Source of the DNA: Clostridiales bacterium
GTDB taxonomy: Bacteria; Bacillota; Clostridia; Lachnospirales; Lachnospiraceae
Length of the DNA stretch: 64,000 bases
Direction: 5' to 3'
Assembly (NCBI GenBank): GCA_029338615.1
Contig: JAQYAS010000066.1
Location: forward strand, 1 to 64,000
Part shown: positions 1 to 64,000 of the stretch, in pieces
Layout of the letters: every line of letters starts with the position of its first letter
Numbering within the stretch: position 1 is the first letter of the stretch
The notes under the pieces: model-generated
What the model was told of the DNA's origin: nothing
Seen by the model: the letters and a program-made list of their open reading frames with translations, nothing else
Database searches by the model: none
Made by a program: the position numbers and the translations under genes

Positions 1-1049
1 ACTTTCAATATACCTATCTCGTTTATCCTGTCAAATACCGATGTTGTCATGGTATTACTTATTCCAATGACGGCTACCACAAGGGCTATCATTCCTATAC
101 CACCGAGAAGCAGCTGTATCATCTTGAGATATTTCTGTATAGTATCCAGGTATTCTTTTGAGTTTTCTGTCTGATATCCCATATCCTGAAACTTCTTTAC
201 CATGGCGTCCACATTATTTATATCGTCTACTGTTACGACCGCTGCAGTATACACGAATTCACGGTAACTGTTACCATTCCCATCGACCGGCTGACCGTAG
301 AGTTTCCCATCTGCACTCACCATCCTGAGCAGACTTTTCAGTGAATCCATATCACAGTAGATTGTCTGAGACTTCTCACTGTAGTCTTCTGAAATGTCCA
401 CTGTTTCATCAGACTCCTCGTCCTGAGCTGAATTATTATCCTTATCTCCATCTGATAAAACCCCTGCAAGTTTCAGCTTGACTGTTTTTTCATTTTCTCC
501 TACCCATCCGACGGTTGTGTCAAATCTCTTCCCTATAAGAGCGCCAATACTCTTCTTCTCCCTGTTCTCATAGCTGTCATATGTATTCTGATTGAAGAAC
601 AGCTTGCCCACGCTGCTGCCTGCGATCAGTTCTGGAGTCCTGGATGAATCTGCGTTTTTCTCTCCATATGAGAGATCCCAGCTTCCGAGCTCATTTTCAG
701 GCACGCCTACAAGGTTTCCATAGTATTCATACTCCCCATATTTCATACTTACAGCAGCCTCATATAGTGGGTAACAACCGCTCACATTTGTAATGGATGC
801 AAATGTATCTATTGTCCTGTCCGTTATCATTCGGTCCTTGTGTTTGCCACCCGCCTCACTGTACACCTTTATCTGGTTTACGCTTCCACTTGCCACAGCA
901 GAATCTATCATTTCATTCTTCACGCCAATCCCCACAGATAAAAGTGCCACCACTGATATGACCCCTATCATTACTCCGAGAACCGTGAGAAATGTCCGGA
1001 CCTTTCTTCTCTTCATATTCATAAGGCACAAATGCCATATCCACCTCAT
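1..1049 (-). CDS. MacB/FtsX-type ABC transporter permease, 3' end cut by window edge
   Basis: Reverse frame reads MRWIWHLCLMNMKRRKVRTFLTVLGVMIGVISVVALLSVGIG..., ending at the edge in ...GGIGMIALVVAVIGISNTMTTSVFDRINEIGILK, typical of MacB/FtsX permeases. Confidence 0.85.
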   Translation of the reverse strand, partial: MRWIWHLCLMNMKRRKVRTFLTVLGVMIGVISVVALLSVGIGVKNEMIDSAVASGSVNQIKVYSEAGGKHKDRMITDRTIDTFASITNVSGCYPLYEAAVSMKYGEYEYYGNLVGVPENELGSWDLSYGEKNADSSRTPELIAGSSVGKLFFNQNTYDSYENREKKSIGALIGKRFDTTVGWVGENEKTVKLKLAGVLSDGDKDNNSAQDEESDETVDISEDYSEKSQTIYCDMDSLKSLLRMVSADGKLYGQPVDGNGNSYREFVYTAAVVTVDDINNVDAMVKKFQDMGYQTENSKEYLDTIQKYLKMIQLLLGGIGMIALVVAVIGISNTMTTSVFDRINEIGILK

Positions 1050-1114
1050 AAATTATTTCTCCTTATCTTTTCTCTGCTCTATTCCGTTCCCTTTTATCGG
1101 CACTTATCTGCTGC

Positions 1115-2068
1115 TTAAAACTCCTCCAGAATCTTCTTTTTTCTCTTGTGCCTTCTCACTGCACAGACCATCCCCACTGCTATAACAATAACCACAGCAG
1201 CTATTCCATATATTAATCCTCTGTTGCTGCTTTGTGAGTCATCCTTTATCTTCTCTACATTATCATATACCGGAGATTCCACTGTCACTTTGAATATGCC
1301 CTCTAACTCTGTCTCATTTCCCTCTTTGTCTTCATACGTAACTATCACCTTAGACATATCACCGGTTGAAGCGGTCGTTGACACGGCATTTGTGAGAATA
1401 TCTATGCTTCCACTTTTACCAGTTTCTATGTTACCAATAAATGTATCCAGCTCCTCCATACTTTTGCTCTCAATTCTTGCCCTTACATTGTAGAGCATTC
1501 CTGCACCCATATTGTTGACGCTTCCAACTATCTCCACCGATTCTCCAAGTACAGCATCATCAGCCACATACAGATCGGTGATGGATGCCCTCTGTTCAAG
1601 CTTAACCGGAAGATATATCACATCTGTAGCAGAATACGGATTTCCCCATATATCGTCATATTCATTTACTACGCTGAGCTTATAACTCTTTTCCACAAGT
1701 CCGTCAGCAGCCTTAAGCCTAAATGTAAAAGTGTTCTCCTCTCCGTTTGGAAGCTCCTCCAAAAATCCATTGCCTGCACCTTCAGCGGGCACGATATCTC
1801 CTGTATCTGATGTGACAGATATTTTTAGATTATCTACATATCTGCTGCCGGTATTCTTTATCGTCACTGCAAGATCAAACGTCTGACCTGCAATGATCTC
1901 CTTCTGTACTATCTTATAATCCACGACCATGACCTTCGGCTGTGACGCTTTGACCACCAGATCAGACGGCAGAGATAATAAAAATACGATCAATGCCATT
2001 ATGAAGGCAAAGCCTTTTCTCATTATTTTACGCAATCTTACTACAGTCAAATTTCTACACAAATTCAC
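1115..2068 (-). CDS. Secreted/membrane protein with CARDB/NEW3-like beta domains and C-terminal TM, in ABC exporter operon
   Basis: N-terminal signal-like segment, repeats such as FDLAVTIKNTGSRYVDNLKISVTSDTG and ESVEIVGSVNNMGAGMLYNVRARI, C-terminal TM followed by RRHKRKKK. Confidence 0.65.
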   Translation of the reverse strand: MNLCRNLTVVRLRKIMRKGFAFIMALIVFLLSLPSDLVVKASQPKVMVVDYKIVQKEIIAGQTFDLAVTIKNTGSRYVDNLKISVTSDTGDIVPAEGAGNGFLEELPNGEENTFTFRLKAADGLVEKSYKLSVVNEYDDIWGNPYSATDVIYLPVKLEQRASITDLYVADDAVLGESVEIVGSVNNMGAGMLYNVRARIESKSMEELDTFIGNIETGKSGSIDILTNAVSTTASTGDMSKVIVTYEDKEGNETELEGIFKVTVESPVYDNVEKIKDDSQSSNRGLIYGIAAVVIVIAVGMVCAVRRHKRKKKILEEF

Positions 2069-2748
2069 TTGTTCATCCCCCTTTGATCTACAATTTTTCC
2101 GTCCGCGATCTTTATTATCCTGTCTGCCTCCCTTGCCAGATCTATGTTGTGTGTGATGAGAACCAGTGTCTGATCAAGTTTCTTCACAGAGTCTTGAAGC
2201 AGTGTAAGAACTTCATTTCCATTTTTCGAATCCAGGGCTCCTGTTGGTTCATCTGCAAGCACAAGCGATGGTCTGTTTGCGAGAGCTCTGGCTATGGCTG
2301 CTCTCTGCTGCTGTCCGCCTGATAGCTGATTCGGCAGGTTTCTCCTCCTGTCCTTAAGTCCAAGCATCTCTATTATATGATCTATGTAATCTCTGTCAGG
2401 CTTTCTGTGGTCAAGGAGTATCGGCATCTTGATATTTTCCTCAACAGTAAGAACCGGTATCAGGTGATATGCCTGAAATACGAACCCTATCTTTCTTCTT
2501 CTGAACACTGACATCTCCTCATCCGTAAGCCTTGTTATATCCTTGCCATCTATGATCACATTTCCGCTGTTTGGAGTATCCACACCGCCCATGACATGCA
2601 GCATGGTCGACTTACCCGAGCCTGATGCCCCAACTATCGCAACCGTCTCTCCCTTATCTATCGTCAGGCTGACATCGTCAAGTCCCCACACCCTTGTGTC
2701 ACCCTCTCCGTATATCTTTGTCACGTGTTCCATCTTTACTATTTCCAT
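2065..2748 (-). CDS. ABC transporter ATP-binding protein (MacB/LolD type)
   Basis: Walker A GASGSGKST, signature LSGGQQQRAAIARAL, Walker B LVLADEPTGALD. Confidence 0.95.
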   Translation of the reverse strand: MEIVKMEHVTKIYGEGDTRVWGLDDVSLTIDKGETVAIVGASGSGKSTMLHVMGGVDTPNSGNVIIDGKDITRLTDEEMSVFRRRKIGFVFQAYHLIPVLTVEENIKMPILLDHRKPDRDYIDHIIEMLGLKDRRRNLPNQLSGGQQQRAAIARALANRPSLVLADEPTGALDSKNGNEVLTLLQDSVKKLDQTLVLITHNIDLAREADRIIKIADGKIVDQRGMNK

Positions 2749-2827
2749 CCGTTATATCCTCCCATTCAATAAAATTTGAGCAGACGCATTTTACAAATGT
2801 ATCAACCAACAACAACTCATGCCGTGG

Positions 2828-5275
2828 CTATTCCTCCAGACTGAGATCCTCTGCCATCCCCTGTGGCAGCCTCCTGAGCGGTGCATATATACTTCCAAAT
2901 ACAAGAACAGCCGATAACACAATTCCAATGACTATAGCCATGATCGAAGGAGCAAATCTCATCGGGATCAACAACCTTATAAAGTAATACTCCTCATAAT
3001 ACACCCCTGTTCCTACCACTATTCCTATCATGCCTGACCACACGACAGCCATGATTCCTTCCAGCAGAACAGTTTTAATAAGACGTTTTCTCGACATTCC
3101 TATGACTCTCAGCTGTGCAAATTCTTTCCTTCTCATGTGAAGATTTCCAGCCGTAGCATTTATGATATTCACAGCTCCAAGTGCAAATACAAGAGCAGCT
3201 ATCATCAGTATGACCCTGTTAAAATTTCTAAAGCCCTGAAGCAGCCTGAGATTCTCCAAGTATACATATATATCAAAGTCTGTTCCATCATCGATGGCCA
3301 GTTCTGTATAAATATCATCGATGGCTCTTCTGTTCATGATCTTTGAGTCTATCTGATATTCCATTCCTGATATCTGATCCTCTGTATATCCCGTTTCAGA
3401 AAAATAATTATCCAGCGACGTATATACCTGCAGTTCTGATTCTCCGGTGATCTTATCTCCGACATCAAGTATTCCTTCCACAACGTATGTCTTGTAATGC
3501 CCCTCAGTTATAAGTCTCTCATATACTTCCTTTGCTATCTTCATCCGCTCTTTTACATCAGGATCAAAATTCTGATCAACAGTTTCACCATTGCTATCCG
3601 CATTCTTGTCGCCACCCTTTCTAGCTATTCCGGCTGACTCCATCGCTTTCCTGGTCTCAGAGAACAACAAGTCTGTATCTACTATATCTATAGTGTCTCC
3701 CACTCTGTAATCATTCAGCTTTATATGCTTTAGTGTCTCATACGTTACATCACCGTCCAGCAGCTCGTTATACCACTGGCTGCTTCCTGCGGTAACTATC
3801 ACTATGCCCTGTTCGTCAACATCCACCGTACCATCCACAAGATACTGCTTCAGCTCATCTAGTCCATTTTTATCCAGTCCCCTGAATTTTATCTGAGATA
3901 ATATCATCCCCGATGCCTCTGCCGGAGACGGTGAATCATAATTCTTTTTTATCGTCTCAAGATAATCTCCATACATGCCTGTTCCCTTGTAATCATCGGT
4001 GTACTTGGAGTACAGGCCATCAATATCTGTTACATACACATATGACTCATATACCTTTCTGGCAGCCAGCACATACCTGCTGTCAGCAAGTCTCTGCATA
4101 TTCTCAATATCCGGCAGGCTGGCCTCAATAGATTCTATATCCTGAAACTGGCCAGGATCCCCATATACTTCAAGCTGATATGGACCGTATTTGCTGTCTA
4201 AATAATCAACAGCATTGTCCAGTGCTCCCGCCACACTCATCACAGCTACAAGCGCTGCTATACTTACCGAAAGCGAAACAACCGTCTTTACGAATCTCCC
4301 GCGGTTCCTGAGTACGCTTTTTCTTGCGTATTCACCTTCCATTCCAAAGATCCTGCCCATAAGTCCTCTGCCCCGATCCTTTATCCGACCGGTTTTTATC
4401 CTGAACTGTCCTCTGACCGCACTTATAGGTGTCATGCTCACAATAACCTTACAGTTATCTCTCATAACAAAATACAGATCTCCAAGATAACAGATGAGCA
4501 CAGGAATAACCGGTACCAGATGATATCCGGCACTGACTCCTGTAAACACTCCAATTACAATGGTGATCAGTCCCCCCAGTATAATTCCTATTAGTATTCC
4601 AACACACTCAAGTATTGCTCCCATTAGATAGACTATTCTCTTGAGCTGTCCCTTGGTTGCTCCAATACATCTGAGTATTCCATAATCCTTTATCTGCTCC
4701 ATCATAAACATCTGTACAGTGTTTCTGATGATCCCAACTGCAAATATGGCAAATATATATGCTATGAGAAGTATTGTCCATAAAATTACCATAAGCATGG
4801 AACCGTCTGTCGTTCCGTCCTGAAAATACAGCAGCGCCAGACCATCGTTCAGCTCCGCATTTATATCATATTTTCCTGCTATCACTTTCATATTGTGTTC
4901 CATGCGGTATGGATTATTTCCTGTGGCGTATATCGCATTCTTATACAACACCTTGTCTGGAGAATCCCCACTCCAATCAGTATATTCATATCTGCCTATA
5001 TATGCCTTCTCTATCATCTCGTCAGCAGCTATCTGCTCTGCCTGGGACCTGCTCTCCGCCATTAACACAAACTCATAATCCCTGTCTTTGCGCTCTTCAT
5101 CCCGGGCATGAAGGAGATAAGAATACGCAATATTAAGTCCGCCATACAACACTATCACTGTGATCACCACACCTATGATAGTGATAAGGCTTCTTCCCCT
5201 GTTCGCCTTCAGATATTTTTTTGCCAGATCTTTATAATCCCCCACTTCAGTTCCTCCCTGTATAAGCCCTGCCAT
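2828..5275 (-). CDS. FtsX-family ABC transporter permease (815 aa ORF; start may be GTG near 5245)
   Basis: N-terminal TM, large extracellular region, FtsX-like blocks (YGILRCIGATKGQLKRIVYLMGAILE; FAQLRVIGMSRKRLIKTVLLEGIMAV). Confidence 0.85.
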   Translation of the reverse strand: MAGLIQGGTEVGDYKDLAKKYLKANRGRSLITIIGVVITVIVLYGGLNIAYSYLLHARDEERKDRDYEFVLMAESRSQAEQIAADEMIEKAYIGRYEYTDWSGDSPDKVLYKNAIYATGNNPYRMEHNMKVIAGKYDINAELNDGLALLYFQDGTTDGSMLMVILWTILLIAYIFAIFAVGIIRNTVQMFMMEQIKDYGILRCIGATKGQLKRIVYLMGAILECVGILIGIILGGLITIVIGVFTGVSAGYHLVPVIPVLICYLGDLYFVMRDNCKVIVSMTPISAVRGQFRIKTGRIKDRGRGLMGRIFGMEGEYARKSVLRNRGRFVKTVVSLSVSIAALVAVMSVAGALDNAVDYLDSKYGPYQLEVYGDPGQFQDIESIEASLPDIENMQRLADSRYVLAARKVYESYVYVTDIDGLYSKYTDDYKGTGMYGDYLETIKKNYDSPSPAEASGMILSQIKFRGLDKNGLDELKQYLVDGTVDVDEQGIVIVTAGSSQWYNELLDGDVTYETLKHIKLNDYRVGDTIDIVDTDLLFSETRKAMESAGIARKGGDKNADSNGETVDQNFDPDVKERMKIAKEVYERLITEGHYKTYVVEGILDVGDKITGESELQVYTSLDNYFSETGYTEDQISGMEYQIDSKIMNRRAIDDIYTELAIDDGTDFDIYVYLENLRLLQGFRNFNRVILMIAALVFALGAVNIINATAGNLHMRRKEFAQLRVIGMSRKRLIKTVLLEGIMAVVWSGMIGIVVGTGVYYEEYYFIRLLIPMRFAPSIMAIVIGIVLSAVLVFGSIYAPLRRLPQGMAEDLSLEE

Positions 5276-5439
5276 ACAAAAAAGATGGCATGCATCATCT
5301 CTTCATTCAATAATGATACTTTACCATCTCTTTCTTACTTTTCAGTGACTATATGATTTTCTTTTCTTACAGTTTAGTAAGATAACACCATTTCCGGGGA
5401 CGGAGGTGCCTGACCCCTCCGTCCCCACAAGTCATTATA

Positions 5440-6474
5440 TTATATATGTACAAATGTTATCTCAAAACGTGTATACTCGTTCAACACGCTCTTGACTGTT
5501 ATCCTGCCTCCCATACCTTCCACGATAGACTTTGTGAGAGAAAGTCCGATTCCCACACTGTTGGGATTGACTTCCTGGTTCACTCTGTAAAACCTTTTAA
5601 ATATATTTGGAAGTTCTTCCTCCGGAATTCCCATTCCATGATCCATGACATATATTCTCGCAAACAGATCATTCTGTTCCACGCTGAGACCGATCTCCGT
5701 CCCATTTTCAGAATAGTCCGAAGCATTCTTGAGCAGATTGATGATTGCCTCTGTCAGCCAGTCTCCGTCACAGTCCAGCTTTATGTTACTATCACACTTT
5801 ATGACAACCTTCTGCTCTCTCTTATCAGTCAGATAACGCACTCCATCCACAGCCTGGGCACATATCACATCCATATTCCAACTCTGTTTCTGAAATTCTA
5901 TCGCTCCTGCCTCAATACGTGCAAGCTTAAGCAGGGACAGCACCATCCACTCCATCCTTGAAAGCTGATTCTGAGCCTCTGTAAGCACCTGTCTTTTCCT
6001 ATAAGGATCTGTGACCTTATCATCCAGCAACATATCCACGAATATATTGAGTGAGGCAAGCGGGGTCTTAAGCTGGTGCGATATATCTGATATTATATCT
6101 CTGAGAAATGTTTTCTCTGAAAGCTCCTTTTCCCTGCTCTCCCGCAGAAAAGACACCATCTTATAAAAATTCGTATATAATATTCCAATGGTTCCCTGCC
6201 TGAATTCCTCCTCAGTAACAATATCAGGAGAATCCATCACCTTCACCATCTTTTCAGATATATTCTCAACCTCACTATACACTTCATCTATGCGCCTGTA
6301 ACCTGCTATGCCTGATATCACCAGCGCCGCCGCTATCATCACTGTAGATATGACCGTATATAGTACATTTCCGCCAAATGCAATATACAGCCACACAGCA
6401 AGTATCACAAGTGATACAATACCTATCCATACAAAGCTGTATATATATTTCTTTCTCTCATACGAACTCTTCAT
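5440..6474 (-). CDS. Two-component sensor histidine kinase
   Basis: DISHQLKTPLASLNIF H-box, N-box NLLKNASDYSENGTEI, G-box GMGIPEEELPNIFKRFYR. Confidence 0.93.
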   Translation of the reverse strand: MKSSYERKKYIYSFVWIGIVSLVILAVWLYIAFGGNVLYTVISTVMIAAALVISGIAGYRRIDEVYSEVENISEKMVKVMDSPDIVTEEEFRQGTIGILYTNFYKMVSFLRESREKELSEKTFLRDIISDISHQLKTPLASLNIFVDMLLDDKVTDPYRKRQVLTEAQNQLSRMEWMVLSLLKLARIEAGAIEFQKQSWNMDVICAQAVDGVRYLTDKREQKVVIKCDSNIKLDCDGDWLTEAIINLLKNASDYSENGTEIGLSVEQNDLFARIYVMDHGMGIPEEELPNIFKRFYRVNQEVNPNSVGIGLSLTKSIVEGMGGRITVKSVLNEYTRFEITFVHI

Positions 6475-7183
6475 CTGTTAACCCCTGTTTGCTATCCCCC
6501 GAATTTCTGCAGAACCTGTATCCTACGCCTCGCACAGTCTCTATACAAGAAGCATCATCTCCCAATTTTGTTCTGAGCCTTTTCATATACACCGAAAGCG
6601 TATTATCATCGATCAGTACGCCATCTACATCGTATAGTCTGTCAAGCAGCGTTGCCCGCGAAAGTACGATTCCCTCATTTGCCACAAGTTCCTTTAAAAG
6701 TCTCAGCTCATTCTGCGTACAATCTATGAGCTTATCACCCTCATACAACCTGAATTCCGATATTACAAACCTGTGATTTCCAAAAGTGTACACATCACAG
6801 ACTCCTTTCCCGGACATATCATATCGTCTGAGGTTTGCGGAGATCCTTGAAAGCAGTTCCTTCAGTCTATATGGTTTTGCAACATAATCATCTGCCCCAA
6901 GTTCAAGTCCCTGCACTATATTGATCTCCTCAGACATAGCTGTGAGGAATATTATCGGAATTCTTACTCCAATATCTCGCAGATATCTGCAAAAATCATA
7001 TCCACTGCCATCCGGCAGCATGACATCCAACAATATAAGGTCTACAGTCTCTCCCATAAGTGATCTGGCCGACTTTATATTCATCGCATGCTTTACTTTA
7101 TAACCCTCTGCCTCAAGTACGAACACTGTCCCCATTGCAAGAGCCTTATCATCCTCAACTAATAAAATAGTCTTTTCTGCCAT
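6458..7183 (-). CDS. OmpR-family response regulator
   Basis: Receiver domain (LVEDDKALA, LILLDVMLPDGSG, KPYRLKELLSR) and winged-helix C-terminus; ORF extended to 7207, likely start MAEKTILLVEDD. Confidence 0.93.
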   Translation of the reverse strand: MAEKTILLVEDDKALAMGTVFVLEAEGYKVKHAMNIKSARSLMGETVDLILLDVMLPDGSGYDFCRYLRDIGVRIPIIFLTAMSEEINIVQGLELGADDYVAKPYRLKELLSRISANLRRYDMSGKGVCDVYTFGNHRFVISEFRLYEGDKLIDCTQNELRLLKELVANEGIVLSRATLLDRLYDVDGVLIDDNTLSVYMKRLRTKLGDDASCIETVRGVGYRFCRNSGDSKQGLTDEEFV

Positions 7184-7292
7184 TTTATTTGCGCCTCCGC
7201 TTATCATATCTTAAATCCACCATTCTTGTATGCATTTTCTGTTCCGGGATTGCCGTCATCACTCCCGATCTCCACAGAATGGTATTCTACAT

Positions 7293-8147
7293 CTATTCAT
7301 TTATGATAACACTCTTTATTCCTGCTACACTATTGAGGGCTTTCAGTATACCCGTTACCGCCATGTTGCAATTTTCTTCTGATACACCGCCAAGGTCAAG
7401 GTATATCATTATCTGGTCTTCACCCTTATATATATCAATATACCCCATATAGTTTTCTTCATCACCATTTTGTGAAGAATACCCCGACATCACCTGCTGG
7501 ATCTCTTCAGCTTTCTCATCTGTCACACCGCCGTCAAAATACACACTATATAAAAAGCTCTCTCCGTCAAATCCTGCGACATGTGCCTCGTAGTTCAGAT
7601 CAAGCTGATCTATTCCTAATATACTGTCAAAGTCGAATTCTCCATCTTCTCCAAATCCATCTTCGTCATATTCCCCATAATTATCTGCCATATCTTTATT
7701 ATCCTCCCCTGTTTTCTTTTCTTTTTCTGCTGCCTCTTCTTCCGCTGCCACTTCCTCCGGTCTTCTCTCAAACTGCGCATATCCACTGTCATATTTTAGA
7801 TATATGACATTCTTTTCCTCTTTGCTGATGTATATTTCCTGCCCGATTTCAATATCCACACCTGCTGCCGCAAAATTCTCTGCAGGATAGTCCTTACTAT
7901 CGACCTTTTCTATTTCTCCCACACTCTCGTATCCTTCAGGCAGATCCTCATCTCTTCCGGTTGCATTGTAATAATAGATATACCCATCATACATAACCTG
8001 TGGCTGCTCTATCATTCCGCTTTCCACACCGGTCGAGGTCTCCACGCCATTTGTTCTTGAAACATTTCCCTCAGAACTACCGCAGGCAGTACATGCCATA
8101 ATCGAAAGCGCCGCAGCACATATAAATATTCCTTTCCGTATCCCCAT
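7293..8147 (-). CDS. Lipoprotein of unknown function with acidic linker
   Basis: Signal peptide plus lipobox-like MACTACGSSEG; E/D-rich central segment. Confidence 0.6.
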   Translation of the reverse strand: MGIRKGIFICAAALSIMACTACGSSEGNVSRTNGVETSTGVESGMIEQPQVMYDGYIYYYNATGRDEDLPEGYESVGEIEKVDSKDYPAENFAAAGVDIEIGQEIYISKEEKNVIYLKYDSGYAQFERRPEEVAAEEEAAEKEKKTGEDNKDMADNYGEYDEDGFGEDGEFDFDSILGIDQLDLNYEAHVAGFDGESFLYSVYFDGGVTDEKAEEIQQVMSGYSSQNGDEENYMGYIDIYKGEDQIMIYLDLGGVSEENCNMAVTGILKALNSVAGIKSVIINE

Positions 8148-8270
8148 ACAATTTTCCCCTTTTTAATACTTATTTATGGATGTTATTGTAAACCAGCTAA
8201 CTGTATGTTCATATTAACATGGCTTTCCAAGCTCTGCCACATACATATTATTAAAGTTGTCACCATATGC

Positions 8271-8486
8271 TCACTTCCGTCCATCCATATCCTCATCCCG
8301 GACATATCTCGCATTAAACTCCATATTGATCTCACGGAGCTCCTTCTTCCCATCAATATAATCCTGGTACATCTCTGTGATACCACACATGCATCCGTCA
8401 CAATAAGCATCCATATTTCCCAGAGAATCGGCAACTATCTGCTCCCGCTCCTGTCTGGTCGTATCCTTGATAAGATATCCCGCCAT
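8271..8486 (-). CDS. Small conserved-looking protein (71 aa) with CDGCMCG motif
   Basis: MAGYLIKDTTRQEREQIVADSLGNMDAYCDGCMCGITEMYQDYIDGKKELREINMEFNARYV...; GAGG ribosome-binding site just upstream of 8486. Confidence 0.65.
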   Translation of the reverse strand: MAGYLIKDTTRQEREQIVADSLGNMDAYCDGCMCGITEMYQDYIDGKKELREINMEFNARYVRDEDMDGRK

Positions 8487-8510
8487 AAAAACCTCCTCGC
8501 AATAAAAACA

Positions 8511-8719
8511 GGCACTTGTAGTTTTCTGACGAAGAATATGAAACATATATACAAACAATAACGAAAGCGACCGATCTTCAGCGCTTACCTGCTGATGTGA
8601 AAGCCGCAGCGCCCTTATCGCGGCTGAAACATCACGCAGATGTAAGCCAGCTGAAGTGAGTGTAGCTGAATGTGTTTGTATATATGTCTTCATATTCAAG
8701 TCTAAAAATTACAAGTGCC
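8511..8719. repeat. 209-bp long imperfect inverted repeat
   Basis: GGCACTTGTA(8511-8520)/TACAAGTGCC(8710-8719), GAATATGAA/TTCATATTC, CATATATACAAACA/TGTTTGTATATATG, TTCAGC/GCTGAA, CTTAC/GTAAG, GATGT/ACATC, AGCCGC/GCGGCT in register. Confidence 0.9.
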
Positions 8720-8734
8720 GTCCGTCTATCTAAA

Positions 8735-10486
8735 TTACTGTCTAACCTTAATGTGAACCTCACGGAGCTGCTGCTCTGTAACCTCGCCAGGTGCTCCACA
8801 CATAAGATCCTGTGCATTTCCATTCATTGGGAATGGAATGACCTCTCTGATGTTCTCCTCATTTCTAAGAAGCATGATCATTCTGTCCACACCAGGAGCC
8901 ATACCTGCATGAGGTGGTGCTCCAAACTGGAATGCATTGTAGAGTGCTCCGAACTTCTCCTTCAGATCATCCTCTGTGTATCCTGCAATTTCAAATGCCT
9001 TGACCATGATCTTCATGTCGTGGTTTCTTACAGCACCTGATGAAAGCTCGATACCATTGCAGACGATGTCGTACTGGTAAGCAAGGATATCAAGTGGATC
9101 CTTCTCATTTAACGCCTCAAGTCCGCCCTGTGGCATTGAGAACGGATTGTGAGTGAAGATGATCTTCTTGCTCTCCTTGTCGTACTCGTACATTGGGAAG
9201 TCATTTATATAGCAGAAACGGAATGCGTTCTTCTCGTTGAGGTCAAGTCTGTTGCCAAGCTCAACTCTGATCTGTCCTGCAAATGACGCTGCAAGCTCAG
9301 GCGTATCTGCGATGAAGAAGATAGTATCTCCGGCCGTAAGGCCTGCAAGCTCTGCGATCTCACCCTTCATATCATCAGGAATGAACTTGTCGATAGGTCC
9401 CTTGTATGACATATCATCAAGGATCTCCAGATATCCAAGACCGCCCATGCCGATGCTCTGTGCAAACTTGAGCATCTTCTCATGCTGTCCCTTTGAAAGT
9501 TTCTTGTGTACATTGATGGCACGCACTGTCTTGCCATGGAATGGCTTGAATGTACATCTCTGGAAGAAATCTGTGAGATCTATTATTCTGAGTGGGTTTC
9601 TGAGGTCAGGCTTATCTGTACCGAACTCAAGCATAGCCTGCTTGTAGCTAATGATAGGATATGGAGCCTGTGTAACCACTGCGCCCTCAGGTGCAAACTT
9701 CTCAAATGTTGCTGAGAGGACTTCCTCTCCAACCTTGAATACGTCCTCCTGTGTTGCAAAGCTCATCTCAAAGTCAAGCTGGTAGAACTCACCAGGTGAA
9801 CGGTCTGCTCTTGCATCCTCATCTCTGAAACAAGGAGCTATCTGGAAGTACTTGTCAAATCCTGATACCATGAGAAGCTGCTTGTACTGCTGAGGTGCCT
9901 GTGGAAGTGCATAGAACTTGCCCTTGAACTTTCTTGATGGCACGATGTAATCTCTTGCGCCCTCAGGTGATGATGCGCAGAGGATAGGTGTCTGGATCTC
10001 AAGAAATCCCATCTCAGTCATCTTCTGACGAAGGTAGCTGATGACCTGACTTCTGAATATCATGTTGTCCTTAACCTTCTTGTTTCTGAGGTCAAGATAT
10101 CTGTACTTGAGTCTCACATCCTCACGTGTCTCCTTGGATGTCTGGATCTCAAATGGAATCTGCTTATATACCTTACCTAGTATCTCTACAGTCTTCGCCT
10201 CAAGCTCGATAGTACCTGTAGGGATCTTTGGGTTGTATGTCTCCTCATCTCTGTGCTCAACGATACCCTCGATGGATACACAGTCCTCCTTTGTTATTCC
10301 TTCAAGAAGTGATGTGTCTCTCATTACCACCTGGAGCACGCCGTACATATCACGAAGATCGATAAATGATACTCCGCCATGGTCACGGATATTCTCTACC
10401 CATCCGGCAACCTTAAGTGTCTGTCCCACATCGCCCTCAGTGATCTCGTTCATTGTTCTGTTACGATAAATGTTCTCGATTGTCAT
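8735..10486 (-). CDS. aspS: Aspartyl-tRNA synthetase
   Basis: Class II AspRS motifs (RYLDLRNKKVKDNMIFRSQV, FRDEDARADRSPGEFYQLDFEMSF, GMAPGVDRMIMLL). Confidence 0.97.
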   Translation of the reverse strand: MTIENIYRNRTMNEITEGDVGQTLKVAGWVENIRDHGGVSFIDLRDMYGVLQVVMRDTSLLEGITKEDCVSIEGIVEHRDEETYNPKIPTGTIELEAKTVEILGKVYKQIPFEIQTSKETREDVRLKYRYLDLRNKKVKDNMIFRSQVISYLRQKMTEMGFLEIQTPILCASSPEGARDYIVPSRKFKGKFYALPQAPQQYKQLLMVSGFDKYFQIAPCFRDEDARADRSPGEFYQLDFEMSFATQEDVFKVGEEVLSATFEKFAPEGAVVTQAPYPIISYKQAMLEFGTDKPDLRNPLRIIDLTDFFQRCTFKPFHGKTVRAINVHKKLSKGQHEKMLKFAQSIGMGGLGYLEILDDMSYKGPIDKFIPDDMKGEIAELAGLTAGDTIFFIADTPELAASFAGQIRVELGNRLDLNEKNAFRFCYINDFPMYEYDKESKKIIFTHNPFSMPQGGLEALNEKDPLDILAYQYDIVCNGIELSSGAVRNHDMKIMVKAFEIAGYTEDDLKEKFGALYNAFQFGAPPHAGMAPGVDRMIMLLRNEENIREVIPFPMNGNAQDLMCGAPGEVTEQQLREVHIKVRQ

Positions 10487-10585
10487 CTGTTCTCTCCTTT
10501 TCTTTATTATTTGCCTGTGGCTTTTTATCCACATTGACTTTTTCAGGATTACGCACCGGCTGTTATTTCTCTTGCAAATAGAAAA

Positions 10586-10935
10586 AGCTTATGTTCATCC
10601 TGAATCAGATGCACATATACATATGCAAATATTCAGGACGAACATAAGCTCTCTCACCTTCATGTCCGCGGTACCACCTGATTTACTGTTATGCGATCTT
10701 CTATACAACATCGCATCCCAGTCCCTCTCAGTCACCTTGCTCATGACCTCTCTGCGTATCGTGCAGCTACGGCTCCCCTACTCGACATATAACACGTATC
10801 CCGCTATAGGCTATGTCTTTCAGCTTGCGGCTGGTAAAGTGTTATTCACATATATTCACTCCGCCGGACTTCCACCACCACCGACTCTCTGTGGGCGATA
10901 ATCTATGCTACTTCTCTTCGTCATTGCCTTATATA
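10586..10935 (-). promoter_or_regulatory. T-box leader upstream of aspS
   Basis: Minus-strand T-box core AGGTGGTACCGCGG (10666-10680), following terminator hairpin AGCTTATGTTCGTCCTGAAT...AGCTTTTTC (10586-10650), stem-I-like CAGAGAGTCGGTGGTGG...GTCCG. Confidence 0.9.
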
Positions 10936-10964
10936 TGGCGTCAGCACATATCTGACGCCACATT

Positions 10965-10994
10965 ATTATATTCTAGTGATTCAAGTTCTGTCAA
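10965..10994 (-). promoter_or_regulatory. Sigma-70 promoter of T-box/aspS transcript
   Basis: Minus strand TTGACA-18 bp-TATAAT. Confidence 0.75.
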
Positions 10995-11018
10995 CTATAT
11001 TTATGTATATTTCCACCA

Positions 11019-11096
11019 TCATCCCACAATCTCTGCACCAAACGGCATGAGCGCCAGCTTGACGATCTTAAAGAACTGATTCCCAAGACATCCCAT
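11019..11096 (-). pseudogene. 25-codon ORF resembling a YccF C-terminal segment (remnant or small protein)
   Basis: MGCLGNQFFKIVKLALMPFGAEIVG; preceded by GGAG; resembles the '..GxxxFKxxKLALxPFGxEIV' block of YccF proteins. Confidence 0.4.
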
Positions 11097-11107
11097 GATA
11101 TCATCTC

Positions 11108-12076
11108 CTATCTGCAGAGTGCAGCAAGCATCTTGACTGCCGCCTCATACTCACTATTATCTCTCGTCTTCCGGATCTTCTTAAGAGCCTTCTCAGCTCC
11201 ATCCACATCATCGAACAGCCTTGACCAGTAAGCCCACAGCTCCTTCATCTTGAACATCGTGTTGCCCCTGCCCACATCCGACTCACAGTAATTCCTGTAC
11301 AGCTCATCGTGGAATGTGAAGAATCTGTTCCAGTCACATGTACTGTAGCCACTCACTCCTTTTATCCGCTCCGCCAGACAAGGATCAGCTATTATCCCCC
11401 TGCCTATCATAACCTTACTTATATCAGGGAAATCGCCCGTGAACCTTTCGTAATCCGCCACACTGTTTATATCCCCGTTGTAGCACACCGTATCTGTTCT
11501 TCCATATGAAACCACGCCTTCGGCAAACACTTCCATGTTTGGAGTATCCTTATAGAAATCTGTCTGTATTCTCGGATGTATGATCAACTCACTTATCGGA
11601 TACTTCTTATATATTTCTATGATGTCCTCAAACTCCACAGAACTATCTCTTCCTATTCTAGTCTTTATAGACACATTCATCACGTCGGCGGCAAACACTT
11701 CATATAAGAATTTGTCAAGTCTCTCCGTATCATACAGCAAACCTGAACCTTTATATTTCGTTACTACAGTCTTTGATGGGCAGCCAAGGTTGATGTTCAC
11801 CTCATCATATCCAAGTTTCTTTAAAAACTTTGCAGCCTTCACGAATCCCTCTCCGCTGTTGGTCAGAAGCTGCGGCACCACATTTATTCCCTGATTGTTT
11901 TCCGGCAGCACATCCCTTAGCTCCCGGTTTCTGAGAGGACGTCCTTTCGCCGGTGCAATGAACGGCATAAAGTATTTGTCAACGCCGCCAAAATATTTGC
12001 GGTGTGCATTCCTGTATATGTATCCTGTTATCCCCTCCATCGGGGCAAGATATATAAATCCATCATTGTTGTTCAT
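11108..12076 (-). CDS. tRNA-dihydrouridine synthase
   Basis: LAPMEGITGYIYRNAHRK, VNINLGCPSKTVVTKYKGSGLL, MIGRGIIADP. Confidence 0.92.
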   Translation of the reverse strand: MNNNDGFIYLAPMEGITGYIYRNAHRKYFGGVDKYFMPFIAPAKGRPLRNRELRDVLPENNQGINVVPQLLTNSGEGFVKAAKFLKKLGYDEVNINLGCPSKTVVTKYKGSGLLYDTERLDKFLYEVFAADVMNVSIKTRIGRDSSVEFEDIIEIYKKYPISELIIHPRIQTDFYKDTPNMEVFAEGVVSYGRTDTVCYNGDINSVADYERFTGDFPDISKVMIGRGIIADPCLAERIKGVSGYSTCDWNRFFTFHDELYRNYCESDVGRGNTMFKMKELWAYWSRLFDDVDGAEKALKKIRKTRDNSEYEAAVKMLAALCR

Positions 12077-12224
12077 ATGTCATTCTCCTATTATAGTATA
12101 TCATCCAGTACAGAATATTCTGACATATCTCACTCTGCAAACATGCCACCAAGCAAGTTATCGTATCAGTCACCAATATCTCGTGCTTGACTAGACTTTT
12201 TCTTGTTGTTCGCGCAAATAAAAT

Positions 12225-12268
12225 ATAGAGGCACTCATCATCCATCATGACAAATGCCTCTACATTAT
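12225..12268 (-). terminator. Rho-independent-like hairpin after SNF symporter gene
   Basis: TAGAGGCA...TGCCTCTA inverted repeat. Confidence 0.6.
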
Positions 12269-12281
12269 AAACTATATTGTT

Positions 12282-13703
12282 CTATTTGAACAGATTGGTA
12301 ACAAACTGTACAAAGTCAATTCCAAATGACTGGAGGAGCAGCAATGCAAGCAGTATCGGTGCCACAAACTTTACCATGGCAATATAGAGTTTCTTTCTTC
12401 CAAACTTCTCGCCGTTTCTTGTGACCTCGTCTATAACTGTCTTTGGTTTTGCCACCCATCCTATGAGAATACATGACAGAATCGCTACAAGCGGCATGAA
12501 AATGTTGTTACTCAGGTAATCCATTACATCAAGGATCTGAGCTGTCGCTCCATTAGGAAGTTTAAGCTCAAAGTACCAGATGTTGTAACCGAAGCATACA
12601 ACCAACATTCCGACAAACGCATACACTGTGGTTATGACCGCACTCTTCTTTCTTGTAAGATGGAACTTATCCATAAGTCCGGAAACTATCGCCTCCATGA
12701 CTGACACAGAGGATGTGATCGCCGCAAATGTAACCATGATGAAGAACAGTGCTCCGATGACTGTTCCGACCTTACCCATGGCATTGAATACCTTTGGCAG
12801 GGATATGAACATGAGTCCAGGTCCTGCTGACATTCCTTCCGTTCCAGAGAACACAAACACCGCTGGGACTATCATCAGACCAGCAAGAAATGCCACAGCC
12901 GTGTCAAATATCTCTATCTGGTTGATTGACTTCATAAGGTTAACATCCTTCTTAACATATGAGCCATATGCAACCATGATACCCATAGCGACACTTATCG
13001 AGAAGAATAGCTGTCCCATGGCATCCATTACAACCATGAAGATATCCCTGAATGTCATTCCCTTAAAATCAGGAATCAAATATACCTTGAGTCCATCGAT
13101 TCCAGTTCTGATCGTACCATCATCACCAGTATGCTTGATCGTCAGTGAGTAGATTGAAATTCCAATTATAAGAAGTACCAATATCGGCATGAGCACCTTG
13201 CTGAACTTCTCTATTCCCTTTTCAACACCACAGAATACGACAACACCTGTGGCCGTAAGGAATATAAGTGCAAATATTATAGGTGCAGTCTGGGCTGTTA
13301 TAAATCCAGTGAAATAACCGTCACCTGTGGCAGCCTCTGTCTGACCTGTAAAATATGCTGTCATATACTTCAGGACCCATCCTCCGATGGTGCAGTAATA
13401 TGGAAGGATTATGACCGGTACGATCCATGCCAGCCCGCCAAGCCATTTCCACTTCTTATGTATAAGACCATACGCTGTGAGCGGTCCCTGCTGAGTCTTT
13501 CTTCCTATTGCAATATCTGTTGTGAGCAGTGTGAATCCAAATGTAAGTGCCAGTATTATATACACAAGTATAAACACTCCGCCATTGTCCTTTGCCGCAA
13601 GATATGGGAATCTCCATATATTTCCAAGTCCTACCGCACTTCCCGCTGCTGCCATAACAAAGCCCAGCGTCCCCGTAAAATTACTTCTTTCCTTCTTATT
13701 CAT
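12282..13703 (-). CDS. Neurotransmitter:sodium symporter (SNF) family transporter
   Basis: GFVMAAAGSAVGLGNIWRFPYLAAKDNGGVFILVY signature, multiple TMs. Confidence 0.95.
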   Translation of the reverse strand: MNKKERSNFTGTLGFVMAAAGSAVGLGNIWRFPYLAAKDNGGVFILVYIILALTFGFTLLTTDIAIGRKTQQGPLTAYGLIHKKWKWLGGLAWIVPVIILPYYCTIGGWVLKYMTAYFTGQTEAATGDGYFTGFITAQTAPIIFALIFLTATGVVVFCGVEKGIEKFSKVLMPILVLLIIGISIYSLTIKHTGDDGTIRTGIDGLKVYLIPDFKGMTFRDIFMVVMDAMGQLFFSISVAMGIMVAYGSYVKKDVNLMKSINQIEIFDTAVAFLAGLMIVPAVFVFSGTEGMSAGPGLMFISLPKVFNAMGKVGTVIGALFFIMVTFAAITSSVSVMEAIVSGLMDKFHLTRKKSAVITTVYAFVGMLVVCFGYNIWYFELKLPNGATAQILDVMDYLSNNIFMPLVAILSCILIGWVAKPKTVIDEVTRNGEKFGRKKLYIAMVKFVAPILLALLLLQSFGIDFVQFVTNLFK

Positions 13704-13726
13704 AATCTACCTTTCTGTTTTTGCTT

Positions 13727-14578
13727 TTATTTTTTGCTGCCCAGTCCCCTGTCTGAACAGTTACTTTTTCTTTTGGCCTTCAGCTTTGCCGATGCTGCAA
13801 AGTATGCACGGCATCTAGCAGGATAATTTCTGAATGCGCCATATATATTATATAAATAGAATCCATATGTCAGGAATTTACCGGCAGGTCCTATCTTGTC
13901 CTTTAGCGTCTTCGGATAGTGCTTTCCTCCAACCACCGGATGATTGCCGTCATTTATATATTTTATTAGATCATCCTCAGAATGTATATAATCTGGAAGA
14001 TATGTCCCTGCAAGTCCAACACAGCTCTCCTTATGAGCATCACTTCCTCCAAATACAGGTATGTCATAGTAAGCAGCAAGTCTCCTCGCCATCCTATTCC
14101 TCTTACCCGATTCGCAACAGTTATATCCCTCTATAAAATCAAAGTGCTGTGCATACAGCCTGTGTTCTATCATTCCAAGCTTCCTTGTACTTCCAAAACT
14201 CATAAACTTCTCTCCAAATGGGTGAGCAGGTCCAAGTATTCCTCCACACTCATGCACAAGCCATATAACCTTTATAAGTGCCATACCTCTGTGTTCAAAC
14301 AGGTCGTATACCTCCTCAGGAGTATCCGATGGCAGTACAATAAGGAAATGTCCATAATCAAAAGTATCATACTCAATACCTCTTAGAACAGTAAAATCCT
14401 TAACCTTACTCCTCTGTCTGAAATATGCTCTGTATCCCGAATATGAATCATGGTCTGTAACCAGCATTCCGTGGAAACCGCGTTGCTTTAACAAATCAAT
14501 ATAATCCAGAATTTTTACTCTTGCATCAGGCGAGCCCTCCGCAGTATGACAATGCATGTCAAACCTTACTTTATTCAT
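13727..14578 (-). CDS. PHP-domain metal-dependent phosphoesterase
   Basis: RFDMHCHTAEGSPDARV, VTDHDSYSGY, GPAHPFGEKF, GGSDAHKES. Confidence 0.88.
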   Translation of the reverse strand: MNKVRFDMHCHTAEGSPDARVKILDYIDLLKQRGFHGMLVTDHDSYSGYRAYFRQRSKVKDFTVLRGIEYDTFDYGHFLIVLPSDTPEEVYDLFEHRGMALIKVIWLVHECGGILGPAHPFGEKFMSFGSTRKLGMIEHRLYAQHFDFIEGYNCCESGKRNRMARRLAAYYDIPVFGGSDAHKESCVGLAGTYLPDYIHSEDDLIKYINDGNHPVVGGKHYPKTLKDKIGPAGKFLTYGFYLYNIYGAFRNYPARCRAYFAASAKLKAKRKSNCSDRGLGSKK

Positions 14579-14602
14579 AAGATCATCTCCTTCTGAAATA
14601 TA

Positions 14603-15643
14603 TCAATATTCTGCCCCGTCTCCCAGCCATGTTACCTGTGACAGAGGCATGTATATAAACTCAGCCTTAGCCAGTATCTTATCGCGCTCAACATATGTAT
14701 TCTCCCACATTCTGGCATCTGCAGAACTAGGTCGATTATCACCCAGCATAAAATAACAATTATCAGGCACCTTATACGGTCCAAACGACCTGGTGTCTGT
14801 TCTGGCCTCGTCACTGAGATATTCCTCATCCAGAGGAGTATCACTTCCGTCTATGTAGATCATTCCATCAATTATCTCTACAGTCTCACCCGGAAGTCCT
14901 ATGATTCTCTTGATGTATATCTGCGTCTCGTCATCAGGCCACTTAAATATTGCTATATCTCCACGCTTAGGATCAGAGAACTTATATGTAAGTCTGCTTC
15001 CTATAATCTTATCATTAAGCTGTATTGTTTCAAGCATAGATCCAGTCGGAACATTGCAATTTAAAATAATAAAATGCCCCAACACAAATGCTATAACAAC
15101 TGCGATTCCTACAGTTATTATACAATCTAAAATCTCCGCCTTATAATCCCGCTTGATATCTCTGCACCGTATCCTCATCTGGTGCCAGACTGCACCACCA
15201 TGCTGCGAGTCCGATACGCCCTCATCTACAAAGCCAAACTTCTCATAGAAACCTATCATCTCAGGCTTACATGTAAGAACTACCCCTTCAAGCTTGGAAC
15301 GCACTGCATCCTGCAGGACCTCGTTCATAACCTTAGCTGCATATCCCTGATGCTGATACTCGGGAAGCGTTGATACTCCGAATATCATCAACCATTTGCC
15401 TTTTCTGTCGTAATACTCCTCTCCGGAATACATTTCATCACACAGATTCTCTTCGTTAGTAGTTATTCCATTTATACCTGCTATTATTCTTCCATTCTTC
15501 TTTATGATCCAGAATGTATCCTTGTGAGTTCTGAGTCTTCTCTCTATAGATGATCTGTCCGCTGCATCTGCTGCCGAAAATGTCTGTTCCTCCAACAGGC
15601 ACAACTGCTCCAGATCACGCTTTCCAGCTTGTCTGACCTTCAT
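14603..15643 (-). CDS. GNAT acetyltransferase-type I signal peptidase fusion
   Basis: N-terminal GNAT motif (LPEYQHQGYAAKVM...GFYEKFGFVDEG); C-terminal SPase I with TM, NVPTGSMLETI (Ser), YIKRIIGLPGE (Lys), GDNRPSSADAR. Confidence 0.9.
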   Translation of the reverse strand: MKVRQAGKRDLEQLCLLEEQTFSAADAADRSSIERRLRTHKDTFWIIKKNGRIIAGINGITTNEENLCDEMYSGEEYYDRKGKWLMIFGVSTLPEYQHQGYAAKVMNEVLQDAVRSKLEGVVLTCKPEMIGFYEKFGFVDEGVSDSQHGGAVWHQMRIRCRDIKRDYKAEILDCIITVGIAVVIAFVLGHFIILNCNVPTGSMLETIQLNDKIIGSRLTYKFSDPKRGDIAIFKWPDDETQIYIKRIIGLPGETVEIIDGMIYIDGSDTPLDEEYLSDEARTDTRSFGPYKVPDNCYFMLGDNRPSSADARMWENTYVERDKILAKAEFIYMPLSQVTWLGDGAEY

Positions 15644-15732
15644 ATATCATTACCTCTTATTTTTTTCTCTCGTATCAGTACGGCTGTCCAAAGCCTACAC
15701 TCCATTATCTCACATTCAATTATCCTGTCAAG

Positions 15733-15808
15733 AAAAAAGGACACATATAACCACAAACGCTTTCCCATTTTTCAAGAAACATCTGCTTTATATGTGTCCC
15801 TTTTTATT
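15733..15808 (-). terminator. Hairpin downstream of guaB
   Basis: GGACACATATAA...TTATATGTGTCC flanked by A/T runs. Confidence 0.6.
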
Positions 15809-15854
15809 TATATAGAGTATCTCCCGCAAGCGGGTCCTTCCTCCTTATGATATA

Positions 15855-17354
<1,500 letters not shown>

Positions 17355-17390
17355 TCATTATGTGCATCAATTAGCCTAAATAGAGAAAAC

Positions 17391-17423
17391 ACATCACCCA
17401 ACACTTATCGCATTGGGTGATGT
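17391..17423 (-). terminator. Hairpin downstream of LtaS-like gene
   Basis: ACATCACCCAA...TTGGGTGATGT. Confidence 0.65.
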
Positions 17424-17475
17424 AACTTTTTAAACATGCTAACAAATTATAAACTGCTTGTCAAGGAAGTTCTGA

Positions 17476-19686
17476 CTATCGTTTTTTCGTCTTTGCTTCC
17501 GATGACTTTTCTGTTGTTTTCTCAGTTACTGCCTCTGTTGTCGATATAACGGATTCTGTTCCAATATTTGTCTCCAGGACATCCGGATTCTTCGGATCTC
17601 CCTTATACACAAATGTATCTTCCACGCCAAAATCTATACTGTCATCTCCAACCTGGGCAACCGATATCTCCTGTCCGGCCTCGAAGGCATCTTCTCTAGG
17701 TAAAAACAGTGTATTTCTGTCAATATAGATAGTCTCACTCAGGAAAGCGTCATCTATCCATGCAAAAGTACATTCATTGAAATTACTTCCATGGATATAA
17801 TACCCCTTGATAGGCTCCGGAGTAGTCTGCTCTGTACCATCTCCACCTGACTGTATCTCTGATCCGGATTCGTCTTCCTGACCAGTTTCCTCATCTGCCG
17901 GCGGCGTGTACACACCCTTTTCAACATGTGATATCCGTATTTTTTCTATTCCATATCTCATATTCGTCGGTTCATATGGCCATCCATCCGGATACATGTA
18001 TCTTTGTCCATAGAGCATATCATACTCTATATTCTCAAGTTCATCATCGTAATTTTCATCACCTGGCTTATACTTCGACTGGAACTTCTGTACATAACTC
18101 TTGTCAAATCCGACCATATCAAAAACTTTTGTGCTGAGCTGATATGCCTCTATATCCTCGTCCTCAACAGGAAAATCCTTCATATTGCTCCACACAAAAT
18201 ACTCAGTCTGATACAGGTTTCCATTCTCCACATCATCATCTGTGAGTTCAAATCCCGGCAGATGATCACCATACATAACCAGAACCACAGGCTCACTGTA
18301 GAGCTTGAGTCTCTCTATAAGTGCTCCAATGAATTCATCCATCTCATGAAGCTGATTGCAGTAATACGTCCACTGAGTATCCAGATCTTCATCACCAGTT
18401 CCGGCAACCTTTATAGGATAACTGTAATTCTCCTCATCAAGCTGTGACGGATATCTTCCATGTCCCTGCACACTGACTGTAAATATAAAGTCCTTTTCAG
18501 GTGTATACGAGAGAGTCTTCATGATCTCACCCGTCAGCACATCATCCTTCTCCCAGTTTTTCTGAGTATACTTAAGATTGTACATATATTCCATAGGGGT
18601 AAATGTATCAAATCCCATATTTTTGTACACCTTATATCTATCATAAAATGTACCATCATGATTGTGCATGGCATGGGTTGAATAACCGGCATATTTAAGC
18701 TGTGTTGCCATCGACTCTATCGTCTGTTTTCCAAGTATTGTCTTATACGGATATTCCCCGGCACCAAAATACGCCACATTGAACCCAGTCAGCACTTCAA
18801 ACTCTGAATTTGCTGTACCTGCACCTATAGCTGGCATCGTAAGGAATCCCGATGTACATTCCTCCTTCAGCTTCGTGAAATTCGGAATAGGATTCTCACT
18901 GAATGTAAGATACTTTACATATGACGGATCCATAAACGACTCCAACTGTACAAATATGACATTTGGGTTCTTATCCACATATGTTGCGCCTGAAGGCTCC
19001 ACTGTATCCAGATCATCCTTTATGTTCAGCATTTTCTCTTCGCTGTAGTCAGATGGCTGACCGATTCCCACGTCCACAACACTGTTGGAAAAGCAATATA
19101 CAAATCCATAGTTTTTATATGCGGTGGCAAGGTTTGCAAAATTATCAGATATAGTCTGTGCATTGAGTGCAATCTTTGTAAAAAGCATAACACAGCAGAA
19201 TGTAGCCACGATAAATACCGTTGTACGGGTTCTGTAAATATTGCCTGTAACCGTTGGTGACTTTATAAACAGAACTATCAGGGCCGCCAGGGCTGCAAAA
19301 AGCAAAAAAGCTATAAGAATTATCTGCCACGCTTCAAAGTACTTATCAATAATTGTGATTGTATTACGCGCCATAAGCATATCTATGGCTGAAAACGGTG
19401 TTATTCTGAATCCCAGGACGACACAGTTGGTAATTCCAAGTATCAGCCAGGCAAACGATATAACACAATATCCAAATACTCTTTTCCTCATGAGTAACGA
19501 CAATGTAAGTGTGAAAAATATGATTGAACAGTTATATAAAAATATCAACGGCTGATTCCACACATATGATATTGCTTTAAATACAGAATGTCTTCCCAGA
19601 GATTCCAGTACCACATCCAAAACAATCGCAAGTACAAGACAGATAAAAACTGCTGAATGATGAAAATTTTTAAGTCTCTCTTTCAT
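17476..19686 (-). CDS. LTA synthase-family sulfatase
   Basis: Five N-terminal TMs then NVIFVQLESFMDPSYV, ANSEFEVLTGFN, YSTHAMHNHDGTFYDR, LVMYGDHLPG. Confidence 0.92.
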   Translation of the reverse strand: MKERLKNFHHSAVFICLVLAIVLDVVLESLGRHSVFKAISYVWNQPLIFLYNCSIIFFTLTLSLLMRKRVFGYCVISFAWLILGITNCVVLGFRITPFSAIDMLMARNTITIIDKYFEAWQIILIAFLLFAALAALIVLFIKSPTVTGNIYRTRTTVFIVATFCCVMLFTKIALNAQTISDNFANLATAYKNYGFVYCFSNSVVDVGIGQPSDYSEEKMLNIKDDLDTVEPSGATYVDKNPNVIFVQLESFMDPSYVKYLTFSENPIPNFTKLKEECTSGFLTMPAIGAGTANSEFEVLTGFNVAYFGAGEYPYKTILGKQTIESMATQLKYAGYSTHAMHNHDGTFYDRYKVYKNMGFDTFTPMEYMYNLKYTQKNWEKDDVLTGEIMKTLSYTPEKDFIFTVSVQGHGRYPSQLDEENYSYPIKVAGTGDEDLDTQWTYYCNQLHEMDEFIGALIERLKLYSEPVVLVMYGDHLPGFELTDDDVENGNLYQTEYFVWSNMKDFPVEDEDIEAYQLSTKVFDMVGFDKSYVQKFQSKYKPGDENYDDELENIEYDMLYGQRYMYPDGWPYEPTNMRYGIEKIRISHVEKGVYTPPADEETGQEDESGSEIQSGGDGTEQTTPEPIKGYYIHGSNFNECTFAWIDDAFLSETIYIDRNTLFLPREDAFEAGQEISVAQVGDDSIDFGVEDTFVYKGDPKNPDVLETNIGTESVISTTEAVTEKTTEKSSEAKTKKR

Positions 19687-19827
19687 AATTTAATTATTAC
19701 CTCATAAAAAATTCATGATCTGTGTCTAACAATTGTGATGATTATATCACTATAAGACAATTTATCAATAGTAAATTTCTCTTAATTATTTATCAAAATA
19801 TGTATAAAAGATATGCAAAAAAATTCG

Positions 19828-19858
19828 GAAGCCCTGATCACATAAAGGCTTCCGATTA
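19828..19858 (-). terminator. Terminator after tRNA-Gly copy 1
   Basis: TCGGAAGCC...GGCTTCCGA followed by T-run on minus strand. Confidence 0.75.
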
Positions 19859-19867
19859 ATTAACAAG

Positions 19868-19939
19868 AGCGCGAGACGGGAATCGAACCCGCGACCCTCT
19901 CCTTGGCAAGGAGATGCTCCACCGCTGAGCCACTCGCGC
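19868..19939 (-). tRNA. tRNA-Gly(GCC), copy 1
   Basis: GCGCGAGTGGCTCAGCGGTGGAGCATCTCCTTGCCAAGGAGAGGGTCGCGGGTTCGAATCCCGTCTCGCGCT; anticodon GCC. Confidence 0.97.
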
Positions 19940-19969
19940 TTATTTGCTGTGTTTCTCACAACAATACTG

Positions 19970-19998
19970 ATAATATCATACCGTTGCTGAACTGTCAA
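19970..19998 (-). promoter_or_regulatory. Promoter of tRNA-Gly copy 1
   Basis: Minus strand TTGACA-17 bp-TATTAT. Confidence 0.7.
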
Positions 19999-20049
19999 CA
20001 CTTTTTTAAAATTTTAACAACAGGCCAAATCACATATGGAATTGTCCAG

Positions 20050-20121
20050 AGCGCGAGACGGGAATCGAACCCGCGACCCTCTCCTTGGCAAGGAGATGCT
20101 CCACCGCTGAGCCACTCGCGC
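20050..20121 (-). tRNA. tRNA-Gly(GCC), copy 2
   Basis: Same tRNA sequence as copy 1; anticodon GCC. Confidence 0.97.
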
Positions 20122-20146
20122 CTGTTGTATTTTTACAACAATATGG

Positions 20147-20175
20147 ATAATACCACATCAAAGCCAAATTGCCAA
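20147..20175 (-). promoter_or_regulatory. Promoter of tRNA-Gly copy 2
   Basis: Minus strand TTGGCA-17 bp-TATTAT with A-tract upstream region. Confidence 0.65.
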
Positions 20176-20225
20176 TAATTTTTTGAAAATTTTTTACAAT
20201 TTTTTCAAACTATTTTTTTGAGCCT

Positions 20226-20582
20226 TCAATCTATTTTTTTCACGGTGTATCCAGCCTTCTCTACACATGCTTTAAGCTCATCATCAGACACTTCTCTTCC
20301 AAGCTTCACAACCGCATGCTATTTTTTCAGATCCACCTTTGCATTGACCTGCCCAAGACTGTTAAGTTCATTCTGTACACGGTCTGAACAGTTATGACAG
20401 TGCATCCCTTCTATGTATATTGTCCTCACTGCCACTACTTCCTTAATATGGTCTCCCTTCACCTTAACAGAGCCTCCGCCGCCACAGCAGCCTCCCTCTC
20501 CTTTAAAATGTTTTGCAGAACTTATGACCGCACCCACGACAATTACGGCCAGAATGCATATTACAAATATTGTTCCACCCAT
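20226..20582 (-). pseudogene. FeoB-associated-type Cys-rich membrane protein with HMA domain, interrupted by in-frame TAG at 20319-20321
   Basis: MGGTIFVICILAVIVVGAVISSAKHFKGEGGCCGGGG...IEGMHCHNCSDRVQNELNSLGQVNAKVDLKK*HAVVKLGREVSDDELKACVEKAGYTVKKID*. Confidence 0.75.
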
Positions 20583-20604
20583 ATCTTGTTCATCTCCTTT
20601 GAAT

Positions 20605-21021
20605 CTAACAGCATGTTTCACAGCCACACGGCTTAACATTAACACCTGTCACCATCTGATTCTCTATATATCCGCCTGCCATGAGCCCGGCCCTTATTAT
20701 TCTGTTCCACTCCTTGGCTGTGAGTTCAATGCTTGTGGAATCATCAAGATCAATAACACACGCATCCTCTATTCCACAGTTCGGACCACATGCAACCTTA
20801 TACATATTTTTTCTGTTGATCGCACCTATCTCTTCCAGAGTATTTACCATTCTGTATACGGTTGCAGATCCTATTCTACTGTCCTGCTTCGCCGCCTTGT
20901 AATATATTTCCTTACATGATGAACATTCTTCTCCCAGAATAATGTCCAATAAGATCATCCTCTGCCTGGTGATCCTGCATCCCCTCTGTCTGAGCCTGCT
21001 TATCACCATCTCCTTCTGCAT
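20605..21021 (-). CDS. Fur-family-like transcriptional regulator, histidine-free
   Basis: RQRGCRITRQRMILLDIIL...CSSCKEIYYKAAKQDSRIGSATVYRMVNTLEEIGAI...CGPNC...CGCETCC. Confidence 0.8.
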   Translation of the reverse strand: MQKEMVISRLRQRGCRITRQRMILLDIILGEECSSCKEIYYKAAKQDSRIGSATVYRMVNTLEEIGAINRKNMYKVACGPNCGIEDACVIDLDDSTSIELTAKEWNRIIRAGLMAGGYIENQMVTGVNVKPCGCETCC

Positions 21022-21113
21022 CTCTGTCCGCTAGATACCTGTATCGTCTATATTCTTCTTGTCCATCTCCACTCTTTCGCCAGTCACCATACACGCCTCC
21101 TTAAAGTAATAAT

Positions 21114-21149
21114 TGATAATATTATCATCAAAGGTTAGTATGCACTAAC
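21114..21149. promoter_or_regulatory. Two palindromes in the Fur-like gene promoter
   Basis: TGATAATATTATCA (21114-21127, perfect) and GTTAGTatgcACTAAC (21134-21149). Confidence 0.6.
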
Positions 21150-21195
21150 TTTTATTAGTTGTCAATAACAAGTTAGATAAAACTGACTAAAAATA

Positions 21196-23625
21196 TCATT
21201 TATCCATATCATCAAATGTGATAACAGCCTTAAACAGATCGCCATCTATGCTGATTGAAAAATCAGCTTTCATAAGAGTACACAGACTGTTTGCTATAGA
21301 AAGCCCCAAGCCGCTGCCCTCTGTATTTCGCGAACTGTCCCCACGGACAAATCTCTCCATAAGCTCATCACTTGACACATTTAAAGCCTCTCTGGAGATG
21401 TTCTTGAACTCAATTCTCACTGAACCAGTTTCATGGATCACAGATGCATACACCCTGGTTCCAGGCATTGCATATTTGCTTATATTGGCAAGAAGATTAT
21501 CAAACACTCTCCACAGATGCTGTCCATCAGCCCTTATGACTGCCGGCACCTCTGATCTTGTGAATACAACCTTAAGCCCGGCATTTGCAAGTTTATCCTC
21601 ATATTCTGCAACAGCCTGCTCAAGCAGCATATTTGCATCTATATCTGCCCAGTTTATCTGGATATTGCCGGTGGATGCCTTAGAAGCCTCAACAAGATCT
21701 TCTATGAGTTTTTTCAGTCTCGCGGACTGCCTTGAGAGAACTTCTATATATTCCTGTCTTGTCTTCTCATCCATATCGTCCTTCTGCAGCAGATCAACAT
21801 AGTTGATTATGGAGGTAAGCGGGGTCTTTATATCGTGGGATACATTTGTTATGAGTTCTGTCTTCAAATGTTCACTCTTCATTCTTGCCTCAACAGCCTT
21901 TGACATGCCGTCTCTTATTTGATTGAGATGTTCACCGTGTGCGCGGAATACCCAGAACATTTTGCTTGTGTCCGCTTTCCTGTCAAGATTTCCCTCCGCC
22001 ATCTCTTTAGCACATTTGTAAAGTTCCTGTGTCTGAATGATATATGCCACTATCCCGACTATGCACAGCCATTTTAAAATGATATAAATCACTACCCAAA
22101 GGAGGCCTCTCATGCTGCCTGCCGCCAGAATTGCCACAAAAATTATCTCTACTATAGTTATACCTATATAAGCCCATATGCCCTTCTGCGTCAGGGACAT
22201 ATGACTTTTCACATACCTGAAACAAGCTTTCGTCTTTCTTGCTATCCACTTCAGTGCGCGGATTATCAGGCAGTCTGCCAAAAATGTTCCCGCCTTCACC
22301 TTCGCAACCATATTATTAAAGAAAAATAACGCCACAGAATATAGACATGCCACCGGCACCAGAAACGCAATGTACTGTATATTTTCTGATACAAATGTGT
22401 AGTTCCTATACTGATTCACACACATGGATGCAATACCGCTTTCAACGCAGATCCCTACCGCTGCAGCAGCAGAGCATACTGCCATAGCCAGCACAAGCTC
22501 CGTCGGAGTCCTCTCAAATCTACCGAGTGTTATCGTCTCCTTCCCTGTCTTTACGCCGGCGTTGACCATTGAAAATATTGACATGACGATGCACAGCAGC
22601 AACATGACTGCAAATCCTGCCAGTATCCCCTTACTCTTCGTATTCCATATTCCAATGTATTGAACCATTTCCGGATTTGACGCTTTGATGTTGTCTACAG
22701 CAGCCGTCACATCCACATAGCACTTTCCCGTAACATTTATAAATGAATATGCATCATAGCTTAGCACAAGACAGTAGCAATTCCCAGATGAACTGCCAAT
22801 CTCGTCTATGTCATCAAAATACAGTTTTTCAACTGAACTCGGGTAATGATCTCCATACATGATATCCTGTGTTGTGATAGACTTGCCATCCGCTGTCAAT
22901 ACAGAATCTGTATCATCCTCCACGGTATTACTTTCTTCATATTCTTCATTATAATTGTATTCATCATAATATGGATCATCATTCCCCAGCATAGCATTGA
23001 TATACTGCTCACCCTGTTCCATATCACCTAGATTGTTAAACACAATATATCTTTTAACAGGCACTTCTATCGTGCTGTCATAATCATTTGTATATATATT
23101 GTCGTCCAGCCGGGCTTCGTCATTTATCAGCTTTATATTTCCGGTCGTTACTTTTATCTTTCCAGTATTTGCATTTGCATCATCACTGCAGGCTGCCGTC
23201 AGCATATAGCCGATATCGCCTCGTTCGCTCATATCCGCATACCGGTATGACGACTTGATCGCAGATGTTGTATCCGAATTGGTCAATCTCCGGAAAACAT
23301 CATCCGCGGTTATAACCATATCTCCGTTATGATCAGCGCTCACGAGCTGACTGTATGTTGTGAAGCTTTCCATCTGTGACCTTGTCTCCTGGATGTAAGC
23401 CTTCACCTTTCCGGTAAGCGCCTCATTTGTGTCCTCCACATAATCATTTACAAGCCTCTCATACGGCGTCGCGCCCTGATCATCATCACTGTACACTCCA
23501 AGGTAGCTTCCCTGCAGCACCAGACCGCCTGTATACAGCGTTCCATATGCCAGCACCGTCACAAGAATATATATTCCAAGTTTAAAGAACACATTTCCTC
23601 GTATCTTATATATTGCCTTATCCAC
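21196..23625 (-). CDS. Multi-TM sensor histidine kinase
   Basis: LITNVSHDIKTPLTSIINYVDLL, SGLGLSIANSL; ORF extends to 23766 but likely GTG start at 23625 overlaps the regulator stop codon. Confidence 0.9.
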   Translation of the reverse strand: MDKAIYKIRGNVFFKLGIYILVTVLAYGTLYTGGLVLQGSYLGVYSDDDQGATPYERLVNDYVEDTNEALTGKVKAYIQETRSQMESFTTYSQLVSADHNGDMVITADDVFRRLTNSDTTSAIKSSYRYADMSERGDIGYMLTAACSDDANANTGKIKVTTGNIKLINDEARLDDNIYTNDYDSTIEVPVKRYIVFNNLGDMEQGEQYINAMLGNDDPYYDEYNYNEEYEESNTVEDDTDSVLTADGKSITTQDIMYGDHYPSSVEKLYFDDIDEIGSSSGNCYCLVLSYDAYSFINVTGKCYVDVTAAVDNIKASNPEMVQYIGIWNTKSKGILAGFAVMLLLCIVMSIFSMVNAGVKTGKETITLGRFERTPTELVLAMAVCSAAAAVGICVESGIASMCVNQYRNYTFVSENIQYIAFLVPVACLYSVALFFFNNMVAKVKAGTFLADCLIIRALKWIARKTKACFRYVKSHMSLTQKGIWAYIGITIVEIIFVAILAAGSMRGLLWVVIYIILKWLCIVGIVAYIIQTQELYKCAKEMAEGNLDRKADTSKMFWVFRAHGEHLNQIRDGMSKAVEARMKSEHLKTELITNVSHDIKTPLTSIINYVDLLQKDDMDEKTRQEYIEVLSRQSARLKKLIEDLVEASKASTGNIQINWADIDANMLLEQAVAEYEDKLANAGLKVVFTRSEVPAVIRADGQHLWRVFDNLLANISKYAMPGTRVYASVIHETGSVRIEFKNISREALNVSSDELMERFVRGDSSRNTEGSGLGLSIANSLCTLMKADFSISIDGDLFKAVITFDDMDK

Positions 23626-24314
23626 TATTTGCCCTCCATTCTGTATCCTCGCCCCCAGATAACCTTTATGTATCTCGGATCCGAAGGATTTATCTCTATC
23701 TTTTCTCTCAGATGTCTTATGTGTACTGCAACAGATCCTTCCGCTCCCATAGGATCCTCCTTCCACACTGCCCTGTATATTTCTTTTGTAGAAAATACCT
23801 TTCCCACATTCTGCATAAGAAGTTTCAGGATGTCATACTCCGTCGGGGTGAGGGGCATAAGTTCACCATCAAGTGTGACCTGTTTGGATTTGTCGTCAAG
23901 TTCTATACCTCCGATAACCAGCTTATCCTTTGGTGTTTCTCCGCCTCCCAGCTGCATGTAACGCCTGAGCTGGGACTTTACCCTTGCCAGAAGTTCCACT
24001 GGATTAAACGGTTTTGTCACATAGTCATCTGCGCCGACCTCAAGTCCCAGCACCTTGTCGGTATCCTCACTCTTTGCCGTAAGCATGATAACCGGCACAT
24101 TGCTGCTCTCTCTTATCTTTGCCATGGCTGTTATACCGTCCATATGCGGCATCATGACATCCATGAGTACAAGCTGTATATCGTTATTATTTACTATATC
24201 AACCGCCTCCATACCGTTGTAAGCTTTATACACCGAATATCCGGCTGTCTTAAGATATATCTCTATAGCTGATACTATATCTTTTTCATCGTCACATATT
24301 AATATATTGTACAT
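23625..24314 (-). CDS. OmpR-family response regulator
   Basis: MYNILICDDEKDIVSAIEIYL, LVLMDVMMPHMDG, KPFNPVELLARV, winged helix. Confidence 0.95.
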   Translation of the reverse strand: MYNILICDDEKDIVSAIEIYLKTAGYSVYKAYNGMEAVDIVNNNDIQLVLMDVMMPHMDGITAMAKIRESSNVPVIMLTAKSEDTDKVLGLEVGADDYVTKPFNPVELLARVKSQLRRYMQLGGGETPKDKLVIGGIELDDKSKQVTLDGELMPLTPTEYDILKLLMQNVGKVFSTKEIYRAVWKEDPMGAEGSVAVHIRHLREKIEINPSDPRYIKVIWGRGYRMEGK

Positions 24315-24528
24315 TTTTTCATGACCTCACCTTTTTCGTATTTATTCTTAGCTTACCACAATCACCTCCTGTTCTCAATTATCGTCATACTGCCATTAAG
24401 AAACAACCATTATAAAGTTTAAGATATCTTTAAGACTTGCCATTATTTGTGTTATACTTAGGAGGCGGTCTGTCATTGCAGATGTTATAACGCAAAATAT
24501 ATCACTATATAGAAACGGAGTTTTATTT

Positions 24529-25722
24529 ATGACCAAAAAAGACGTACTTGAGATAAGACACCTGTTTGCTCCAAAGGAATGCTCCATAAGCAAGATCCGC
24601 GGATGCTACGTGGACGGAGACTGCAACAAGGTGGCGACCATCAACGAACAGTTTCTCACCATGCCGGAGGAAGAAACATACAAATATTTTGAAATCCTGA
24701 AAAAGACTTTATCTGGAAGCATTGGCAAAAACCTTGTGACAATGCCATTTCCAACCTCACAGGAATTTGACGGCGGAACGCAGGAATTTCTGAACAGGCT
24801 GAGAAAAAGCAAACTTGAGGACGATGATCTCGTAAATGAATTCTATGACAAAGTCATCGAAAACTATGATTATACCGGCAATTATCTCATTCTGCTCATA
24901 CACGATACCTATGACGTCCCGGGTAAGACTACAGACGGCATTCTGATGGATGATGCTTCCGATGAGGTATATGACTATATCATGTGCTCCATCTGCCACG
25001 TCAACCTGTCCAAAGCCGGACTCAGCTACTTCGACATGGACAGCACATTTCACAACAGAGTACGTGACTGGGTTGTGGATATGCCGGACATCGGATTCCT
25101 GTTCCCGGCATTTATCGACAGAAGCACAGATATACACAATGTCCTGTACTACACCAAGAAACCTGAGGAGCTTCACGACAGTTTCATAAGCAATATACTT
25201 GGCACCTCCCTTCCTATAACTGCGGGAGAACAGAAGGACGTATTTCAGGAGATTGTTGCTGAGACTCTGGGAGATGACTGTAATTACGATATGGTAAGAA
25301 CCATACACGACAATCTGAACGAGATGATAGAACAGAGAAAGGACAGCCCGGAACCGCTCACTCTCTCCAAAAACACTATAAAGAACCTGCTGACAGAGAG
25401 CGGGGTATCAGACGAGAAGATGGCAGACTTTGATGCCCACTATGAGAAGGTCACCGCTGCGGCAGCGCCGCCTGAACAGGCATCCGAGAGCCCAGAGGAT
25501 GAACCGGCCATAGTTGTACCGCGTGAAAAGTCAACAGTCATGTACGCGGCCAATGTTGCAAACACCAAAACATTCGAGGTTAAAACCCCTGATGTTGTCA
25601 TTAAGGTCAATCCTGAGAGAACTGACCTGGTGGAGACCATGGAGATCGATGGAAGAAAGTGTATCGTCATCCAGATATCCGATCAGGTTGAGGTGAACGG
25701 AATCCCGATCAACAATAATTAA
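24529..25722 (+). CDS. DUF4317-type conserved protein
   Basis: MTKKDVLEIRHLFAPKECSISKIRGCYVDGDCNKV... resembles the DUF4317 family. Confidence 0.7.
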   Translation: MTKKDVLEIRHLFAPKECSISKIRGCYVDGDCNKVATINEQFLTMPEEETYKYFEILKKTLSGSIGKNLVTMPFPTSQEFDGGTQEFLNRLRKSKLEDDDLVNEFYDKVIENYDYTGNYLILLIHDTYDVPGKTTDGILMDDASDEVYDYIMCSICHVNLSKAGLSYFDMDSTFHNRVRDWVVDMPDIGFLFPAFIDRSTDIHNVLYYTKKPEELHDSFISNILGTSLPITAGEQKDVFQEIVAETLGDDCNYDMVRTIHDNLNEMIEQRKDSPEPLTLSKNTIKNLLTESGVSDEKMADFDAHYEKVTAAAAPPEQASESPEDEPAIVVPREKSTVMYAANVANTKTFEVKTPDVVIKVNPERTDLVETMEIDGRKCIVIQISDQVEVNGIPINNN

Positions 25723-25730
25723 ATCATTTA

Positions 25731-25770
25731 CAGTAAAAAACAGGAACTGCTCCCACAGTTCCTGTTTTCA
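25731..25770. terminator. Bidirectional terminator between DUF4317 gene and corA-like gene
   Basis: AAAAACAGGAACTG CTCCCA CAGTTCCTGTTTT. Confidence 0.8.
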
Positions 25771-25795
25771 TAATATATATGCAATTTCTTATTTA

Positions 25796-26743
25796 CTATT
25801 GCTTGAGCATCTTTTTTTTCTTCAATATCAAAGCTGTCACAATACTTATAATGAATATTATACCGCACACTATCTCAAACCCATACGGTACATTTGCAAA
25901 CGGCATCCACTTCGTGCCCACATTCATTCCATACACACCCGATATGACTGTTGGCACAGCCATTACAATAGTTATGGCTGCAAGAAACTTCATGGCATTG
26001 TTCAATCTATTGTTGATGATCGTGGTCATGAGCTCCCTCGTACCACTTATGATATCTCTGTATATCTGTGTCATCTCTATAGCCTGCTTATTCTCCACCA
26101 AAACGTCGTCAAGCAATTCCTTGTCCTCCGGATACTGCTTGATCCTGCCATATCTGGTCAGCTTGTCGAGGACTACTCCGTTCGCCCTCAGTGACGTAGC
26201 GAAGTATACAAGGTTGGACTCCAGCTCGTGAAGATCTATAAGATCTGTATCCTCAGTCTCATCCTGGATACGCTGCTCTATGAGGGTTCTCCTTCTGTCC
26301 ATAACTCTCAGATAATACTGGTATGTCGTACAGTTTCTGTAGAGTATCTGATACATGAACCTCATCCTCTTCTTGGTACTGAATTCTCTCACCTTGCCCT
26401 CCATGAACGCCTCAAGTACCGGTGTCTCCTCAGCACATATGGTGATGATACAGTCTGCAACAAGTATGATACCAAGAGGGATTGTGGTATATGCCTCACG
26501 TTCATTTCTTATCTCTATAGAAGGGATATCCACGATTATCAGTGTGTAATTGTCCTCCACCTGAACACGCGAACTCTCCTCATCATCCAGGGCGGCTCTG
26601 ACATCCGCAAGATCTATCTCAAACCTCTCAGCAATGCTCTTACTCTCATCTATAGTCGGCTTCGTCATAACTATCCAGGCGCCAGGACCGTATTCCTGAA
26701 TTTCACTCAAAATTCTATCATCTGTTCTGTACAGCGTGATCAT
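25796..26743 (-). CDS. CorA-family divalent cation transporter
   Basis: C-terminal TMs with VISGVYGMNVGTKWMPFA (GMN motif); likely start at 26743 after AGGAGG. Confidence 0.92.
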   Translation of the reverse strand: MITLYRTDDRILSEIQEYGPGAWIVMTKPTIDESKSIAERFEIDLADVRAALDDEESSRVQVEDNYTLIIVDIPSIEIRNEREAYTTIPLGIILVADCIITICAEETPVLEAFMEGKVREFSTKKRMRFMYQILYRNCTTYQYYLRVMDRRRTLIEQRIQDETEDTDLIDLHELESNLVYFATSLRANGVVLDKLTRYGRIKQYPEDKELLDDVLVENKQAIEMTQIYRDIISGTRELMTTIINNRLNNAMKFLAAITIVMAVPTVISGVYGMNVGTKWMPFANVPYGFEIVCGIIFIISIVTALILKKKKMLKQ

Positions 26744-26816
26744 ATCTGCGCCTCCTGTCACATAGATTACAGCATGCCTCAAATGCACATTACCGCCTGA
26801 TAATATTAACATAAAA

Positions 26817-26866
26817 AACACGGCCTTTCAACAAAGTTTTGTGTAAAGACCGTGTAATATCTATGT
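26817..26866 (-). terminator. Terminator of SSS transporter gene
   Basis: ACACGGTCTTT...AAAGGCCGTGT TTTTT on minus strand. Confidence 0.75.
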
Positions 26867-26913
26867 ATATAATCCGTCGCTTTTATCGCGTCTGCATGTA
26901 CGTTCATCCTGTA

Positions 26914-28455
26914 CTAGTCAAGAGCCTTTCTGTGTGCTACTGTAACCGTCTCCTCATAGCATGAGAAGGCATCCTCGACTTTCTTCTGGTCAGGCTTCTT
27001 TGTAAACAGGCTCACAATAGGAACTATAATGAGACCGCCCACCATTGCAACTGCACCGCAGTTGATAGGTGACTGCATAACTGCAGGGAACTTGAACAAT
27101 CCCCATGTATTGCTTATGAAGTTCAGTGTCATGATTCCTGTACCCCATATAAAGCATGTCCAACAAGCCGCAACTGTAGTCTTCTTCCAGTATAAGCCAT
27201 ATAAGAATGGAGCAAGGAACGCACCTGCTATGGCTCCCCATGAAACTCCCATGAGCTGTGCTATAAATGTGATTCTGCTTGAGTACTGAACGATTGCTAT
27301 CACAGCCGATACGGCAACAAACATGACAAGCATGATCCTCATGACAAGTATCTGCTTCTTATCCTCCATCTTAGGGGCGATAACAGGCTTTATAAAGTCT
27401 ATTGTGAGTGTTGAGCTTGATGTAAGAACCAGTGAGGAAAGTGTGGACATGGATGCTGAGAGCACCAGTATCACCACAAGTCCCATAAGTGCAGCCGGAA
27501 GCTTCTCAAGCAGATGTGGAATAATGGCATCAAATCCCTCTGTAGCAACATCGGTTCCTGTCAGTCTTCCAAAGCCGCCGAGGAAATAGCATCCGCCGGC
27601 AACTATTGTCGCAAACAGTGTCGACACAACTGTACCCGTCTTGATAGATCTCTCATCCTTGATGGCATAGAACTTCTGTACCATCTGTGGAAGTCCCCAT
27701 GTTCCAAGGGATGTCAGCACGACAACACAGAACAGATTGAACACATCAGGTCCCAGGAATGATGCAAATACCCCCGGTGTATCCGACACCGCAGGATCAT
27801 TTATCCTTGCAAGGCTGTCTAGCGCGCCTGTGAGTCCGCCGTAATTGTTAAGTACCGCATATATGACTGCCACGATTCCCACCAGCATGATGAGTCCCTG
27901 AATAAAATCGTTGATCGCAGTGGCCATGTAGCCTCCGACAATTACATATATTCCTGTAAGTGCAGCCATAACAATTACACATATCTTATAGTCAACATTG
28001 AATGCCATTCCGAACAGTCTTGAAAGTCCATTGTACAGAGACGCTGTGTACGGAATGAGGAATATAAAGATGATAATTGACGAAAACAGCTTCAGCGACT
28101 TGCTGGAGTATCTCTTCTCGAAGAACTCCGGCATGGTTCTCGTATCAAGCTCCTGTGTGAGAAGTCTTGTACGTCTTCCAAGAACGACCCATGCCACCAG
28201 CGAGCCAAGCAATGCATTTCCAATTCCTATCCATGTGGAAGCAATTCCGTACTTCCATCCAAACTGTCCGGCATATCCAATGAATATAACAGCCGAGAAG
28301 TAAGATGTTCCATAGGCAAATGCCGTGAGCCACGGACCAACGCTTCTGCCTCCAAGAACAAATCCATTCACATCCTTTGTGTGTTTTCTTGAGTAAAATC
28401 CAACTCCAAGCATGATTGCAAAGAAAACAACAAGCATAATAACTTTGAGTACCAT
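26914..28455 (-). CDS. Sodium:solute symporter (PutP-like)
   Basis: FVLGGRSVGPWLTAFAYGTSYFSAVIFIGYAGQFGWKYG; 13-TM pattern; GGGAGG before 28455. Confidence 0.92.
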   Translation of the reverse strand: MVLKVIMLVVFFAIMLGVGFYSRKHTKDVNGFVLGGRSVGPWLTAFAYGTSYFSAVIFIGYAGQFGWKYGIASTWIGIGNALLGSLVAWVVLGRRTRLLTQELDTRTMPEFFEKRYSSKSLKLFSSIIIFIFLIPYTASLYNGLSRLFGMAFNVDYKICVIVMAALTGIYVIVGGYMATAINDFIQGLIMLVGIVAVIYAVLNNYGGLTGALDSLARINDPAVSDTPGVFASFLGPDVFNLFCVVVLTSLGTWGLPQMVQKFYAIKDERSIKTGTVVSTLFATIVAGGCYFLGGFGRLTGTDVATEGFDAIIPHLLEKLPAALMGLVVILVLSASMSTLSSLVLTSSSTLTIDFIKPVIAPKMEDKKQILVMRIMLVMFVAVSAVIAIVQYSSRITFIAQLMGVSWGAIAGAFLAPFLYGLYWKKTTVAACWTCFIWGTGIMTLNFISNTWGLFKFPAVMQSPINCGAVAMVGGLIIVPIVSLFTKKPDQKKVEDAFSCYEETVTVAHRKALD

Positions 28456-28630
28456 AGTATCCTCCCAATACATTTTTCGCATCTCTTATCCGTTCTGCCA
28501 CTTCTTGCACAGTCCACCGATCTGTCTGTATCCACTTTATTGCGTTGAAGTGTGTCAACTTTAAAGTTTTGCGGTTTAAATTGCTACGTTTGATTATAAG
28601 TTATCCCCCTGTCATAGTCAAGAAATATCA

Positions 28631-28686
28631 ACAAAAAAAACAGCATATGATCTCTGCTTCCATAAGCAAAGTCACATGCTGTAGTT
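28631..28686 (-). terminator. Terminator of CaCA antiporter gene
   Basis: ACAGCATGTGACTTTGCTT...AAGCAGAGATCATATGCTGT TTTTTTT on minus strand. Confidence 0.75.
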
Positions 28687-28752
28687 TCTATATCAAGACC
28701 TGTACCTACAGTGCCTGTCATTTACCTTCAATACCCATACTTTTCGCATAAT

Positions 28753-29715
28753 CTACCTGTAATTCTTGTACATAATATAAGCAAAGTATGCTGCATATAC
28801 AACAAGCATCACTATACCACCCGACTTGGTGAGTTTCTTCTTTCTCACACTGCACACCCACAGAAGTACCGCTGCCACGATTGCCATGATTCCGTCCACA
28901 AGGAAGTTTTTCTCAAACTGAACCGGCGTTATGAGCATCGTAGTTCCGGCAACGAAAAGTATATTGAATATATTGCTTCCAACTATATTGCCAATAGCTA
29001 TATCCGTCTGTCCCTTCTTCGCCGCTGTGCATGATGTCACAAGCTCTGGAAGGGATGTTCCGAATGCCACTATTGTAAGACCTATGAGTCTCTCTGTCAT
29101 ACCGAGTTTTCCAGCTATATATGATGCCGCATTTACAGCGAAATTACTTCCGACCACGACCAGTGCTAATCCTATGATTATAAACAATATCAATCTCGGT
29201 GTCTTATCCTTCTCCGTAATCACTATCGAATCACTCTCACTGTTTCCCTTCTTTGCACTGATCACCAGATACACCAGGAATCCAATAAACACGATATAGA
29301 ATACCACTCCCTCAAGTCTGCTGAGCACACCGTCAAAATAACCCATGCCGAGTATCATGATCGACGCCACGATAACAAATGGTATATCTATCCTAAGTGT
29401 ATTTTTCTTTATAGGAAGTGCTGCTATGAGTGCTGTAACACCAAGAATCACCAGTATATTTATAATATTGCTTCCAAGTACATTACCAACTGTGATTCCT
29501 GCCCCCTCAGGCGAAAGTGCCGCCTTTATGCTGACAGCTGCCTCAGGAGCACTGGTTCCCATAGCAACTATTGTCAGGCCGACTATCATCTCAGGTATGT
29601 TACATTTGACCGCTATCTTGGATGCGCCATCTACAAATACATCCGCTCCCTTTATCATAAACACAAATCCAAGTACAAGGAGAAGTATCTGTCCAAGCAT
29701 TTTTAATATTTCCAT
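28753..29715 (-). CDS. Calcium/sodium antiporter (CaCA family)
   Basis: Duplicated alpha repeats MGTSAPEAAVSIKAAL...GNVLGSNIINIL and FGTSLPELVTSCTAA...GNIVGSNIFNIL. Confidence 0.93.
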   Translation of the reverse strand: MEILKMLGQILLLVLGFVFMIKGADVFVDGASKIAVKCNIPEMIVGLTIVAMGTSAPEAAVSIKAALSPEGAGITVGNVLGSNIINILVILGVTALIAALPIKKNTLRIDIPFVIVASIMILGMGYFDGVLSRLEGVVFYIVFIGFLVYLVISAKKGNSESDSIVITEKDKTPRLILFIIIGLALVVVGSNFAVNAASYIAGKLGMTERLIGLTIVAFGTSLPELVTSCTAAKKGQTDIAIGNIVGSNIFNILFVAGTTMLITPVQFEKNFLVDGIMAIVAAVLLWVCSVRKKKLTKSGGIVMLVVYAAYFAYIMYKNYR

Positions 29716-29780
29716 ATATTCCCTCCATCGTATATACAAGTTTCTTTAATACAATACCATATCACCCGATATAATGCATA

Positions 29781-30290
29781 TTACAGTTCTCTTCTGACCA
29801 TTATCATTCCCGCAACACTGTCAAGTAATTCCTCGATTCCAAGCCCCTCTGCCTTTATATTGATATGGCAGTACTTCTCATAAAGCTTTGTCCTCTCATT
29901 ATACAAATCTTTCAGAGTCTGTCCATCCTTCAGCACCACGCCTCTTCTCTTGATATTGCCAAGTCTGTTCGCTATCTCCTCATACGGAAGATTAATATAT
30001 ATAACTGTATCCTCCGCCATGTATTTCTTCATGGCCTCAGTACAGTACACAGCGCTTCCACCTGTGGCTATGACTGCATGTTGGTCTGTGATACCCTTGT
30101 TCACATCATTCTCTATCTTTAGGAACCCATCATCGCCATACTTTGCTATGATCTCCCTGAGCAGCATTCCCTGACTGTTCTGTATGAGAATATCTGCATC
30201 GATGAACTTATAACCGAGAACCTTTGCCAGGAGAACCCCTATAGTGCTCTTGCCCGCTCCCGGCATGCCTGTAAGTACTATGTTGTTCAT
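29781..30290 (-). CDS. aroK: Shikimate kinase
   Basis: NIVLTGMPGAGKSTIGVLLAKVLGYKFIDADILI, VIATGGSAVY. Confidence 0.9.
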   Translation of the reverse strand: MNNIVLTGMPGAGKSTIGVLLAKVLGYKFIDADILIQNSQGMLLREIIAKYGDDGFLKIENDVNKGITDQHAVIATGGSAVYCTEAMKKYMAEDTVIYINLPYEEIANRLGNIKRRGVVLKDGQTLKDLYNERTKLYEKYCHINIKAEGLGIEELLDSVAGMIMVRREL

Positions 30291-30745
30291 TTCTCTTTTA
30301 CCTCCGGTATAACTGATACTTCGTCCTTGAGCGTCTTGAGCACAAAATGTGTCTCAGTTGCAGACACTCCTTCATATCCCTTCACAAATCTATACACCTC
30401 GTCCAGACCTGCAGCGGAATCAGTCACTATCTTCAATATAAAGTCAAAATCTCCTGTCATATAGAAGCATGCGACTATGCTGTCATTTGTCTGTATAAGC
30501 TGTGCAAATTCATCGTAATATTTCGGATGCTTCAGTCTCACTTCCATGATGGCTACCATCTCATTACCCAGCTTTTTCTGGTCAACCTCAATTGTGTATC
30601 CCTTTATTACCCCACTGCTCTCCATCTTCCTTATTCTCTCTATCACGGCCGAGACAGAGAGATTGATCTCCTCACTGATGGCCGATGCTGTAAGTCTTGC
30701 ATTGTCCTTCAGGCATCTCAGTATCTTGTAATCAATATTATCCAT
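30287..30745 (-). CDS. Lrp/AsnC-family regulator
   Basis: DNIDYKILRCLKDNARLTASAISEEINLSVSAVIERIRKMESSGVIKGY; C-terminal RAM-like domain. Confidence 0.93.
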   Translation of the reverse strand: MDNIDYKILRCLKDNARLTASAISEEINLSVSAVIERIRKMESSGVIKGYTIEVDQKKLGNEMVAIMEVRLKHPKYYDEFAQLIQTNDSIVACFYMTGDFDFILKIVTDSAAGLDEVYRFVKGYEGVSATETHFVLKTLKDEVSVIPEVKEK

Positions 30746-30769
30746 TAATTCAACCTCTGTAAAATATAA

Positions 30770-31714
30770 TTAGATTGCTCCCAAACATTTTAACACAAAC
30801 ACCCACAGAGTCAACGTCACCGACGATAATAATGTGGATAAAACGATAATATTCGATGACAGCACATAATCATTGTCCATGTTCTTCGCCATGATATATC
30901 CCGACACAGTGGCTGGTGCCCCAACCATTATGAGTATGGCGACAATCTCACTCGGTCCAAATCCCATTCTTATTGCAACCGGAAGAAATATCACAGGAAG
31001 GATTATAAGCTTTATCACCGTTACCACTATTGATGGCTTAAGCCTGGTCAGAGCCTGCTGTGAATCAAACCCCGCACCTATAGCTATAAGCGCTATCGGG
31101 GTTGCAGTCTGAGCTATGTAATTGATGGTTCTTGTAGGTATGGCAGGTATAGAAATATCAAATACGGAGAACGGTATTCCTATCAATATTCCAATTATTA
31201 TAGGATTCTTCAATATGTTAATAAACGCCTTTTTGATACCCGCTGTTCCCCTCTGTCTGTCGTTCCCGCCAAATGTCAGAGCTATTACAGATATAATATT
31301 GTACATCGGCACCGCTGACACTATCATGAGAGGCGCCATGCCCGAGTTGCCACAAATATTCTCCACAAATGCAACGCCGAGAACCGCAGCACTTCCTCTT
31401 GCTCCACCCTGCACAAATGCACCGATCATGGTTCTGTCCTTACAGTATATCAGTGCAAACACCCATACCAGCCCAAACATTATGATCGTTCCAAAGAAGC
31501 AGAACAGAACAAACTTTACATTAAGGTCGTCCAATATGGATGTCGTTGCAATATCCCTGAACAGCAGAACCGGAAGGGCTACCTTGAACACATATTTATT
31601 CGCCACGTTGGCGAACTCTTCTGTTATAATATGTATCTTCATCAGAAACCATCCCAGAAGTATCACCAGAAATATCGGTATCGTTGCATTTATGCTGAAT
31701 ATAAAATTATCCAT
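30770..31714 (-). CDS. AEC (auxin efflux carrier) family transporter
   Basis: Multi-TM; GAFVQGGARGSAAVLGVAFVENICG, GAPATVSGYIMAKNM. Confidence 0.85.
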   Translation of the reverse strand: MDNFIFSINATIPIFLVILLGWFLMKIHIITEEFANVANKYVFKVALPVLLFRDIATTSILDDLNVKFVLFCFFGTIIMFGLVWVFALIYCKDRTMIGAFVQGGARGSAAVLGVAFVENICGNSGMAPLMIVSAVPMYNIISVIALTFGGNDRQRGTAGIKKAFINILKNPIIIGILIGIPFSVFDISIPAIPTRTINYIAQTATPIALIAIGAGFDSQQALTRLKPSIVVTVIKLIILPVIFLPVAIRMGFGPSEIVAILIMVGAPATVSGYIMAKNMDNDYVLSSNIIVLSTLLSSVTLTLWVFVLKCLGAI

Positions 31715-31875
31715 TACTACACATCCTCACAATTTTCAATTTTTTTCAAAATACCTATTGACTTTCGCTCCTATAATGCATATAATGCAAAAGTCGGTTT
31801 GATGAACAGGCGATAACGTCTGATTCAATATAACACATCAGCAACTGATTTTCAAAAAAAAATTAAAAAAGTTGT

Positions 31876-31904
31876 TGACAAACAATACCGACTTATGTAT
31901 AATA
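31876..31904 (+). promoter_or_regulatory. Consensus sigma-70 promoter of tRNA operon
   Basis: TTGACA-17 bp-TATAAT preceded by A-tracts. Confidence 0.9.
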
Positions 31905-31931
31905 GGTTTTGCGTTGGTCGCAAAGGACTAA

Positions 31932-32006
31932 CGGGGTGTGGCTCAGCTTGGCTAGAGCGCTTGATTTGGGATCAAGAGGTCGCAGGTTCGAATCCTGTCA
32001 CCCCGA
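31932..32006 (+). tRNA. tRNA-Pro(TGG)
   Basis: Anticodon loop TTTGGGA, acceptor CGGGGTG/CACCCCG. Confidence 0.97.
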
Positions 32007-32036
32007 CTTATAATCCAAAACACTGTTAAGCATTAT

Positions 32037-32107
32037 GCGGGTGTAGTTCAATGGTAGAACACTAGCCTTCCAAGCTAGATACGTGGGTTCGATTCCCATC
32101 ACCCGCT
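32037..32107 (+). tRNA. tRNA-Gly(TCC)
   Basis: Anticodon loop CTTCCAA, acceptor GCGGGTG/CACCCGC. Confidence 0.97.
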
Positions 32108-32142
32108 CTTTATTTTCGCTAATATACAGCGGGAATTGATAT

Positions 32143-32216
<74 letters not shown>

Positions 32217-32294
32217 TTTTTTTATCTTAGCTACTACTACTGTTAGCAGGCTAAGATATATTTTTATAAAATAACATTTATTTTATAAGCCTAT

Positions 32295-32369
32295 GGTGGG
32301 TATGGCGCAGTTGGCTAGCGCGCCAGATTGTGGCTCTGGAGGCCGAGGGTTCGAGTCCCTCTATCCACC
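32295..32369 (+). tRNA. tRNA-His(GTG)
   Basis: Anticodon GTG, extra 5' G opposite C73. Confidence 0.96.
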
Positions 32370-32401
32370 CTATTCTTTATCGCGTATGTAAGCGATGCTA
32401 T

Positions 32402-32474
32402 TGGGCTATCGCCAAGCGGTAAGGCACAGGACTTTGACTCCTGCATCTCGCTGGTTCGAATCCAGCTAGCCCAG
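32402..32474 (+). tRNA. tRNA-Gln(TTG)
   Basis: Anticodon TTG, acceptor TGGGCTA/TAGCCCA. Confidence 0.96.
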
Positions 32475-32494
32475 TTTTTTAAAGTCCTAATTAT

Positions 32495-32567
32495 GGGCCA
32501 TTAGCTCAGGCGGTAGAGCACTTGACTTTTAATCAAGTTGTCCGGGGTTCGAGTCCCCGATGGCTCA
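32495..32567 (+). tRNA. tRNA-Lys(TTT)
   Basis: Anticodon loop CTTTTAA. Confidence 0.96.
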
Positions 32568-32601
32568 CTACTCCCTTCTACATATGAAGGGCATTTTTTT
32601 T

Positions 32602-32681
32602 GCGGATATGGCGGAACTGGCAGACGCGCTAGACTTAGGATCTAGTCCTTCGGGGTGCAGGTTCGATTCCTGTTATCCGCA
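32602..32681 (+). tRNA. tRNA-Leu(TAG)
   Basis: Class II tRNA with variable arm; anticodon TAG. Confidence 0.95.
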
Positions 32682-32705
32682 TTTTTTTGAACTGATCTCT
32701 GTAGC

Positions 32706-32768
32706 AAAAAAATACGTTCTATCTCATCTATGGCATAGGCCATCTGATAAGATAGAACGTATTTTTTG
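32706..32768. terminator. Bidirectional terminator after tRNA operon
   Basis: AAAAAATACGTTCTATCT...AGATAGAACGTATTTTTT. Confidence 0.88.
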
Positions 32769-32784
32769 TTACAGACGACTCATA

Positions 32785-33054
32785 TTACTCTGCATCTGTT
32801 GCAGGTGTAGCAGTATCAGCTACTGGCTCCTCATCTGCGTCTTCCTCATCATCGAAGAAATCATCGTCAAAATCATCATCGAAGTCATCATCAAAATCAT
32901 CGAGGAAATCTGGTGTGAGATATGAATATACTGCATAAGCAATTCCTGCAATAGCGGCAACAGCACCGATAATCACAAGAATAACAAAAAGTGTGCTCTT
33001 AGCCTTCTCTTCTGTTGCATCGCCCTTTACTAAAATTACATCACTACTCTTCAT
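32785..33054 (-). CDS. Small single-TM protein with (DFDD)n acidic tail
   Basis: One TM (STLFVILVIIGAVAAIAGIAYAVYSYL) then DFLDDFDDDFDDDFDDDFFDDEEDADEE. Confidence 0.65.
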   Translation of the reverse strand: MKSSDVILVKGDATEEKAKSTLFVILVIIGAVAAIAGIAYAVYSYLTPDFLDDFDDDFDDDFDDDFFDDEEDADEEPVADTATPATDAE

Positions 33055-33213
33055 CTTTACAATCCACCCTTTCTTAACCCTTAAACGGGTTTCATTATAT
33101 TATATTGATTTGTAGGAAAAAACATACATCAATGCCTTCCCACCATGTAACAAAATTATATCATACAGGTATAATTATTGCCATACATAATTTATAAATA
33201 TTGTCCAGATTTA

Positions 33214-35502
33214 CTATTCGCATTTTTTCAACTTAGCAAAGGAGGCAAACATTCTCCTGACTCCGCATCTGTCAAAATTGACGGTCACCTCATAATCCTT
33301 ATCTCCTTTTTCAAGATTCTCCACTGTTCCTGCACCAAACTTAATGTGTCTGACTCTGTCACCGACTGCGTAATCAGGCTTTCCCACACTGTTGACCACG
33401 AATGTCTTGCCAAACGACGGCTGTGACGATGGTTGTACAGGCTTATTTGTATTATATGGATTCTTATATGACCCATACGTTGTTCTCCCGGCATTCCTTC
33501 CTGATGAATGACCATCCATTCCTCGATTGTAACGATCAACGTTTTCGTTCTCACGCCTGCGAGCCATATTTTTCATGTCTGCCTCATGTTCAAATAAAAG
33601 TGGGGGGATCTCTCTGACAAACCTGGACACGTCACTACAGGTTCTATTACCATGCATCATGCGCTCTCTGGCTGCACTGAGGTATAGTTTCTTCATGGCT
33701 CTTGTTATACCCACATAGCACAGCCGTCTTTCCTCCTCAAGTGCATCTGGATCATCGGAATTAAGTGCCATACCGCTCGGGAATATACGTTCCTCCATAC
33801 CGCAGATAAATACATATGGGAATTCCAGCCCCTTTGCACTGTGCAGAGTCATAAGCTTAACCTGATTATCATCCTCATTCATGGAATCCAGATCCGAAAC
33901 AAGTGCTATCTCCTCAAGAAATTCGCTAAGTCCTGCTTCTTCGTTCTCCTCCGTGAATTCTACAACCTTGTTCCTTAGCTCATCTATATTCTCCAGCCTT
34001 GTCATAGATTCCTCGGTATGTTCCGCTATAAGTCCTGCCTCATATCCGGTATCCTCCAGAATCCTGTCATACACTTCATCAAGCCCCTCTTGCTCATCCA
34101 GCATATTTCTAAATGATTCTATAAGTTCCGCAAATGCATGTATTTTGGCTGCTGTTTTGGGTGCCATTCCCGGAATATCCGACGCTTTTGATGCCGCCTC
34201 CATCATAGATATTCCATAAGCATCTGCATACGACTCCACCTTGCTCAAACTGGCCTCACCGATACCTCTCTTTGGGACGTTAACTACTCTTCTGAAATAC
34301 AGATTATCCGTTGAATTATTTATAACCTTCAGATAAGCAAGTATATCCTTTATTTCTTTTCTGGCATAGAAATTGGTGCCGCCATATATCCTGTACGGGA
34401 TATTTCCATATACCATCTTCTCCCCGAGTATTCTCGACTGTGCATTAGTCCTGTATAGTATGGCAATATCCCTGTACTGAACGCCCTGTCTTACCAGACT
34501 CTTTATACGGCTTACGACCATATCGCCCTCTACATACTCCGTATCACACTGATCAAATGAAATCTTTTCTCCAGCTTCTTTGTCGGTCCACAGGGCCTTA
34601 TCTTTCCGTCCCTCATTATGCTGAATAACCGCATTTGCCGCTGCCAGTATATTGCCACACGACCTGTAATTCTGTTCAAGTTTAATAACTTTCGCATCCT
34701 CATACTCACGCTCAAAATTGAGTATATTTGTTATATTTGCCCCTCTGAACTTATATATAGACTGATCATCATCTCCGACCACGCACAGATTTCTGTATCT
34801 TCTCGCCAGCATCCTAACCATAAGAAACTGTATGTGGTTAGTATCCTGATACTCATCCACCATTATGTATCTGAATCTGTTCTGGTATATCTCCAGGACA
34901 TCAGGGTTGTGCTCAAACAGTTCAACCGTCTTGTATATCAGATCATCAAAGTCCATGGCATTATTCTTCTTCAGACGAGACTGATATTCTGTATATACAT
35001 CCGCCACCTTAGTTGCTGAATAATCACCTGAACTTTTCTTTGCAAATTCATCAGGCGACAGGTATTTCTCCTTTGCATTAGATATAGCTCCCATAAACAT
35101 CTTCTCAGGATATCTCTTCGGATCTATCTGCAGATCCTTCAATATACTTTTTACAGTGCTTTTCTGATCATCTGAATCATATATATCAAAATTCTTACCA
35201 TATCCTATCCTATCAGCATATCTCCTGAGTATCCTGACGCACAGAGAATGGAAAGTGCTTACCCACACTCTGTCAGCACCATCACCAACTATAAGATTTA
35301 CACGTTCACGCATTTCCTGTGCAGCCTTATTTGTAAATGTGATCGCCAATATGTTCAACGGGTTCACATTCTCATGTTCCATAAGATACGCCACCCTGTG
35401 TGTGATAACTCTGGTTTTACCACTTCCTGCTCCTGCAAGTATCAGCAAAGGCCCATCAACATGCTCGCATGCCTGCTCCTGCATATCATTTAATCCTGCC
35501 AT
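33214..35502 (-). CDS. pcrA: UvrD/PcrA-type DNA helicase
   Basis: LILAGAGSGKTRVITHRVAYLM, VDEYQDTNHIQF, GDDDQSIYKFRGA, LMTLHSAKGLEFPYVF. Confidence 0.96.
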   Translation of the reverse strand: MAGLNDMQEQACEHVDGPLLILAGAGSGKTRVITHRVAYLMEHENVNPLNILAITFTNKAAQEMRERVNLIVGDGADRVWVSTFHSLCVRILRRYADRIGYGKNFDIYDSDDQKSTVKSILKDLQIDPKRYPEKMFMGAISNAKEKYLSPDEFAKKSSGDYSATKVADVYTEYQSRLKKNNAMDFDDLIYKTVELFEHNPDVLEIYQNRFRYIMVDEYQDTNHIQFLMVRMLARRYRNLCVVGDDDQSIYKFRGANITNILNFEREYEDAKVIKLEQNYRSCGNILAAANAVIQHNEGRKDKALWTDKEAGEKISFDQCDTEYVEGDMVVSRIKSLVRQGVQYRDIAILYRTNAQSRILGEKMVYGNIPYRIYGGTNFYARKEIKDILAYLKVINNSTDNLYFRRVVNVPKRGIGEASLSKVESYADAYGISMMEAASKASDIPGMAPKTAAKIHAFAELIESFRNMLDEQEGLDEVYDRILEDTGYEAGLIAEHTEESMTRLENIDELRNKVVEFTEENEEAGLSEFLEEIALVSDLDSMNEDDNQVKLMTLHSAKGLEFPYVFICGMEERIFPSGMALNSDDPDALEEERRLCYVGITRAMKKLYLSAARERMMHGNRTCSDVSRFVREIPPLLFEHEADMKNMARRRENENVDRYNRGMDGHSSGRNAGRTTYGSYKNPYNTNKPVQPSSQPSFGKTFVVNSVGKPDYAVGDRVRHIKFGAGTVENLEKGDKDYEVTVNFDRCGVRRMFASFAKLKKCE

Positions 35503-35526
35503 ATCATCCTCCTGTAAATATCATCT

Positions 35527-35606
35527 ATATACAATAAAACGCTGTTACAAATATACCAAACATATGTTTTATTCCCATTTGCTTAGTATAACATAACAGC
35601 GTTTAT
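35527..35606 (-). terminator. Inverted repeat downstream of SPFH gene
   Basis: AACGCTGTTA...TAACAGCGTT. Confidence 0.55.
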
Positions 35607-35652
35607 TTGCAAGAATTATCCTGCCTTATAATGATTTTTGATTGTTTCTGAA

Positions 35653-36630
35653 CTAAATCAGCTTAGCTCCACAATTGCCACAGAACTTAGCTCCATTTGT
35701 CGGAGTTCCACAATTAGGACAGAACTTAGGAGCAGCTCCACCTGTAGTCTGTGTAGCGCCTCCTGACATCTGATTCATTGCGCCACTCATCTGGTTCGCC
35801 ATTGCTACGCCCATCTGCATTCCAACCATGGCATTGGCCATACTGGCGGCATTGCTGCCCACTGATTCTCCATGGCCACCCTTTGCCATAGAGTCAACCA
35901 TGTTGACCTGCTGGAATTTATTCATATCACCAATCATTGAATACTCAGCTGCCTGATCTGCGCGCTTCTGTATATTCTCCGGATATGTAAATTCACTGAT
36001 TCTGAAATCTGTAATTGTAATACCGATTCCAAGAAGCTCCATATCCAGATCTTCCCTGATGCCCTTAGCTACATCAGTGGCATTGGCCATAAGATTGAAT
36101 ACATCGCCTCCAACTTTTGTTATCCATTTCATGAGCAGTCCATCCAGAATTCCCCTTATCCTGTCTCTTATATCATCGACCGTGAACTGCTGCTTTATTC
36201 CGGCAATTTTCTCTATAAGCACATTGTAATCATCAATCTTGAATGAGAACTTACCATTTGATCTGACAGGAAGTCCTCCCGGAAGTCCCGGTGCCTGAAG
36301 TCTTATTGGTGAGCTTGTTCCCCAGTTACATGTAAACTCTTTTGTGTTGACAAACAGAACCTCTGCACGAAGTCCTGAATTGAATCCAAATTTGAATCCT
36401 TTCAAAGTAGAAAGGAATGGTATGATCTGAGAATCTATTGTATAACTTCCAGACTCTGTAAATATACCTTCTACAGCACCATTATACAGGAATATCGCAT
36501 CCTGACCCGGCTTGATTATAAGCTTTGAATCTTTCTTGATCTCTCTGTTAGTCCATTTCCAGAAGATCACATCATCTCTGTACTCTTCCCACTCTACTAC
36601 ATTTGCAAACTGATTTGAAAATAATCCCAT
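35653..36630 (-). CDS. SPFH-domain protein with C-terminal zinc ribbon
   Basis: FSNQFANVVEWEEYRDDVIFWKW..., C-terminal FCPNCGTPTNGAKFCGNCGAKLI. Confidence 0.88.
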   Translation of the reverse strand: MGLFSNQFANVVEWEEYRDDVIFWKWTNREIKKDSKLIIKPGQDAIFLYNGAVEGIFTESGSYTIDSQIIPFLSTLKGFKFGFNSGLRAEVLFVNTKEFTCNWGTSSPIRLQAPGLPGGLPVRSNGKFSFKIDDYNVLIEKIAGIKQQFTVDDIRDRIRGILDGLLMKWITKVGGDVFNLMANATDVAKGIREDLDMELLGIGITITDFRISEFTYPENIQKRADQAAEYSMIGDMNKFQQVNMVDSMAKGGHGESVGSNAASMANAMVGMQMGVAMANQMSGAMNQMSGGATQTTGGAAPKFCPNCGTPTNGAKFCGNCGAKLI

Positions 36631-36664
36631 CTATTGAACTCCTCTCTATAAGCTGCACTATAGA

Positions 36665-37345
36665 TTACTGTAATCCCATCTTGGCCTTAAGTGCTGCCAG
36701 TTCATCCTGAACATCTGCATCAGGTGCAGCGTCATATTTGCTTGCAAGGTCATCTATCGAATCCATACCTGAAGAGTTGAGCTCACTCATGGCATTAGCC
36801 TTATCAAGCATAGCATCTGCTTTCTGCTCCATTCTCGAAAAAGCATCCAGTGATGCCGATGAATCGCCAATACCGCTCATCATCTTGTTCATTCTCTCCT
36901 GTGTCTTTGCGACCTGAACCTTAGCCTTGATAGTTTCTTTTCTTGCATTGAGATCACTTACATCCTTTGTAAGTTTGTCATGCATCTGCTTCATCTTTGC
37001 AGAATTAGCTGCTGCCGCATCATACGCCTGCTGAATTGCAACCTGCTTCTGTGTAAGCTGGTTCTTCTTCTCCAGGAATTTCATTGCATCGCCCTCATTG
37101 CCTGCGACAAGTGCCTTCTCTGCATATGTCTGCATCTTTGCTATCTCAGCATCGCACTCATCAAGCTGTCTCTTACATCTCTGCTCCTCTGCCATAACTG
37201 TGGCAGTCTCTGATTTTACTTTTCTAAGATCCTCCTGAAGATCTCTCATATACTGATCGATCATCTTCTCCGGATCCTCTGCCTTATCAAGTAATGCATT
37301 GATATTAGATGACATGATATCCTTAAATCTCTTTAAAATTCCCAT
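36665..37345 (-). CDS. PspA/IM30-family protein
   Basis: MGILKRFKDIMSSNINALLDKAEDPEKMIDQYMRDLQEDLRKVK, long coiled coil. Confidence 0.93.
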   Translation of the reverse strand: MGILKRFKDIMSSNINALLDKAEDPEKMIDQYMRDLQEDLRKVKSETATVMAEEQRCKRQLDECDAEIAKMQTYAEKALVAGNEGDAMKFLEKKNQLTQKQVAIQQAYDAAAANSAKMKQMHDKLTKDVSDLNARKETIKAKVQVAKTQERMNKMMSGIGDSSASLDAFSRMEQKADAMLDKANAMSELNSSGMDSIDDLASKYDAAPDADVQDELAALKAKMGLQ

Positions 37346-37581
37346 AACTTTTTACCTCCGCGTTTGTGATATTTGTGTGTTTCTATAATATTAATGCCGT
37401 CTCTCATCGATGACACCAACATTATATTCCTCCATTCTGCTTTTATTCAATCTACAGCATGAATTCTTCCCATATCATATAATGTGGTTTTAGATACGTT
37501 ACCCCCTGTAAAATATCTCTCATCGACTTTTCCAGCTTTAACATCCATTACTTGCGCGTTCCCCGAATATAAGCCAGAGCT

Positions 37582-38541
37582 TTATACAACTCCATCATTG
37601 ATATCATCATACTCATCTGACATACGTCCGCCTATCCTGAAATCAGATTTCCTGTCACTTACTGATTCAGCTCCCTGTGCACTGGCATCTGTTATTGACT
37701 CCTCCAGTCTGACCGGTGTTCTGTCTCCAAATCTGCGCTTCTTATTCTCCGCATCCAGATCTTTTATGACATGTATAGCTGAATCCACCTTCGCCTCTTC
37801 CTCACTCTGAACCTTAACCGGCTCTCTGGACGCCTTGACCTTTATTGGCTCAGCTTCTTTCTTATCATCAAAGTCAAATTCCCACTGAACCATCTCCGGT
37901 TCTCCGGAATTCTTCTCCTTATGTTCTTCCTTTGCTTTGTTCTTCTCATAGTAAAGCTCATTTGCCAGAAGCTGGCTTATCTCAAGGATATCTGCATATC
38001 TCTCCTGTTTTTTCATATCCATGAGGCCTTCCATGAGTTCTCTCTTGTTATTCTCTATGATCTCCGATTTCTTTCGAAGCGAATCCAAAACTCTGTCATT
38101 CTCCATACTTATCATATTGTATGCCTGGTTGACAGTTTCATTGATCTCCATTAGCATCTCATTGGTATATATAATAGATGCCGCATATATCTCATTGGCA
38201 GTTCGCAACGCCTGCCTGTCCTGCTTATTAAGGCTCTTGACCTTGCGGTCCACCGCCAGAGGGCTTGGCTTGCTGAGCCTGATCCTTGATGCAGTCTCTT
38301 CTGCATCCGCAATAATCTCGTCAGCCTCCTGCTCCGCCTCTTTGATGATCTTGCTTCTCTTATCTGTAATCTCATGATAAGCCTTAAGCTCCAGATCTAT
38401 CGTGGTCTTAAGCTCCTCTACTATCTCAAGTACTTCTTCTCTATTTACCAAAACCTTACCAGCTGCAAACGGTACATTCTGTCCATCTTCAACAAGATCC
38501 TGAATCCTGTCAAGCAGCTGTTTAGCTTTTCCGTTCTCCAT
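37582..38541 (-). CDS. Coiled-coil protein of unknown function
   Basis: MENGKAKQLLDRIQDLVEDGQNVPFAAGKVLVNREEVLEIVEELK...; coiled-coil followed by disordered acidic tail. Confidence 0.7.
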   Translation of the reverse strand: MENGKAKQLLDRIQDLVEDGQNVPFAAGKVLVNREEVLEIVEELKTTIDLELKAYHEITDKRSKIIKEAEQEADEIIADAEETASRIRLSKPSPLAVDRKVKSLNKQDRQALRTANEIYAASIIYTNEMLMEINETVNQAYNMISMENDRVLDSLRKKSEIIENNKRELMEGLMDMKKQERYADILEISQLLANELYYEKNKAKEEHKEKNSGEPEMVQWEFDFDDKKEAEPIKVKASREPVKVQSEEEAKVDSAIHVIKDLDAENKKRRFGDRTPVRLEESITDASAQGAESVSDRKSDFRIGGRMSDEYDDINDGVV

Positions 38542-38665
38542 AATTGTGCCTCCGTACAAACTTTTGCAACACATTCATATACGCGTGTTTTATTTTATCA
38601 TCTTTCAAAATCCTTTTCAACAAAACGGCATAATTTATTTCATGTTATAGTGCTGTAAACATCCA

Positions 38666-39349
38666 TCAGTCTATATCAGGCTTTAAATTATCCCGGGGTA
38701 CCCCCAGAAAATCCTGTATGAGATGTCTTGTGAACAATCTTCCTTCCTCACTCTCAAAATATCGTTCCGGATGCCACTGAAAAGCCAATATACTCATAGT
38801 TGGAGAGACAAATGCCTCCACTGAGCCATTGTCTTCATCTACCACTATGGGATAAAACAATGTAGACAGATTTTCCAGATATACACAATCACTGTGAAAA
38901 TTGTTGATCTTAATATACCTGTCTGTCTTAACAATTCTGGCCATATGATCCGTTCCCCTCGGACGCGGGACCTTAAACCTTGCAGAATAACATATTTTTC
39001 CTCCAAACAGTGCATTGAGATACTGCATTCCTCTGCACACACCAATAATCGGTATGTTGTTGTGAACGCAATACATGATCAGCTGCTTTTCCATAGCATC
39101 TCTGCGCGGCTGTAATTCCGCATTATGAGGTTCCAGGTAGTAACCCGGATGCAGCGTGCCACCACCTGTCACTATAAGGAGATCGAACTGTTCGTCCACC
39201 ACATCATCAAAATTTCTTGTAAAATTGGAAACTGGTCTCAGCTTTATTCCAAGGCTCTCATAAAACTCAACATATGCAGCTTCCAGAACATCTGTAGACT
39301 TACCATACATGTTGTGTCCTTCTCTCTGTGTTATCAACGCATGCAGCAT
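38666..39349 (-). CDS. Class I glutamine amidotransferase-type hydrolase (Cj1417-like candidate)
   Basis: GVCRGMQYLNALFGGK (nucleophile Cys), INNFHSD, FQWHPER (His-Glu). Confidence 0.85.
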   Translation of the reverse strand: MLHALITQREGHNMYGKSTDVLEAAYVEFYESLGIKLRPVSNFTRNFDDVVDEQFDLLIVTGGGTLHPGYYLEPHNAELQPRRDAMEKQLIMYCVHNNIPIIGVCRGMQYLNALFGGKICYSARFKVPRPRGTDHMARIVKTDRYIKINNFHSDCVYLENLSTLFYPIVVDEDNGSVEAFVSPTMSILAFQWHPERYFESEEGRLFTRHLIQDFLGVPRDNLKPDID

Positions 39350-39352
39350 GTC

Positions 39353-41734
39353 CTACTCTCCTTTCTGTATTCTTCCATTCTTACAATCCAGTGTGATCAT
39401 GTGCTGTTTCTCCACAAAATTGTAAATGCAATCTCCGCAGCCTATTGCTGCAGGTATATTAAACTCCGCACATCTGATAGCCATATGCGAAGCAACCCCG
39501 CCGTATTTTGTGATAAATCCTCGTATACCCTTTGCAAATATCCAGTCGTATCCGGGATCAGCTTTTGGAAGCACTACGATTTTATCCGCCACATCTGCTA
39601 TGTCCTCATGATCTTCCTGTTCATAGTTCTCCAGCAATATAACTTCTCCCGTAACGCACTCGGATGTTATGAAGTTTGGTCTTGCCTCCCATATCTCTAT
39701 ATAACTGAGCTGACTGCTATTATATATCACATCGGGCAATATGAGCATAGAATTAGTATGATATATGTTTTTATTAGCAGCTATGATCTTCTCCCATTCA
39801 TTTTTTATATCAGCAGTCGGCCTGTTCACAAGCACCTGAATATCTGATACATCCAGATATGCCATATCTTCCTTGCTTATTCCCAGCTTATTTCCTATAT
39901 CTATAAGAATATCTATTGCAAGGCTGAGTGTTTTGGTGAATTCAAATTTGAAAAACTCTCTTTCTTCCATGGAGTCTTTGAGGAAATCCACAAAATCTCT
40001 GATATTTACATAAAACCCAATGTCATCCAATGCATCCATCAACTTTACCAAATCCAGCGGATTATGCTTCAACTCCTCTATAGCCTGTCTCTGCCTTCTG
40101 GCAGCCGCGCTTCCTTTCGACAGGTCAAACTGTCTCTGTGCATATGTCTCACAGGTTATATCATATGTTCCCGATCTCAGATGTCCGTATTTCTCATCAA
40201 ATGTAACTCTCGTTATCCGTCCATCCACAAGGTCCTGGAAATCCGAATCATATTCAGATGCCACTGTATATATCGACATCATAAAGTCATCTATCTCTTT
40301 ATCTGTAAAATATCCCTTGTATACCAGTGACCTGCTTATAGACTTGGATATAAATGCAAGTCTTGCCTGTCTTGCAAATTTGGGCGTTCCATAGTGTTTT
40401 ATGCTCTCTATGAGCTGTACAAAATACTGTATAAGAGTAACCACATCGTTATCTGCCATCAGCCAGTTGCCCCTTATATTCTCCCTGTGTACCCGGAGAC
40501 CATTAAGGGATCTGAGATCTTTCATCCTGTTACGTTTGAAATTACATATGACATTATTGGTGAGATTAAACAACGAATCAGACATATCTTCTATCTCAGC
40601 GCGTGTGAATCCATACTTTCCAAGCTCAGCCAGCTTATCCTCAGTCGCAAAATCATAATCTGAAAAGACCACCTCAAATTCTATCTTATCATGCGCAGTC
40701 GGATCTGCCAAAAGTTTTTCATCATAATATGCCAACAGCTTCTGTTCCAGTCTTGAATCTACATCGTCAGGCATGAGCCCCAGGAACGATTGCTTAAGCG
40801 ATATATAAGGTTTGTTTCCTATCTTATACATCAGATCTCCATCCACTTCCTTGTAACCGATATAACTGAGGCCCTGATTCCACGCAGATGACGTTATTAT
40901 CTCCTTGTAAAGTGAATAATCAAGCGGATGCGGATTTTCGCCTATGATTTCTGCCGGATTCCAGAATGCCATATCAGACAAAATTGTATTTCTGTCTCTC
41001 AGTTGATCATCTATGGCAGCATACTGACTCTCAGCCTTCCGTACAGCATCAAACACCTCTTCATCAGTTACATCAGTTCTGAAGCCATTGATACTGGCTG
41101 CCAATGGTCTGAGCTGAAAAATCGTCACCACATTATGTGGATCTATGGCAAATTCCACATCCAGCGGATAATCCGGGAACATACCTTCCAGCTCTCTCAT
41201 AGCCTCTATCAATACCCACCAGTGTTTCGGCACACTATCTGCCTCTGCATTTCTGAGTATATATACAGTTTTTCCTCCGCTTCCGCTGGTTACCGCATCT
41301 GTTGAATCCACATCATACGTAATAACATAATATGGTCTGTCTCTTTTTATCTCCCTTGAAAATATAACGCCACTGTAGCTGATCTCACCCACCTGTGGCT
41401 GTATCAGTACCTGCTCATCATCCACGTTTTCCAGATCAACCCTATATGAATCCAGAACCCGCTCTATAGCTGTATTTACCGCATACTCATCATCAGCCCT
41501 GATATTCAATATACTCTCATAATGTCCTGCATTGGATTCTGTCATCCCATCCTCATTGGAGCTTGAACTTCTGACCACTATCATTCTGCTTCCAAATCTG
41601 TCTGAGATTCCCCGTACAGTCTCCCGGGCTTGGTCCTTCATATCTTTTCCTGTTATTATGAGAATATCTTCAACTCTGGACTTTGTTAATCTGCCATATA
41701 ACTTGCATAGCATATCCGCTTTAGAAATCTTCAT
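39353..41734 (-). CDS. PEP synthase/rifampin phosphotransferase-like dikinase; candidate L-glutamine kinase (Cj1418-like)
   Basis: N-terminal ATP-grasp PPDK_N (IVVRSSSSNEDGMTESNAGHYESIL, LDVEFAIDPHNVVTIFQLRPL), middle FWNPAEIIGENPHPLDYSLY, C-terminal His domain YGGVASHMAIRCAEFNIPAAIG; no PEP/pyruvate-binding barrel. Confidence 0.8.
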   Translation of the reverse strand: MKISKADMLCKLYGRLTKSRVEDILIITGKDMKDQARETVRGISDRFGSRMIVVRSSSSNEDGMTESNAGHYESILNIRADDEYAVNTAIERVLDSYRVDLENVDDEQVLIQPQVGEISYSGVIFSREIKRDRPYYVITYDVDSTDAVTSGSGGKTVYILRNAEADSVPKHWWVLIEAMRELEGMFPDYPLDVEFAIDPHNVVTIFQLRPLAASINGFRTDVTDEEVFDAVRKAESQYAAIDDQLRDRNTILSDMAFWNPAEIIGENPHPLDYSLYKEIITSSAWNQGLSYIGYKEVDGDLMYKIGNKPYISLKQSFLGLMPDDVDSRLEQKLLAYYDEKLLADPTAHDKIEFEVVFSDYDFATEDKLAELGKYGFTRAEIEDMSDSLFNLTNNVICNFKRNRMKDLRSLNGLRVHRENIRGNWLMADNDVVTLIQYFVQLIESIKHYGTPKFARQARLAFISKSISRSLVYKGYFTDKEIDDFMMSIYTVASEYDSDFQDLVDGRITRVTFDEKYGHLRSGTYDITCETYAQRQFDLSKGSAAARRQRQAIEELKHNPLDLVKLMDALDDIGFYVNIRDFVDFLKDSMEEREFFKFEFTKTLSLAIDILIDIGNKLGISKEDMAYLDVSDIQVLVNRPTADIKNEWEKIIAANKNIYHTNSMLILPDVIYNSSQLSYIEIWEARPNFITSECVTGEVILLENYEQEDHEDIADVADKIVVLPKADPGYDWIFAKGIRGFITKYGGVASHMAIRCAEFNIPAAIGCGDCIYNFVEKQHMITLDCKNGRIQKGE

Positions 41735-41755
41735 GTCTATCCTCCGGGTTAACTA

Positions 41756-41796
41756 AAATAAGCTGCACCTATAGTGTATACTAAAGTGCAGCTTAC
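41756..41796 (-). terminator. Hairpin separating nitroreductase and dikinase units
   Basis: AAGCTGCAC...GTGCAGCTT. Confidence 0.65.
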
Positions 41797-41842
41797 ATCA
41801 TTTGGTTCCAATATGTAATTTTCTGTTCTGAGATCCTGTGAA

Positions 41843-42385
41843 CTACTTTAATGTCAGCAGATCATCTACAGACTTTCTTGGTGGCATATCTGGTGCAAAT
41901 GCCGGATATCCCATCGCAACAACTGCTGCCACGGTCTGTCCTTCCGGTATTCCTACAATCTCTCCCACCTTCGCATCATCAAATACTCCCAGGATAACTG
42001 TTCCCACACCCTTGGCATGTGCAGCAAGACAGAATGTTTGTGTTGCTATACCAGCATCAAACATCTCCCACCCGTCTTTCTTACTTGTGCTGAACTCTCC
42101 GTTCTTCTCATATCCGCAGATTCCATCCTTCTTTGTGATCACCATAAGCTGTTTTGCTCTGCTTACGGTCTTCTGATTGAGCGGAAAGTCCATAACACCC
42201 TCTGCTGCAATTCTCGCAATTATGTCAGAATCCTCTACCAGGGTATACCTTATAACCTGTGTATTCTTCCATGAAGGTGAATATGAAGCCAGCTCAACTA
42301 TCTCTCTGACTGTCTCCACAGGCACCATCTCGTCTGTGTACTTTCTGACGCTTCTTCTTGTCTTAATGCATTCTATTGCTTCCAT
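41843..42385 (-). CDS. Nitroreductase-family protein
   Basis: MEAIECIKTRRSVRKYTDEMVPVETVREIVELASYSPSWKNTQVIRY; GGAGG before 42385. Confidence 0.92.
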   Translation of the reverse strand: MEAIECIKTRRSVRKYTDEMVPVETVREIVELASYSPSWKNTQVIRYTLVEDSDIIARIAAEGVMDFPLNQKTVSRAKQLMVITKKDGICGYEKNGEFSTSKKDGWEMFDAGIATQTFCLAAHAKGVGTVILGVFDDAKVGEIVGIPEGQTVAAVVAMGYPAFAPDMPPRKSVDDLLTLK

Positions 42386-42426
42386 ACCTGCCTCCTTCTT
42401 TCCGCTCCATGTCAGAGCTGTGATCA

Positions 42427-43140
42427 TCATATGAGCCCTTCTATATACAGGATTCCACTTGTGAACTTATCTCCGACATTATTCACGTAATTTCTATATT
42501 CTTTATAGTTTATATAATACTTCTTTCCCCATGAAGATACAACCAGATATTCCTGTCCTTTTATCTCTCTGACTCCAGTTACGACTACGTAGTGGGAATG
42601 TACATTCTCTCTGATAGACTCCTTGAGTGAACCGTCCTTCTCTATATATAATGATATACCCTTCTTTCCGAAAGGATTGAAACGGTTCTGTCCTATAGCC
42701 AGTATGACCGGTTTGTTCTTTCTTATAAGATGCCTTATATCCTTCATCATTGATTCATCTGACTGAAGCACCTTCCATCTTGCCTTAAGTCCAATATCAT
42801 TGAGCATAAAATATCTGTTCATTGTATGTTTCATAGCGGTCCCAATTATACCATTATGCATAAGCATAATCACATAATGCATATAGAAAAACTTCACATA
42901 TTCCAGATAATCATGCTTGTTATAGAGTCCCTTTGGCTTATTTATCTTTCTTATTGCATCTGTCATCATGTTTGGGTTCTGCTCTGCCAGATATATACTC
43001 AGATCAGCCATAGCGATAACTCCGCAGCCAACCCTCTGCATCTTTCTGGACTGTGACCAGTTCTGATTGCCGCCATAACTCACAAGATTCAAATTTTTAA
43101 TCTTTACATAATCTTTATTTGTTAAAAAAACGTCGTTCAT
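42427..43140 (-). CDS. Papain-like C39-type cysteine peptidase/peptidase-like protein
   Basis: QRVGCGVIAMADLSIYLA, SHYVVVTGVREIKGQEYLVVSSWGKKYYI. Confidence 0.65.
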   Translation of the reverse strand: MNDVFLTNKDYVKIKNLNLVSYGGNQNWSQSRKMQRVGCGVIAMADLSIYLAEQNPNMMTDAIRKINKPKGLYNKHDYLEYVKFFYMHYVIMLMHNGIIGTAMKHTMNRYFMLNDIGLKARWKVLQSDESMMKDIRHLIRKNKPVILAIGQNRFNPFGKKGISLYIEKDGSLKESIRENVHSHYVVVTGVREIKGQEYLVVSSWGKKYYINYKEYRNYVNNVGDKFTSGILYIEGLI

Positions 43141-43317
43141 AATTGTCCTCTCCAAATATCCTTCATCACATCACAACATTTTCCTTATAACACTTAAAGT
43201 ATAACACGAATGGCAATTAACATCAAGCATTGTTAACTGTATTAAGTAGTATTTAAAACTACATTGTCCATTTTTATTTTTTTCTTTACTTTTTCTCACC
43301 GATTTGATATAAGAATA

Positions 43318-43676
43318 TATGAGTTGGATAAGTGATCGCGGCTGCATTTATGCAGGTGAGGAAAGTCCGGGCTTCACAGGGCAGGATGCCGGATAACGTC
43401 CGGTGGAGGCGACTCCCAGGCCAGTGCAACAGAAATATACCGCCATCTTAGATGGTAAGGGTGGAAAGGCGAGGTAAGAGCTCACCGCTGCTGTGGTAAC
43501 ATAGCAGGCTCTGTAAACCCCATCCGAAGCAAGACCAAATATAGTCTCTCTGAGGGACTTGTGGAATGATACAGTTGCCCGCTGCATTCCAGGTAGGTTG
43601 CTTGAGATTTATGGCAACATAAATCCTAGATAGATGATCACTCCAGACATAACCCGGCTTATAGTCCAACTCATAA
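43318..43676 (+). ncRNA. rnpB: RNase P RNA (class A)
   Basis: GAGGAAAGTCCGGGCTTCACAGGGCAGGATGCCGG, AGAGCTCACCG, GTAAACCCCATCCGAAGCAAGACCAAAT, GACATAACCCGGCTTATAG; ends pair GAGTTGGA/TCCAACTC. Confidence 0.97.
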
Positions 43677-43677
43677 C

Positions 43678-43722
43678 AAAATACGGAGACAACACAATCT
43701 GTGTCGTCTCCGTATTTTATTA
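43678..43722. terminator. Terminator of rnpB
   Basis: AAAATACGGAGACAACACA ATC TGTGTCGTCTCCGTATTTTA. Confidence 0.88.
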
Positions 43723-43739
43723 TGTACATTTATTTAATT

Positions 43740-44747
43740 TTATATTCTGAAACATCCGCCGCCTATAAATTCACGAAGTATGGAATTGGCAGGAATGTAT
43801 TCCGTGTCAATATCTTCAAACAGATTTACAAATCTGAGCAGCCTCTGTGCATCTTCATAATATTCAGAATCAATTCCAACATTACTGAGAAGTGGTGCAG
43901 CAGCACTCCTGAGCGCTGTATATTCATAAAGAAGTCCTGAATTAAACATGACATCCGCTTCACTCTCGTATGGGAATATATATTTTTCCTCACCACGTCT
44001 GACTGAGGCCCACATAGACAGAGTCTTTTCCACCCCATTCCCCCTGGTTCTGTTATCTCTGACTATTCTTCTTATCAATCTGCTGTCTATAGTGGATACC
44101 TTAACCGGTTCACCGGCCTCACTGTCCACATACAACTGATTTAACGGACTTATATATATCTTGTACTTATCCGAATCTCCAAGCATGTATGTCATCTCAG
44201 GATTAAGAGAATGTATCCCCTCCATGATTACTACGTCCTCATTGCCAATCTGCAGATATTCTCCATGGTATTCCCTGACTCCCTCCCTGAAATTGAATAC
44301 AGGCAGTTCTATCTGGCTGCCTTCGAGCAGCCGCACCATATCTTCATTCAGTTTTCTGAGATCCATAGCCCCGAGGCATTCAAAATCATAATTACCATCC
44401 TCATCCCGCGGATTATCTTTTCTATCAACAAAATAATTATCTGCTGTTATGACATGCGGCCTAAGCCCCATCGCCCGAAGCTGTATACTCAATCTATGGG
44501 ACAAAGTTGTCTTTCCTGCGGATGAAGGGCCTGATATAAGTATTACCCTTCTTCTCTCATCTGTTATCCTTCTGGCTATTTCATATATGCAGTTGCTCTG
44601 CATTGCTTCGCATACAAGCACAAGTTCCACGCCGGCACCTGAGCGGATCATATCATTCAGTTTCTCAACCGAATCTATCCCCACTTTTCTGGCCCACTCC
44701 TTTGCGGTTGACTTCAGCGATGTAATACTTTTTTCCGAATCACCCAT
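43740..44747 (-). CDS. Uridine kinase-like P-loop nucleoside kinase
   Basis: VILISGPSSAGKTTLSHRLSIQL, ADNYFVDRKDNPRDEDGNYDFECLGAMDL. Confidence 0.88.
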   Translation of the reverse strand: MGDSEKSITSLKSTAKEWARKVGIDSVEKLNDMIRSGAGVELVLVCEAMQSNCIYEIARRITDERRRVILISGPSSAGKTTLSHRLSIQLRAMGLRPHVITADNYFVDRKDNPRDEDGNYDFECLGAMDLRKLNEDMVRLLEGSQIELPVFNFREGVREYHGEYLQIGNEDVVIMEGIHSLNPEMTYMLGDSDKYKIYISPLNQLYVDSEAGEPVKVSTIDSRLIRRIVRDNRTRGNGVEKTLSMWASVRRGEEKYIFPYESEADVMFNSGLLYEYTALRSAAAPLLSNVGIDSEYYEDAQRLLRFVNLFEDIDTEYIPANSILREFIGGGCFRI

Positions 44748-44769
44748 ATGCCAAATCTCCTATATATCT

Positions 44770-45489
44770 TCAAATACGTTCAAGTGCCATCTCTATGCAT
44801 TGCAGTTCATGTTCCAGTTCGATCGCTCTCTGTCTGGAATTATCTGTATCTGCTCTCCTCAACCTGTCAAGAATAGCCTCACTGCTTGCATGATTTTCCA
44901 ACAGATATTCTTTTAATACAGGACTGTGTCCCTCTATCAACAATCTGCCATATTTGTAGTATATTTCCAACATGTCATCATTATGACTGCATTGATCCGG
45001 ATTCTGTGTCGTTCTCACATCCATAACAACATAATACTTGCCTGCATCTTTGAGCATGCACTCTCTCTGTATCACCCATCCATGAGAATGTATATATCTC
45101 CTCACATGCTCTATCTCTGACTGAGGCTGCAACACAAGCTGTCTCGTCGTTCTCACCACATTTTTCCCATTTTCCAGGATATCCGTGATAAGCATTCCGC
45201 CCATACCGGCTATAATTACAGATTCAGCCTCCCCCTCATGTATAGTAGAAAGTCCATCACCCAGTCTCAGATCTATTCTGTCGGACATATTCCATCTGGC
45301 TATATTATCCCTGGCTATAGCACACGGACCGGTTCTAACATCAGATGCTATGACCCGGTCCGCCTTGCCATGTGCCACAAGGTATATGGATACAAATGCG
45401 TGATCGCATCCTATATCACAGACGGTGCCACACTTCTCCACCATATCAGCAACCGTCTGCATTCTTTGTGACAATTCTATATCTTTCAT
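44770..45489 (-). CDS. trmK: tRNA (adenine(22)-N(1))-methyltransferase
   Basis: LSQRMQTVADMVEKCGTVCDIGCDHAFVSIYL; located next to rpoD as is typical. Confidence 0.9.
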   Translation of the reverse strand: MKDIELSQRMQTVADMVEKCGTVCDIGCDHAFVSIYLVAHGKADRVIASDVRTGPCAIARDNIARWNMSDRIDLRLGDGLSTIHEGEAESVIIAGMGGMLITDILENGKNVVRTTRQLVLQPQSEIEHVRRYIHSHGWVIQRECMLKDAGKYYVVMDVRTTQNPDQCSHNDDMLEIYYKYGRLLIEGHSPVLKEYLLENHASSEAILDRLRRADTDNSRQRAIELEHELQCIEMALERI

Positions 45490-45502
45490 AATGCAATCTC
45501 CA

Positions 45503-46690
45503 TTAGTTATAAAGGAAATCCTTGAGCTTCCTGCTTCTGTTAGGATGTCTGAGCTTTCTGAGAGCCTTTGCCTCTATCTGACGTATTCTCTCACGAGTTA
45601 CATTGAATTCTTTGCCAACCTCCTCAAGTGTTCTAGGTCTTCCATCATCCCAACCGAATCTGAGCTTGATAACCCTCTGCTCACGCTCTGTCAGCGTACT
45701 TACCACTTCGTCAAGCTGCTCATGAAGGAGTGTCTGGTTAGTTGCCTCAACAGGTGTAGGAATACTCTCATCCTGGATAAAATCTCCAAGATGGCTGTCC
45801 TCCTCCTCTCCTATAGGAGTTTCAAGTGATACAGGCTCCTGTGCTATCTTCATGATTTCCTGCACTCTCTCTTTTGGAAGTCCCATAACTTCTCCAACTT
45901 CCTCTGGAAGTGGTTCTCTTCCAAGTTTCTGCAGAAGATCCCTGCTCACTCTTGTCACCTTGTTGATAGTTTCCACCATATGAACAGGTATACGGATCGT
46001 TCTTGCCTGATCTGCTATGGCTCTTGTTATAGCCTGTCTTATCCACCATGTGGCATAGGTTGAAAACTTATATCCTTTTCTGTAGTCAAACTTCTCCACT
46101 GCCTTGAGCAGACCGAGATTTCCCTCCTGTATAAGATCAAGGAACAGCATTCCACGGCCCACATATCTCTTGGCTATACTTACAACAAGTCGCAGATTAG
46201 ACTCAGCCAGTTTCTTCTTTGCAGCCTCATCGCCAGCCTCCATCCTCTTGGCAAGCTCTATTTCTTCCTCTGCACTCAGAAGAGGCACCTTTCCTATATC
46301 CTTCAGGTACATCTTTACTGGATCCTGGGTTGTACTTGATATGTCACCTGTATCCGTAAAGTCAATCTTCTCTACATCCTCTCCCTCAGCTATAGCATCA
46401 TCATCGAGAGCAGGCTCTTCTTCCTCATCCTCTGTTATCTGGAGTATATCCACTCCATTCTTCTCAAGGAATGTAAATATCTTCTGCATTGTGTCCAGAT
46501 CCAGAGCTACCTCTTTGAGATCATTAAAGTGCTTGATGAGCTCTGTATCCTCTATAACATTCTTCTTGCTGTGAGCTATCTCCAAAAGATCCTGTAGCTT
46601 TGCATTAAACTTGGCGTTAACTGCCTCATCTGTGCTCACACTGATCATGTTCTTGTCGTCGTTTGAATTTGTCATATCCATTGTACTCAT
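45503..46690 (-). CDS. rpoD: Primary sigma factor
   Basis: [65 protein letters not shown]. Confidence 0.98.
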
Positions 46691-46721
46691 CTTATTCCTC
46701 CACTTATTGTAATATTACAGA

Positions 46722-48524
46722 TCATATTATCACCCTGATCTTCTCTATCTTTTTTCTCTCTTTTATGAGTTCCTGCACTCTCTGCATATCGTTTTCTTCT
46801 TCAAGCTGCTTTTTTATACTGGCCAGCTTGATCTTCCGAACAACCTCAGTGACAGCGTTGCAGGCTTCCTCCTCAGACATATCTATCATCAGATCCGTCT
46901 GAAGCATTTCCGCCACAAGTCTTTGTTCTTCCACATCCTGGAATGTATTGACCACAATTGCCGGAGTAACTTTTCCTGTTTCCCTGTACTGATCAAACAG
47001 CTTTGCTGCAACGGTTCTGTATATTCCTTCCTCAAAGTCTTTCTCATTTACCACATCAGCAAGCTGTGAAAAAAGCTTTGGTTCATTTACCAGCCATGTG
47101 AGAAGAAGTCTTGCAGTCTTATTGCCATTTGCCCCATGGGAACCTGACGTCCTGCCCGGTCGTTCATCAGACTGTCTCTGTTCTTCTAGACGCTGTTGCT
47201 CTCTTGTGACAACCTCAGGCTTAGCTGCCCCGGCCACTCCATATCCATGAACCTTATCCGCCAGAGCATCCCTGTTGATAGAATACTTTGCTGCTATGGA
47301 ATCTATATAATTATTTCTCTCCAGAACATCTTCAATATATGAAAGTTCCCTTGCGATCTGGTTCTGGAATTTCGTCCGTTCCCCGGGATCGCTCTGGTCA
47401 TATTCCTCCGAGTAAATACGTGCCAGGAACATCATCCCGCTCTCCGCCTTCTGGATCCGAGCCTCAAAAGCCTCGCTTCCAAGATTTCGTATAAATTCAT
47501 CAGGATCCTTATACGGGCGCATATTGATAACACGCACACCCACGCCAACCTCTCTGAGTATGGCTATAACCTTTTTGGTCGCGGCCACTCCGGCTCCGTC
47601 ACTGTCATATGCCAGATACACTTCATCTGCATACCTCTTTATTATGTTTGCATGACCAAATGTAAATGCAGTTCCAAGTGATGCAACCGCATTATCGAAT
47701 CCGGCCTGATGCATGGATATAACATCCATATATCCCTCACAGCATATGAAGCCTTTTCTCCGGCTTCGTCTTGCTATATTCATAGCAAACAGCGTATGGC
47801 TTTTATCAAATACTGCCGTATCGCTGGTATTGATATATTTGGGCTTTCCATCCCCCAACACACGGCCTCCAAATGCAATCACTTTGCCATTGATATCTAA
47901 TATAGGAATCATTGCTCTGTTCCAGAACTTGTCCACACCACCATCACGTTCGCTGATATCCACCAGACCTGACTGTTTGAGCTGCTCATCCGTATATCCT
48001 TTGCTTCTCATATATCTGTACAGGTCATCCTTATATATATCTGAATATCCCAATGCAAATTTATTGATCGTATCATCCGTGAGTCCTCTTGTATCCCGGA
48101 AATACCCATATGCCCTCTGTCCATTCTGGCTATGCTTCAATATATAATGGAAGTATGCCGCAGCGGTTTTATTCATCTCTTTCAGAGTTATCTTGTACTG
48201 CTCTCTTGAACGTTCCTGTGCACTCATGGACTTTTCCGGCAGTTGTATACCAGCTCTCTCGGCCAGCCGCTCCACTGCCTCAGGGAAATTGAGGTTCTCA
48301 TATTCCATCACAAATGTAAACACATTGCCGCCAACACCACAGCCAAAACAATGATACATCTGTTTCTCTCTATTTACTTTAAAAGACGGAGTCTTCTCAT
48401 GATGAAAAGGACAACATGCCTCATAGTTGCTTCCTTTTTTTCTGAGACTCGCATAGCCTCCAATGACATCTACTATGTCATTGCGCGCCAGTACCTCGTT
48501 GATCACATCATCCGAATAATACAA
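46722..48524 (-). CDS. dnaG: DNA primase
   Basis: CCPFHHEKTPSFKVNREKQMYHCFGCGVGGNVF zinc finger, TOPRIM GYMDVISMHQAG. Confidence 0.97.
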   Translation of the reverse strand: MYYSDDVINEVLARNDIVDVIGGYASLRKKGSNYEACCPFHHEKTPSFKVNREKQMYHCFGCGVGGNVFTFVMEYENLNFPEAVERLAERAGIQLPEKSMSAQERSREQYKITLKEMNKTAAAYFHYILKHSQNGQRAYGYFRDTRGLTDDTINKFALGYSDIYKDDLYRYMRSKGYTDEQLKQSGLVDISERDGGVDKFWNRAMIPILDINGKVIAFGGRVLGDGKPKYINTSDTAVFDKSHTLFAMNIARRSRRKGFICCEGYMDVISMHQAGFDNAVASLGTAFTFGHANIIKRYADEVYLAYDSDGAGVAATKKVIAILREVGVGVRVINMRPYKDPDEFIRNLGSEAFEARIQKAESGMMFLARIYSEEYDQSDPGERTKFQNQIARELSYIEDVLERNNYIDSIAAKYSINRDALADKVHGYGVAGAAKPEVVTREQQRLEEQRQSDERPGRTSGSHGANGNKTARLLLTWLVNEPKLFSQLADVVNEKDFEEGIYRTVAAKLFDQYRETGKVTPAIVVNTFQDVEEQRLVAEMLQTDLMIDMSEEEACNAVTEVVRKIKLASIKKQLEEENDMQRVQELIKERKKIEKIRVII

Positions 48525-48554
48525 TTCGCCGCCCCCTGTATCTTTCCAGCCATA

Positions 48555-49583
48555 TCACACCTTCCACGACTTTGGTATGTATATACCCTTGAAGGTTTCT
48601 ATGGCATAATTATCTGTCATGCCTGCTATGTAATCACACACAACAGTTCTGGGATCCTCTCCCATATATATCATCTCCACGCATTCATTTGTCAGTCTGC
48701 TGGCATCCTCAATGAAATACTCGTAGAGTATTCTAAGCATCTTGTCCGCTTTAAGTTCTTCGCTCTTGGCTATAGGGTTGGTATACAGATATCGGAACAT
48801 ATATGCTCTGAGTTTCCCCAGTGCATCACCGATATCAGGAGACATCTCCACCTTATCCTTTCCCATGCTTGTATTTATCACATCATGTATAAGGCAGTTA
48901 AGCCTTGCTCTTGTATTCTTACCCAATATATCCGTTATATTCTCCGGCAGATCCTCCTCCCGGAGTACATTTCCCCTTATGGCATCATCTATATCGTGAT
49001 TGACATACGCAATCTTGTCCGCAAGTCTCACACACTGGCCCTCCAGGGTATGTGGTGTACATGACGTCTTATGATTCAATATTCCGTCACGCACCTCCCA
49101 GGTGAGATTCAGACCTTCACCGCGATTCTCAAGTTTCTCAACAACCCTCACACTCTGTACATTATGGCTGAAATTATTCCCTGCACATGATGCCAGTGTT
49201 CTCTCTCCAACATGTCCAAATGGTGTATGTCCAAGATCGTGGCCAAGTGCTATGGCCTCCGTGAGATCTTCATTGAGTCTGAGTGACCTCGCTATTGTTC
49301 TCGCAATCTGCGACACCTCAAGAGTATGTGTAAGTCTGGTCCTGTAATGATCATCTCCAGGCGACAGAAATACCTGTGTCTTATGCTTTAATCTCCTGAA
49401 CGACTTACAGTGCAGAATACGATCCCTGTCTCTCTGGTACACCGTTCTCAGATCACACTGATCCTCCTGTCTGTCACGGCCTCTTGACTTGTCGCTGAAT
49501 GATGCAAACGGACTAAGATTCTGATGTTCACGCTGTTCCTGTTCCTCTCGTATTGTCATATATTCTCCTATCCACATATACAA
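48555..49583 (-). CDS. dgt: dGTPase-like HD-domain triphosphohydrolase
   Basis: FRRLKHKTQVFLSPGDDHYRTRLTHTLEVSQIARTIARSL, LGHDLGHTPFGHVGERTL. Confidence 0.93.
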   Translation of the reverse strand: MYMWIGEYMTIREEQEQREHQNLSPFASFSDKSRGRDRQEDQCDLRTVYQRDRDRILHCKSFRRLKHKTQVFLSPGDDHYRTRLTHTLEVSQIARTIARSLRLNEDLTEAIALGHDLGHTPFGHVGERTLASCAGNNFSHNVQSVRVVEKLENRGEGLNLTWEVRDGILNHKTSCTPHTLEGQCVRLADKIAYVNHDIDDAIRGNVLREEDLPENITDILGKNTRARLNCLIHDVINTSMGKDKVEMSPDIGDALGKLRAYMFRYLYTNPIAKSEELKADKMLRILYEYFIEDASRLTNECVEMIYMGEDPRTVVCDYIAGMTDNYAIETFKGIYIPKSWKV

Positions 49584-49715
49584 ACAAAACCTAACAGTAT
49601 CTATTCCAAATCATATCTTATTAACACACATCTTTATTATTCTGTGTTTTTTTTCATAATCCTTTTTTTATTTTCATTTTTTCATTATTTTTGCATTTTA
49701 TATGAATATACCAAG

Positions 49716-49822
49716 AAAATATACTTTAAAATACACTTAGAAATTCACTTGGAAATGTAACTGAAATGCATTTGGAAATACACTTAGAAGTACACTTAAA
49801 AATTTGCCTGAAAAGTATATCA
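49716..49822. repeat. About nine imperfect 12-bp tandem repeats (consensus AAATNCACTTNG)
   Basis: aaatatacttta/aaatacacttag/aaattcacttgg/aaatgtaactg/aaatgcatttgg/aaatacacttag/aagtacacttaa/aaatttgcctga/aaagtatatcac. Confidence 0.85.
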
Positions 49823-49834
49823 CGATAATAAACA

Positions 49835-49906
49835 AAAAAGTGTATGTCATAATGGCTATGGCTGGCATACCATTTTCCCATAGCCATTAAGAACATACAC
49901 TTTTAA
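49835..49906 (-). terminator. Long hairpin downstream of lipoprotein gene
   Basis: AAAAGTGTATGT...ATGGCTATGG ... CCATAGCCAT...ACATACACTTTT. Confidence 0.75.
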
Positions 49907-49984
49907 TATTTTCATTATTTTTTCTATTTTTCTATTACATTGCCTAAAATTACACTATAGACCTATCATATTCTTTTCACCATA

Positions 49985-51388
49985 CTAATTCTTGCCAAAT
50001 CGAGCCTCATCCTGAACTATACTCACTTCACTTCCGTCCCTGGCATCGATCATGATAAGCTGTATTGGATATGACTCATCACTTCCCCTGTCAGTATCCA
50101 ACTGGGCAAAAGCATACACCGGTATCGCCTCATATTCACCATCGCCGATCTTCGTTCTAAAGTATGTCAGTCTGACATCGTTGAACTCCACCTTGTTGTA
50201 TCCTCTGTAATCAGCAAAATGCTCCGGCATACATTTCTGCAGGCTGTCCACTGCGTCTTCCCAGTTTATAAGCGTTACTGCCTGAACGGCATCCTCATCT
50301 GATCTCATAGGCCATGTACATATAAAAGAGACCAGTCCGTCACTGTCAAAGGTTATAGTATACTCCGACTTTTCCATATAGTAATAGTTATCCGGATTGA
50401 AATTATCCTCATTACTCTGATGAGATATAGTGTCAACACCAAATGCCTCCGGCTGATATAGTGGCTGCCCTGTCACCGCCGCTCCAAGTTCGACAGAGTA
50501 TCCGTTCTTCTCATATCCGCACGCCTCATCTCCGCCATTTGCATCATAATATCCATATTCTCTGTATATCTCATTCTCGGAAGTCATTGCGACATCCTTA
50601 AAGCCCCACTTTGCCATGTAATCCATAGCTTTAGCCAAAGCCTCGTCCTGGCTCAGTCCGCATTTGTTGTCTTCATCCACGGCTGCCCATATTGGAGAAT
50701 TTCTGTTGATGGCATCAAGTTCTTCACTGTCATATGTCATGTATGCCACAAAAGTTGCTCCCAGTTTCTGCATATCCTCCGGCACTTCTTTCGCAGATGC
50801 CAGCTGCAGCTCAAACCCCTCATCCGTGGACCATGACTGATCAAAGAAGTACAGTATGTACTCTGTGCCATCAATCTTCCCGATAAAATAATCTTTACCG
50901 TAGTCGACCACTGCCCCTTTATCAGCAAAAATCGCATCTCTCTGCGCCTGGCTCACTTCATCCTTCAGATCATAAGGATACTCAAACACCCCTTCTTCTT
51001 CGTCAAAAATGTTCTTTAGTATCCTCTCTCTATCAGCCGCATCTATCTTTCCCATAGTAAATTTCTTTGTATACATCTTGTCCGTATCAGGGATCTTGAT
51101 CTTATCAGTTTTTATACACGCCGACTCGACGGTCCCACAGTCATCCGACCTGATGTCAACGTCTGCGCTGACAGGTATATCCAAAGCTGCTGCAAGACCT
51201 CCCACACTGTCTTCTCCCTCGGCTGTATTTAGTGCATCACTTCCGCCGGTGTATTCCTTCACATCATCTCCCTCTATAACAGATACGTTTATCCCATCAT
51301 CATTTTTTGTTGTACAGCCAACGAACGCAAGTGCCATACACATTGCCGCTGCACAAACCAGAATTCTTCGTCTTCTCATATTTTTCAT
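49985..51388 (-). CDS. Lipoprotein of unknown function
   Basis: Signal peptide with lipobox MALAFVGCTTKN; 467 aa, ends near ECF cassette. Confidence 0.65.
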   Translation of the reverse strand: MKNMRRRRILVCAAAMCMALAFVGCTTKNDDGINVSVIEGDDVKEYTGGSDALNTAEGEDSVGGLAAALDIPVSADVDIRSDDCGTVESACIKTDKIKIPDTDKMYTKKFTMGKIDAADRERILKNIFDEEEGVFEYPYDLKDEVSQAQRDAIFADKGAVVDYGKDYFIGKIDGTEYILYFFDQSWSTDEGFELQLASAKEVPEDMQKLGATFVAYMTYDSEELDAINRNSPIWAAVDEDNKCGLSQDEALAKAMDYMAKWGFKDVAMTSENEIYREYGYYDANGGDEACGYEKNGYSVELGAAVTGQPLYQPEAFGVDTISHQSNEDNFNPDNYYYMEKSEYTITFDSDGLVSFICTWPMRSDEDAVQAVTLINWEDAVDSLQKCMPEHFADYRGYNKVEFNDVRLTYFRTKIGDGEYEAIPVYAFAQLDTDRGSDESYPIQLIMIDARDGSEVSIVQDEARFGKN

Positions 51389-51471
51389 AATTACTCCTTC
51401 CCTTATCCGTTAGGACTCTCCACATATTTCTTTCATTTTCCTTTTTCGGGTATAACCCGAGTATTTATATA

Positions 51472-53028
51472 TCACTCTGCATCTCCAAGGTATACCGACA
51501 CATAGTCAAACGATTGAGAATATCCGTCATCACTGGATACAAACATATATGAATCGTTGATCTCGCTCTTATCAACAAGGAAATAGACTTTTAGATCATG
51601 CTTTTCACCATCCTTGTCAAGCACTACCGCCACATCATGCACATCTGCCTTCTGGCCATCGATCTCTACATATGCAGGAGATACAAACGTCATCTTCTGA
51701 CTGTTCTGTGCACTTGCATCGTAACCGGCATAGTAATAATTTGTAGTTTCCGGAGTCTGCAATTCTTTTGATCCGTTTATTTCCCCCCTGTCGAGGTAAA
51801 AATCAAGGACATTCTCAGCGTTGTCAGCGCCCTCTGCCTCTACACCCTCATATGTCATATCCACAACTACCATGCGTAGGCTGCTATCGTTGCAGTCATC
51901 CCAAGTCGAGAACGTATCATCCGTGGTCTCCTTAAGTCTCCTGCATCTAACTGTCTTAAACTTACCATTTTTATCAACAAATCTACTGTCAATGTCGCCA
52001 AACCAATAGGTTATGTCGCTCTCAGGTATTTTGCATGTATTGTCATATACCTTTATACCGTTGACTGTCATCTCATATCCTGCTTTGACAAACTTCTCAT
52101 TCACATTTACGATTGTGAATCTATCCTTAGTCTCATCTACAAAGCTCTCTCTATCATTCTCCGCATCTGCATCATCCTGTACATCATCTTCAACCAAAGT
52201 CCATTTTGCAGGGTCATCTCCTATTTCCTCATTGATCGACATTCCTGCTATCACTTTGCTAAGATCTGCTTCAGTTATCGACCGTCCTACATACATAGTT
52301 ACGATCACCGAGTGTTCTTTGACAGGAATATACGCCAGCCTGTTGAAGGAGTAGTCCACACCGCCCCTCTCAAAAAGCTGATACTCATAGTCACCTGCTT
52401 TTAATGTCTGAGCCTTCCCAACATCCCGGTTCACCACATCATACGATTTGCCATCCCACTCTGATGCTGCAACAGATATACCCATATCAAGTTCTCCATC
52501 TGTCACATCATATTTGTTCTCCTCCACCTGAACCATTCCAGCAGGCAGATAGCTGAATTTTATCTCCACATATCTCCTGTCAGGATCAACAGAATATGTA
52601 AGTCCGTCACTTCCCACCTTTGAGTATACTTTTTCAGAATAACATTCATCTGGGATATTTCTCTTCTCTATATCTGACATATCTGCCGTATCTGCCGCTG
52701 TAGCATTTTCCCCTGACATGCCTTCCTGTGAATACCCTTTCTCATTCATCTGAATCGTTACTGTAGCCGTATGTCCGTCCCGACTGACTGTGAATCTATA
52801 TACCGTAACGGCTGCATGGATCGACACCGGCAGCAGTACCACCGCACATATTAAAATTACTGCCACCTTGGTAAATTGTCCAAACCCTCCATAATATTTC
52901 TTTTTACTTGTCTGATCCCCAGACTTCTCAACCTCCTTTATTCCATCCAGTATCCTCTCTTTTCTTGCCTTGTATTCCGCAGAAAATTTATGCACATCCT
53001 CTTTGTCATGTATATTATTATTCTCCAT
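51472..53028 (-). CDS. Anti-sigma factor-like membrane protein (DUF4179-like)
   Basis: Cytosolic N-terminus, one TM (VAVILICAVVLLPVSIHAAVTVYRF), large extracytoplasmic domain; overlaps ECF sigma gene. Confidence 0.7.
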   Translation of the reverse strand: MENNNIHDKEDVHKFSAEYKARKERILDGIKEVEKSGDQTSKKKYYGGFGQFTKVAVILICAVVLLPVSIHAAVTVYRFTVSRDGHTATVTIQMNEKGYSQEGMSGENATAADTADMSDIEKRNIPDECYSEKVYSKVGSDGLTYSVDPDRRYVEIKFSYLPAGMVQVEENKYDVTDGELDMGISVAASEWDGKSYDVVNRDVGKAQTLKAGDYEYQLFERGGVDYSFNRLAYIPVKEHSVIVTMYVGRSITEADLSKVIAGMSINEEIGDDPAKWTLVEDDVQDDADAENDRESFVDETKDRFTIVNVNEKFVKAGYEMTVNGIKVYDNTCKIPESDITYWFGDIDSRFVDKNGKFKTVRCRRLKETTDDTFSTWDDCNDSSLRMVVVDMTYEGVEAEGADNAENVLDFYLDRGEINGSKELQTPETTNYYYAGYDASAQNSQKMTFVSPAYVEIDGQKADVHDVAVVLDKDGEKHDLKVYFLVDKSEINDSYMFVSSDDGYSQSFDYVSVYLGDAE

Positions 53029-53590
53029 ACAGCATCATCTCCTTTACAATCAATTTATGAGCCCTCTTGATCGCTCTCTCGTATTTCTTCCTCACAGTAC
53101 TCTCCGACATATTCATGACAGCCGCCGTCTCTCTCACGCTGAGCTGCCGCGCTGCCCTAAGCCTCAGCACAAGAGCGTCATCATCTGAAAGTTTGTCCAG
53201 AACAGAGTCTAATATCTCCCTGTCCTCCACATCCTCCGTCATTTCCCGATGACCAGCAGTACCTCCGCCCTGCCAGATCATATTCTCAAATGCATCTTCG
53301 GATAAAGCATCTCCCGGAAATGTACACACAGTCTCCGCATTCCTTTTATTCTTTCTGTACATATCTATAGAAATGTTTTTTGCGATCCTAGTTATATATG
53401 CCGTTCTCTTATCATCAGCCATCCTTCGCACAACATCCCTGTGTCTGATTATTTTCAAAAAGGTCTCCTGGACTGCCTCCTCTGCCTGCCATGCATCTCC
53501 AAGTATGGCATTTGCCAGTCGGAATATCTTCTGCTCATACATGTCGTAATATTCTTCTATAATCTCACTGTCTTTTCTATCTTTATGCAT
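53018..53590 (-). CDS. ECF-type RNA polymerase sigma factor
   Basis: YDMYEQKIFRLANAILGDAWQAEEAVQETFLKIIRHRD; sigma4 RQLSVRETAAVMNMSESTVRKKYERAIKRAH. Confidence 0.93.
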   Translation of the reverse strand: MHKDRKDSEIIEEYYDMYEQKIFRLANAILGDAWQAEEAVQETFLKIIRHRDVVRRMADDKRTAYITRIAKNISIDMYRKNKRNAETVCTFPGDALSEDAFENMIWQGGGTAGHREMTEDVEDREILDSVLDKLSDDDALVLRLRAARQLSVRETAAVMNMSESTVRKKYERAIKRAHKLIVKEMMLYGE

Positions 53591-53680
53591 AATCTTCCTG
53601 TTCCTTTTTCGTGTGTGTCCACATCCCCACAATACATTATCATAAGTCCATCTTTGCATGTCATTTGAACGTTCACTATA

Positions 53681-53710
53681 TATAACGGATAGCTTACCAC
53701 AAATGTGACA
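53681..53710 (-). promoter_or_regulatory. Candidate ECF-type autoregulatory promoter
   Basis: Minus strand TGTCACA-16 bp-CGTTATA upstream of ECF sigma gene. Confidence 0.6.
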
Positions 53711-53764
53711 TATATTTTTATTTTTATATCACCTTACACGCCCAGCCCCAGCAAAATTAATATA

Positions 53765-53818
53765 AAAAAGACAGATACCTGTCACCATACATTACCGGTA
53801 ACTGATATCCGTCCTTTT
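53765..53818 (-). terminator. Hairpin downstream of PrsA-like gene
   Basis: GACGGATA...TATCTGTC followed by T-run on minus strand. Confidence 0.55.
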
Positions 53819-53855
53819 TCATCATTTTACATCTTTTATTATATTATGTCTGTAT

Positions 53856-54956
53856 TTACTTCATAAGCCCCTGATCGTTCAGATCCGTAGCCATATCAAG
53901 AAAACTAAAATTCTTCCATGTATCATCCTTGTAGACGATGCCACCCTTGTCATCACAACTGTCTATCCACTGCTGTTTTGTCTTTTCAAGCTCTGTGTCG
54001 ACCTGCGCCTCTGCAGACTGATAAGCAAAACTGTCAAGCAGATCACTGTCATGGTCTGAGAGTACAGCTATGGCATAATATGCTGTCTCCGCCTCATACA
54101 CCTCTGTACACTGCCCGGCAGCAAGCTTATCCATCACTTCATTCATATCATCTGCATAACCGCCGACATAACTCTGTTTCTCCTCAGAATAGGCATCGAC
54201 TCCATACTTCTTGGCTGTCTCCTCGGCATCTGCCCCTGCATTTATTTCCTTTACAGCAGCCTCAGCCTTGGACTTCATATCCGCAAGCTCTTTGTCATCA
54301 AGCTTTACATAATTGCCATTATCATCCGTCATCGGATTGCCATCGTCGTCAGCCTTTACCTTCGGGAATGTAATATAATATATCTTCTGGAAATTATAAT
54401 CCTTATACTGTTCCTTCAGATCCGCTGTGAGTTTCTTTCCGAGTTCATTACGAGTATTCGTCTCAATCTTGTTCATTATGGAAGTATCATTGAACACGGA
54501 ATCTATGAGTTCATCACTTATTCCATACTTCTCCCTCACTGACTTTGGTACGTAAGTTGTAAAGTTCTTTATGAGACTGTCTCTGGTGTTTTCATCATCT
54601 TCAGTGAATTCCATTCCGGTATCCTTAGCCGCATCCCCTGCCATCTTGGTCTCCACTATATTGTCGATAACCACCTGTTTGTATTTATCCTCATCCTTCT
54701 GGATTTCCTCATACTGAACAGTTCCAGATAAGATCTCAAGTATACTGTAAAGCATCAGTTCATCTTTGCCTATCTCGTACTCTCCGACGGTCATAACCGC
54801 TCCACTGCTCTCTCCCTTTGTATCTGACTGTGTTGCTATGCTGCTCGTCTTTTCTGATTTGTTGCCGGTGTTGCTGCTGGATGAATTACATCCGGCAAGC
54901 ACAGACAGCCCAAGAGCCGCTACACATAAGGAACTTATCAATCTTGTTTTCTTCAT
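53856..54956 (-). CDS. SurA/PrsA-like foldase lipoprotein
   Basis: Lipobox LSVLAGCNSS; SurA-N-like helices; parvulin-like region KIYYITFPKVKADDD...AEETAKKYGVDAYSEEKQSYVGGYADDM. Confidence 0.65.
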   Translation of the reverse strand: MKKTRLISSLCVAALGLSVLAGCNSSSSNTGNKSEKTSSIATQSDTKGESSGAVMTVGEYEIGKDELMLYSILEILSGTVQYEEIQKDEDKYKQVVIDNIVETKMAGDAAKDTGMEFTEDDENTRDSLIKNFTTYVPKSVREKYGISDELIDSVFNDTSIMNKIETNTRNELGKKLTADLKEQYKDYNFQKIYYITFPKVKADDDGNPMTDDNGNYVKLDDKELADMKSKAEAAVKEINAGADAEETAKKYGVDAYSEEKQSYVGGYADDMNEVMDKLAAGQCTEVYEAETAYYAIAVLSDHDSDLLDSFAYQSAEAQVDTELEKTKQQWIDSCDDKGGIVYKDDTWKNFSFLDMATDLNDQGLMK

Positions 54957-55082
54957 AAATATTGTCATCCTTTTATATATTGTAAATGGAAAACGTATAT
55001 CACCACAATCGTCCCCACAGACCATGGCTCTATACTTATCACTTATTTTCACCCTTATTCACTATCTCTCTAAAAAGTATAC

Positions 55083-55832
55083 CTACTCTGTTCTCTCTTC
55101 ATCGTCCGATGAATTGATCTTCGAGGTATCTATCAGATGTCTGGATATTTTTCTGTCATCAGTATCCTCTGCTTCATCATCCTCTTTCACATCTGCGTCA
55201 CTCTCATCTTTATTCTCAATTTTGTCGTACAGCTTATTGACAACCATAGAACTCGCATATGCAAGGACTCCTATAAATATCAAAAGCCACAGTACCCATG
55301 AGTAATAAAGTATCTTATTGTTTGACGCATAGAGCGCTACAGGAAGCACCCATATGAAAAACAGATAAAACCATGATCCTATATTGGCTACACTGATCAA
55401 AAATGAATTCTTTATATAATTACCTGTGGTATTCTCATATCTGGCCACCATCGGAAAAAGCATCGGAAGCGTAAAGCTCAGGAACACAGCCTCAAGTGCC
55501 ATAAGTCCCAACATCAGCGCATATCCCAGCCCTGTCATGGAGTATGACAACACATATTCCACATACATTGCAGCCAAAATTGCCATTATTACAAGCCACA
55601 CCTTTGTAGCCGGCTTAAAATTCTTCTTAAATGCAGACCAGTAACTCTTCCACACCGGTCCCTCCTGGTCTTTTACAAGCTTTGTTGTAAAAGAATACAT
55701 TGCGGTAGTTGCCGCGCCTATGGTAAAAATGGGAATACTTGTGATTATAAACAAAATATTGATTATAAATAAGTCTCCGAATTTCTCCAGCTTCTGAAAT
55801 ATATTTGTTTTGATATTTCCATTCTGTGCCAT
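55083..55832 (-). CDS. YesL/DUF624-family membrane protein
   Basis: FQKLEKFGDLFIINILFIITSIPIFTIGAATTAMYSFTTKLVKDQEG. Confidence 0.85.
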   Translation of the reverse strand: MAQNGNIKTNIFQKLEKFGDLFIINILFIITSIPIFTIGAATTAMYSFTTKLVKDQEGPVWKSYWSAFKKNFKPATKVWLVIMAILAAMYVEYVLSYSMTGLGYALMLGLMALEAVFLSFTLPMLFPMVARYENTTGNYIKNSFLISVANIGSWFYLFFIWVLPVALYASNNKILYYSWVLWLLIFIGVLAYASSMVVNKLYDKIENKDESDADVKEDDEAEDTDDRKISRHLIDTSKINSSDDEERTE

Positions 55833-55905
55833 ATGTTCTCCTCAAAAATACAAGGCACACAATTGCTTGTGTACCTTGTGTGATAAATATTGTATATTGT
55901 TGCAA

Positions 55906-56766
55906 TTAACCCTTTACAGCTCCACTTGTCATACCAGCAACGATATTCTTTGCCAGACACAAGTAAACTATGATAACTGGGAGGATTGAACATGCGATGA
56001 ACATGTAAACCTGACCCATATCAAACTTAAGGAAGTCAGCTCCACGAAGAAGTGCTATCAGGATAGGCAGTGTCTTCTTGTTGTCTTTCTTAAGAATAAG
56101 AGCTGGTGTGAAGTAGTTATTCCAGCTTGAAACGAATGAGAAGATTGCCTGTACTGCGATAGATGGCTTCATAAGTGGAAGCGCTATCTGGTTAAAGATA
56201 CGGAACTCTCCTGCACCGTCTATACGTGATGACTCAAGCAACTCCTTCGGAAGTGCTGCATCCATTGACTGCTTCATGTAGAAGAATACTACAGGAGAAG
56301 CAATTGCAGGAATGATCAGCGGAATGAAGCTGTTCATAAGTCCCATCTTGTCAACCAACTGAACGAAACCTAATGCAGTTACCTGTGTAGGGATCATCAT
56401 GATTGCAAGAATGAATGTGAATATTGCCTTCTTCAACTTGAAGTCGTATGCATATATTGCAAACGCTGTTACTGTTGAGCAATATGTACATAAGAATGCT
56501 GTACATGCTGCTACTATAAAACTGTTAAGCAAACCTGTAAATATAGGCTGTGTTCCATGAATAATGTTCTTAAAGTTCCTTGCAGCATACTTACTTGGGA
56601 TCATTGTGAATCCTCGGTTAAGTTCGGCATTTGATCTTGTTGCATTTATAAAAAGTACATAAAACCAGAACAAGCATAAGATGGTGATAAGTACGAATAC
56701 TATATAAGCAATTATTCGTCTTGTCTTGACTGGCAAACCTTTTTCTTTCTTTCCGTCCATATTCAT
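55906..56766 (-). CDS. Carbohydrate ABC transporter permease (MalG type)
   Basis: EAA motif ELLESSRIDGAGEFRIFNQIALPLMKPSIA. Confidence 0.94.
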   Translation of the reverse strand: MNMDGKKEKGLPVKTRRIIAYIVFVLITILCLFWFYVLFINATRSNAELNRGFTMIPSKYAARNFKNIIHGTQPIFTGLLNSFIVAACTAFLCTYCSTVTAFAIYAYDFKLKKAIFTFILAIMMIPTQVTALGFVQLVDKMGLMNSFIPLIIPAIASPVVFFYMKQSMDAALPKELLESSRIDGAGEFRIFNQIALPLMKPSIAVQAIFSFVSSWNNYFTPALILKKDNKKTLPILIALLRGADFLKFDMGQVYMFIACSILPVIIVYLCLAKNIVAGMTSGAVKG

Positions 56767-56774
56767 CCCCCTTT

Positions 56775-57689
56775 CTACTTCTCGGTCTGCTTATTCATTT
56801 TGAATACAATCATACTCAAGATACCAGTTATAACGAACATGAATACGGAAAGGGCACCACCCATACCATAATTCTTACTGAACAAGTGCTTGTTCAGGGC
56901 CATGATAAGTGTCATGGTTGTATTCTTTGGTCCACCAGAACCATTTGTCAGAATCTGTGGAACATCGAACATCTGGAGACCACCTATAAGAGATGTGATC
57001 ATAACATATACTAAGATAGGTCTAAGTATAGGTAATGTAATCTTGAAGAATACCTGATTAGATGTTGCTCCATCCACCTCAGCAGCCTCATAAAGTGAAG
57101 TATCAATTCCCAGCATACCTGCCAGAAGAAGAATTGTTGTATTACCAAACCACATCAAGAAGTTCATGAATGCAACAAGAGTTCTTGCAGATCCGGTATG
57201 TCCAAGGAAATCATATGGACTTCCCTCTGCTACCACGCCCATACTCTGAAGCATTCCATTGATAGGGCCTACCTTTGAGAACAGTGCGAAGAATAACATT
57301 GCAAAAGCTGATGCCATGATCAGGTTTGGCAGATAAATAACTGTCTGGAAAAACGCCTTACCCTTAAGCTTCAGACTTGGGTTAGCAAACCATGAAGCAA
57401 GGAGAAGTGATATAAGAATCTGTGGGACGAATCCCATGATCCACATGATCATTGTATTTCCAAAATATGTCCAAATACTTCCGTTCTTGAACATATTAAC
57501 ATAGTTGTCCAATCCCACCGGTTCAGGGCCAATCTCCATAATTCCATCAAAGAAGTGCTTAAAGAAACTGTTATAAATAGTTGAGCACAGTGGAATTAAC
57601 TGGAAAATTATGAAAACAACCGCAAACGGAATCAAGAAAAAGTATCCCCAACGGTTATAGCGTACTATGTTGCCTTTTTTACTTTTCAT
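56775..57689 (-). CDS. Carbohydrate ABC transporter permease (MalF type)
   Basis: EAA motif LYEAAEVDGATSNQVFFKITLPILRPILVY. Confidence 0.94.
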   Translation of the reverse strand: MKSKKGNIVRYNRWGYFFLIPFAVVFIIFQLIPLCSTIYNSFFKHFFDGIMEIGPEPVGLDNYVNMFKNGSIWTYFGNTMIMWIMGFVPQILISLLLASWFANPSLKLKGKAFFQTVIYLPNLIMASAFAMLFFALFSKVGPINGMLQSMGVVAEGSPYDFLGHTGSARTLVAFMNFLMWFGNTTILLLAGMLGIDTSLYEAAEVDGATSNQVFFKITLPILRPILVYVMITSLIGGLQMFDVPQILTNGSGGPKNTTMTLIMALNKHLFSKNYGMGGALSVFMFVITGILSMIVFKMNKQTEK

Positions 57690-57723
57690 TCTATAACCTC
57701 CCTAGTAAAGTCTGTATGAACAT

Positions 57724-57761
57724 AAAAAACGTGCCTGTCTGGCACCTGCCAGACAGGCACG
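57724..57761 (-). terminator. Intercistronic terminator/attenuator between binding protein and permease genes
   Basis: 15-bp perfect stem CGTGCCTGTCTGGCA/TGCCAGACAGGCACG, 2-nt loop, TTTTTT on minus strand. Confidence 0.88.
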
Positions 57762-57801
57762 CGTATAATACTATGCTTGTGTTATACAGACCTAATATTG
57801 A

Positions 57802-59229
57802 TTACTCTACTGTGATTGCTGGGTACTTTGTAGCTACATCCTGCTTGAATGCCTCAACAGCCTCATCATATGTTGCGTACTGACCTGAGAAGTAATCCTT
57901 CATAGCCTTCTGGAATGACTCATTACATCCCTGATCGTAAGCTGAGATGTTAGAAAGGTCGATCTTCTCAACACCTGCGCAGAACATACCGATTGGGTTC
58001 TGTCCGCCAAGTACTGCATCACCATATGATGTATCAGCAGCCATAGCATCCATAGCTGGCTTGTTGTTTACGAAGTCGTTATCAGCCTTAACTATCTCTG
58101 TCATGATATCTGTATCTGTTGTAAGCTTTCTCATGATATCAGCAACAAGTGTTGGGTTATCTGTACCTGTAGCGCCGCAGATCCAAGTACCGCCCCAGAA
58201 GAATCCCTGAGGTCCTGTTGTTGCGCCCCAACCGCCTGCATGTGCGATTGACTTTTCATCATCAGCTGCCATTGAGAAGTCGATCATCCAAGCTGGTCCG
58301 AAGTAAGCAAATACCTTTCCGTCTGGATAGAATCCAGCCTTCCACTCATCGCCCCAAAGGTCGCCAGTTGTTGTCTGACCAGCATCATATGATGCCTTCT
58401 CTGCATCTGCCCAAGCCTTGAACTGTGGATCGATGTTGAGCTTGCCATCCTCAACCCACTTGCTTGATACGTTGTTTGAATATACACGGTATGAATCGTT
58501 AACTGTTGCTGTGAGCTTGTAACCCTTAGCTGCTAACTCTGTACCTGTTGCATAGAATGTATCCCAATCTGATACGTGCTTCTGAACCTCATCAGGATCG
58601 TCTGATCCCCACATATCCTTTGCGATCTCTCTGTTGTAGATAAGAACACCAGGACAGCCCTGCCATGAAACACCCTTAAGTGTTCCGTTTGAATCTGTCA
58701 TAACGTCCTTTGTGTACTGATACTGATTTGCCAGTTCGTCATCAGTGATACCCAGATCTGATACTGGCATTGTGTAATCTGTATCAACATACTTAAGTGC
58801 GTAATCAGCCTCTACGAGGAACATATCGATCTTGTCATCAGCTGATGCATCTGCCTGCTTAAGTAACTGCTGATCCAGGTTATTCTGGTAAGCGTTGTCA
58901 TCTGAAGGAACGATTGTCCAAACAACATCAACATCACCGATCTTACCATGTGTTCCATCAACCTCTTCATATCCTGGATAGTGATCTGTAAGTCTTGACT
59001 TAAACTCCTCATTCCAAGCGTAGATGTTGAGAATCTTGCCCTCATCTGTGCTAACTGTTGCATCTGAAGCATCCTCTGATGATGCATCGTCTGATGATGC
59101 TGCTGCCTCTGTTGTTGCGTCGTCCTTTGCTGCCTCTGTTGTTGCGTCATCCTTTCCACCACATGCTACGAGTGAAAGACCCATTGCACATGCTAATGAC
59201 AGAACTAATGCTTTCTTGAATTTTCTCAC
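57802..59229 (-). CDS. Extracellular solute-binding protein (sugar ABC)
   Basis: Lipobox LSLVACGGKDD; SBP-type ILNIYAWNEEFKSRL...; upstream of two sugar permeases. Confidence 0.92.
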   Translation of the reverse strand: MRKFKKALVLSLACAMGLSLVACGGKDDATTEAAKDDATTEAAASSDDASSEDASDATVSTDEGKILNIYAWNEEFKSRLTDHYPGYEEVDGTHGKIGDVDVVWTIVPSDDNAYQNNLDQQLLKQADASADDKIDMFLVEADYALKYVDTDYTMPVSDLGITDDELANQYQYTKDVMTDSNGTLKGVSWQGCPGVLIYNREIAKDMWGSDDPDEVQKHVSDWDTFYATGTELAAKGYKLTATVNDSYRVYSNNVSSKWVEDGKLNIDPQFKAWADAEKASYDAGQTTTGDLWGDEWKAGFYPDGKVFAYFGPAWMIDFSMAADDEKSIAHAGGWGATTGPQGFFWGGTWICGATGTDNPTLVADIMRKLTTDTDIMTEIVKADNDFVNNKPAMDAMAADTSYGDAVLGGQNPIGMFCAGVEKIDLSNISAYDQGCNESFQKAMKDYFSGQYATYDEAVEAFKQDVATKYPAITVE

Positions 59230-59512
59230 AAAAAAACCCTCCTTAAAAAAATATTCTTTTTACTCAAATGTGGCAACTTGCCAAATCATTGTCTGACCAG
59301 TTAGGCGACTGATTTTTGACCATTTGTCAAATTAGCCAACTTTTGAGTATCTCTTTATGAACCGGATAAGCAATATTGCTAACAGTTCATTACCCATTTT
59401 CTATCGCTGTTCCTCAGCGACAATGTTATTATAGGTCATAATAGACAATAATGCAAGTCCTTTTTTCGCTTTTTTATGGTAAATTTGTAACTTTCTCCGT
59501 CAAACAGCCATA

Positions 59513-60601
59513 TCAATTCCTGCCATTCGTATATCCTTGTATCATTTGTGCTATTTTTTGTGGATTATATACAATCAGGCGATCCGGTCCGGATATTTCG
59601 TCCACCGTGACATTGCTGTGTGCTTTCAGACTTTCTCTGTAATTTGTGTTGTAAGTATCTGCAGGGTCAGCATCACTCTGGGACGCAACTTCCTCATACA
59701 TCTCCAAAGCATCTTCATTCTCATGCAAATACGGATCCTCATACGGATTACAATATATCAGATACATCTTTACCGCTTCCGGCCATCCGGCCTCATTAAC
59801 CTTCTTGCCATTTTTCACAAGATTCTTATCCTCATTATACATACCCTGAGTATACAGATTTTTTGCTATCAAAGCATCTCTCCTGTCCATCTGGTCTTTC
59901 GAATACAGGTTATAATCATTATCAGGGAACACACTGTCGGATAATCTCTGCCCTCCTATATTTACCAACTTCAACATGATCTTATTGCTCAATGAGCAAT
60001 AAGCATTATCATCGAGATTCGTATACTGCTCCGGCAGATACATCTGCAGGCCTATGATTGATTCAACCTCATCCGGATATGTATCAGCCCAGTCCAGCGC
60101 CAGCATGCCTCCGCTCTGAATAGCCGCCAATATATATGTCTTTCTATTTGTCACCGCTTTAACCGCACTCCTCGTCTCCTCCAGCATGGATTCTATATCC
60201 TTGGGGGCATCCCAGTCCTCACTGTATCCAACACCGCTCCTGTCCACATATATGATCTCATAATCCGAGAGTTCATCCCAAAGAGGCTCAAGCGCAATCG
60301 AGTCATCCACCGTTTTGTTCGAGTGAATAAACACTATAGCGTGCTTTGCACTCTCATCTCCCCGATGCACCACATGGATCTCATGTCCATTCACCTCAAC
60401 CATCTGTCCCGGAGGTGTAAGATATTTCTCTTCTTCCTTTAATGCATTCTTATGCTTTACATTCGCATACACAAGCACACACGCCATGGCAACAACTACA
60501 GCTGCCAGCACCGCTCCCATAACTTTAAGGATCAGCATGCTGTACCTTCTCTGTTGTTTCTTGATCTTGTCATCTTTCATATTTTTATACTTCCTTTTCA
60601 T
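59513..60601 (-). CDS. Alpha/beta hydrolase, membrane-anchored
   Basis: N-terminal TM; HVVHRGDESAKHAIVFIHSNKTVDDSIALEPLWDEL, IIYVDRSGVGYSED. Confidence 0.82.
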   Translation of the reverse strand: MKRKYKNMKDDKIKKQQRRYSMLILKVMGAVLAAVVVAMACVLVYANVKHKNALKEEEKYLTPPGQMVEVNGHEIHVVHRGDESAKHAIVFIHSNKTVDDSIALEPLWDELSDYEIIYVDRSGVGYSEDWDAPKDIESMLEETRSAVKAVTNRKTYILAAIQSGGMLALDWADTYPDEVESIIGLQMYLPEQYTNLDDNAYCSLSNKIMLKLVNIGGQRLSDSVFPDNDYNLYSKDQMDRRDALIAKNLYTQGMYNEDKNLVKNGKKVNEAGWPEAVKMYLIYCNPYEDPYLHENEDALEMYEEVASQSDADPADTYNTNYRESLKAHSNVTVDEISGPDRLIVYNPQKIAQMIQGYTNGRN

Positions 60602-60724
60602 TAGATGGAATCAATGATATACCATTAAATGTTAAAAGTAAATAAATTCTATTTTGTGCTGGTTTACTTCCATTTTTCTTTATGCTACTATCAAATACAG
60701 CAATGTAATACGAAAGGAAAAATC

Positions 60725-61648
60725 ATGTCAAAGAAGAAAAAGAAAGCTCCGCAAAAAGCAGGTTCACAAAAAGCAGTATCACAAAAGCCGGTAAATAATC
60801 CTGATACTTCAGGCACACAGCCACCTGCCATGGAGAAGTTCAAAAAAATAAGCGCTGACGATGTTGATGAAAAAACAAATAAAAAACCAGTCAAGAAAAG
60901 CCTCTATGCAGATAACAATCTGGACATGCTGGAAATGTCCAAAAAAGAACGCAGGGCAGTCAGAAAAGATTTATATAGAAAAAATACCGATGGTATGACC
61001 CGCAAGGAACGCTTCTCGTATTTCTTTGATTACTACAAATGGCGTATCATCGCCCCGGTGCTTATAATAGCGTTTGTGAGTTACCTGTCAGTTACCATAT
61101 ATATGAATAAACGCCCTGTTGCTCTTGGTTTCGCAATACTCAACGCCCAGGATCTTGATGCTGTGGATCTGTCATTCGAGGATGACTTCATTGACCACTT
61201 CGGGATAACCGGAAGCTACCAGTTCAAGGAATCCACAGGACTTGACATCGACTACGACTATTACAACGAGCACGCTGAATATATTCAGACCAGCAATAGC
61301 ACAGATTACAGTATTCTGACATCAGACTGTGACCTCGGAAGCAATGATGTAATAATCAGCAACAGCACAGGTCTTCGGTACTGCGCTTCGCAGAACGTCA
61401 TTAAACCACTAAAGGGATATATGAGCGAAGCAGTCTATACAGCCCTTGAACCTTATATGGTATCATTTGACGATCCCAACGGAACCGAAAGAACATATGC
61501 CATCGATATAAGCGATACACAATTTGCAAAAAATCTCACGCTGGGATACCCGGATGTATATGTTGCTTTTCCTGGAGCTACAGATCGAAACTATACCAAC
61601 TCTTTGAGATTGCTTGAATATGCCCTCGGCATCGATCTTCCAGAATAA
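60725..61648 (+). CDS. Single-TM protein of unknown function with Lys-rich N-terminus
   Basis: MSKKKKKAPQKAGSQKAVSQKPVNN... TM IIAPVLIIAFVSYLSVTIYM. Confidence 0.65.
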   Translation: MSKKKKKAPQKAGSQKAVSQKPVNNPDTSGTQPPAMEKFKKISADDVDEKTNKKPVKKSLYADNNLDMLEMSKKERRAVRKDLYRKNTDGMTRKERFSYFFDYYKWRIIAPVLIIAFVSYLSVTIYMNKRPVALGFAILNAQDLDAVDLSFEDDFIDHFGITGSYQFKESTGLDIDYDYYNEHAEYIQTSNSTDYSILTSDCDLGSNDVIISNSTGLRYCASQNVIKPLKGYMSEAVYTALEPYMVSFDDPNGTERTYAIDISDTQFAKNLTLGYPDVYVAFPGATDRNYTNSLRLLEYALGIDLPE

Positions 61649-61652
61649 AACA

Positions 61653-61690
61653 AAAACGCATAGTGCTTACAAGCACTATGCGTTTTCGTT
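61653..61690. terminator. Bidirectional terminator
   Basis: AAAACGCATAGTGCTT ACA AGCACTATGCGTTTT. Confidence 0.85.
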
Positions 61691-61704
61691 TTGCAGATAA
61701 TTAA

Positions 61705-63333
61705 TTATTCCTCATCAGAATCCATATTCATTACCTGTCTCTTTCTGGCAAGCTCGTCATTTGCAAGATACTCATCATATGTTGTCTGCTTGTCTATAAG
61801 GCCAGTATTTGTGATCTCTATGATTCTGTTTGCAGTTGTCTGTACAAACTGATGATCCTGTGATGAGAACAGAACTACACCTGGGAATTTTATCAGTGCA
61901 TTGTTGAGCGCTGTTATTGATTCCATATCAAGATGGTTGGTTGGCTCGTCAAGTATAAGAGTATTTGATCCCATGATCATAAGTTTTGACAGGAGACATC
62001 TTACCTTCTCTCCTCCTGACAAAACCTTAACCTTCTTGACTCCATCCTCGCCGGCAAAGAGCATTCTGCCGAGGAAACCTCTTACATATGTTGCATCTTT
62101 CTCATCTGAGTACTGTGTAAGCCAGTCTACAATTATCAGATCATTATCAAATTCTTTTGTATTGTCCTTAGGAAAATATCCCTGAGATGTCGTAACCCCC
62201 CATTTATAATTGCCCTCATCAGGTTCTTCCTCTCCCGCAAGGATCTTGAAGAGCATCGTAGTTGACTTTGTATTAGGTCCTACAAATGCGATCTTGTCAT
62301 CATGTCCAACCGTAAAAGAAACATCATCAAGAAGCTTTTCTCCATCAACAGTCTTGGATATATGTGAAACCGTGAGAACCTCATTTCCTATTTCTCTCTT
62401 CGGTCTGAAATCTATATATGGGTACTTTCTGCTTGATGGCTTTATATCGTCAAGCTCGATCTTCTCAAGTGCACGCTTACGTGATGTTGCCTGCTTTGAT
62501 TTGGATGCATTTGCTGAGAATCTCTGAATAAACTCCTGAAGCTCCTTGATCTTCTCTTCCTTCTTCTTATTCGCTTCCTTCATCTGTTTGATCATAAGCT
62601 GGCTTGACTCGTACCAGAAATCATAATTACCTGCATACAACTGAATCTTGCTGTAATCTATATCCGCAATCTGTGTACATACTTTATTAAGGAAGTATCT
62701 GTCATGAGACACAACTATAACCGTATTCTCAAAATTGATAAGGAACTCCTCAAGCCATGCGATTGCATCCATATCAAGGTGGTTGGTTGGCTCATCAAGA
62801 AGAAGAACATCCGGATTACCAAAGAGAGCCTGTGCAAGAAGAACCTTGACCTTAAGGCCTCCATCCAGATCTTTCATAACACTGTAATGATATTCTGTTC
62901 CAACTCCCAGTCCATTAAGAAGTGTCGAGGCGTCTGATTCTGCCTCCCAGCCGTTCATCTCTGCAAATTCAGCCTCAAGCTCCGCAGCCTTTACTCCATC
63001 TTCATCAGTGAAATCTTCTTTCATATATATAGCGTCTTTTTCTTTCATTATCTCATACAGACGCTTGTTGCCCATAATGACAGTATCCAATACCTGATAT
63101 TCATCATACTTATAGTGATCCTGCTGAAGGACAGACAATCTCTCTCCATCATTCATGGTCACATCACCCTTTGATGGCTCTATCTCTCCTGACAGTATCT
63201 TAAGGAATGTCGATTTACCAGCTCCATTCGCTCCTATAAGGCCGTAACAGTTTCCCTCTGTGAATTTAATATTCACATCCTCAAACAGAGCTTTCTTACC
63301 AAATCTCAATGTCACATTATTTGCACTAATCAT
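61705..63333 (-). CDS. ABC-F family ATPase (YkpA-like)
   Basis: Two NBDs: GANGAGKST/LLLDEPTNHLDM and degenerate GPNTKSTT/LILDEPTNHLDM. Confidence 0.93.
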   Translation of the reverse strand: MISANNVTLRFGKKALFEDVNIKFTEGNCYGLIGANGAGKSTFLKILSGEIEPSKGDVTMNDGERLSVLQQDHYKYDEYQVLDTVIMGNKRLYEIMKEKDAIYMKEDFTDEDGVKAAELEAEFAEMNGWEAESDASTLLNGLGVGTEYHYSVMKDLDGGLKVKVLLAQALFGNPDVLLLDEPTNHLDMDAIAWLEEFLINFENTVIVVSHDRYFLNKVCTQIADIDYSKIQLYAGNYDFWYESSQLMIKQMKEANKKKEEKIKELQEFIQRFSANASKSKQATSRKRALEKIELDDIKPSSRKYPYIDFRPKREIGNEVLTVSHISKTVDGEKLLDDVSFTVGHDDKIAFVGPNTKSTTMLFKILAGEEEPDEGNYKWGVTTSQGYFPKDNTKEFDNDLIIVDWLTQYSDEKDATYVRGFLGRMLFAGEDGVKKVKVLSGGEKVRCLLSKLMIMGSNTLILDEPTNHLDMESITALNNALIKFPGVVLFSSQDHQFVQTTANRIIEITNTGLIDKQTTYDEYLANDELARKRQVMNMDSDEE

Positions 63334-63507
63334 TGACGTATATACCTTTCACTATTTGTTAAAATCTGCATATGCAGACATCTCCATATTCAGTGTCTTA
63401 GTATATCAATATGTACCTTTTGTGTCAACTTCACTTTATTTATACATGGTTCAGGCAGAAGCAGAATATATGCTTCCGCCCGTTTCCAAACTCTTCCAAT
63501 AGTATTT

Positions 63508-63690
63508 TTACAGATTCTTTACTATTGGATCATACAGATCAAGTTCACAGTGCTCTGTGTCTGTGAAATGATCGCATGACAGACAGCTTCTTCCTGTCAC
63601 ATCATTGGTGTGGCCCTTACATGAGCATTTCTTCTCATAGGCACTGCATCTCTCGGCAACTTCCCTGTAAGTTTCTGTTGAACTTCTCAT
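63508..63690 (-). CDS. Small Cys-rich protein (60 aa)
   Basis: RCSAYEKKCSCKGHTNDVTGRSCLSCDHFTDTEHCELDLYDPIV; eight-residue-scale Cys spacing suggests metal site. Confidence 0.55.
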   Translation of the reverse strand: MRSSTETYREVAERCSAYEKKCSCKGHTNDVTGRSCLSCDHFTDTEHCELDLYDPIVKNL

Positions 63691-63861
63691 TGTGCATCTC
63701 CTTTTTCTGCTTATATATATATTGCTTTATTATTATCTTCATTTTTTGTCATTATATTCACAGTCATTTTATACCGGTTCTTAATCATGTCCCTGTTCAG
63801 ATTCTTGACAACACACTATATATTAAGTACAATCAAAGTTAAAAATTTTAAAAAAATAAAA

Positions 63862-64000
63862 ATGATTGGAGATGACAAATTGGGCGCAGGTTCCATAATT
63901 AACATTATAATTCTGGTGGTGCTTATCGCACTGTCCGCATTCTTTTCTTCTGCTGAGACAGCACTCACTACAGTCAACAAGTTCTCTTTGAGGTCATTAG
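63862..64000 (+). CDS. CNNM-domain (HlyC/CorC) membrane protein, truncated at window edge
   Basis: (M)GAGSIINIIILVVLIALSAFFSSAETALTTVNKFSLRSL; start uncertain (ATG 63862 or TTG near 63880). Confidence 0.75.
   Translation, partial: MIGDDKLGAGSIINIIILVVLIALSAFFSSAETALTTVNKFSLRSL

What the first reader, a model, noticed from the sequence alone, without database searches (positions are those of the whole stretch)
8511..8719. 209-bp long imperfect inverted repeat between aspS and a small Cys-motif protein
Seen: both ends carry GGCACTTGTA/TACAAGTGCC and the arms pair in register almost to the centre (GAATATGAA, CATATATACAAACA, TTCAGC, CTTAC, GATGT, AGCCGC with complements), with a roughly 18-nt internal loop and a roughly 12-nt apical loop. 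It lies in the transcribed direction after the aspS stop and just before the ribosome-binding site of the 71-aa gene. It has no T-run and is far longer than a terminator. The 142-aa ORF spanning it is probably an artefact. Candidates are a MITE-like element, a structured cis-regulatory RNA or a dsRNA-processing site.
Basis: seen in the sequence. Interest (0 to 1): 0.75.

Follow-up and report, generated by a model that had tools for sequence, protein, structure and literature searches.

The report
Dispersed full-length hairpin element behind genes
The 209-base hairpin behind aspS is one of about 27 copies, in this bacterium, of a small mobile DNA element that folds along its whole length and that I found in no database or paper searched; its stem arms change in step with each other, so it looks like a conserved RNA although the evidence points to DNA.

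Summary
The hairpin is real (fold z = -13.6 on +, -9.9 on -). It is one copy of a dispersed family: 27 covariance-model matches in this genome, 12 and 6 in two congeners, none in two others, and in 9 of 335 genera sampled in the family. There is no Rfam match. A ~126-nt core is conserved; the outer arms differ between copies but nearly always self-pair. In this genus the palindrome lies between CAG and CGTCCGTC, and the CGTC end usually sits 1-8 nt behind a stop codon.

The window's element is in the closest congener (97% identical) and absent behind aspS in three others. In another genus, 18 copies are a ~229-bp element with long inverted termini and 8-bp target duplications, so those copies moved as DNA. 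Covariation is massive, but wobble-type mismatches are nearly strand-symmetric and arm changes are concerted (including a paired one-base deletion), as template switching in DNA would give.

Best reading: a non-autonomous MITE/REP-like palindromic element, possibly acting as a terminator; the enzyme that moves it is unknown. Not shown: function, transcription, or target duplication within this genus.

The parts
8509..8511 (+). left tail CAG directly outside the palindrome
   Evidence: CAG precedes the left arm in most aligned tagged copies of the genus: G in 12, A in 13 and C in 12 of 15 at the three positions
8512..8718 (.). full-length imperfect palindrome (hairpin/cruciform)
   Evidence: folds, z -13.6 (+) and -9.9 (-); self-match over the whole length
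8551..8677 (+). conserved structured core (covariance model R1, 118.8 bits, E 1.1e-30; the window copy is in the seed)
   Evidence: 38 of 39 core pairs show double-sided changes over 73 distinct copies
8608..8619 (+). apical loop AGCGCCCTTATC, the best conserved unpaired stretch
   Evidence: alignment A1 invariant columns; fold
8719..8726 (+). terminal tag CGTCCGTC (GACGGACG on the aspS strand)
   Evidence: 24 of 31 CGTCCGTC in 565 kb of genus sequence lie at the 3' side of an element; 7 elsewhere against 10.9 on average for permuted motifs over the same sequence
8500..8510 (-). T-rich exit TGTTTTTATTG straight after the hairpin on the aspS strand (terminator-like)
   Evidence: read directly; 35 of 60 copies carry an A-run of 4 or more on this side, 20 of 60 a T-run
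8735..10534 (-). aspS, aspartyl-tRNA synthetase; its stop codon is 8 nt from the tag
   Evidence: Pfam PF00152, PF01336, PF02938; distance
8271..8486 (-). 71-aa ORF of unknown function, RBS 8497-8492; no Pfam match

Best explanation
The feature is one copy of a non-autonomous, palindromic mobile DNA element (a MITE/REP-like repeat whose whole ~200-230 bp folds on itself). Shown: a dispersed family with a conserved ~126-nt core, terminal tags, site polymorphism between close relatives, recent spread in several genera, and target-site duplication in one of them. Inferred: a trans-acting transposase or ssDNA-processing enzyme, not identified here, recognises the folded core or the tagged ends and moves it; copies survive best directly behind stop codons, where the hairpin can serve as a (bidirectional) terminator; the arms stay complementary because replication template switching copies one arm onto the other, which lets their sequence drift while the core is held. 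In the window the element sits 8 nt behind aspS and probably ends or attenuates aspS transcription before the 71-aa gene.
For: Copies: 27 covariance-model matches in this genome, 12 and 6 in two congeners, 0 in two; 10 of 397 genomes and 9 of 335 genera of the family in a strict-filter scan, with 20, 28, 15 and 13 matches in four of them at full sensitivity. Gain/loss: the aspS site is occupied in G000 and G004 and has no element in G003, G002 and G001; empty, remnant or replaced sites in G004. Transposition: 18 copies in G402, most 221 bp between CAG and CTG, with termini GTTACAG..CTGTAAC and unrelated flanks; 8-bp flanks match 98/144 against 40.6 for shuffled pairings, z 9.4, three perfect. 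Tags: CAG | palindrome | CGTCCGTC in this genus; tag mostly 1-8 nt from the neighbouring stop codon. DNA-level pairing: wobble-type mismatches 76 on + against 71 on - over whole hairpins, and only 89 G.T against 45 A.C beside 2400 Watson-Crick pairs in the core; G402 end arms show 10 concerted double changes including a paired 1-nt deletion and no double change that breaks pairing.
Against: No transposase was recognised next to the copies looked at; no pair of G402 ends flanks a longer insert; the IS200/RAYT family Y1_Tnp gave no match in six element-bearing genomes. No target duplication could be shown in the window's own genus (best z 2.5 over many offsets). The core keeps conserved unpaired nucleotides and a mild G.T excess on +, which an RNA function would also give.
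Confidence: 0.72

Rival explanations
1. A structured RNA: a 3'-UTR, terminator or dsRNA-processing element selected as RNA, multiplied by occasional duplication.
For: Very strong covariation (38 of 39 pairs with double changes, score 0.637 against 0.195 shuffled); conserved internal and apical loops; position right behind stop codons; T-runs at the hairpin exits in about 60% of copies; mild G.T excess on + in the core.
Against: Wobble-type mismatches are strand-symmetric over whole hairpins (76 against 71) and rare in the core; TIRs and 8-bp target duplications in G402; patchy presence in 3 of 5 congeners; no Rfam relative.
Confidence: 0.13
2. A mobile core that inserts into the loops of existing intrinsic terminators, so that the variable outer arms are host terminator stems.
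For: Arms are unrelated between copies yet nearly always palindromic, A-rich before and T-rich after, behind stop codons; in G205 two 99%-identical copies share only 158 bp and differ in the outer arms; G004 has the arms of the L090 site without the core, and G000 carries a GTATATATAC repeat on either side of the extra DNA.
Against: In G402 the arms move with the core and the target duplication lies outside them; shared arms also in G187, G390, G254 and G076; the CGTCCGTC tag lies outside the arms and is rare without a core; the L090 difference is equally a slippage deletion between 10-bp repeats.
Confidence: 0.2
3. A giant relative of CGTC-tagged REPs, moved as folded single-stranded DNA by an HUH-type enzyme.
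For: Unpaired CGTC(CGTC) tag at one end and a 3-nt tail at the other, location behind ORFs, head-to-head dimers in G170; the literature family has the same traits (PMC3733652); no target duplication seen in the tagged genus.
Against: Stems are tens of bp against 8-9 bp; no Y1_Tnp match in G000, G205, G390, G254, G076 or G170; 8-bp target duplications in G402 are not expected for this chemistry (general knowledge).
Confidence: 0.15

Closest known systems
CGTC-tagged REP palindromes (Di Nocera et al. 2013, PMC3733652)
   Same: Dispersed extragenic palindromes with an unpaired CGTC tag at one end and a short tail at the other, close to the 3' ends of ORFs, dimers, no dedicated transposase known.
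   Different: Reported stems 8-9 bp and loops 4-5 nt; here the palindrome is ~200 bp with a conserved multi-loop core; doubled tag; the paper's text names no Clostridia.
Bacterial MITEs with full-length secondary structure (for example bcr1 of Bacillus cereus, described as MITE-like in PMC3446304)
   Same: Short, non-coding, multi-copy, hairpin-forming, non-autonomous, found in UTRs and intergenic regions; TIR plus target duplication shown here for the G402 subfamily.
   Different: No parental transposase with the same ends; arms differ between copies while an internal core is conserved, whereas a classical MITE conserves its ends; no sequence match in the phage or plasmid collections.
Template-switch hairpin evolution (PMC8794818)
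   Same: Explains concerted double substitutions and restored stems without wobble intermediates.
   Different: A mutational mechanism, not an element family; here it would act on a transposon and imitate RNA covariation.

Membership tests
MITE | dispersed multi-copy, short, non-coding | tested here: met
MITE | terminal inverted repeats | tested here: met
   GTTACAG..CTGTAAC in G402; in the window's genus the palindrome itself, with unlike tags outside it
MITE | target-site duplication | tested here: inconclusive
   8 bp in G402, z 9.4; none detectable in the window's genus
MITE | autonomous parent with matching ends | tested here: not met
   no G402 end pair around a longer insert; only this one genome was searched for it
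CGTC-REP | unpaired CGTC tag at one end | tested here: met
   CGTCCGTC at 24 element 3' sides, 7 elsewhere in 565 kb
CGTC-REP | 8-9 bp stem and 4-5 nt loop | tested here: not met
   ~200-bp palindrome (values of the family)
GTAG-REP/RAYT | cognate Y1 transposase in the host | tested here: not met
   PF01797 without a match in G000, G205, G390, G254, G076, G170
Rfam structured RNA families | match to a curated covariance model | tested here: not met
   no match at the locus even at E 10; none at the sampled copies
structured RNA | covariation with G-U intermediates favouring one strand | tested here: inconclusive
   symmetric over whole hairpins 76:71; 89:45 in the core
intrinsic terminator | GC-rich hairpin followed by a T-run on the transcribed strand | tested here: inconclusive
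   TGTTTTTATTG after the hairpin on the aspS strand; about 60% of copies; termination itself not tested
integron attC | conserved outer R boxes, variable centre, integrase | not tested
   layout seen here is the reverse (variable arms, conserved centre); no R-box or integrase search was run

The most novel reading that the evidence does not exclude
A class of mobile DNA that is recognised in its folded single-stranded form through a conserved central hairpin core, while its arms are free to be rewritten by template switching (or exchanged with host terminators); it produces textbook RNA-like covariation without being selected as an RNA, and no known transposase family serves it.
Probability: 0.3. 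Interest if true: 0.72.

Novelty: new variant of a known kind. Interest (0 to 1): 0.56.

Why it matters
I found no description of this family in Rfam or in the paper searches I ran. It turns over quickly between close species at gene 3' ends, and it is a caution for RNA discovery: 38 of 39 pairs covary, yet the pattern is nearly strand-symmetric and concerted, as palindrome copying in DNA would make it. Orthologous sites with a conserved core and flanks but replaced arms (L092/L112) make the template-switch explanation testable.

Tried and rejected
Rfam at permissive thresholds: nothing at the element. Phage and plasmid collections: no match; the viral-contig scan returned no answer. A degenerate pattern in genome contigs gave three chance hits that the covariance model did not confirm. 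RAYT/Y1 transposase as a universal partner: rejected. A composite or parental transposon: inverted pairs in G205 enclose ORFs that do not look like transposases by eye (no family search was run on them), and the extra sequence in G170 turned out to be a second element copy head to head. Donor for the replaced arms: no donor among the loci held (the whole genome was not searched).

Full report
1. Observation. The inverted repeat at 8511-8719 is real and far beyond chance: -101.8 kcal/mol on + (z -13.6) and -95.2 on - (z -9.9), no shuffle as stable. It lies between aspS (stop at 8735, -) and a 71-aa ORF whose RBS is at 8497-8492.

2. It is a family. A blast of the 209 bases found partial relatives in the same genome and a 97% copy in one congener. 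Aligned cores gave a consensus of 39 pairs, 28 with double-sided changes. A covariance model found 27 matches in this genome (the weakest at E 0.003), 12 and 6 in two congeners and none in two others, and positives in 9 of 335 genera of the taxonomic family in a sample of 397 genomes; four of these hold 13-28 matches each at full sensitivity. Organism names are hidden; that the family is Lachnospiraceae is my inference. Rfam has no match.

3. Anatomy. The core is conserved in structure and in its loops; the outer arms of different copies are unrelated in sequence but self-complementary. In the window's genus the palindrome is bounded by CAG on the left and CGTCCGTC on the right; 24 of 31 CGTCCGTC in 565 kb are at element ends. 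Where both tag and neighbouring gene could be placed, the tag mostly lies 1-8 nt from that gene's stop codon; a gene reads in from the tag side in 48 of 69 copies, and one reads in from the left in 47. Runs of A before and T after the hairpin occur in about 60% of copies, so many copies could act as bidirectional terminators; this was not tested.

4. Mobility. The element behind aspS is shared only with the closest congener; aspS in three other congeners is followed by unrelated sequence. Comparison of G000 and G004 shows empty, remnant and replaced sites. In G402, 18 copies lie at unrelated sites, most of one length, with termini GTTACAG..CTGTAAC, and the 8 bp outside match in register (98 of 144 positions against 40.6 for shuffled pairings, z 9.4; three perfect). 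That is a transposition footprint. It was not found in the window's genus, where the best of many offsets reached only z 2.5, so target duplication is shown for one subfamily only.

5. RNA or DNA? Covariation over 73 distinct copies is overwhelming (38 of 39 pairs with double changes; score 0.637 against 0.195 shuffled and at most 0.088 slid). But over whole hairpins wobble-type mismatches are as frequent on one strand as on the other (76 against 71), and in the core G.T and A.C cells are only 89 and 45 beside 2400 Watson-Crick cells (two loop-side pairs dominated by G.T left out by the filter). These counts are not corrected for relatedness. In the G402 end arms, 10 changes occur on both arms together, including a paired one-base deletion, none on both arms without pairing, and 20 on one arm only, 13 of these in two degenerate copies. 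In L103/L109 one arm is 100% identical between species and the other 67%; in L092/L112 flanks and core are 94-97% identical and the arms 54-58%. Template switching inside the palindrome, a documented process (PMC8794818), accounts for restoring pairing; why arms turn over so fast at some sites and not at others (window/L114: 96-100%) is not explained.

6. How it most likely works. A mobile DNA palindrome without its own gene, moved by an enzyme not found here. No transposase was recognised next to the copies looked at; G402 has no end pair around a longer insert; Y1 transposases gave no match in six element-bearing genomes. Position behind stop codons is either insertion preference or survival; the hairpin with its T-rich exits is then probably used as a terminator.

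7. Known relatives. The best resemblance is to CGTC-tagged REPs, which also bear an unpaired CGTC tag and a short tail, lie behind ORFs and lack a dedicated transposase (PMC3733652), but their stems are 8-9 bp; so 'works like' is plausible and 'is a' fails on size. The G402 subfamily meets the definition of a MITE apart from a missing parent. I therefore call it a new variant of a known kind.

Noticed in passing
L092:12430-12550 (-) and L112:3500-3620 (+), also L019 near 112: Weak model matches belong to what looks like a second hairpin repeat (..TGTGAAAACTTGACATGTAGCGTCAGCCC..CCGAAGGCGAC..), shared between G000 and G004.
   Followed up: no
L210, L211, L212, L226 (G402): Four G402 elements carry another palindrome (GTGCTGAACGTCCAGTGGACGTTCGTTTAGCAC) inside or in place of part of the core, as if a second repeat had inserted or the core had been swapped.
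   Followed up: no
L254, L255, L257, L259 (G170): Two copies lie head to head about 65 bp apart, making ~430-bp composites that themselves recur, like REP dimers.
   Followed up: partly
L067 (G321 C31, ~4779-5554): Head-to-tail array of four element copies with a period of about 215 bp.
   Followed up: no
L101 versus L117: Element core 96% and arms 100% identical between G000 and G004 although the flanking genes are only 80-85% identical; recent transfer or conversion is possible.
   Followed up: no
L173 (G004) versus L090 (G000): G004 keeps arms and tag but no core; the G000 copy has GTATATATAC on both sides of the extra DNA, so insertion with a 10-bp duplication and slippage deletion cannot be told apart.
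   Followed up: partly
L013:1746-1889: Cobalamin riboswitch-like match (29.2 bits, just under the gathering score) beside an element copy.
   Followed up: no
window 31932-32681 and 43320-43677: A cluster of seven tRNA genes and the class A RNase P RNA gene.
   Followed up: no

What the first reader, a model, noticed from the sequence alone, without database searches (positions are those of the whole stretch)
38666..41734. Orphan two-gene unit resembling L-glutamine kinase + gamma-glutamyl hydrolase of phosphoramidate biosynthesis
Seen: a 793-aa dikinase with N-terminal ATP-grasp, a long middle domain and a C-terminal phosphohistidine domain (GGVASHMAIRC), but no PEP/pyruvate barrel, sits 4 bp upstream of a class I amidotransferase-fold hydrolase with Cys/His/Glu motifs. 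A hairpin isolates the pair from the upstream nitroreductase. Established knowledge: in Campylobacter jejuni, Cj1418 (ATP-dependent L-glutamine kinase, PEP-synthase-like) and Cj1417 (gamma-glutamyl-CDP-amidate hydrolase) act with Cj1416 (cytidylyltransferase) and Cj1415 (CDPA kinase) in capsule phosphoramidate synthesis. Inference: this pair may run an analogous P-N chemistry in a gut Firmicute. No cytidylyltransferase, CDPA kinase, glycosyltransferase or capsule gene lies in this window, so the acceptor or pathway would be new or the partners are elsewhere.
Basis: partly seen in the sequence, partly recalled or inferred. Interest (0 to 1): 0.85.

Follow-up and report, generated by a model that had tools for sequence, protein, structure and literature searches.

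The report
Stand-alone phosphoramidate kinase–hydrolase pair
A gut bacterium carries two conserved enzyme genes, a relative of the glutamine kinase used to decorate the Campylobacter capsule and its partner hydrolase, but without the rest of that pathway, so the pair probably makes a rare phosphorus–nitrogen compound for a different, unknown purpose.

Summary
In detail: two minus-strand genes 3 bp apart, a 793-aa ATP-grasp/phosphohistidine kinase (NCBIfam NF004508, 728 bits, cut-off 501) and a class-I amidotransferase-fold hydrolase whose best named model is gamma-glutamyl-CDP-amidate hydrolase (65 bits, cut-off 250). New here: the window's kinase belongs to a separate, strongly supported clade. 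In the window's bacterial family that clade is a pair (all 5 genus members), a single fused kinase–hydrolase protein (8 cases), or kinase alone; no orthologue of Cj1416 or Cj1415 was found, even in complete genomes. Only a sister family keeps the nucleotidyltransferase. ATP and phosphohistidine sites are intact, but residues invariant in 86 cassette kinases (Asp257, Arg289, Gly307, Phe320) are replaced, mainly in the putative acceptor domain. Best reading: a capsule-independent ATP:amide N-phosphotransferase plus amidohydrolase that releases phosphoramidate from phosphoglutamine or a similar amide. New variant of a known kind.

The parts
39353..41734 (-). 793-aa ATP-grasp / linker / phosphohistidine kinase of family NF004508 (glutamine-kinase-like)
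   Evidence: 728 bits, cut-off 501; conserved ATP-grasp residues K5, R55, E194, Q207, R209 and phospho-His H750
38666..39349 (-). 227-aa class-I amidotransferase-fold gamma-glutamyl hydrolase; best named model GCDPHdlase NF045546
   Evidence: catalytic triad C105, H193, E195 in 14 of 14 clade members
39350..39352 (-). 3-bp gap between kinase stop and hydrolase start (likely translational coupling); in seven relatives (plus G1005) the two are one fused ORF
   Evidence: sequence; fusions
41760..41794 (-). leader hairpin AAGCTGCAC...GTGCAGCTT followed by a T-rich run; conserved genus-wide directly upstream of the kinase (possible attenuator, terminator or operator)
   Evidence: no Rfam family
41740..41745 (-). 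Shine-Dalgarno GGAGGA of the kinase
   Evidence: sequence

Best explanation
The pair is a two-step, capsule-independent P-N chemistry unit. [quoted passage not shown] Step 2 (inferred): the Cys-His-Glu hydrolase cleaves the gamma-glutamyl amide bond and releases phosphoramidate (H2N-PO3) and the acid. In the Campylobacter-type cassette a cytidylyltransferase acts between the two steps; here it is absent, so free phosphoramidate is the expected net product. Its use (for example as a phosphoryl donor or N-P building block) is unknown. Shown here: the genes, their conservation, fusion and clade, and the missing partners. Not shown: any activity.
For: NF004508 match at 728 bits and GCDPHdlase as the best named model for the hydrolase. 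The family's usual neighbours are hydrolase plus nucleotidyltransferase, with or without an APS-kinase-like gene. Kinase and hydrolase are fused in one ORF in 7 clade members and again in G1005. The clade is monophyletic with SH-aLRT 100. Cj1416- and Cj1415-like orthologues are absent from complete genomes, while the same queries find them in the cassette-bearing genomes G615 and G449. All invariant His-domain residues, and 27 of 28 in the ATP domain, are kept. The hydrolase keeps its triad and Q109/N149. Sister-family operons (G378, G744) pair clade-type kinase and hydrolase with a nucleotidyltransferase 73% identical (G378) to one in a classical cassette (G615), which suggests that both kinase types make the same product.
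Against: D257 to F, R289 to L/I, G307 to N, F320 to L and P521 to S (mostly) against 86 cassette kinases suggest a changed acceptor site. Hydrolase positions R19, H130, S150 and M191 also changed. Three relatives have the kinase without any close hydrolase. Cj1418 was not compared directly.
Confidence: 0.5

Rival explanations
1. Same chemistry, different acceptor: the clade has re-tooled its linker domain and phosphorylates another amide or amine, which the partner hydrolase then cleaves or resets.
For: Eight near-invariant cassette residues are lost clade-wide, seven of them in the linker domain and none in the His domain; control clades of four or more sequences lose 0 to 2. Long stem branch of 1.12 substitutions per site. 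Parallel fixed changes in the hydrolase.
Against: 93 of 103 near-invariant residues are kept in the window protein. The clade-type kinase and hydrolase share a nucleotidyltransferase type with a classical cassette. The hydrolase keeps Q109 and N149, positions I take from general GATase knowledge to bind glutamine.
Confidence: 0.25
2. A non-orthologous nucleotidyltransferase elsewhere in the genome completes a surface-decoration pathway, so the pair is an ordinary but scattered phosphoramidate cassette.
For: Some relatives have LicC-like or GlmU-like proteins with partial 28-42% matches; the sister family keeps the full three-gene operon.
Against: G624 (complete) has no match and G301 (complete) only a 458-aa GlmU-sized protein; no Cj1415-like kinase in any stand-alone genome searched; the pair and the fusions lie in housekeeping neighbourhoods, not glycan loci.
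Confidence: 0.12
3. The hydrolase is a repair or off-switch enzyme and the kinase product (phosphoglutamine) is itself the functional molecule, as a reserve or signal.
For: Three lineages keep the kinase without a close hydrolase.
Against: Fusion and strict pairing in the other lineages argue for obligate sequential action.
Confidence: 0.1
4. A PEP synthase or rifampin-phosphotransferase-like enzyme with an unrelated neighbour.
For: Shared ATP-grasp and phosphohistidine domains.
Against: Scores of 52 and 26 bits against cut-offs of 850 and 999; no PEP barrel; conserved pairing and fusion with the hydrolase.
Confidence: 0.02

Closest known systems
Campylobacter jejuni Cj1418 L-glutamine kinase (EC 2.7.3.13; PMC10971088, PMC6429109)
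   Same: Belongs, by gene context, to the same kinase family, with ATP-grasp and phosphohistidine domains and no PEP barrel; adjacent to a gamma-glutamyl hydrolase
   Different: Not in a capsule locus; no cytidylyltransferase or CDPA kinase in the genome; linker residues D257, R289, G307, F320 and P521 (invariant in cassette kinases) replaced; Cj1418 sequence itself not compared
Gamma-glutamyl-CDP-amidate hydrolase (Cj1417, NCBIfam NF045546)
   Same: Best-scoring named model for the hydrolase; same triad and neighbour
   Different: 65 bits against a cut-off of 250 (three cassette hydrolases tested score 75-126); positions 17, 19, 64, 130, 150 and 191 differ from cassette hydrolases; fused to the kinase in relatives
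Phosphoramidate cassettes in glycan loci (Azospirillum, Vibrio, Butyrivibrio, Haloferax and others)
   Same: Same kinase and hydrolase families
   Different: Those have the nucleotidyltransferase and often an APS-kinase-like gene; the window pair has neither
Rifampin phosphotransferase / PEP synthase
   Same: His-relay dikinase architecture
   Different: No significant full-length similarity; no PEP barrel

Membership tests
NCBIfam NF004508 (PRK05849) | score over the curated cut-off of 501 bits | tested here: met
   728 bits over residues 4-790
L-glutamine kinase (Cj1418 type) | ATP-grasp site and phosphohistidine present, no PEP barrel | tested here: met
L-glutamine kinase (Cj1418 type) | linker-domain residues conserved in cassette kinases | tested here: not met
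   D257F, R289L, G307N, F320L, P521S against 86 cassette kinases; their role is unknown
L-glutamine kinase (Cj1418 type) | direct sequence or tree placement with Cj1418 | not tested
   no Campylobacter sequence came up among the 80 loci kept; the papers with its biochemistry are not held
L-glutamine kinase (Cj1418 type) | phosphorylates the amide nitrogen of L-Gln | not testable with these tools
   needs an enzyme assay
Gamma-glutamyl-CDP-amidate hydrolase NF045546 | score over the curated cut-off of 250 bits | tested here: not met
   65 bits; the three hydrolases tested beside both kinase and nucleotidyltransferase score 75-126, so the cut-off looks narrow
Gamma-glutamyl-CDP-amidate hydrolase NF045546 | Cys-His-Glu triad in a class-I GATase fold | tested here: met
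   C105, H193, E195
Campylobacter-type CDP-amidate pathway (Cj1415-Cj1418) | phosphoglutamine cytidylyltransferase (Cj1416-like) | tested here: not met
   no orthologue in G000 or in complete G301 and G302
Campylobacter-type CDP-amidate pathway (Cj1415-Cj1418) | CDP-amidate kinase (Cj1415-like, NF004041) | tested here: not met
   no match over the cut-off in the genus or in fused relatives
Rifampin phosphotransferase (NF041857) | score over the cut-off of 999 bits | tested here: not met
   26 bits
PEP synthase (TIGR01418 and others) | PEP-binding barrel and score over the cut-off | tested here: not met
   no barrel; 42 bits against 740

The most novel reading that the evidence does not exclude
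A gut Firmicute lineage has turned the capsule-decorating glutamine-kinase module into a stand-alone, often single-polypeptide enzyme that makes free phosphoramidate (or another N-phosphoryl compound) as a cytoplasmic metabolite, for example as a small-molecule phosphoryl donor, with an acceptor pocket that differs from all cassette kinases.
Probability: 0.35. Interest if true: 0.8.

Novelty: new variant of a known kind. Interest (0 to 1): 0.62.

Why it matters
P-N bonds are rare in biology, and the first amide-nitrogen kinase characterised serves capsule decoration; one review in the library even calls it C. jejuni-specific (PMC9561416). The kinase family is in fact widespread in bacteria and reaches archaea, and one clade in a gut lineage uses it without any capsule machinery. 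If it makes free phosphoramidate, a compound long used in vitro to phosphorylate response regulators (own knowledge), this would be a dedicated cellular source of such a donor. The single-ORF fusion makes the idea easy to test with one protein.

Tried and rejected
Campylobacter Cj1415-Cj1418 sequences could not be obtained: the one genome-contig scan kept the 80 best of over 586 stretches, none from Campylobacter. Phage origin rejected: 'Bacteriophage sp.' MT837632.1 carries TrxB-, Prs- and MurC-like genes and is a bacterial contig, and two viral-contig scans gave one weak 28% relative and nothing. Defence system rejected: no PADLOC match. Decay rejected: pN/pS about 0.2-0.3 (kinase) and 0.1-0.2 (hydrolase) with synonymous sites saturated, dN/dS about 0.08 and 0.02 between G299 and G300. 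The hairpin as a mere terminator of the nitroreductase is disfavoured because it stays with the kinase when the upstream gene changes. Promoter and terminator consensus scans were uninformative.

Full report
OBSERVATION. The two genes are as described, on the minus strand: kinase 39353-41734 (793 aa) and hydrolase 38666-39349 (227 aa), separated by 3 bp, each with a good ribosome-binding site. Pfam finds PPDK_N and a C-terminal PEP-utilizers domain in the first, without a PEP barrel, and Peptidase_C26/GATase in the second. NCBIfam assigns the kinase to NF004508 ('hypothetical protein', 728 bits, cut-off 501), far above PEP synthase (52 bits or less) and rifampin phosphotransferase (26 bits). 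The hydrolase's best model is gamma-glutamyl-CDP-amidate hydrolase, NF045546, 65 bits against a cut-off of 250. Two hydrolases next to both kinase and nucleotidyltransferase in plasmid loci score 75 and 126, and that of G378 scores 94, so the cut-off is narrow.

FAMILY CONTEXT. Annotated plasmid loci show kinase, hydrolase and a 'phosphocholine cytidylyltransferase family' gene together, with an 'adenylyl-sulfate kinase' in some, in or near glycan loci of Azospirillum (where the kinase is near but not contiguous), Vibrio alfacsensis and a cockroach deltaproteobacterium, and a compact kinase-hydrolase-cytidylyltransferase operon in Pseudohalocynthiibacter and Agrobacterium vitis. A scan of one genome per species found over 586 stretches. 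Of 78 kept loci with a clear kinase ORF, 61 had the hydrolase, 65 the nucleotidyltransferase, 56 both and 21 an APS-kinase-like gene; in 52 the kinase is itself fused to a nucleotidyltransferase-like or APS-kinase-like domain. This is the Cj1415-Cj1418 gene set, known to make the O-methyl phosphoramidate of C. jejuni (PMC3907429, PMC10971088, PMC6429109).

WHAT IS DIFFERENT HERE. The family is rare in the window's phylum (1 of 299 genomes) but present in 5 of 5 genus members and in 14 of 397 genomes of the bacterial family (the family is unnamed in the data, probably Lachnospiraceae, my inference). In the genus, kinase and hydrolase are adjacent and lie in a housekeeping neighbourhood. Six other genomes (G319, G439, G624, G662, G683, G733), a mislabelled faecal contig (L006) and later G1005 have kinase and hydrolase in ONE open reading frame of about 1010-1030 aa. 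Three genomes (G342, G415, G474) have the kinase alone and no close hydrolase anywhere. Orthologues of the Cj1416-like nucleotidyltransferase are absent: complete G624 has no match, complete G301 only a short match in a 458-aa (GlmU-sized) protein, others partial 28-42% matches in LicC-like or other proteins. The Cj1415-like kinase is also absent from all of them, while both queries find their targets in the capsule-cassette genomes G615 and G449.

PHYLOGENY. In a 60-row tree the window pair, the fusions, the kinase-only genes and the G378 operon form one clade (17 rows, SH-aLRT 100) on a long stem (1.12). The classical capsule-cassette kinases of the same bacterial family (G615, G449) and of Butyrivibrio and other Firmicutes lie elsewhere in the tree. 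Fusions form one clade and kinase-only genes another. The sister family (G378, G744) keeps a three-gene operon, kinase (with an N-terminal CTP_transf_like domain), hydrolase and nucleotidyltransferase, in a polysaccharide region. The direction of change (loss or gain of the nucleotidyltransferase) is not settled.

ACTIVE SITES. Of 103 positions at least 95% conserved in 86 cassette kinases, the window protein keeps 93. All 19 in the His domain and 27 of 28 in the ATP domain are kept by the clade; 8 positions are lost in over 80% of the clade, 7 of them in the linker (presumed acceptor) domain. D257 is 100% Asp in cassette kinases and 100% Phe in the clade; R289 is 100% Arg and becomes Leu/Ile; G307 becomes Asn, F320 Leu, P521 mostly Ser. 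Control clades of four or more sequences lose 0 to 2 such positions. The hydrolase keeps C105, H193, E195, Q109 and N149 but has clade-fixed or near-fixed changes at R19, N64, H130, S150 and M191. I read this as an intact phosphoryl-transfer machine with a modified acceptor pocket. Whether the acceptor is still L-glutamine is open. One argument that it is: the nucleotidyltransferase in the G378 operon is 73% identical to that of the classical cassette in G615, as if both kinase types fed the same enzyme.

SELECTION AND REGULATION. Synonymous sites are saturated between the window and its congeners while pN is 0.16-0.25 (kinase) and 0.08-0.13 (hydrolase); dN/dS between G299 and G300 is about 0.08 and 0.02. 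A leader hairpin (41760-41794) with the near-invariant sequence CTGCAnTTTAGTATA followed by GTGCAG and a T-run stands directly upstream of the kinase in all five species, even where the upstream gene differs. It is unique in the window and matches no Rfam family. It may be an attenuator, terminator or operator for this operon.

MECHANISM. Expected chemistry (inferred): ATP phosphorylates H750; the phosphoryl group moves to an amide nitrogen, giving N-phosphoryl-glutamine or a close analogue; the hydrolase cleaves the acyl-nitrogen bond, giving free phosphoramidate and the acid. In Campylobacter a CTP-dependent step lies between; here that enzyme is missing. The fusion of exactly these two enzymes in related genomes is the strongest sign that they act in sequence without it. 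What uses phosphoramidate is unknown. No assay, no structure and no direct Cj1418 comparison stand behind this, so confidence is 0.5.

VERDICT. It should be restated: not an orphan remnant of a capsule pathway, but a conserved, capsule-independent, often fused variant with a divergent acceptor domain.

Noticed in passing
41760-41794 (-): Leader hairpin conserved in sequence in all five genus members directly upstream of the kinase; no Rfam family; possible cis-regulatory element.
   Followed up: partly
43320-43677 (+): RNase P RNA class A (310.9 bits); the ORF 43448-43729 (-) over it is therefore probably spurious.
   Followed up: yes
42427-43155 (-): Conserved neighbour with a sub-threshold match to butirosin biosynthesis protein H N-terminal domain (23.6 bits, cut-off 29.7); beside the pair in G302, G299 and G300 but not G301.
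   Followed up: no
L006 (MT837632.1): Deposited as 'Bacteriophage sp.' but carries bacterial housekeeping genes (thioredoxin reductase-, Prs- and MurC-like) and a fused kinase-hydrolase; probably a mislabelled bacterial contig.
   Followed up: yes
L003, L005 and L069-L148: Many family kinases carry an N-terminal nucleotidyltransferase-like or APS-kinase-like domain; with the kinase-hydrolase fusions this shows several independent fusions of this pathway's enzymes. Members reach Haloferax and a Pacearchaeota archaeon.
   Followed up: partly
L007 (Agrobacterium vitis plasmid), L008 (Cupriavidus taiwanensis plasmid): Divergent kinases outside glycan loci: in A. vitis beside LysE-type exporters, a CDP-alcohol phosphatidyltransferase and an aminoacyl-tRNA-ligase-like gene, suggesting a small-molecule P-N product.
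   Followed up: no
L023, L059, L061 (G342, G474, G415): Kinase without hydrolase in a syntenic housekeeping neighbourhood next to a bactofilin-like gene and a pyrH-like gene.
   Followed up: partly
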